From: an uncultured Lachnospiraceae bacterium | GTDB lineage: Bacteria > Bacillota > Clostridia > Lachnospirales > Lachnospiraceae | Reading direction: 5' to 3' | Assembly (NCBI GenBank): GCA_947175845.1 | Contig: CAMWOK010000002.1 | Location: forward strand, 1-34,671 | DNA length: 34,671 bases | Part shown: positions 1 through 34,671 of the stretch, piece by piece | How positions within the stretch are numbered: position 1 is the first letter of the stretch | Layout: each line of letters opens with the position of its first letter | The notes under the pieces: generated by a model | Told to the model about the DNA's origin: nothing | Databases searched by the model: none | Seen by the model: only the letters and a program-made list of their open reading frames with translations | Program-made: the position numbers and the translations under genes

Positions 1-53
1 AAGCTTCATACCTGCCACCCCATCCCCTTCCAACGCTTTTCACACTGACTGTT

Positions 54-140
54 ATACTCACGACAGATGAAAGCTGCCGTGAGTATCGCGCCAGCCGCAG
101 CCGCGAAGCGGCATAGTTCCTTATGCGGCTGTGCGCATAA
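54..140 (-). repeat. Hairpin-dense region downstream of the ABC exporter gene (three consecutive inverted repeats)
   Basis: Arms 54-66/74-86 (ATACTCACGACAG / CTGCCGTGAGTAT; 13 bp, with one pair that is G-U only in minus-strand RNA), 100-104/108-112 (GCCGC/GCGGC), 121-127/134-140 (TTATGCG/CGCATAA). No U-tract. Confidence 0.6.
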
Positions 141-155
141 CTTTATACTGCACGG

Positions 156-1946
156 TCAGCCTTTTCGACCGCCAGTATATCTTTCCTGAATAATTTTCCC
201 ATCTCCCACACGGAAGACCATGTCACACTTTTCAATGGTCTGCAGCCTGTGCGCAATAATAACAAGTGTTTTCTTGCCGTGCAGGCGGTTGATGGACTCC
301 ATGATTGCCGCCTCCGTGTCATTGTCGAGCGCCGAGGTCGCCTCGTCGAGAATCAGCACCTCGGGGTCATTGTAGAGCGCCCGCGCGATGCCGATCCGCT
401 GGCGCTGTCCGCCGGAAAGCCTTATTCCGCGCTCGCCGATGCCGGTGTTCACCCCGTCTGGCAGTGTTCTGACAAACTGATCCAGCTGTGCTTCCTCCAA
501 TGCATGCCAGAGCTTCGCGTCGTCGATCTCCTCCTCGGGAACGCCAAATGCGACATTCTTCCGGATATCTGCATCCAGCAGAAAAATCATCTGTGGAATG
601 TATCCTACGTTGGCAAGCCACTCCCTGTAGCGATCCTGTATGTCCACATCATCTGCGAGCACCTTTCCACCCGACAGCTTCAAAAGTCCCAGCAGAATAT
701 CAATGATCGTTGTCTTCCCCGCACCGCTTGCACCCACGACCCCGATCGACCTGCCGATCGGAAAGGAGACCGACGCATGGTCAAAGATCAGCTTGTCCGA
801 ATTTGGATAGTGATACGTGATGTCTGACAGGGTCACTTCCCGCGTGACAGGCAGCTTTTCCTTTGCCACAACCGCGTAGGAGATGTCTGTGTGCTCCTCG
901 TCTGTCTCCTCGACAAGATTGTCGCTCACATTAAAGAAAAACGGTTCGTTGAACGCCATGCTGGTCAGCTGGTTGTTGATGCGGCTCGCCGCGGGCAAAA
1001 GCCGCATCGCCGCGATGCCAAACGCCGCAAACAGCGAGACCATCGCCGAGACATTGGCGCCGGACACAATCAGTGCCATGATATAGCCGAGCAGCCCCGC
1101 CATGCACACGGTCTCGATCAAAAGCTTCGGCGTGTTATTAAATAAGCTGAAACGCTCCATCGCCCGCACATAGCCCTGGCCAACCTTGCAGTACTCACCG
1201 ATAAAATACTGCTCGCGCCCCGCGACCTTGATCTCCTTAATCCCCTGGACAGTCTGCGAGATCCACGCGAACATGGATGCGCCGTAATCCTGGTTCTCCT
1301 TTCCAGTGCGGTTCATGATGGGTTTGATAATATTTTTGATGACAACAAGCGTCACGACGAGCAGGACCGCAATCACCACCGTCATGACCGGATCCTGAAA
1401 GGCGAGCGCAAACACCAGAAACACAGCGACAATCGCTTCCGAGGCAATCTGCAGCACAGACATGGTCAGCGCGTACATTCCGTTGACATCCGATGTAATA
1501 CTCCTCTGAATGACAGCTGTCTCTGCGTTGAGATAATACTCATACTCCCGCCGCACAAAACTCTTCATCAGGTCGGACGCCGTCTTAAACTGATTTGTAA
1601 ACACAAAGCGGTATAAGTTTCTCTGCAGAAAAAACTGAAATATATTTTTTGTAATGTAGAGAAAAATCAGGAACAAAATTGCCAGCACAGAAAACTGCAC
1701 TGTGCCCTGCAGGTGAAACATCCCGCATATCCTCTGATACGTCTCTCCCTGCTCTAGTGCAACCGGATCGAGAATCAGCTGGACCACCGCCATAACCATC
1801 ATCACCGCCCCGGTCTCAAGCCCTGCTGAGATGATCATCATCACAAACAGTCCCGCCATGGCCCCCTTTTGTTTTTTATCCATCAATATATTTATCTTCT
1901 TTAATATTTTCAGCACAAATCCTTCAACCTTTCTTATGCCTTCCAT
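156..1946 (-). CDS. ABC exporter, fused TM and ATPase domains (PglK/MsbA-like lipid-linked glycan flippase candidate)
   Basis: N-terminal TM segments; Walker A GASGAGKTT, signature LSGGQRQR, Walker B VLILDEATSALD. Start chosen at the internal ATG (MEGIRKVEG); start uncertain. Confidence 0.85.
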   Translation of the reverse strand: MEGIRKVEGFVLKILKKINILMDKKQKGAMAGLFVMMIISAGLETGAVMMVMAVVQLILDPVALEQGETYQRICGMFHLQGTVQFSVLAILFLIFLYITKNIFQFFLQRNLYRFVFTNQFKTASDLMKSFVRREYEYYLNAETAVIQRSITSDVNGMYALTMSVLQIASEAIVAVFLVFALAFQDPVMTVVIAVLLVVTLVVIKNIIKPIMNRTGKENQDYGASMFAWISQTVQGIKEIKVAGREQYFIGEYCKVGQGYVRAMERFSLFNNTPKLLIETVCMAGLLGYIMALIVSGANVSAMVSLFAAFGIAAMRLLPAASRINNQLTSMAFNEPFFFNVSDNLVEETDEEHTDISYAVVAKEKLPVTREVTLSDITYHYPNSDKLIFDHASVSFPIGRSIGVVGASGAGKTTIIDILLGLLKLSGGKVLADDVDIQDRYREWLANVGYIPQMIFLLDADIRKNVAFGVPEEEIDDAKLWHALEEAQLDQFVRTLPDGVNTGIGERGIRLSGGQRQRIGIARALYNDPEVLILDEATSALDNDTEAAIMESINRLHGKKTLVIIAHRLQTIEKCDMVFRVGDGKIIQERYTGGRKG

Positions 1947-1995
1947 CCTCCCACACGGACAGGCTGATGTCACAAATTGGATCGTTTTCAGATAT

Positions 1996-2024
1996 AGTAT
2001 ATGTCATATTCGCAAGAAACACAA
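1996..2024 (-). promoter_or_regulatory. Possible sigma-A-type promoter upstream of the ABC exporter gene
   Basis: Minus strand TTGTGT-N17-TATACT in the 2046/1946 gap; weak -35. Confidence 0.35.
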
Positions 2025-2045
2025 GTCAATCAAACCTTCTCCCGT

Positions 2046-3170
2046 CTATTTGTCCGCGAGCGCAAGCCCCGCCTTTTTGTTATATGCGTGTTTCTCCGGA
2101 TCCTCGTAGGCGTCCCAGAAGGAGGCGCCCAGATTGAGCTTCTCGTCCACAAAGTCCATATTGTTCAGCGCCGTCGTGACGATGGAGACCGCCTTTCTGA
2201 TGTGAAGCCCCTCAAAAAAGTTCAGAACCTCCACCGGAAACCGGCCGCGCAGCACCACCGCGTCAGGGCAGAGCGCCTCGTAGTCGACCGCATCCCGCGG
2301 GTGCGGCTTGATCAGCACGCGGTATCCCGCGCAGTAGCGCGCGATCACGTCGAGACAGACCCTTTTGCGCGCCTCCACGTCGACCGGGTGCGGCTCCGTC
2401 AGAAAGCAGGCGAACTCCTCCCCCGCGCGCGCGGGTCTGAGCTGCCGCATCAGCTTGTCCGCATCCTCGATAAACGCCTGGATCATCAGCTTCTTCTGAT
2501 CCGGCGTCAGCGCCCGCTCCAGCGGCTTTCTCGGCTCCTCGACAAAGCGCGGGCAGTCGGTCGGCACAACGCTGCGATCGTTGATCTCCATGTCAATACA
2601 GTACTTTCCCCAGCCATTCATGATAAATATCAGATTGTGGCGCGAAAACCACGTCTTGAGCCTGAAATGTCCGTGGTTTGCGACATAGGCGTCATCGAGA
2701 TTCTTGAGGCAGTCTAACCCGTCCTCCACCGCGTGGTAGCGGATGTGCTTATAGTTGAGATAGTACCCGATCGGGTCGCTGTCGCAGAACACATAGACGT
2801 CCTCATACGCCGCAAAGTCAATCACGGACAGGTACGGAATCTCGCACCTTGCCAGCTTTTTGGTAAAAATCATGCGGTTTACCATATGCTTTAGCACACT
2901 GCTGTAATTTTTCCTGTACTTTGCAAGCTCCGGGAAAAAGTCCTCGCGCTTTTCATCCAGCGCAATGACCTGCGCAAATATTCCGGTTCCCATAAGCCGA
3001 TCCCCCAGCCGCTCAAAGTCGGTGGAGATGGAACTGAGCGCAATGTCCGCCTTTTGGTACTGTCCTGCCGGCGTCTGCCGCACCAGCTTCATCTCCTTTA
3101 AGATCGCAACATACACATGATAAAACGTGTGGCAGACATATATCCTGTTCTTTGTCTTCCCTTTTTTCAT
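2046..3170 (-). CDS. GT-B glycosyltransferase resembling GT52/polysialyltransferase-type enzymes
   Basis: N-terminal IYVCHTFYHVYVAILKEM, central HAVEDGLD, C-terminal VLIKPHPRD, typical of sialyltransferase-like GT families. Confidence 0.6.
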   Translation of the reverse strand: MKKGKTKNRIYVCHTFYHVYVAILKEMKLVRQTPAGQYQKADIALSSISTDFERLGDRLMGTGIFAQVIALDEKREDFFPELAKYRKNYSSVLKHMVNRMIFTKKLARCEIPYLSVIDFAAYEDVYVFCDSDPIGYYLNYKHIRYHAVEDGLDCLKNLDDAYVANHGHFRLKTWFSRHNLIFIMNGWGKYCIDMEINDRSVVPTDCPRFVEEPRKPLERALTPDQKKLMIQAFIEDADKLMRQLRPARAGEEFACFLTEPHPVDVEARKRVCLDVIARYCAGYRVLIKPHPRDAVDYEALCPDAVVLRGRFPVEVLNFFEGLHIRKAVSIVTTALNNMDFVDEKLNLGASFWDAYEDPEKHAYNKKAGLALADK

Positions 3171-3178
3171 TCCACATT

Positions 3179-4381
3179 CTACTCCTTATGCCCCCGCCTC
3201 GTGTACGCGTACCCCGCCCGCGGCGCGATCAGCGGCGCGGGGCTCAGGGGGCCTTCCCGCTCCGGCTGCACACACTTGCGCGTCAGTCCCTCGCAGAACC
3301 GGTACAGCCGGTCCGCCGCAGTCTCGGGATTCCACAGGAAAGCCATCGTCTGGTAGGCATTTCTTCCAAGCCTGCCGCGCAATGCCGCGTCTTCGCACAG
3401 CAGTAACACCTGTTCTTTAAACTGCCTGAAACAGCCTGTCCTGTACACAAGCCCGTTCTCCCCATGCCGCATCAGAACCGGAACCGCGCCGATGCCGCTC
3501 CCCGCCACGACCGCGCACGCGCTGTTCATGGACTCGTTCAGAACTGCTCCCCAGCCCTCGAGATAGTTGCTGGTAAACAGAAAAATGTCCGATTCCTCCA
3601 TAAACCCGCGCACATTCTGCGGGGGCTGGAACCCGTGAAAGGTGACTCTGTGCTCCAGACGCCACCTCTCCACCATCCGCCTGAGCGGTTGCTCCATCTC
3701 TCCGCCGCCCACCATATCCAGGTGAAACGATATCTGCCACTGCTCGAGGTACTTTGCCGCCCGGACTGCATATTCCGGGTGCTTCAGCTTCAGAAAACGC
3801 CCCGCCCACAGGAGGCGCACCTCGGGCTTTCCACTCTGGTCAAAGTGCTTTTTCCGGAAAAACAGCGCGTCGAGATCGTAGCGTCTGACCTCCGGAAAAT
3901 ATCCCCAGACATACTTCTTGTCCGGGTACGCGTGTACGATATTGAAATCAGACGCGACGTAAGCCCCGTGGCAGAGCAGATACACCGGCGCGTTTGCATA
4001 CTGCGTGTGATCCTCGTACTTTTTCTTTCTGCCGCGCGGGGAGATGGACTTCCACTGCCCCTCGCGGTAGAGGCGCTCACTCGCGCGGATCACAATTTTT
4101 CCGGCGTCCAGCCGCGGCTTGATATAGCGCTCGTCCTCCACCCCGCCAAACACGACCACATCGCTGTCCAGAATCAGCCGCGCGCACTGCTCTTGCTCCT
4201 CATAGTAAAGTTTGAGATAGGGGAGGGAGCCAACCGCGCTCCCCCACCCCATCCGGATCCTCTCCTCCTCCATCTGACAGACCTGCACAAAGGCAAAATC
4301 CGCGCCAATCCTCTGGTACAGCGCATCTGCCAGCGGTATCTGGTGGTGGTTGATATAGTTAGATACAATGGTTAATTTCAT
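3179..4381 (-). CDS. Glycosyltransferase family 4-like (GT-B)
   Basis: MKLTIVSNYINHHQIPLADAL start; LLWAGRFLKLKHPEYAVRAA; ESDIFLFTSNYLEGWGAVLNESMNSACAVVAG. Start moved to the ATG at 4381; overlaps the upstream gene by 23 bp. Confidence 0.85.
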   Translation of the reverse strand: MKLTIVSNYINHHQIPLADALYQRIGADFAFVQVCQMEEERIRMGWGSAVGSLPYLKLYYEEQEQCARLILDSDVVVFGGVEDERYIKPRLDAGKIVIRASERLYREGQWKSISPRGRKKKYEDHTQYANAPVYLLCHGAYVASDFNIVHAYPDKKYVWGYFPEVRRYDLDALFFRKKHFDQSGKPEVRLLWAGRFLKLKHPEYAVRAAKYLEQWQISFHLDMVGGGEMEQPLRRMVERWRLEHRVTFHGFQPPQNVRGFMEESDIFLFTSNYLEGWGAVLNESMNSACAVVAGSGIGAVPVLMRHGENGLVYRTGCFRQFKEQVLLLCEDAALRGRLGRNAYQTMAFLWNPETAADRLYRFCEGLTRKCVQPEREGPLSPAPLIAPRAGYAYTRRGHKE

Positions 4382-5660
4382 GGTAAATATCCAAAAGCCT
4401 CCTGTAGTTCGTGTCCGGGTCGTGTGTCCGGAGCGCGTGTGCCCGCGCGTTGGAGGACAGCGACATGGCAAGTTTGTCATCCTCGAAGATGCGCAGTATG
4501 GAGTCCTTCAGCCGCTTTGGCCTGTCCTTGGGATAGAGGAATCCATCCTTCCCGTCATTGACCAGATTGTGCACGCCGCCCACGTCCGCGGACACCACCG
4601 GAACCCCCAGCAGCATCGCCTCACCGACAGAGTTGGGCGAATTTTCGATAGCGGAAGGGCACAAAAACACATGTGATTTTAAGTAGCGCGCGCACATTTT
4701 GTCCGCCTGCAGCCGGCCGACAAACCGCACATGGTCCTGCAGCCGGCTTTGCCTGATCTGATTGAGCAAAAACTTTCCATATCCAGACAGTTTGATCTTA
4801 TCCTTGAGGCTGTCGTGCGCCGTGATGACATCCCCCGCCACATAGACGACCGTGTCCTCAAACTCCTCGAGGATCTCCGGCAGGATATCGAGCACATAGT
4901 GCAGTCCCTTGATCGGATAATTTCCCTGGCTCAGAAACAGGGAATACCGCTCAATCTGGTCTATCTTCCACGCGTCATTGTAGAAATCTGTCCGCAGCGT
5001 CTCGTTCATAAAATGATACTTTGCACCCGGCGCATAGATCCTGGTCATCTCCCGGTCAAAATCTGTCCGCCCGGTGACATGCCCGACCATGGACAGCGCC
5101 TCTTTCTCATACGCGCCGCGCTTTTCAAACTTTGCCTGCTGGTCAAACAGTCCGTCCTTTTTCAGAATGTCGCGGAACGTCTTTTTCTTCTGCACCGAGT
5201 AGGGCAAATCTGCCATGTACACCTCCGCGATGGCGCTGCACAGCCCCTGTATGCCGATCAGCGTCCGCTGCGGGTGCCCGAACGCCTTCACGCAGGCGAG
5301 CGTATGCGGATACTCTGTCCCGAATATGTGAATCAGATCCGGCTCAAAATCCCGGATCACCGCGCTGAGGCTCTCCTCCACAGCGGCGTCGTAGTTCTCG
5401 GGATGAACCGTGTCCTCCCGAAAGATATAGTAGTCGATCCCCTGCGCCTTGTCCTTGACAAACAGCGCGTTATCCCCCTTGACAAACATCCGGCTCTCCG
5501 ACTCCGGGAAGCAGACTGCAAGCGTGATGTCGTTCTGCTCCTGGTTTGCCATCAGTTTGCTGGCAAGGCCGGACAGCCATCCCTCCTTAATCACAATCTT
5601 CTGCCCCAGACTCTTTGCGATAAACGGGAGCATGATATTACACAGCCACAGAACCCTCAT
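4359..5660 (-). CDS. Glycosyltransferase family 4-like (GT-B)
   Basis: MRVLWLCNIMLPFIAKSLG; HVFLCPSAIENSPNSVGEAMLLGVPVVSADVGGVHNLV. Start moved to ATG at 5660. Confidence 0.87.
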   Translation of the reverse strand: MRVLWLCNIMLPFIAKSLGQKIVIKEGWLSGLASKLMANQEQNDITLAVCFPESESRMFVKGDNALFVKDKAQGIDYYIFREDTVHPENYDAAVEESLSAVIRDFEPDLIHIFGTEYPHTLACVKAFGHPQRTLIGIQGLCSAIAEVYMADLPYSVQKKKTFRDILKKDGLFDQQAKFEKRGAYEKEALSMVGHVTGRTDFDREMTRIYAPGAKYHFMNETLRTDFYNDAWKIDQIERYSLFLSQGNYPIKGLHYVLDILPEILEEFEDTVVYVAGDVITAHDSLKDKIKLSGYGKFLLNQIRQSRLQDHVRFVGRLQADKMCARYLKSHVFLCPSAIENSPNSVGEAMLLGVPVVSADVGGVHNLVNDGKDGFLYPKDRPKRLKDSILRIFEDDKLAMSLSSNARAHALRTHDPDTNYRRLLDIYHEINHCI

Positions 5661-5691
5661 AGAAATCCCCTCCATACTATCCAGAACCACT

Positions 5692-6522
5692 TCACCTCTT
5701 ACCCTTCACCCTGTACACAGCAGCCTTGACGCGGTTGTAAACCACCGACAGCCTTTTGTCCTGCGCGACGGCACTCCGAAGCGGCGCCAGCGTCAGCAGC
5801 ATGACCAGCCGGTACCAGTACGCCCTGCCTCTGCCCATATAGTGCACTGTGATCGCGCGGTGCTGCCGCTTTGAGCGTTTTCGGTTCTCCTTTGTCTCCG
5901 AGTACCCGCCGCCCTCGTACGCTGCGACCACGACAGGCGCATAGGTGATGACCGCCTTTTGCTCATAGTAACACCACAGAAAATGCTCGTAATCCGCCCT
6001 TACATTATATGCGGGGCGGTATCCTCTCGCCTCAAACAACGCCCTGTGATAGAAACAGGTCTGATGGCAGGGCACATTTCTGTAACAGGTGAAATCGTTT
6101 ATCACCGGCGCGGAATAAACCACGGTATCCAGCGCTTTGTGATACAGGTTTCCATAAATAATATCTGTTTTTTTACCTGCCTGCCTGCGCCGGACTATCA
6201 CATCTGTTATCCGATCCAGAACCGTGTCCTCATAGAAGCTGTCCCCAGCGTTGAGAAACAGCAGATAATCTCCCTGCGCCAAGCGCACTGCCTGGTTCAT
6301 GGCGTCATAGATACCGTTATCTCCCTGCACAGACACCCGGATTCTCTCATTCTGACAGCGCGCACCCAGCGCATTTAAAGATCCGTCCGACGATCCGCCG
6401 TCCTTGATCACCACCTCAAAATTCGCATAGCGCTGCGCCAGGATACTGTCCACTGTCTCACACAGTCTCTGCCCCGCATTGAGGCAGACGACGATAATGC
6501 TGTACCGCACATCCTGTTCCAT
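5692..6522 (-). CDS. Glycosyltransferase family 2
   Basis: YSIIVVCLNAGQRLCETVDSILAQRYANFEVVIKDGGSSDGS; LLFLNAGDSFYEDTVL. Start at internal ATG 6522. Confidence 0.87.
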   Translation of the reverse strand: MEQDVRYSIIVVCLNAGQRLCETVDSILAQRYANFEVVIKDGGSSDGSLNALGARCQNERIRVSVQGDNGIYDAMNQAVRLAQGDYLLFLNAGDSFYEDTVLDRITDVIVRRRQAGKKTDIIYGNLYHKALDTVVYSAPVINDFTCYRNVPCHQTCFYHRALFEARGYRPAYNVRADYEHFLWCYYEQKAVITYAPVVVAAYEGGGYSETKENRKRSKRQHRAITVHYMGRGRAYWYRLVMLLTLAPLRSAVAQDKRLSVVYNRVKAAVYRVKGKR

Positions 6523-6560
6523 GCTTCCAAACCACCTCCCCGCATCTGAACTCGGCATAT

Positions 6561-7721
6561 TTATTTGTACGTGTAGCGCTGCGTGTCAAAGAGCCAGCTG
6601 CGATAGGGCAGAAGCCGCACGCCCTCCTGGTGCGCCTGCAGCAGAAACACACAAAAGTATATCAGGCACACCACAGCGATCAGCGCAGCGGCCTGCCTGC
6701 GCCTCTTCTCCCCCTCGATATGACACACAAGCAGCGGTATCATAAACAGCTGCGACACGCTGAAATAGTAGGAAATGCGCGTCACGACCGGCAGAAAGGA
6801 AAAAAAGGTGCCGGTCACGAGCGCCAGCAGATGCAGCTGCGCGTAGAACCGAAGTTCGCGATACCAGCTGTGCTTTTCCGACAAATCCCGGGCAGAAGTC
6901 CCGCCGTGTGCACGGACAAACCACACATATAAGCCCAGAACCATCCCGGTGCGCAGCACGCTCCCCCAGGAGCCTCCCCCTTCCAGATACACCGTATCTC
7001 TGTAGGATGGGTACAGCATCAGCGCAAGTTTCAGTATCAGTCCCCTGCCCAGAAAGCAGACGGCGCTCACCGCAAGCCCTGCCGCAAGCTGCCATCTGCT
7101 CCAGGCAAACGTCGCTATCCAGTACACCGGCAGCACCAGCAGCACCGACTTGTGAAACAGCGCCGCTGTGAGAATCCAGAACACAAATTTCAGATAATCC
7201 TTTTCCAGCACATACTTCATCGAAAACAGTGCCACAGAGAGCGCCAGATAATACCGGACCGTATTGAAGGTCTGAAAATACAGCCCCAGCGTCATAAACA
7301 GAAAAAAAGACTGCGCAAAGCGCACACTCTGCCGCGCGAACGCCTGAAAGAAAAACAGCAGAGTCGCAAAGGCAAACGCCGCAAACACCAGCTCATAGCA
7401 CTCGCCGCCCGCAATCCCGTACAGCAGCCGCACCGTCCAGTTAAACCCCACTTCCGTCACGACATACCCGCCCACATAGGCCTCATGGGCAGTCTCTGTG
7501 TACTGCCTGTAGTCGTTGCCGACGTCAAAGCGAAGCGCCATCAGCGCAAAGAGAATCGTAAAGATCCCCGCGATCAGCAGTCTGTTTCGAAAGCTCTTTT
7601 TTGTCCTGCGCCCGCACACCCACCGCGCCTCGCCCGGCTCATAAGGCTGTACGCCATACGCCATGGCACAGGTTCCTGCGGCGGTCAGAAAATAAAGCAA
7701 GATAGAACCCAGTCTCGTCAT
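6561..7721 (-). CDS. EpsG-family / Wzy-like polysaccharide polymerase (multi-pass membrane protein)
   Basis: Many hydrophobic TM segments; ALRFDVGNDYRQYTETAHEAY resembles the EpsG-family motif. The listed ORF begins out of frame inside the upstream GT; true start is the ATG at 7721, overlapping the upstream TGA (ATGA). Confidence 0.75.
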   Translation of the reverse strand: MTRLGSILLYFLTAAGTCAMAYGVQPYEPGEARWVCGRRTKKSFRNRLLIAGIFTILFALMALRFDVGNDYRQYTETAHEAYVGGYVVTEVGFNWTVRLLYGIAGGECYELVFAAFAFATLLFFFQAFARQSVRFAQSFFLFMTLGLYFQTFNTVRYYLALSVALFSMKYVLEKDYLKFVFWILTAALFHKSVLLVLPVYWIATFAWSRWQLAAGLAVSAVCFLGRGLILKLALMLYPSYRDTVYLEGGGSWGSVLRTGMVLGLYVWFVRAHGGTSARDLSEKHSWYRELRFYAQLHLLALVTGTFFSFLPVVTRISYYFSVSQLFMIPLLVCHIEGEKRRRQAAALIAVVCLIYFCVFLLQAHQEGVRLLPYRSWLFDTQRYTYK

Positions 7722-8500
7722 AACCCTTCTACCGATTTTATTCCCTTCCGCATCAGGGCAAGGGCATTTTTTCTGGGAATCTCGGTGCACATCACGCTGC
7801 CGTGCGCCATGATGAAGCGCACCGCCATCAGATACGCCAGCCCCCCGTACAGGAAGTGGTACAACACCCCCCTGTCGAGAAAGAACTTGTCCGTGTACCC
7901 ATGAAACCACGTGGATTCCCGCTCCTGTTCCGCGCCAATCTCGACAGGCACCGCATAGACCACCAGCCCATATTTCAGACAGTCTTTCAGAAACAGGCTG
8001 TCCTCCCCGTTGCTGTACTTTGCCCCGCCCCCAAACAGGAGCGAGAATGTGATATGCGCCGCGTGGAGCTTCTCGCGCCGCGCCGCAAAGGAGTAAGTCG
8101 GATAGCGCCCGGCATTCCATATGTGGACCCTGTGGTACGCCTTCGTATAGTACGTGGCCCGCGCCTCACCCACGCGGACGTTAAACAGCAGCAGATCCGC
8201 CTCGGGGTGTGCCTCAAACGCGTCGAGCACGCGTTTCTCGTATCCTTTGTCGTACACGACATCCTCGTCCGAAAACAGCACAATGTCCCCCTCCGCGCGC
8301 AGCAGCGCGTTGTTCCTGCTCAGGCCAACCCCCTTTTCCTGAAACGCATAGCACTGTATCCGCCTGCCGGCGTGTGTGTATTCCTCATATCCGAAGTGAT
8401 CTGTCTGATTGATGATAATCGCGTCGCTCTCGATGTGCATACGCTCTGCCATCGTCGACACATCCTGCTTCACCGCCGACACCAATACCTGTAACTTCAC
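7718..8500 (-). CDS. Glycosyltransferase family 2-like
   Basis: KLQVLVSAVKQD...INQTDHFGYEE; EKGVGLSRNNALLRAEGDIVLFSDEDVVYDKGYE. Likely GTG start at 8500; exact start uncertain. Confidence 0.75.
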   Translation of the reverse strand: MKLQVLVSAVKQDVSTMAERMHIESDAIIINQTDHFGYEEYTHAGRRIQCYAFQEKGVGLSRNNALLRAEGDIVLFSDEDVVYDKGYEKRVLDAFEAHPEADLLLFNVRVGEARATYYTKAYHRVHIWNAGRYPTYSFAARREKLHAAHITFSLLFGGGAKYSNGEDSLFLKDCLKYGLVVYAVPVEIGAEQERESTWFHGYTDKFFLDRGVLYHFLYGGLAYLMAVRFIMAHGSVMCTEIPRKNALALMRKGIKSVEGL

Positions 8501-8520
8501 CCTGCCTGTCACATCCTTCC

Positions 8521-9573
8521 TCACGCTTCTCTTTGTGCCCACAATCCCTGCGCATAGTAGATCCGCATCCACAGTCTGTCCGCCCCCGCAAGGACTGCCG
8601 CCGCCACACTGCCGCCATGCATCCTGACAAACGCTATCTCATCGGCTATTTTTTCTCTGTACGGCTGTCCAAACAAAACCACCGCCACAACCACCGTGTC
8701 CGCACCGGTATGCTTCCAGCCGTCTTCCACACTGTACAGCCCGAACTTAGAACCGTCTGTCCATCCTGCCTTCTCAAGCTCCCCCAACAGCGCCGCAGCC
8801 TCCTGCCCGCCGCAGGCATCCATCAGCAGAATCTGCACGTGCGTCTCTGCCAGACGCCGCAGACTCTCCTCAAGCATCTTGGCCTGTCTCTGTTCCATGG
8901 CGCCCGCGCGGCGTCCGCCCCGAAAGGTCATTCCGCAGACAGGGATCCCCAGCCGCGTCACAATATCGTTTTTCGTGTAAAATACCGAGCCCATGCAGAA
9001 GCTGAAGGCTGTCACAAACACCCCCGCCCCCGCAAGCGCCACAGCGCCCAGCAAAGCCGCCCGCCACGTAAAATACGGTATCTCCTCCCGCGCGATCGCC
9101 TGATCCTCAATTTTTTCGATCGAGGCAAACTCTTTTTTCGCTGCGCCAAACTCCTCCAGGGCTGTCACGAGCGCATCTTTGACTGCCTCCACCTGCGCGG
9201 CATCCCGCCCTTTTACCGTGATTGTCAGATAGCGCACATCCGATAAAATATCAGCTGTTATCATTTCTTTAACCTGATTCCGCTCGTATCCGCCGCCCAG
9301 AATCTCCATCACGCGTCCCAGAATCAGATCCGTCGCAATCACGTCATTCCATGTGAAGTCGTTATACCAGTGCCGCGCCTCGTCCTGCCCGTCCGCAAAC
9401 GCGACATAGTACTCTGTCTCAGACACATAACAGCTCTCCTGCATCTGGATCCCGACAATCATCAGGCGAAGACCGCTGCCCAGCACGGCGCCGGCCACCG
9501 CCAGGACAAGCAGTCTGGGCAGCTTTGTCACAAAAACGGCAAACAGCGCCCTGCTGTCAACTCCCTGCTGCAT
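8521..9573 (-). CDS. Wzz/CpsC-like polysaccharide co-polymerase with degenerate BY-kinase-like C-terminal region
   Basis: Two TM segments flank an extracytoplasmic region (LPRLLVLAVAGAVLGSGLRL ... TWRAALLGAVALAGAGVFVTAFSF). C-terminal ~130 aa has ILLMDACGGQEAAALLGELEKAG and ADTVVVAVVLFGQPYREKIADEIAFVRMHGGSVAAAVLAG, with no Walker A. Confidence 0.7.
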   Translation of the reverse strand: MQQGVDSRALFAVFVTKLPRLLVLAVAGAVLGSGLRLMIVGIQMQESCYVSETEYYVAFADGQDEARHWYNDFTWNDVIATDLILGRVMEILGGGYERNQVKEMITADILSDVRYLTITVKGRDAAQVEAVKDALVTALEEFGAAKKEFASIEKIEDQAIAREEIPYFTWRAALLGAVALAGAGVFVTAFSFCMGSVFYTKNDIVTRLGIPVCGMTFRGGRRAGAMEQRQAKMLEESLRRLAETHVQILLMDACGGQEAAALLGELEKAGWTDGSKFGLYSVEDGWKHTGADTVVVAVVLFGQPYREKIADEIAFVRMHGGSVAAAVLAGADRLWMRIYYAQGLWAQREA

Positions 9574-9589
9574 CAAACCTTCTCCTCCA

Positions 9590-10972
9590 TTATTTCTTTT
9601 CCGTCCTCAGCGCGGTGGTCTGGTTCGTGTCAACGCCCTCTGTGCTCTCCGCCTGAAACAGAATCTTAAGCGTCAGCAGCATCAGCTTTAAGTCCAGCCA
9701 CACGCTGTAGTTCTCGATGTAAAACAGATCCAGCTTGAGCTTGTCGTACGGAGTCGTGTTGTACTTTCCATACACCTGCGCATAGCCCGCAAGCCCCGCC
9801 TTGACCTTTGTGCGGAACGTGAACTCCGGCATCTCCTCCTGATACTGTTTGATGATCTCCGGCCGCTCCGGGCGCGGTCCGATAAAGGACATCTCGCCGC
9901 TCAATATATTGAAGAGCTGCGGAAGCTCGTCAATCCGAACCTTGCGGATAAATCTGCCGATCGGTGTGATGCGGCTGTCATTCCTGGACGCAAGCCGCGC
10001 AACGCCGTCTTTCTCGGCGTCCGGCCGCATACTGCGGAATTTGAGAATCTGAAACGTTCTCATGTCGCGCGTGCACCGCACCTGCCTGTACAAAACCGGA
10101 CCGCCGTCATACAGCTTGATCGCTACAGCCGTCACAATCATGAACGGCGCCGTGACAACCATCAGCACCAGCGCACACACGATGTCGATCAGGCGCTTGA
10201 GCACGCGCTGCTCGATCGTCATCGCATACTCCCTGGTGAGCAGAATCGGCGTGTCAAAGAGATGCAGCTGATCGGAACCTTTGATCATAATATCGGGAAT
10301 CTTGGGCATCATATATACCCGGATCCCCCTGCTGTAACAGAATTTTAAGAGCCTGTTGCGCAGCATAGTGTCCATATCCCACAGCACCACGCCGTCGTAG
10401 CAGGTCACAATCTCGCTCTGAAGCGCTTCAAGACCGTCACTCTCCGCCGCACATTTGATAATATTGTACTTGTCTCTGCGCGTCTCAAACTTTTTTAAGA
10501 TATCCTCCGTCGGCCGGCATCCGCTGATAAACAGCAGGCGCTTCGGCGGAAAAAAGCGCTGGTAGAGCCTGTGGCTCACAAACGTCCACGCAGCTGACAC
10601 CACGATCTGCCCCAGCATCATCAGCATCAGCGGATAGGCAGTGACCAGCCCCAGCGAGAGCAGCGCTATCTGAAAGTACGAGACTACATTGGCACACAGA
10701 AGCGATATCACCTGCGAAAAAAACACATCCATCGGCTTGAGATACCCCACCTTGAGTCCGCCGTAGGTTCCCGTAAAAAACAACAGCAGTATAAAATAAA
10801 CGGCGGCAAGAAGCCAGAAGCCCTTTCTGTGAAAACTTCTCCACATACCGCTCTGCATGATGTCATTGTAAACCTTATGCCAGACATAAATGTACAAAAC
10901 TGTCTGAAACACAAGCCCTATCAACGACATCTGTAATATAATTGTCCTCTTTGCTGCCTCTATCCGTCCCAC
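9590..10972 (-). CDS. Exopolysaccharide polyprenyl-phosphate sugar-1-phosphate transferase (WcaJ/CpsE-like)
   Basis: Four to five N-terminal TM segments, then KRLIDIVCALVLMVVTAPFM, FQILKFRSMRPDAEKDG, KVRIDELPQLFNILSGEMSFIGPRPERPE. GTG start at 10972 preceded by GGAGG at 7-nt spacing. Confidence 0.93.
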   Translation of the reverse strand: MGRIEAAKRTIILQMSLIGLVFQTVLYIYVWHKVYNDIMQSGMWRSFHRKGFWLLAAVYFILLLFFTGTYGGLKVGYLKPMDVFFSQVISLLCANVVSYFQIALLSLGLVTAYPLMLMMLGQIVVSAAWTFVSHRLYQRFFPPKRLLFISGCRPTEDILKKFETRRDKYNIIKCAAESDGLEALQSEIVTCYDGVVLWDMDTMLRNRLLKFCYSRGIRVYMMPKIPDIMIKGSDQLHLFDTPILLTREYAMTIEQRVLKRLIDIVCALVLMVVTAPFMIVTAVAIKLYDGGPVLYRQVRCTRDMRTFQILKFRSMRPDAEKDGVARLASRNDSRITPIGRFIRKVRIDELPQLFNILSGEMSFIGPRPERPEIIKQYQEEMPEFTFRTKVKAGLAGYAQVYGKYNTTPYDKLKLDLFYIENYSVWLDLKLMLLTLKILFQAESTEGVDTNQTTALRTEKK

Positions 10973-11003
10973 TGTCCAGCCTCCAAACCAAACATACCGT
11001 TTA

Positions 11004-11786
11004 TCACAGCCGCCTGAGAACCGCCCTGACTGCCCAAAAGCACATGCAGTACACACTTCCCGCGACAGACAGCTGTTCCTGCCTGCGGTACAGATTCCAT
11101 ATCCTCCTGACCGCAGTCAGCTTGTTTGACGACAAGGTATCTGTACTTCTCCTGTATTTCACCAGATTTTGATCGATGCCGTATCCCGCGCCGTACTTCT
11201 TGAGGATGTTCCACCAGGCGGCTGTGTCCTCGCTGGCGACACACGGCATACAGATATCCTCATCTGGTATCTTCTTCCTGTCTATCATCACTGTAGATGT
11301 AAATATCGTCGTATTTTTGAGCGCCTGCCGATAGGTGATGCGCTCCGGCACATGCACAACCCTGCCAAGCCCCACGCCCGCAGCGTCCGCAAACTCGTAC
11401 CCCATAAACACAAACCCGGCCCCGCTGTCGACTGTCCGCTGCAGCTGTCGGATAAACTCAAGCTCAACCTGAAGTTTGTCCGGCAGCCAGATATCGTCCG
11501 CGTCGAGAAAACAGATATACTGTCCACAGGCTTCGAGAACCCCGCGGTTTCTCGCCCGTGCAGCCCCGCCGTTCTCGTCCTGCACAATCAGCCTGATGCG
11601 CGCGTCCTCCTGCGCCTTCCGGCGGATAATCTCCCTCCCGGAATCCGCCGAGCAGTCGTCCACGAGCAAAAGTTCCCACCGGTCATATGTCTGGCGCTGC
11701 ACATACCCGATTGTCTCTGCGAGAAACCGCTGCGCGTTGTACACCGGCACAATAATACTGATAAGTCCGTCCTTTTTTTCCACCAT
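11004..11786 (-). CDS. Glycosyltransferase family 2
   Basis: ISIIVPVYNAQRFLAETIGYVQRQTYDRWELLLVDDCSADSG; ICFLDADDIWLPDKL. Start moved to the ATG at 11786; the longer ORF prefix is antisense/out-of-frame noise. Confidence 0.88.
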   Translation of the reverse strand: MVEKKDGLISIIVPVYNAQRFLAETIGYVQRQTYDRWELLLVDDCSADSGREIIRRKAQEDARIRLIVQDENGGAARARNRGVLEACGQYICFLDADDIWLPDKLQVELEFIRQLQRTVDSGAGFVFMGYEFADAAGVGLGRVVHVPERITYRQALKNTTIFTSTVMIDRKKIPDEDICMPCVASEDTAAWWNILKKYGAGYGIDQNLVKYRRSTDTLSSNKLTAVRRIWNLYRRQEQLSVAGSVYCMCFWAVRAVLRRL

Positions 11787-11788
11787 AC

Positions 11789-12730
11789 TTAAAATTCTTC
11801 CTTGATCAGGTATTTCGGCCGGTCCTTCACTTCCATGTACATCTTGCTCATATACTGCCCCATGATGCCCAGGCAGAGCAGCTGCACCCCGCCAATCAGC
11901 GAGATAACGCACGTCATGGAAGGCCAGCCCGCAACCGGATCTCCGTACAGCAGCGCCCTGACAAAGATAAAAATCATGAACACAAACGCCATCAGACAAA
12001 ATAAGATACCAAACACAGATGCGATTGACAGCGGCGCGGTCGAGAATGCCATAATGCCGTCCAGCGAGTAGAGAAAAAGCTTCCAGAAGGACCATTTGGT
12101 CTCGCCAGCCACCCGCTTCACATTCTCGTACTCAATCCACTTGGTCCGGTATCCGACCCATCCGAAAATTCCCTTGGAAAACCGGTTGTACTCCCGCATG
12201 GCCAGGATCGCATCGGTCACCTGCCGCGTCATCAGCCTGTAATCCCGCGCGCCGTCGACGATCTCCGTCTTTGATATTTTGCGCATCAGCCCGTAAAACC
12301 GTCTTGCAAAAAACGAGCGGATCGGCGGCTCGCCCTTTCGGTCCACACGCCTTGTCGCCACTGAGTCGTACCCCTGTTCAATGTAACCGTACATTTCAGG
12401 CAGAATCGCCGGCGGGTCCTGCAGGTCTGCGTCCATGAGCACGGTGTAATCTCCCGACGCCTTCTCCAGCCCTGCAATGATGGCAGCTTCCTTTCCGAAA
12501 TTCCTTGAAAAAGACACAAGATGAACGCGCTCATCCTGTTCCCGGAGCGCCTTCACAGCCGCTACTGTGCCATCCCTTGACCCGTCATCCACAAATATGA
12601 ATTCCAGCTCCACATCCTTCTCATGAAAAAATGTTTCCTGCTTCACTGTCTCTGCATAAAAATGCGGCACACTCTCCTCCTCATTATAGCAGGGCACAAT
12701 GATGCTCAAATTCTTTGTATACGCCTTCAA
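11789..12730 (-). CDS. GtrB/DPM1-like membrane-anchored family 2 glycosyltransferase
   Basis: LSIIVPCYNEEESVPHFYAET; FVDDGSRDGT; YTVLMDADLQDPPAILPEM; two C-terminal TM segments. TTG start with upstream GGAGG. Confidence 0.9.
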   Translation of the reverse strand: MKAYTKNLSIIVPCYNEEESVPHFYAETVKQETFFHEKDVELEFIFVDDGSRDGTVAAVKALREQDERVHLVSFSRNFGKEAAIIAGLEKASGDYTVLMDADLQDPPAILPEMYGYIEQGYDSVATRRVDRKGEPPIRSFFARRFYGLMRKISKTEIVDGARDYRLMTRQVTDAILAMREYNRFSKGIFGWVGYRTKWIEYENVKRVAGETKWSFWKLFLYSLDGIMAFSTAPLSIASVFGILFCLMAFVFMIFIFVRALLYGDPVAGWPSMTCVISLIGGVQLLCLGIMGQYMSKMYMEVKDRPKYLIKEEF

Positions 12731-12751
12731 CTACCTTTTCCTCCACCAAAT

Positions 12752-13141
12752 TCAATCCCCGGAATCTATCGTATTTCTAAAAAATCCAGCCATTTTCCCT
12801 ATAACCTCTGTATTGGTAGGTCTGATCGTCCCATCACCATAAACTTCTTCGAAAAACGCTCTCAGCGTCTCTGGATCTCCATTGTCCCACGCGGTTTCTA
12901 TCGTATTTCGTATCGCACGCTCCACCTGTTTATCTGTCGTATGAAAACGCTTCGCAACTTCAGGATACAGACATTTCGTGACCGATTTCAGCACTTCAGG
13001 CTCCCGATAAACGATCCAGACTGCCTCCCGCAGATAGCGATAGCCCTTCTGCCTTGCCTGAAATCCGCATTTAACCATATGGTATGTAGTTCGCCTATAG
13101 ATATTTACCCTCGAACACCCATCATCCATATTTACTTTCAT
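12752..13141 (-). CDS. Stand-alone Spo0A C-terminal DNA-binding domain protein (no receiver domain)
   Basis: KGYRYLREAVWIVYREPEVLKSVTKCLYPEVAKRFHTTDKQVERAIRNTIETAWDNGD...PTNTEVI closely follows the Spo0A effector domain (recalled, not aligned by tool). Confidence 0.85.
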   Translation of the reverse strand: MKVNMDDGCSRVNIYRRTTYHMVKCGFQARQKGYRYLREAVWIVYREPEVLKSVTKCLYPEVAKRFHTTDKQVERAIRNTIETAWDNGDPETLRAFFEEVYGDGTIRPTNTEVIGKMAGFFRNTIDSGD

Positions 13142-13197
13142 CACACCCTAATTTACTGCGCACAGCACCTTTCCTGCAACACGCCCCCATTCCTTCT

Positions 13198-14139
13198 CTA
13201 CAGTCTGGCTTCCCCGACATTTGCCCGAAACCAGTCGTAAGCCAGCTTCACGCCCTCCTCGAGCTCGACTTTGTGTGTCCATCCAAGGTTGTGCAGTTTT
13301 GTCACATCTGTCAGTTTTCTCGGTGTGCCGTCAGGCATATCCTTATTCCACACGATCTCTCCCGTGTAGCCTACAACGCGCTGGACAATCCCGGCCAGCT
13401 CCCGGATTGTCACTTCCTTTCCAGTGCCGATGTTCACGTGCTGTTCCCCGTCATAGTTCTCGAGCAGAAATACGCACGCATCTGCCATGTCGTCGACATA
13501 CAAAAATTCGCGCAGCGGGGTGCCCGTCCCCCAAAGCTCCACGCTCGGTGCATTGTTAATCTTCGCATCATGAAATTTCCGGATCATCGCCGGCATGACG
13601 TGGGACCCTGACAAATCATAGTTGTCGTATGGTCCGTAGAGATTTGTGGGCATACAGCTGATAAAGTCATCCCCATACTGCCGCTTGAAAAATTTGCACA
13701 TCTCCATGCCGGAAATCTTCGCGATCGCGTATGCCTCGTTCGTCTCCTCAAGTGCACCTGTGAGCAGCGCATCCTCCGGGATCGGCTGCTGCGCCATCCG
13801 CGGATAAATGCAGGTGCTTCCAAGAAACAGGAGCTTCTTTACCTGATAGTCATGACAGCTCTTGATCACGTTGCACTGAATCTGCATATTCTCATAGGCA
13901 AAATCTGCCGGCGCCGTGTTGTTTGCGTTGATCCCGCCGACCTTCGCCGCCGCGAGCACGACCACATCCGGCCGCTGTTCCTCAAAGAAACTGCGCACCG
14001 CCTGTTGACTTGTCAGGTCAAGTTCTCTGTGCGTCCGGCCGATCACGTTGGTGAAGCCCCTTGCCTCCAGGTTTCTGACGATCGCAGAGCCAACCAGTCC
14101 CCTGTGCCCTGCGACATATATCTTATCTGCCTTATTCAT
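13198..14139 (-). CDS. fcl: GDP-L-fucose synthase
   Basis: [75 protein letters not shown] at 14139 preceded by GGAGG. Confidence 0.95.
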
Positions 14140-14153
14140 CGCATCCTCCATCC

Positions 14154-14337
14154 CTAGTACAACATTTCCTAATCCCTCATACACTTAGCACTCACTATTT
14201 ACGCCATCGCAAAGGACTGGTACAGTCCTTATGTTGTCGTCAGTCAACAATGCCACCGCATTGCCTCCTTCCTCCGCCTTGCGCTGACGAAAAGATCAAG
14301 CACTAAGTATATGTGGATTAAGAAAACGCTGTACTAG
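14154..14337 (-). repeat. ~184 bp imperfect inverted-repeat / structured RNA element filling the gmd-fcl gap (MITE-like or RNA motif)
   Basis: Ends CTAGTAC (14154-14160) and GTACTAG (14331-14337); arms alignable for ~60 nt. Internal perfect hairpins AAGGACTG-GTA-CAGTCCTT (14212-14230), CAATGC-CACC-GCATTG (14248-14263), and TGTTG/CAACA. Confidence 0.7.
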
Positions 14338-15413
14338 CAGTTTTCCACACTACTTTTCATCTTGTACTGCGCGCACGACATCCCTGCGACTTCCCGCAGA
14401 TCTGCGTCCATCATCATGGACACGAGCGCCTTAAAGTCCACCTTCCGCTTCCAGCCGAGCTCCCGCTCCGCCTTCTGTGCATTTCCCCAGAGAAATTCCA
14501 CTTCCGCAGGACGGTAGAACTCAGGGTTGACATCGACGAGCAGTCTCCCTGTCTCCGCATCATAGCCCTTCTCGTTGACGCCCTCGCCCTCCCAGCGGAT
14601 CGCGATGCCGAGCTCCTCAAATGCCGCCTCCACAAACTGGCGCACGGTGTGCGTCTCGTTGGTTGCAAGTACATAGTCTCCGGGCGCCTTCTGCTGGAGC
14701 ATCAGCCACATGCCCTCCACATAGTCACCCGCATATCCCCAGTCCCTCTTGGCATTCATATTTCCGAGGGAGAGCTTGTCCTGCTTTCCTGCAATGATAT
14801 TTGCGATCGCCAGCGTGATCTTGCGCGTCACAAAATTTTCTCCGCGCCTGGGGGATTCGTGATTGAACAGGATTCCGTTGCACGCAAACATATTGTAGGA
14901 CTCCCTGTAATTTACGGTTATCCAGTAGGAGTACAGCTTTGCCACCCCGTAAGGGCTCTTGGGGTAAAACGGGGTCGTCTCACTCTGCGGCGCCGTCTCG
15001 GGAAGCCCTCCAAAAAGCTCCGAGGTCGATGCCTGATAATATCTGCAGTTGCCCCCGTTGACCCGAATTGCCTCTAACAGCTTCAATGTGCTGACACCCG
15101 TCGCGTCCGCCGTGTACTCCGGAACTTCGAACGATACGCCCACATGGGACTGCGCCGCAAGATTGTAGACTTCCGTGGGCCGGATCTCCCCGATGATGCG
15201 CATGAGGTTGGATGAGTCTGTGGTGTCCGCAAAATGCAGGAAAAATTTTACCTTATTGTACTCTGAGCGGATCAGATGGTCGATGCGCATCGTGTTTGAG
15301 ATGCTGTGCCTTCGAATGAGTCCGTGAACCTCATATCCTTTCTCCAGCAGAAACTCTGCCAGATAGGAACCATCCTGTCCCGTAATTCCTGTGATCAATG
15401 CTATATTGTTCAT
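14334..15413 (-). CDS. gmd: GDP-mannose 4,6-dehydratase
   Basis: [95 protein letters not shown]. Confidence 0.97.
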
Positions 15414-15470
15414 ATCGTTCCTGTTTCCTTTCTGTCCATCCTAATTTTCATTCCAAAATATGCCACTTTC

Positions 15471-15499
15471 AGTATACCCATACTTTCTCAGAATGACAA
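15471..15499 (-). promoter_or_regulatory. Sigma-A-type promoter for gmd and downstream polysaccharide genes
   Basis: Minus strand TTGTCA-N17-TATACT; -35 lies in the last codons of the upstream rfbD-like gene. Confidence 0.65.
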
Positions 15500-16354
15500 G
15501 TTTTTTATATATTCTGCGATCGCCTTTTCCCAGTCTGCAAACATGTGATCTGTGGTGAGCTTGAGCATATAGTTCTCCAGCACGGAATACGCCGGCCGCG
15601 GTGCCACCACACCCGACACATTCTTGTCATACTGCTCTGTCGTGACCGTCTCCACCACGGTGGACTTCCCTGTCAGGCGGTAGATCTCCCTCGTGAAATC
15701 CGCCCAGTTCGTTATCCCCTCACAGGTTCCGTGAAAAAGCCCAAAATTGTCTGTCGGGAGCAGGTATGCGATCGCCTTTGCGAGCTCGTCCGCACTGGTC
15801 GGGGAGCCATACTGATCCCCCACCACCGTCACCCTGTCATGATTCTGCGCAAGGCCGAGCATCGTCCGCACGAAATTTTTGCCCTCTCCGTAGAGCCACG
15901 CCGTTCGGATGATAAAATACTCGCGCGCAAACGCCTTCACAAACTGCTCGCCGGCAAGTTTCGTCCTGCCGTACACCGCTTTAGGATTCGGCGTGTCAAA
16001 CTCCGTGTACGGCACATCCGCCTGCCCGTCAAACACGTAGTCCGTCGAGATGTGCATGAGTTTCGCGTGATATCTGGACGCCGCAATGCTCAAATTTCTC
16101 GGCCCGATCGCGTTGATCCGGTACGCGTTGTCCACATCAGTCTCACAGCCGTTCACGTTCGTGTGCGCCGCACAGTTGATGATCGCGTAGGGCTTCACCT
16201 CCGCCACAAACCGGTTCACATCATCAATTTTTGTGATGTCCAGCTCGCCGACATCCGTGTTCACGCACTCATACTCCGTGCCGTCCTGATAAACTTTGTT
16301 GATTGCACGCCCGAGCTGTCCGTTGCCGCCCGTGACAATGATTTTTTTCACCAT
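15488..16354 (-). CDS. rfbD: dTDP-4-dehydrorhamnose reductase (RmlD-like)
   Basis: KKIIVTGGNGQLGRAINKVY; INCAAHTNVNGCETDVDNAYRINAIGPRNLS; STDYVFDGQADVPYTEFDTPNPKAVYGRTKLAGE. Start among clustered ATGs uncertain. Confidence 0.88.
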   Translation of the reverse strand: MVKKIIVTGGNGQLGRAINKVYQDGTEYECVNTDVGELDITKIDDVNRFVAEVKPYAIINCAAHTNVNGCETDVDNAYRINAIGPRNLSIAASRYHAKLMHISTDYVFDGQADVPYTEFDTPNPKAVYGRTKLAGEQFVKAFAREYFIIRTAWLYGEGKNFVRTMLGLAQNHDRVTVVGDQYGSPTSADELAKAIAYLLPTDNFGLFHGTCEGITNWADFTREIYRLTGKSTVVETVTTEQYDKNVSGVVAPRPAYSVLENYMLKLTTDHMFADWEKAIAEYIKNLSF

Positions 16355-16457
16355 ACCCATTTTCCCTGACTTTCCTTTCCTGATAACCTTATCTTTTCTC
16401 ATACAACCAGACTCTATTCACCGCAAAACACAAGACCTGCATTTGCTATAACGCGAA

Positions 16458-16484
16458 ATTAGCCCGAAGCTCCTTCGGACTAAT
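16458..16484 (-). terminator. Hairpin terminator-like structure downstream of HPr gene
   Basis: Minus strand ATTAGTCCGAAG-GAG-CTTCGGGCTAAT (12 bp with one G-U), followed by a short U stretch (TTTCGCG). Confidence 0.6.
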
Positions 16485-16491
16485 CCCCTCT

Positions 16492-16755
16492 CTACTCGCC
16501 CAACCCGTCCTCTATAACCCTGATCATAGTTGACAAAGCCTCATTCTCGTCTGAACCTTCACAAAAAACCTCAATCTCGTCACCACTCTTGATGCATGCG
16601 CCAAGTACACTGAGCACACTCTTGGCATTGGCCGTATTTCCGCGGAATGTAAAGGTTATCAGCGAGTTAAACAGCATCGCTTCCTTACATAGTATTCCTG
16701 CCGGACGCAAATGCAGCCCTGTCGGGTTCTTGATAACTACTTTCTGACTAACCAT
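16492..16755 (-). CDS. ptsH: HPr-family phosphocarrier protein
   Basis: 87 aa; NPTGLHLRPAG with phosphorylatable His; NAKSVLSVLGACIKSGDEIEVFCEGSDENEAL with the Ser region retained. Confidence 0.88.
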   Translation of the reverse strand: MVSQKVVIKNPTGLHLRPAGILCKEAMLFNSLITFTFRGNTANAKSVLSVLGACIKSGDEIEVFCEGSDENEALSTMIRVIEDGLGE

Positions 16756-16808
16756 ATCTCACACCTCCGAATCGTAAATCTTTTCCTTTCTTAATGGTAC
16801 TGTGTGCG

Positions 16809-18158
16809 TCAAAGCATTACATTCTGAATCAGCTCCGCAAGCTCCTGCGCCTCTCTCTCTATCATCTGCTGGTCCTTTCCCTCTATCATCACACGCACCA
16901 GCGGTTCTGTGCCGGACGGTCTGATCAGCACCCTGCCCTCGTCCGCAAACTTTGCGCTCACGCGCTCAACTGCCTCCGCAATCTCCGTGTACTCCATATA
17001 GCTGTTCTTTTTGTGGTTGGGAACTTTCGCCCCGACAAGTGCCTGCGGAAGCACTGTCATAATCGTCGCCAGCTCCGAGAGCGCCTTTCCAGTGTCCACC
17101 ATCACCTGCAGCAGGTGCAGAGCACTGAGCAGGCCGTCGCCCGTCGTATTTTCATCGAGAAAGATGATGTGCCCCGACTGCTCCCCGCCAAGGTTTGCTC
17201 CGATCTCAAGCATCCGCTCTAGAACGTACCGGTCGCCCACCTTCGTCTGCTCGATATTGATGCCGTTCTCCTTTCCCATAAGGAAAAATCCAAGGTTGCT
17301 CATCACAGTGGCGACGATCGTGTCGTCCCTGAGCGTGCCCTTTGTCTTCATGTGATTGCCGATAATCGCCATAATCACATCCCCGTCAACCTGATTTCCG
17401 TTCTCATCCACCGCGAGAAGCCTGTCGGCATCTCCGTCAAACGCCAGCCCTGCATTGGCCTTCTCATACACAACGCGCGCCTGAAGCTCCCCCATGTGGG
17501 TCGAACCACAGTTCGCATTGATATTTGTCCCGTCCGGGGTATTGTGGATCGCCACAACATTCGCGCCGAGCTCCTTGAGTGTCTCCACGGAAGTGTAGTA
17601 CGATGCCCCCTCCGCACAGTCCACCACGATCTTCATGCCGCTCAGATCCACAGGAACCGCCCGTACTGAGTGGTTGATATACTCCTCCCTGGCGTCCGTG
17701 CGGTACTTGATCTTGCCCACGCTCGGCCCTGTCGGGAACTGAATGTCCTTCATGCCGCTGGCGATCAGCGCCTCAATCTCATCCTCGAGGGAATCCGGCA
17801 GCTTAAACCCGTTCCCGTCAAAAAACTTGATTCCGTTAAATTCAACGGGATTGTGGGAAGCCGATATCACAACCCCGGCATCGACTCTGTACTTTTTGGT
17901 CAGATAAGCGATTGCCGGCGTGGGAATCACGCCCACATACACCACGTTCGCCCCCACGGAACAAGCGCCCGCCATCAGTGCATTCGCCAGCATATCGCCC
18001 GAGATACGCGTGTCACATCCCACCATGATCGTGGGCTTATGCGCATTCTCCTTCGACAAAACATACGCGCCCGCCTGCCCCAGCTGCATCGCCAGCAGCG
18101 GTGTCAGTTCATCATTTGCAACCCCCCGCACTCCATCTGTACCAAATAGTCTAGCCAT
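16809..18158 (-). CDS. glmM: Phosphoglucosamine mutase
   Basis: MARLFGTDGVRGVAN; GVVISASHNPVEFNGIKFF; AFDGDADRLLAVDENG; RPSGTEPLVRVMIEG. Confidence 0.97.
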   Translation of the reverse strand: MARLFGTDGVRGVANDELTPLLAMQLGQAGAYVLSKENAHKPTIMVGCDTRISGDMLANALMAGACSVGANVVYVGVIPTPAIAYLTKKYRVDAGVVISASHNPVEFNGIKFFDGNGFKLPDSLEDEIEALIASGMKDIQFPTGPSVGKIKYRTDAREEYINHSVRAVPVDLSGMKIVVDCAEGASYYTSVETLKELGANVVAIHNTPDGTNINANCGSTHMGELQARVVYEKANAGLAFDGDADRLLAVDENGNQVDGDVIMAIIGNHMKTKGTLRDDTIVATVMSNLGFFLMGKENGINIEQTKVGDRYVLERMLEIGANLGGEQSGHIIFLDENTTGDGLLSALHLLQVMVDTGKALSELATIMTVLPQALVGAKVPNHKKNSYMEYTEIAEAVERVSAKFADEGRVLIRPSGTEPLVRVMIEGKDQQMIEREAQELAELIQNVML

Positions 18159-18175
18159 CTTCTCTAACCCTCCAA

Positions 18176-19504
18176 TTATTCGTTATTGTCGCTGCCACCG
18201 TCCGCCTCAGGCGCCTGCACAATCACCGTCATATAATAGTTCTGATCCAGTGTCACGTTGTCCGGCAGGTTAAATACAACCTCCCCCTGATAGACTCCCG
18301 CAGCCCACTCTTCAAGCCCTGTCTTATCGAGAAGTGCCTTCATGTCAACCACGCCGATCACGCTCTCGGCATTGATGACATCCACTGCCGCCCTCGTCCC
18401 CGATATGCGGATCGTGTAGTGGTCCTGACTCTCCACCTCCCGCAATGTCACTTCAAAATTCTCCGGCGGATTCCCAGCCGCAAAATTCCGCGCCGGAACC
18501 TCGATATCTTTCCTGACAATCTGCTCGATGCCGACAGTGACGCTCACATTTCCGCCAAAACTGCTGTCGGCAAACTGTACGCCCGACGGAAGATGTTTTT
18601 TCACATTGACGATCGCCGTCATATTTTCTGTCATACCCTCCACGCTGAGCGCCGGGTCGGAAATGACAATCCGTGTCAGACCATCGAGAACACTGCTCCT
18701 GCCCGCAAGAGTCACCGTCTCTGGCATACTGAACACATCCCTGCTCACGACATAGCCATCTGCAGGTTCATCCTGCACGACAAACTCAAGCGGAACGATC
18801 TTTGTCGCAAGGATCGACACGGCAACGTTCACGGTTGTGATATTCATCTTGATTGAACTGTTCTTGATCTCCTTGTTGTCCGAATCGTAGAGCTTTAACT
18901 CCACACTTGTGTTAATGTCGGATGTATATCCGTCAATGTTGGCCACAGCGTCAATGTGGTCGATCTGATTGATCAGCGACTCCGGCCCGGAGTACCGCAC
19001 CACATTCTGGCTCGGTTTGACGTCACCGACCACATAGCCCTCCGCAGGCGCTCCGTACGTGGATACATTGATAACCTTCTGACCGCGCACCATGTTCTCT
19101 ATGGCAAACTTCACATTGTCAATGTTCGTCCGAAACTCAAGTTCCGAGTTGTTGCGCACACTCGACACCTTGATGCCCGCAGTGTTCATAAACGATAGCT
19201 CCGACATATCTGCGACTGCCTTGATGTCCTCCCTGGAAATGTTCGAAAGTACTGTGTCCTTCCCCCTCACTGTGACATTGACAGAATCCGTCCCGTCAAG
19301 AATGTCATAGACTTTTCCCTCGTTTGTCACCATATCCGCGTTGATGATCTCGACCGGAATATTGTTAAACACCACTGTCTTGACCGGATTGTTGATATTG
19401 TCCACCACGCACCACAGACCGCAGGATACGACCACCGCCAGAATCTTGAGTCCGAAATTGTTTGTGATCATCCTGACCGCTTTCTTCAACACACTATTTT
19501 TCAT
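18176..19504 (-). CDS. cdaR: YbbR-domain protein, CdaA regulator
   Basis: N-terminal TM anchor LKILAVVVSCGLWCVVDNINNPV; repeated YbbR-like segments; lies between cdaA and glmM and overlaps cdaA by 11 bp. Confidence 0.92.
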   Translation of the reverse strand: MKNSVLKKAVRMITNNFGLKILAVVVSCGLWCVVDNINNPVKTVVFNNIPVEIINADMVTNEGKVYDILDGTDSVNVTVRGKDTVLSNISREDIKAVADMSELSFMNTAGIKVSSVRNNSELEFRTNIDNVKFAIENMVRGQKVINVSTYGAPAEGYVVGDVKPSQNVVRYSGPESLINQIDHIDAVANIDGYTSDINTSVELKLYDSDNKEIKNSSIKMNITTVNVAVSILATKIVPLEFVVQDEPADGYVVSRDVFSMPETVTLAGRSSVLDGLTRIVISDPALSVEGMTENMTAIVNVKKHLPSGVQFADSSFGGNVSVTVGIEQIVRKDIEVPARNFAAGNPPENFEVTLREVESQDHYTIRISGTRAAVDVINAESVIGVVDMKALLDKTGLEEWAAGVYQGEVVFNLPDNVTLDQNYYMTVIVQAPEADGGSDNNE

Positions 19505-20366
19505 CCTTAGCCCTACCTTTCCAGAGCCTGCGCTTCTTGTTCTCCTCCACTTCCTTATTCTGTATTGCGCTTATTTTCTCCCGCAGTCCGTTCGCATCAA
19601 GATTGCGGTACAGCTTTCCCTCATATGTGACACTGACGTGACCGGTCTCCTCCGACACGATGATCGTGAGCGCGTCCGTCACCTCCGAAATCCCCACTGC
19701 CGCGCGGTGTCTCGTTCCGAGCTCCTTGCTGATCTCCATGTTGTCGGACAGCGGTAGATAACAGGTTGCCGAAACCACTCTGTTTCCCCGTATGATCACC
19801 GCGCCATCGTGAAGCGGCGTATTATGTTCAAAGATATTGATGATCAGCTGGCTGGAAATCAGTCCGTCCACCTCAATACCCGTTCTCTCGTACTCTGTGA
19901 GCAGCACATTCTGCTCGATCACCATGAGCGCGCCCGTCTTCACCTTACCCATCTCAAAGCTCGCCTTCACCAGATCATTTACGGTCTTGTCTGAAAAGCG
20001 CTCATTTGTCGGCTTCTCAAAGGTGATCAGGTTTGTGACAAAACTCTTCCGCCCCAGTTCTTCCAGCGCGTGTCTCAATTCAGGCTGCAAAATGACAATC
20101 ACCGCAGTGACGGCAAGGCTGAGCACATGCTCGACAATCCATATGATCGTGTTCATGCGGAACAGAATTGCCAGCAGGATGAACACCATGATAATGATGA
20201 TTCCCTTCATCAGAAGCCACACCTTTGTGTGCTTCACCCATGCCATAATCTGGTACAGCAAAAAGGATATAATGACAACCTCCACTATATCCACCCACCT
20301 GATGTTAAAACCGCGCAATGACAACGTCTCAAAAACTGAACTAAGGCGTTCAAGAATCATATCCAT
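19494..20366 (-). CDS. cdaA: Diadenylate cyclase (c-di-AMP synthase)
   Basis: Three N-terminal TMs; NTPLHDGAVIIRGNRVVSATCYLPLSDN; ELGTRHRAAVGISEVTDALTIIVSEETG (DGA and RHR motifs). Confidence 0.96.
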   Translation of the reverse strand: MDMILERLSSVFETLSLRGFNIRWVDIVEVVIISFLLYQIMAWVKHTKVWLLMKGIIIIMVFILLAILFRMNTIIWIVEHVLSLAVTAVIVILQPELRHALEELGRKSFVTNLITFEKPTNERFSDKTVNDLVKASFEMGKVKTGALMVIEQNVLLTEYERTGIEVDGLISSQLIINIFEHNTPLHDGAVIIRGNRVVSATCYLPLSDNMEISKELGTRHRAAVGISEVTDALTIIVSEETGHVSVTYEGKLYRNLDANGLREKISAIQNKEVEENKKRRLWKGRAKDEK

Positions 20367-20381
20367 ATTGATCCATCCCTC

Positions 20382-21341
20382 TTATCTATCCCTCTCCTGC
20401 TCTCTGACTGCCTTCTCCGGTACTCTGATTGTCTTGACCCGCTTCTGCGGCGCCGCCACCGTATTCTTGGGAATAGCCTTCACATAATAATAGTATTCAT
20501 CATCCTCAAACTGCACATACTCCGTCCTGGAATAATCGACATTAAAGACAAAAAATTCCAGGATTTTCGCCAGAACCACCGACAGCAAGCTCCCGATAAT
20601 CAGACCGGCCACCGAGAGATTTGTATTGTACATCAGGTCCCCAAACAGAAGCACCAGCACCTCGAGCAGCGCCCCTGTAACCATGGCGATGGTCCACGCG
20701 TAATCCACGCTGAGCCTTCTGATAAAATACACGACAATCACGGCGGCCACAAAAGCTGCAAGCGTCACGTACATCGCCCTGTTTCCAAGAATTCCGTCAA
20801 TGACATACCGAAATTTCTCAAGCGCGCCGTCCTCCTCAAAGGTGTTCAGCACCGGGGCGCTTCCGACCATATAGCTCACTGTGTAATACACAATCGCACC
20901 GCTCGCCACAGACACTGCAGACACCGGAGTCCCGACAAGCCCCATCGCGATCGGAACCACATACGGTATCTTCAACATAAAGCACAGCGGCGTGAGCAGC
21001 ACTGCAATTGTGTCTTTTGCTGAAAATCGAAGATAGAGGATAAACAGCAGCAAAAATACAACCAGTGCCACAAGCGCGCACTCCATTGAAAATTTGTACA
21101 GATGACCAAGCGTGACGCCCGCCGCCACAAGCACGATGCAATTCATCGGCAGAACGGAGCACATCAGCGCGAGCACCAGCACGACCGGTGCCTTTTTCAG
21201 CTCGCTCATATAGCCTATGCTGCTGTTGATCATGATGAGTGTCACCAGCGTCAGCAAAAACTTAAAAAACGGTGTGAGGTACAACTCATACTTACTGTAA
21301 AACTTTTTTAACTGTTCCCTAAAAACCAAAAGGTTTGTCAT
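20382..21341 (-). CDS. Conserved-looking multi-pass membrane protein of unknown function
   Basis: 319 aa, roughly eight hydrophobic segments, basic C-terminal tail (VKTIRVPEKAVREQERDR); 15 bp upstream of cdaA. Confidence 0.8.
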   Translation of the reverse strand: MTNLLVFREQLKKFYSKYELYLTPFFKFLLTLVTLIMINSSIGYMSELKKAPVVLVLALMCSVLPMNCIVLVAAGVTLGHLYKFSMECALVALVVFLLLFILYLRFSAKDTIAVLLTPLCFMLKIPYVVPIAMGLVGTPVSAVSVASGAIVYYTVSYMVGSAPVLNTFEEDGALEKFRYVIDGILGNRAMYVTLAAFVAAVIVVYFIRRLSVDYAWTIAMVTGALLEVLVLLFGDLMYNTNLSVAGLIIGSLLSVVLAKILEFFVFNVDYSRTEYVQFEDDEYYYYVKAIPKNTVAAPQKRVKTIRVPEKAVREQERDR

Positions 21342-21380
21342 AATTATTTCCTCTCTAACCTTACTTTCAATCCCGAAAAA

Positions 21381-21779
21381 CTACTTTTTCGTCTCCCTGT
21401 CGTACATGTAAGCAAGTTTTTTGAGATTGTTGTAATATATCTTAAGGCTCTTTTTTGCCTTTGTGTAGCGATACGTATAAACGCCATATGAAATCAATGC
21501 ATATGCTGCCGTAAAGATCAGATAATAAATAATCACCGACTTCGCAAAACCAAACAGATCCATCTTGTAGATGTCTGCCATAAAAACTTCCAGATCATAT
21601 AATATAAACATTGCAAATAGGATAACATATGCTATCGTTGCACTGATAATGGATTTGATAACCTGCAGTCCGATATAATCGCCCCGGAAATAGTTGCCGA
21701 TCGCAACGTTTTTTCTTCCTTCCACGGCCTCATAACACGCCATCCTGGTCATCAGTCTGATTCTCTCTTCATTCAACAT
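21381..21779 (-). CDS. Small two-TM membrane protein of unknown function
   Basis: 132 aa; hydrophobic stretches IISATIAYVILFAMFILYDL and SVIIYYLIFTAAYALISYGVYTY; collinear with neighbours. Confidence 0.75.
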   Translation of the reverse strand: MLNEERIRLMTRMACYEAVEGRKNVAIGNYFRGDYIGLQVIKSIISATIAYVILFAMFILYDLEVFMADIYKMDLFGFAKSVIIYYLIFTAAYALISYGVYTYRYTKAKKSLKIYYNNLKKLAYMYDRETKK

Positions 21780-21825
21780 AACTCTTTTCCTTAAGCAACC
21801 TTATTTCTGCAATTTTCATCACAGC

Positions 21826-22239
21826 CTACTGCCTGTCAAGAAAACGCATCTTATTTCCTGTCGACTGCGGTTTCTTAGGCTCCACAAGGACAGCCTTCGG
21901 CTTATCCATCACGCTGGAGAGGCTGTTTGTCATCTCGCGCTTACACTTCTCGCAATACTTACCAGAGCGGATCATCTCACCGCAGTTCTCACAGGGAATC
22001 TTTACCGGGGAATCCGCTGTAAACTCAAGCCGCTCCTCGCGGATCCACTGCTGGATCTGTCCTGGTTCCACCTCGCACTCCTCCGCAACTTCCTTGATGT
22101 CCGCCATGCGGTGCTCACGGATGTATTTCTTCACTTCCTGAAATTTTTCCTCAAGCTTCTCCTTGCACGCCGGGCAGATTGGCATACCTGCTATGTGGTT
22201 AAAAAGTTTCCCGCATTTTCTGCAATTTCTTACATTCAT
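21826..22239 (-). CDS. yvyF: YvyF/TIGR03826-like flagellar-operon zinc-ribbon/HTH protein
   Basis: MNVRNCRKCGKLFNHIAGMPICPACKE; ADIKEVAEECEVEPGQIQQWIREERLEF; CENCGEMIRSGKYCEKCKREM; next to comF as in Bacillus. Confidence 0.8.
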   Translation of the reverse strand: MNVRNCRKCGKLFNHIAGMPICPACKEKLEEKFQEVKKYIREHRMADIKEVAEECEVEPGQIQQWIREERLEFTADSPVKIPCENCGEMIRSGKYCEKCKREMTNSLSSVMDKPKAVLVEPKKPQSTGNKMRFLDRQ

Positions 22240-22269
22240 TGAAAAATACCTCCATTGTAAATATTATTC

Positions 22270-22974
22270 CTACATCCCTTCGCCGATGCAGAGTGCTATG
22301 AAATAGACCGACCTCACACCATGCCGCTTCAACTCCATGGCAACGGCATCTAATGTACTTCCCGTCGTGTAGATGTCATCGACGAGAATCGTTTTATTTA
22401 ATTTTACAACATTTGTGCTGATATGGAAAGCCTTTTTCAAATTATTTTGTCTTTCCTGTACAGTTAGTTCTTTTTGCGGTACCGTTTTTCTGATTCTTCG
22501 CACCAGTTTTTCGTGCATTGCTATCCCTGTAAGCCGCGAAAGCTCGGCAGCAATCAGCTCAGCCTGGTTGTATCCCCTGCTCCTGAGCCGGGAGGCGTGC
22601 ACCGGAACCGGAACAATGGAATCCGCCCCCATCATGCCTAGCTCCCCTGAAAGCTTTTCGCAGATATCCTTCGCATAAAAAGCCGCATACTCGCATCTCT
22701 TTTTGTACTTGAACCGATAGATACTTTTCTTCATGCTCTGATAGTCATAGAGCGCGTAGCCGTAGTCGTACACATGTCTGTGCCGCATACAATCCTGGCA
22801 GAATCCTGCCGCCTCGTCCATCAGCTGTTTTCCGCACTGTCTGCAGCGCGGCTCGACAATGTACTGTGGTTTTTCCCTGCACTGCCTGCAGATCAGTCCC
22901 TCGCCCATCGGAACGACGTCGTCACATACAGGGCATCTGCGCGGAAACACCATGTTGACCAGCGCATCCCTCAC
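22270..22974 (-). CDS. comFC: ComF-family phosphoribosyltransferase-like protein
   Basis: Zn-ribbon cysteines CPVCDDV...CRQCREK...CRQCGKQ; PRT motif KTILVDDIYTTGSTLDAVA. GTG start overlaps the recD2 stop (GTGA). Confidence 0.92.
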   Translation of the reverse strand: MRDALVNMVFPRRCPVCDDVVPMGEGLICRQCREKPQYIVEPRCRQCGKQLMDEAAGFCQDCMRHRHVYDYGYALYDYQSMKKSIYRFKYKKRCEYAAFYAKDICEKLSGELGMMGADSIVPVPVHASRLRSRGYNQAELIAAELSRLTGIAMHEKLVRRIRKTVPQKELTVQERQNNLKKAFHISTNVVKLNKTILVDDIYTTGSTLDAVAMELKRHGVRSVYFIALCIGEGM

Positions 22975-25241
22975 GCCAGGTCCTGATTCATGATCTCGCA
23001 TATTCTTTCCCTTAATCCCGTATATCGTTTCTGCTCACTCTCGTTTGCGATCATCTGGTTTACGGTATCCCTGCTTCCGAGTATTGTGACGCAGCTCTTT
23101 GCCCGCGTCACCCCGGTGTAGAGCAGATTTCTGTTCATCAGCATCCTCGGCCCCGCAAGGAGCGGCAGGATCACCGCGGGATACTCACTGCCCTGCGACT
23201 TGTGGATTGTGACTGCATACGCAAGCTCAATCTCGTCGAGACCAGTCATGGGATAGGTCACGCGCCTGAGGTCATCGTACTCCACAGTGAGCGTCTTCGC
23301 CGTCGCGTTGATTTCTTTTATCGTCCCCACATCCCCGTTGAACACGCCCTGTCCGCTGTCCACCGTGATACCGTATCTGCTGACAATCTCCCACTCGAGC
23401 TGATAGTTATTTTTGATCTGCATCACCTTGTCGCCCAGCCGGAACACGCCGTCTCCATGTGTTAGCTCTGGCTTGTCGGGCGACGGGGGATTCAGATACT
23501 GCTGCAAGATGCCGTTGAGTGTCTCCACCCCCAGCGCCCCTTTGCGCATCGGCGTGAGCACCTGAATATCATAGATCCCCGACTGGACGTATTTTGGAAG
23601 TTTTTCTGTGATGAGCAGTATCATATGCTTGTAGATCACATTCACATTGTCCCGCTCCAGAAAAAAGAAATCCCTGCTCTTGTTGTCGAGCCTGATCGGT
23701 TTTCCTTCATTAATACAATGTGCATTGACGACGATATCGCTCTCGCCCGCCTGGCGGAAGATCCTGGACAGGACGACGGTGGTGATGCATCCGCTCTCCA
23801 TCAGATCTTTCAGAACCTGACCCGGTCCGACGGAAGGAAGCTGATTTCTGTCTCCCACCATCACCAGCCGCGTTCCGGGCGCGATCGCCTTGAGCAGCGA
23901 CTGAAACAGGTGGATATCCACCATCGACATCTCATCGATAATAATGACATCCGCCTCAAGCGGATTGAGCTCATTTTTCTCAAAGTGCACAGCAAAAGCC
24001 TTCCTGTCATCCGACATATCCCCGTTGAGTTCCAAAAGCCGGTGTATGGTCCTGGCCTCAAATCCCGTCGCCTCCGTCATCCGCTTGGCCGCCCTCCCTG
24101 TGGGCGCAGCGAGAAAGATGTCCATCCCCTCCTGTTCAAAATAGTGAATGATCATGTTGATCGTGGTCGTCTTTCCAGTGCCCGGGCCGCCCGAGAGGAT
24201 AAATATCCCATTTTGCACCGCCTCTGTCACTGCCTTTCTCTGGAGCGCGTCCAGCTCCATATGGCTGCTTTCCTCAAGCTTCTGTATCTTTTTTTCAAGC
24301 TGTTCCAGCTCCACTTTGGTGAAGCGTTCCGCCCCGTCAAACGCCTGCTGAAGCTCATACAGCATCCGCGCACAGTTCAGCTCTGCATAGTAAAAGCTCA
24401 TGCCGTAGATACACAGCATCTTCTGGCCCTCATCCAGCTGCTTCTCCTTGATCACAAGCTTTTTGTCGATCGCGAGATTGGTGATCTGCGGTGCGATCTG
24501 TTCGGGTGCAAGCCCAAGCATGTCAGCGGCTTTCGTCAGCAAAAGCTCCTGCGGCAGAAACACATGCCCCTCCGATCCCGCCTGCAGCAGCGTGTACAGA
24601 ATCCCGCTGCGGATTCTGTAATCCGAGTCCGTGTGAATGCCAATGCGCGCCGCGATCTCGTCGGCGATGCGAAATCCGATCCCCGCCACATCCTCCGCCA
24701 GCTTATATGGATTTTCCTGCATAATTTTGTATAGCCCCATGCCATACTGCTTGTAGATCTTGGCTGCAAGCGTGTTGGAAATGCCATATTTCTGCAAAAA
24801 GAGCATCGCATCCCGCGCATCCTTCTTCTCCTCGACCTGCTCTGCGATCTCCCGCGCCTTCCGCTCACTGATTCCCTTGATCTCCGCAAGTCTGTGCGGT
24901 TCTTCCTCTATGATTCGGAACGTGTCGTCACCGAAATGCCGCACGATGCGTGCGGCAAGCGCCGCGCCTACCCCCTTGATTGCCCCGGAACCAAGATAGC
25001 GCTCGACAGCATATCTGTCCTCGGGCGCAACCACCTCAAAGTGCTCTACCTTGAACTGCTTTCCATAGATCGCATGTTCGACATAGGTGCCCTCCGCCAC
25101 GATGCTCTCCCCCTCGTCGAGGTTGGTAAAAATTCCCGTGCAGGTGATCTCCATCCCCTCCACCTTGAGATTGATCACGCCGTAACCGTTCTCAGTATTT
25201 TTGAAAATAATGTGCTCGACAAAGCCTTTGATTTGATCCAA
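22971..25241 (-). CDS. recD2: RecD2-type SF1B DNA helicase (RecD/TraA family)
   Basis: HhH-rich N-terminus; ILSGGPGTGKTTTINMI; IIIDEMSMVD; VGDRNQLPSVGPGQVLKDL; YAVTIHKSQGSEYP. TTG start at 25241 preceded by GGAGG at 5-nt spacing is likelier than the longer ORF start. Confidence 0.94.
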   Translation of the reverse strand: MDQIKGFVEHIIFKNTENGYGVINLKVEGMEITCTGIFTNLDEGESIVAEGTYVEHAIYGKQFKVEHFEVVAPEDRYAVERYLGSGAIKGVGAALAARIVRHFGDDTFRIIEEEPHRLAEIKGISERKAREIAEQVEEKKDARDAMLFLQKYGISNTLAAKIYKQYGMGLYKIMQENPYKLAEDVAGIGFRIADEIAARIGIHTDSDYRIRSGILYTLLQAGSEGHVFLPQELLLTKAADMLGLAPEQIAPQITNLAIDKKLVIKEKQLDEGQKMLCIYGMSFYYAELNCARMLYELQQAFDGAERFTKVELEQLEKKIQKLEESSHMELDALQRKAVTEAVQNGIFILSGGPGTGKTTTINMIIHYFEQEGMDIFLAAPTGRAAKRMTEATGFEARTIHRLLELNGDMSDDRKAFAVHFEKNELNPLEADVIIIDEMSMVDIHLFQSLLKAIAPGTRLVMVGDRNQLPSVGPGQVLKDLMESGCITTVVLSRIFRQAGESDIVVNAHCINEGKPIRLDNKSRDFFFLERDNVNVIYKHMILLITEKLPKYVQSGIYDIQVLTPMRKGALGVETLNGILQQYLNPPSPDKPELTHGDGVFRLGDKVMQIKNNYQLEWEIVSRYGITVDSGQGVFNGDVGTIKEINATAKTLTVEYDDLRRVTYPMTGLDEIELAYAVTIHKSQGSEYPAVILPLLAGPRMLMNRNLLYTGVTRAKSCVTILGSRDTVNQMIANESEQKRYTGLRERICEIMNQDLA

Positions 25242-25328
25242 GACGGCCTCCTTATCCTCAACACGAAACAACCGGCCTGTCTTCAGACAAGGTCGGCTGT
25301 CTCCAAAGGAACTGCTCCCAGCTCCTTA

Positions 25329-25718
25329 TTATTCCTCTGTAAGCGCCTCCGGCTGTACCACACCGATACCGTAGTTGCGCTTCATCTGCTCGTACAGGAT
25401 GTTTGCAAGTCCCAGTCCCTCGCCGTCCGTCACCTTTCCGCACAGCTCCTGCACTGCAAAATCCTTAAAATAATCCACCATTTTTGTCGCGTATCCGTCG
25501 TCCTCGTCATCGGAGAACACCTTTGTCGTCTCCATCATCGCGTTAAAGACCTGCTCGACAAAATAGGATTCAAACTCCTTGCAAGCCTCCTTGAGCTCCT
25601 TCTCATCCGCAGATGTCCCGCTTCCTGCAAGTTTGTTCTGCAGGGTCTGCGCCTTGTTGTTCGAAGCCTGGCTTGTCATGTAATCCGCATATGCGGAACC
25701 TGCTCCACCAATATTCAT
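25329..25718 (-). CDS. Rod-binding protein (FlgJ N-terminal domain-like)
   Basis: LKEACKEFESYFVEQVFNAMMETT...YFKDFAVQELCGKVTDGEGLGLANILYEQMKRNYG; downstream of the rod genes. Confidence 0.85.
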   Translation of the reverse strand: MNIGGAGSAYADYMTSQASNNKAQTLQNKLAGSGTSADEKELKEACKEFESYFVEQVFNAMMETTKVFSDDEDDGYATKMVDYFKDFAVQELCGKVTDGEGLGLANILYEQMKRNYGIGVVQPEALTEE

Positions 25719-25745
25719 ACTGTCATCCCCCTATCCAGTTCACGC

Positions 25746-26567
25746 CTACCGCTTCAGCTGATTTGCCTGCTGAAGCATCTCGTCCGAGGTGGTGATGACC
25801 TTGGAGTTCATCTCGTAAGCCCTCTGTGCCACAATCAGGTTGACCATCTCATCGGCAATCTGTACATTGGATCCCTCAAGGTATCCCTGGATCATTTTTG
25901 TCTTGGGCAGATTGTCATTCTCAGCCTCATTCATCGCCTCTCCGCTCGCCGCCGTCTCAGAATACAGGCTATCGCCCTCCTTGCTCAGTCCCGCCGGATT
26001 GTTAAACTGCCAGAGTCCGATCTGTATGTCGAGGCTCTCCGGCACGCCCTTCTCATTTGGATAGTACAGCATGCCATCCTTCTGACTCACTGTGATCTTG
26101 CTGGTCACAATGTCGTCATCCTCAAGAATGATCGGCTCGCCCTCGGTGTTGAGCACCGGAAGCCCGTCTGTCGTCTCGAGCGTGATCCCCTGCGGGCCAA
26201 CGGCAAATACAAAGTTTCCGTTTCTCGTGTAATATGTATTTCCATCTGCGCCTCTGATGCCGAAAAACCCGCGTCCGTTCAGCGCAAAATTCGCTGATCC
26301 CGGCGTCTCAAGCATACTTCCGTCCGTGAAGATGGAGGTGATCGAAGAATTTCTCACACCCAGGCCCACCTCTGCGCCGATCGGTTTGTTGGCGCCGTTT
26401 GCCGTGGTGGTTCTCGTCTGTATGGTCTGATACAGGAGTGATTTGAACTCCATAACCTCCGCCTTGTAACCTGTCGTGTTCACGTTCGCAAGGTTATTGG
26501 AAATATTGTCTACATTTAACTGCTGCGCGATCATGCCTGTCGCGCCTGTCCACAAAGAGCGTACCAT
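25746..26567 (-). CDS. flgG: Flagellar hook-basal body protein, FlgG/FlhP-like
   Basis: MVRSLWTGATGMIAQQLNVDNISNNLANVNTTGYKAEVMEFKSLLYQT; C-terminal NVQIADEMVNLIVAQRAYEMNSKVITTSDEMLQQANQLKR. Confidence 0.93.
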   Translation of the reverse strand: MVRSLWTGATGMIAQQLNVDNISNNLANVNTTGYKAEVMEFKSLLYQTIQTRTTTANGANKPIGAEVGLGVRNSSITSIFTDGSMLETPGSANFALNGRGFFGIRGADGNTYYTRNGNFVFAVGPQGITLETTDGLPVLNTEGEPIILEDDDIVTSKITVSQKDGMLYYPNEKGVPESLDIQIGLWQFNNPAGLSKEGDSLYSETAASGEAMNEAENDNLPKTKMIQGYLEGSNVQIADEMVNLIVAQRAYEMNSKVITTSDEMLQQANQLKR

Positions 26568-26589
26568 TTATCTTTCCCTCCTGATATTA

Positions 26590-27366
26590 TCAAACTTTGC
26601 TCAGCGTCATCGTCTTTTCAAGCGTCTCGTCAAAGGTTGTCAGCATCTTCTGATTTGACTCGTACTGTCTTGAAATCGTTATCATGTTTACCATTTCCTT
26701 GACAACGGATGTGTTTGCCATCTCGAGATATCCCTGATGAAGTTCGGGATCCTCCGCTTCGATCTCCACTGCCCCCTCCTTGGTATCCCACATGGTCTCT
26801 CCGTAGTGCGTCAGATAATTGGTGTCTTCAAAATCCGATATTTTGAGGCTCGCCACAAGTCTGTCGTCCTGAAAAATATCGCCGGACCGGTCAAACACAG
26901 TGGTGCCTGCCGTCGTGGAGAGCTGGATTCGTCCGTTCTCACCGAGGACATAATCGCCATCCTTCGTCACCAGATAGCCGTCCTTTGTGATGGTAAATCC
27001 GCCATCCCGCGTATATTTCGTGGAGGTCTCGCCCGCTTTGTTGGTAAACTCGATGTTGAAAAATCCGCTTCCGCCGAGCGCGATATCGTAGGTGTTCCCG
27101 GTATCTCTGAGCGATCCCTGCGAAAAGTCTGTGTAGGTCTCGCCGATCTTCACTCCGAGGCTCATGTTGCCAAGCCTTTTTGGCGTGTTGGGATTCTCGG
27201 ACAAATCCTTGATTTTTACCGCCATCACTTCCGCGTACGCCTGACTCGTAGAGCCTTCTTTCTTGAATCCGGTCGTATCTGCATTTGCCAGATTGTTCGA
27301 CATGATATCCATCCTGTACTGCTCATTCAACATACCAGTGTATGATGTATATAGACCTCTAAGCAT
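26590..27366 (-). CDS. flgF: Flagellar basal-body protein, FlgF/FlhO-like
   Basis: MLRGLYTSYTGMLNEQYRMDIMSNNLANADTTGFKKEG; C-terminal MANTSVVKEMVNMITISRQYESNQKMLTTFDETLEK; AGGAGG RBS. Confidence 0.9.
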   Translation of the reverse strand: MLRGLYTSYTGMLNEQYRMDIMSNNLANADTTGFKKEGSTSQAYAEVMAVKIKDLSENPNTPKRLGNMSLGVKIGETYTDFSQGSLRDTGNTYDIALGGSGFFNIEFTNKAGETSTKYTRDGGFTITKDGYLVTKDGDYVLGENGRIQLSTTAGTTVFDRSGDIFQDDRLVASLKISDFEDTNYLTHYGETMWDTKEGAVEIEAEDPELHQGYLEMANTSVVKEMVNMITISRQYESNQKMLTTFDETLEKTMTLSKV

Positions 27367-27438
27367 AAATTCCTCCTAATCTGCTGACTGCATCGACATT
27401 TTCGGTGTCAGCATCTGTGTCGGAATCCCGCCTGTCAA

Positions 27439-28431
27439 TCACTCATCCCTGCTGCCCGCAAGGAACTCCACGTACTTGCCTGTACCGATGGCTACCGCCG
27501 TCATCGGCTCCTCCGCAGTCATGGTATTGATGCCGGTCCTGGACTCAATCAGGTCCTCGAGCCCGCAGAGCAGGCTTCCGCCCCCGGTGAGCACAATTCC
27601 CCTGTCCGCGATATCTGCCGCAAGCTCAGGCGGAGTTTTCTCCAGAACGCTGTGGATCGTGTCGATAATCTGGGAGGTCGTCTCGCGAAGCGCCTCCTCC
27701 GTCTCGTCAGAGGAAACTCTGATCGTCTTGGGAAGACCTGTGACGAGATTGCGTCCCCTCACATCCAGATAATCCACTTCCGCTCTCTTAAATGCTGAAC
27801 CAATTTTAATTTTAATGTCTTCTGCCGTTCTCTCACCAATCAAAAGATTGTGTTTTTTTCTCATATATCTGACAATGGCTTCGTCGAAGTCATCGCCTGC
27901 GACCTTGATCGATGCACTGACCACAGTGCCTCCAAGCGATATCACCGCAATATCCGAGGTACCGCCCCCGATATCCACGATCATATTCCCACAAGGTTTT
28001 GAGATATCAATCCCCGCACCGATCGCCGCTGCAATCGGCTCCTCAATAATCTTGACATCCCTCGCGCCCGCCTGGTAGGTGGCATCCTCAACAGCCTTCT
28101 TCTCCACCTCTGTGACTCCGCTCGGCACACACACCGCGATGATGGGCTTTCTGAATGTCTTTCTGCCCAGCGCCTTCTGAATGAAGTGCTTCATCATCTG
28201 CTCGGTCACTTTGTAATCGGATATAACGCCCTGTCGGAGCGGTCTGACTGCCACAATATTTCCCGGCGTTCTGCCGAGCATCAGACGCGCATCCTCACCG
28301 ATGGCCTTTATCTTCTGCGTGTCCCTGTCAAAGGCAACGACAGAAGGCTCCTTCAGCACGACGCCCTTTCCTCTGATATAAACTAATATACTCGCGGTTC
28401 CAAGATCGATTCCAATATCTGTGTATTGCAT
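27439..28431 (-). CDS. mbl: MreB/Mbl-family actin-like protein
   Basis: MQYTDIGIDLGTASILVYIRGKGVVLKEPSVVA; IAVCVPSGVTEVEKKAVEDA; MIVDIGGGTSDIAVISLGG; RGIVLTGGGSLL. Start corrected to ATG at 28431. Confidence 0.95.
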   Translation of the reverse strand: MQYTDIGIDLGTASILVYIRGKGVVLKEPSVVAFDRDTQKIKAIGEDARLMLGRTPGNIVAVRPLRQGVISDYKVTEQMMKHFIQKALGRKTFRKPIIAVCVPSGVTEVEKKAVEDATYQAGARDVKIIEEPIAAAIGAGIDISKPCGNMIVDIGGGTSDIAVISLGGTVVSASIKVAGDDFDEAIVRYMRKKHNLLIGERTAEDIKIKIGSAFKRAEVDYLDVRGRNLVTGLPKTIRVSSDETEEALRETTSQIIDTIHSVLEKTPPELAADIADRGIVLTGGGSLLCGLEDLIESRTGINTMTAEEPMTAVAIGTGKYVEFLAGSRDE

Positions 28432-28554
28432 GGCTGTGTGCCCCTTTCTATGAATTAAAATCAGGTCATGTATCATTCGCTTTTCAGCGCAGTCTTCTGA
28501 TAACTTAGTATTCCCATTACAGTTATATCTATGAAGACATACTGTAACTAAGCT

Positions 28555-28582
28555 ATTATAACCTAATTTAACCATTTTTCAA
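28555..28582 (-). promoter_or_regulatory. Sigma-A-type promoter, proximal to mbl
   Basis: Minus strand TTGAAA-N16-TATAAT. Confidence 0.65.
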
Positions 28583-28712
28583 AGGGTTTTCACACTTTTT
28601 TTACAATAAAAACTTATGAAACCTGAAATCGTACCGCCAAAATGGTTTACAGTAATTATATCGGCCGCTTTTTCACAATACTTTAGTTATTTTCAAAATA
28701 TTATGTAAATTC

Positions 28713-28741
28713 ATTATATTATCTGACAACTTGTTTGTAAA
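28713..28741 (-). promoter_or_regulatory. Sigma-A-type promoter, distal to mbl
   Basis: Minus strand TTTACA-N17-TATAAT. Confidence 0.7.
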
Positions 28742-28781
28742 GCTTTTTATGTAAAAACTGTAACGTCCCCTACCCGTGTAC

Positions 28782-28812
28782 AAAAAAAGACTGCCACCTA
28801 TCTGTGACAGTC
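28782..28812 (-). terminator. Rho-independent terminator of the bactofilin gene
   Basis: Minus strand GACTGTCAC-AGATAG-GTGGCAGTC (9-bp stem, one G-U) followed by TTTTTTT. Confidence 0.92.
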
Positions 28813-28825
28813 CACACTTGTATCG

Positions 28826-29224
28826 CTATACTTCCGATCCTGCATACAGGCTTTCCGAAGAAGCGGATGACATCGTACATCTTCCGTCAAACGCAGCCCC
28901 CTCGTCGATGACAAGAGAACCGGCTGTGATATTTCCTGCAATCTTGCCTGTCGACAGCAGCTCGAGCTTCCCCTGGACCGTGATATCACCATCCACTCTT
29001 CCTGAGATGATGACGCTCTGCGCAGAAATGTTTCCTTTGACCTGCCCCTCTGAGCTGAGAATCAATTTCTTTTCACAGGTGCAGTTTCCATTGATTATGC
29101 CGTCAATCCGAACTGTCTCCCCCGAGGTCAGATCGCCGTCAAAGGTGGTCTCCTTTCCGATCAGCGTGCTGACTTTCTCCCGTGCGTCGTCTGCGTACGC
29201 AGCGTTTTTTCCCTTACCTAACAT
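28826..29224 (-). CDS. Bactofilin-family polymer-forming cytoskeletal protein
   Basis: Repeating beta-helix pattern: TLIGKETTFDGDLTSGETVRIDGIINGNCTCEKKLILSSEGQVKGNISAQSVIISGRVDGDITVQGKLELLSTGKIAGNITAGSLVIDEGAAFDG. Confidence 0.93.
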   Translation of the reverse strand: MLGKGKNAAYADDAREKVSTLIGKETTFDGDLTSGETVRIDGIINGNCTCEKKLILSSEGQVKGNISAQSVIISGRVDGDITVQGKLELLSTGKIAGNITAGSLVIDEGAAFDGRCTMSSASSESLYAGSEV

Positions 29225-29236
29225 GATTTCCTCCTT

Positions 29237-29977
29237 TTAACCTTTCGCTTCCAGTACCAGCAGCGGATCGATCACCTGCTCCTCATAAATAACCTGGTAA
29301 TCAAACGGCGTATCGTTCCCGCTGATCACAATCATGGCATCCCGGATCTTCACCTGCTGTCCCGCCGCCACCTGCACATTCGCCTCCTGCTGACACATAT
29401 AGCGCGATCGATAACCGTTCCCATGATCTACTTCTATGATAATTGGATATGTATCATCCGAGGCAACTGAGGTAACTGTGCCATCTCCCGCGGCGATAAT
29501 CCGATCCTCCGCCTGTGCGCTGATCGAGATATACGGGTGCTCCTCCGAGTAGGATTCCTTCAAAAGTCCTCCTGCAGTGCAGGGGTACTGGCTCGGGACC
29601 GATGTGTCCCTGGGCGTCTCCTCCGGCGCACTCTCCTCTGACTCCGCCGTCTCAGCTTTGACGATCTCAGCCTGCCTGTATAATTCAATCTCTTCTGTGA
29701 GGGCCGCATTCTCCGTGTTTAAGGCTTCCTTTTCTCCCTCAAGCTGCTCCACTTTCTGTTCGCTTGCCGCCAGCTTCCTGCGAAGATCATACTCGTTTTT
29801 AAAGCGCGCACCCGAACGGTATATCGTCCATGCAAACGTGATGCAGATCACCAGCATCAGGATAACCAGCAGCCGCAGAGCCCTGAGTGGAAAGTAAAAC
29901 TGTCTGGTTTCCTTTCCCGTGTTGGAGATGAGCAAAAGCGAGAAAGATTCCTTGCGCTTGTGTTTTTGCTGTTTCAT
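29237..29977 (-). CDS. Membrane-anchored coiled-coil protein with degenerate LytM/M23 domain (SpoIIQ-like candidate)
   Basis: One N-terminal TM (LRLLVILMLVICITFAWTIY), coiled coil, then IIAAGDGTVTSVASDDTYPIIIEVDHGNGYRSRYMCQQEANVQVAAGQQVKIRDAMIVISG with catalytic motifs lost. Start at ATG 29977 after GGAG. Confidence 0.75.
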   Translation of the reverse strand: MKQQKHKRKESFSLLLISNTGKETRQFYFPLRALRLLVILMLVICITFAWTIYRSGARFKNEYDLRRKLAASEQKVEQLEGEKEALNTENAALTEEIELYRQAEIVKAETAESEESAPEETPRDTSVPSQYPCTAGGLLKESYSEEHPYISISAQAEDRIIAAGDGTVTSVASDDTYPIIIEVDHGNGYRSRYMCQQEANVQVAAGQQVKIRDAMIVISGNDTPFDYQVIYEEQVIDPLLVLEAKG

Positions 29978-30019
29978 AATAATCTCCATTCTGTGTCAAA
30001 CTATTACAACTATGTTACA

Positions 30020-30047
30020 ATTCTATCACAAATTTGCAAAATGTCAA
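30020..30047 (-). promoter_or_regulatory. Strong sigma-A-type promoter with extended -10 upstream of LytM-like/bactofilin genes
   Basis: Minus strand TTGACA-N16-TAGAAT with TG at the extended -10 position (TGATAGAAT). Confidence 0.75.
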
Positions 30048-30060
30048 ATCCATTCTTTTG

Positions 30061-30116
30061 TGGAAATTATTTCATAGAAATTCTTTCATGGAAATTTTTT
30101 CATGGAAATCCTTTCA
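30061..30116. repeat. Four tandem imperfect 14-bp repeats, consensus TGGAAATNNTTTCA
   Basis: TGGAAATTATTTCA / TAGAAATTCTTTCA / TGGAAATTTTTTCA / TGGAAATCCTTTCA, contiguous. Confidence 0.85.
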
Positions 30117-30159
30117 GGAAAGGTTCGTGTTCGCTTTGTCCTGCAAATCCGCCTGCCTC

Positions 30160-31890
30160 CTAAATATTTTTAAACAGATGAACCTCCGCCCTGAGCTCGT
30201 TGGAAATCTCCTGGTTGCTCTCCGCGCGGCTGCGGATGCCCGCCAGCGCCTCCACGAGATGGGACGTGTTGTTCGCGACGATAGTGACGCCCTGCGCGTT
30301 CTCCTCCACGGCGGTGTTGATGCCGTTGATACCGTCTGTGATCTGCGATATGGTCTCCTCGAGATTCTGCGATTTGCCGCTGAAATCACCAATCATGCTG
30401 TCGATGCTGTCCGCGTCGTTGTGGTACTGGCTTGCGATATCGACAAACTTATCGTAGTCGACAAGGACTGCCGTGTCGATGAAGTTCAACATCTCGTTGG
30501 CATTGCGCGCGAGCTCCTCGACCGCCTGCGTCACAGCCACGCTGATGTGCTGGATATTGTTTGCCGTATCGCGGCTGTTGTCCGCGAGCACGCGAATCTC
30601 GTCCGCCACCACCGCAAATCCTTTTCCTGCATCCCCCGCGCGCGCCGCCTCAATCGAAGCGTTCAGCGCAAGCAGGTTCGTCTGGCTGGAAATGCTCAAA
30701 ATCTCACTGGTCAGGCCATTGATCTTCTCGACACTGCGGCTGTTTGCAATCGCGCTCTCAAGAAGCTCCCTGTTCGAGGTCATCATGCCGACGGTGTTCT
30801 TCTTGCTGTTCACCGCCTCTGCCCGGAAGCTCTGCGCCTTGTTCCTGATATCACTGACAATCCCGGAGCCTTCCCCGGCCCTGCCGCGCATATCCCTGGC
30901 AAGCTCAAGCACGTCCTGCGAGCTCTGTGTGACCCGCTCAAGCGTTGCCGCGATCTCCTCCATGCTCGCAGACATCTGCTCCATGGTGGCTGACACATCG
31001 CCCGCGCTCGACTCGGACAGCCTGATACTGTCATTGATGGCGCCCACATGCGCTTCCATAGTGTCGGAGCTGGTCTGGATCTTTTTCATGACCATCTGGA
31101 GCTGGTCGACAAAATTGTTGACCCCGCCCACCAGCTGCGCGACCTCGTCATGCGTCCTGATGCGGATTCTCTGTGTCAGGTCGCCGTTGTTGTTCTGTAT
31201 CTCGCCGATCATCTGGTTGAGCTGCGACGCCGCATCCTTTGCCGGCTTCACGATCGACAGGCTGACCACCAGAATCATCAAAACCGCCACCGCCACAAAC
31301 AGCACACTGATCACACAGGACGCCCCATAGAGCCATGTCGCTTCCGCAACCCGGCTGTCCGCAAGCGTCTGCGCCTCAAGCGTTAACGTCTCCGCAAACA
31401 CTGCCTGCTTCTCCTGCATGGCCAGCACAATCTCGCGCATCTGCGCGTTCGACGCTATGGCGCTTTCCTTGTCCCCCGCCAGGTAGAGACTCGCAATCTG
31501 CTTGATATTCTTCTCGAGCGGTGCGAACTGATTTTTGTACTCCTGCAGCGCCCGCGTCAGTTCCGCATTGTTCAATTCCGCACACAGCTTCTCCATCTTT
31601 GCAAACGCGGCATCGATCGGATCGAGCACATCAGACACCGTGTTTGCAAGCCTTGTAGACGACTCCTCGCTCAGCGAAAGCACAATCAGATTTCCATACA
31701 GCCGGCTCTCCCCTACATTTTTTGTGACAATCTCATTCTGTGCCAGCAGCTGCATATACGTGTCTGATATCTGGATCACTGCATCTTTGGCGTCTAATAT
31801 TCCTCTGGAAGAAAAGTACGTATTTACCAGAAAAACGGCAAGTAATACTGTGAGCATAGAATAGATCTTGATACTAATGTGTTTTCTCAT
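30160..31890 (-). CDS. Methyl-accepting chemotaxis protein
   Basis: Two TMs flanking an extracellular helical region, HAMP-like segment, signalling hairpin [54 protein letters not shown]. Confidence 0.95.
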
Positions 31891-32007
31891 TTTGAATCAT
31901 CCTCTCATTTCATTTTTAATGCTCTAACAGATCCGCCCGATATTTGCTAACTTCCGCTTGTGCACTTTTGCCTATCTTAGCGCCTTTCTGCATCACTGTT
32001 CTCTATC

Positions 32008-32036
32008 ATTGTATCACACCGTTTTTCATTTTTACA
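32008..32036 (-). promoter_or_regulatory. Extended -10 promoter upstream of MCP gene
   Basis: Minus strand TGTAAA-N17-TACAAT with TGATACAAT extended -10. Confidence 0.5.
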
Positions 32037-32057
32037 GATTTTTAATAATTTTTTTCT

Positions 32058-34671
32058 CTAACTCCTATCTGCCTGCTTCAGCCCAGCCTTTTCCAGCATA
32101 CGCTTCACGTAGATGCCGGTGTAGGACGCAGGGCACTCCGCGATAACCTCCGGTGTCCCCTCCGCGATCACGGTGCCTCCGCCGTCTCCGCCCTCCGGAC
32201 CGATATCTATGATGTAGTCCGCCGTCTTTATCACGTCGAGGTTGTGCTCGATGACCACCACGGTGTTTCCGCCCTCCGCGAGGCGCAGCAGGATCTCGAC
32301 AAGCTTGTGGACATCCGCAAAGTGAAGCCCTGTCGTCGGCTCGTCCAGAATGTAGATGGTCTTTCCGGTGCTTCTGCGGCTCAGCTCCGTCGCAAGCTTG
32401 ATGCGCTGCGCCTCGCCGCCGGAAAGCGTGGTCGAGGGCTGCCCCAGCTTGATATAGGAGAGTCCCACATCATACAGAGTCTCAATCTTCCTTTTAATAG
32501 AAGGAACTGGCTCAAAAAAGGTCATGGCTTCCTCGACAGTCATGTCCAGCACGTCATAGATGCTTTTCCCCTTGTACTTTACGTCGAGCGTCTCCCTGTT
32601 GTAGCGCTTTCCCTGACAGACCTCACAGGGCACGTACACGTCGGGAAGAAAATGCATCTCAATCTTGATGATGCCGTCGCCGCCGCACGCCTCACAGCGT
32701 CCGCCTTTCACGTTAAAACTGAACCGCCCCTTGCTGTAACCCTTTGCTTTCGCGTCGACGGTCGAGGCAAACAAATCCCGGATCTGGTCGAACACACCTG
32801 TGTAGGTTGCCGGGTTGGAGCGCGGTGTCCTGCCAATCGGAGACTGGTCGATCGCGATCACCTTATCGAGCTGATCCACTCCGTCAATCTTCTTAAACTT
32901 GCCCGGAATTGTGCGCGCTCTGTTGAGTTTCTTTGCGAGATACTTGTACAGGATCTCGTTCACAAGAGACGATTTCCCGGATCCGGAAACCCCTGTCACA
33001 CAGGTAAATACGCCGAGCGGAAACTTCACGTCAATATTTTTGAGATTATTTTCTGCCGCGCCCTTCACCGTGAGCCAGCCCGTCGGTTTTCGCCGGTTCT
33101 CCGGCACCGGGATCTGGATTTTCCCACTCAGGTACTGGCCTGTGATGGACTCCGGCACCTGCATAATCTCCTGCGCGGTTCCCTGCGCGATCACCTCTCC
33201 GCCGTGCTCGCCCGCGCCGGGGCCGATATCGATCACATGGTCTGCAGCCAGCATGGTGTCCTCGTCGTGCTCCACCACCAGAAGGGTGTTGCCCAGCCCC
33301 TGCAGGTTGCGCAGCGCGGCAAGCAGCTTGTCGTTGTCCCGCTGGTGCAGACCGATGCTCGGCTCGTCCAGGATATAGCACACGCCGACAAGTCCCGACC
33401 CGATCTGCGTCGCCAGGCGGATGCGCTGCGCCTCACCGCCCGAAAGGGAAGCAGTCCCTCTTGACAGACACAGGTATTCCAGCCCCACGCTTGCGAGGAA
33501 CCCGACCCGCGCACGTATCTCTTTCAAAATACGCTTTCCGATCAGCTGCTGCTGGCTGGTCAGCTCCATCGTATCGAGAAAGCGGCAGAGGTTTGTGATG
33601 GACATGGAGGTGATCTCGTAAATATTTTTGTCGCAGACCGTCACCGCCAGGGACGTCTTTTTCAGGCGCCTTCCACCGCACTCCTTGCAGGGCGTGATGC
33701 GCATAAACGTCTCGTACTCCTGTTTGATACCCTCCGACGCAGTCTCGCGGTATCTGCGCTCCACGTTCTTGAGCAGTCCCTCAAACGCCACGGGATACGT
33801 CCCCTCCCCGCGCTGTCCCTTATAGTACACGGTGACTTCCCTGCCCTTTGTGCCGTTTATCAGAACATCTTTCACCGATTCTGACAGCTCCTCGAACGGC
33901 GTGTCAAGCGAAAAATCGTACGCCTTGCACAGCGCCTGCAAAATCGCGTTGGTGAAGCTGCCTTTGTCCGCACAGGACTGCCAGCCCATGACCGCTATCG
34001 CCCCCTGACTGATACTCAAGCTCTTGTCCGGCACGATCAGGTCCAGATCAAACTCCATCTTATAGCCGAGTCCAAAACACTCCGGGCAGGCGCCGAACGG
34101 ATTGTTGAACGAGAAACTTCTCGGTTCCACCTCGTCGATGCTGATGTTGCAGTCCGGGCAGGCAAAGCTGTCGGAGAAATTCATCATCTCACCGTCGATC
34201 ACGTCGACCATCAGCAGTCCTTCCGAGAGCGCCATGACATTCTCGATGGAGTCGGTCAGCCTGCGCTCGACGCCCTCCTTCACGGCAATTCTGTCCACGA
34301 TAATCTCAATATTGTGCTTGATGTTTTTTTCCAGCTTAATCTCCTCGGCCAAGTCATACAGATTCCCGTCAATGCGGACGCGCACATAACCGCTCTTCTT
34401 CGCCCGGTCAAGCACCTTGGCGTGCTCGCCCTTCCTGCCGCGCACCACGGGCGCAAGCAGCTGAAGTTTCGTGCCCTGCGGCAGCTCCATAATCTGATCC
34501 ACCATCTGATCGACCGTCTGGCGTTTGATCGCACGGCCACAGTTCGGGCAGTGCGGTATCCCGATGCGCGCGTACAGCAGCCTGAAATAGTCATAGATCT
34601 CTGTCACGGTCCCCACTGTGGAGCGGGGATTCCGGTTGGTGGATTTCTGGTCAATGGAAATCGCAGGGGGC
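32058..34671 (-). CDS. uvrA: UvrABC system protein A, 5' end truncated by the window edge
   Basis: Two ABC ATPase halves, zinc motifs [10 protein letters not shown] and CEACGG...[33 protein letters not shown]. Sequence beyond the listed ORF start continues in frame as [27 protein letters not shown]. Confidence 0.96.

Follow-up and report, generated by a model that had tools for sequence, protein, structure and literature searches.

A LytM protein without an active site is encoded next to a bactofilin in Lachnospiraceae and is probably its membrane partner

The analysed stretch of DNA (34,671 nucleotides from an uncultured Lachnospiraceae bacterium, here called the window) belongs to a genome assembly of 3.1 Mb in 428 contigs that is 71% complete. 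It encodes a membrane protein with a degenerate LytM domain, whose gene lies between an MCP gene and a bactofilin gene (Table 1). Counted from the first ATG, the open reading frame spans 29237-29989(-); we prefer the start at 29977 because a GGAG Shine-Dalgarno sequence is found 6 nt before this ATG. A previous sequence-only reading had noted a bactofilin gene after it and mbl nearby; the profile matches place the bactofilin gene directly downstream, followed by mbl-flgF-flgG. The LytM gene and the bactofilin gene are separated by a gap of 12 bp. The promoter-like site is located 43 bp 5' of the start codon, matches the consensus at 11 of 12 positions and is among the best in the region, and promoter-like sites are also present between the terminator and mbl. 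From the promoter-like site, the 12-bp gap and the terminator, we conclude that the LytM gene and the bactofilin gene form a two-gene operon and that mbl is a separate unit. The N-terminus of the bactofilin, MLGKGK, resembles the membrane-targeting consensus MFSKKKK (PMC12448750). The same genome contains two more bactofilin-domain genes on contigs C127 and C107 (open frames of 335 and 215 aa). In addition, a small gene after flgG (window:25329-25718) matches a rod-binding domain of the FlgJ N-terminal type.

Table 1. Features of the LytM-bactofilin locus and the evidence for each.
Feature	Position	Strand	Evidence
Dead-LytM bitopic membrane protein, 246 aa	29237..29977	-	Pfam, AlphaFold2, alignment, GGAG
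Cytoplasmic beta-hairpin, residues 11-30, predicted bactofilin-binding element	29888..29947	-	AlphaFold2, family-wide pattern, analogy to LmdC
Transmembrane helix, about residues 32-54	29816..29884	-	Hydrophobic stretch; start of model helix 31-111
Extracytoplasmic coiled coil, about residues 55-111	29645..29815	-	Model helix; weak coiled-coil family matches
Degenerate LytM (M23) domain, residues 131-246	29240..29587	-	PF01551, 37.8 bits; Foldseek; active-site loss; dN/dS
Promoter-like site TTGACA-N16-TAGAAT with TG before the second hexamer (extended -10)	30020..30047	-	Consensus match only
Bactofilin, 132 aa	28826..29224	-	PF04519, 104.6 bits; own AGGAGG
Intrinsic terminator immediately downstream of the bactofilin gene, closing the operon	28788..28813	-	10-bp stem, 5 G-C pairs, T tail
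mbl/mreB, separate transcription unit, neighbour outside the module	27439..28431	-	Profile matches; clade-limited linkage

The single transmembrane segment noted earlier is recovered both as a hydrophobic stretch and in the AlphaFold2 model. In the model, two strands (residues 11-17 and 24-30) form a beta-hairpin that directly precedes the transmembrane helix; they are followed by the long helix and a LytM fold. The model was built on 10 sequences only (mean pLDDT 76, pTM 0.48), and the hairpin is of modest confidence, with pLDDT about 57-58 at the first strand and the turn. The same layout of hairpin, transmembrane helix and coiled coil is also seen in the family alignment. Residues 151-216 match the Pfam M23 family above its cut-off of 28.7 bits. 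Foldseek matches of the LytM domain include Csd1-Csd2, EnvC, LytM, SpoIIQ and DipM. The best fold match in the PDB is the Helicobacter pylori Csd1-Csd2 dimer, with EnvC, SpoIIQ and active M23 enzymes nearly as good. A profile search against the PDB ranked EnvC, SpoIIQ and DipM about equally, and phmmer with the window sequence alone gave only marginal matches there.

We compared the active site of the window protein with those of M23 enzymes from the same genome whose motifs are intact (contigs C34 and C93). The alignment confirms that an M23 fold is combined with lost metal and catalytic motifs, as had been suspected. The HxGxD position reads HPYIS, with Asp replaced by Ser, and no His is left at the YxH position (YMCQ) or the HLHFE position (PFDYQ). 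More than one canonical catalytic residue is kept in none of the 68 family members; the HLH columns are gaps in this alignment, and the members in a separate family alignment show no His there. Even the remaining first His is replaced by Q, T or M in other clades. Constraint on the protein is nonetheless strongest in the LytM domain, where dN/dS is 0.02-0.12 for close pairs, and the gene is under strong purifying selection. This constraint implies that the dead domain has a function. A recently decayed enzyme or pseudogene is ruled out by the low dN/dS together with the loss of the active site in all 68 members. Because orthologs also occur in 26 of the 38 genomes of the genus, the observation is not due to chance.

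The association with the bactofilin is strict within the genus, where the next gene is a bactofilin in all 26 genomes that carry the LytM gene. The pair occupies several different genomic sites. Only the clade of the window has it upstream of mbl-flgF-flgG; in other clades it is found on other contigs and next to unrelated genes. Furthermore, the tree of the LytM proteins and the tree of their bactofilins contain the same three clades. Among other genera of Lachnospiraceae, a bactofilin directly follows this type of LytM gene in 27 of 33 loci, mostly beside yerC. The weak order-level matches outside the family that were inspected are in most cases SpoIIQ-like proteins or LytM proteins of other kinds with no bactofilin next to them. 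The pair can also come apart, since in three genomes a bactofilin from the clade of the partners has no LytM gene beside it (L071, L072 and L073 in G009, G026 and G019) and several LytM relatives have no bactofilin neighbour.

The genus also contains a dead-LytM paralog, here called type B, which sits between dapA-dapB-hisA-like genes and yerC. The genome of the window contains two type-B paralogs (L067:4199-4960 and L068:3313-4104, on contigs C61 and C254), neither of which adjoins a bactofilin; in one genome of the genus, a type-B gene has a bactofilin neighbour. Type B aligns with the window protein from end to end, including the hairpin (hhalign probability 99.9), and the alignment of SpoIIQ with the window protein is confined to the LytM domain. 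At two loci (L041:1569-2786 and L042:2807-4024), a tandem partial paralog lies upstream of the gene. Its first ~150 residues are 61-63% identical, and a second TM-like stretch and a C-terminal region without a Pfam match replace LytM.

Gene pairs of bactofilins and M23 proteins, as well as dead M23 partners, are already known. In the LmdC-BacA module of Hyphomonas neptunium and Rhodospirillum rubrum, the cytoplasmic hairpin of LmdC binds the bactofilin BacA, and LmdC keeps the full set of Zn ligands and is active as a DD-endopeptidase (PMC10945521). The window protein resembles LmdC in its adjacent bactofilin gene and, in a comparison of layout only, in the order of cytoplasmic beta-hairpin, transmembrane helix, coiled coil and C-terminal M23 domain. 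The difference is that LmdC is active, whereas the active site is lost in every Lachnospiraceae member examined. Another parallel is Csd2, a non-enzymatic M23 homolog of Csd1 that is found in the H. pylori shape complexes with the bactofilin CcmA; the Csd1-Csd2 dimer is also the best fold match. However, dead Csd2 is there described as pairing with active Csd1, and no active partner is encoded beside the window gene. EnvC and DipM, which activate hydrolases through a dead LytM domain, have about equal profile scores. Their architecture differs from that of the window protein, and we know of no tie of either protein to a bactofilin.

Two alternatives had been offered for the window protein, a diverged SpoIIQ or a scaffold that partners the bactofilin; the first falls with the SpoIIQ ortholog on contig C14 (described below), and the second is supported. 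It draws on the strict pairing, the operon structure, the matching trees and the anatomy of hairpin, transmembrane helix, coiled coil and LytM domain. As none of the 68 members keeps an active site, we class the protein as a non-enzymatic counterpart that would act in the manner of LmdC, not as LmdC itself. We thus consider it probable that the window protein is an LmdC-type membrane partner of the bactofilin from the same operon and acts as a dead LytM adaptor. Most likely, it ties the internal bactofilin scaffold to the cell wall. In such a mechanism, bactofilin polymers on the inner face of the membrane would bind the cytoplasmic beta-hairpin and so fix the position of the protein. The transmembrane helix and the coiled coil would hold the dead LytM domain on the outer side of the membrane; there, it may bind peptidoglycan, recruit or activate active hydrolases, or both. 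In this way, the adaptor would determine local growth of the wall and the shape of the cell. We infer that the protein binds the bactofilin, acts as an adaptor and affects cell shape.

A special case of this adaptor role, which does not exclude it, is that the dead LytM domain pairs with an active M23 enzyme in a heterodimer, in the manner of Csd2 and Csd1. The top fold matches are Csd1-Csd2 complexes, and the M23 proteins on contigs C34 and C93 with intact HxGxD and HLH motifs could provide the other half. However, the loci examined showed no gene for an active M23 enzyme next to the pair, and we regard a heterodimer as rather unlikely.

Less likely still is a flagellar accessory role, in which the bactofilin-LytM pair would prepare the wall so that the products of the adjacent flgF-flgG can assemble the rod. 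In its favour, mbl-flgF-flgG directly follow the pair in the clade of the window. Moreover, in Bacillus subtilis bactofilins affect flagellar assembly, and an flhO mutation suppresses the loss of bactofilins (PMC9103452). However, the linkage is limited to one clade, and the terminator parts the operon from mbl; on these two observations we reject a functional cluster with mbl-flgF-flgG. In addition, flagellar rod or hook genes occur in all 38 genomes, including the 12 without the window gene.

Lastly, we considered whether the protein could be a diverged form of SpoIIQ, binding SpoIIIAH across the sporulation septum. SpoIIQ has a LytM domain and one transmembrane helix; the domain is dead in Bacillus and binds Zn in Clostridioides difficile. 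A single transmembrane helix with a dead LytM domain is thus shared by SpoIIQ and the window protein, and this trait is not specific to SpoIIQ. The NCBIfam SpoIIQ model gives the window protein 27 bits, which is far from the cut-off of 250 and below its MepM score. The position near mbl-flhO-flhP, as in Bacillus, had also been taken as a sign of SpoIIQ, but this linkage does not extend beyond the one clade. The absence of spoIIID from the locus was correctly recognised; the gene lies elsewhere in the genome, and SpoIIID is found in 36 of the 38 genomes. Both spoIIIAH and another spoIIQ, which the sequence-only reading had proposed to look for elsewhere, are present outside the window locus.

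This other spoIIQ lies on contig C14, where a protein with a transmembrane segment and a degenerate LytM domain is encoded adjoining a SpoIID-like gene. The C14 protein outscores the window protein with the SpoIIQ model (42 vs 27 bits), and its best PDB match is SpoIIQ (2e-8, next best 1e-4). Proteins of this type occur in 37 of the 38 genomes, and in other families of the order relatives are encoded next to SpoIID, which Pfam confirmed in one case. A spoIID-spoIIQ operon is known from C. difficile (PMC4982068). We conclude that the C14 protein is the SpoIIQ ortholog. By contrast, the window gene has no SpoIID neighbour and its product no SpoIIQ-specific similarity. It is also not universal among spore-forming relatives, being absent from 12 of the 38 genomes although SpoIIIAH occurs in 37. 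SpoIIQ carries a SpoIIIAH-binding insertion in its LytM domain (PMC3533761), and ~11 residues are absent from the window protein before HxGxD, near the place where this insertion may lie. As a near-universal, SpoIID-adjacent SpoIIQ ortholog is encoded on C14, the window gene is not SpoIIQ, and a diverged SpoIIQ is a very improbable explanation. The genus SpoIID-like protein (L065:5917-6618) is short and diverged, with 36 bits in NCBIfam against a cut-off of 234.75 and a Pfam score just above cut-off. This divergence may account for reports of SpoIID missing from Lachnospiraceae. Several dead-LytM proteins coexist in these genomes, and SpoIIQ is the one next to SpoIID alone; this distinction guards against a likely mis-annotation.

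Our literature search found no paper joining bactofilin with Lachnospiraceae. A wholly dead, operon-mobile version across the family was likewise not found in the literature searched, and some members may be in the pair list of PMC10945521. Returning to the adaptor reading, we tentatively suggest that the module might be wholly non-enzymatic across Lachnospiraceae, with polymers steering wall remodelling via a tethered LytM activator. The operon might have moved intact to new sites, including the one next to mbl and the genes of the flagellar rod. Bactofilins are widespread, yet little studied in Gram-positive anaerobes. If our reading is true, the link of a bactofilin to the wall would need no enzyme of its own, and the operon would offer a two-gene unit for studying the control of wall remodelling by a cytoskeletal polymer.
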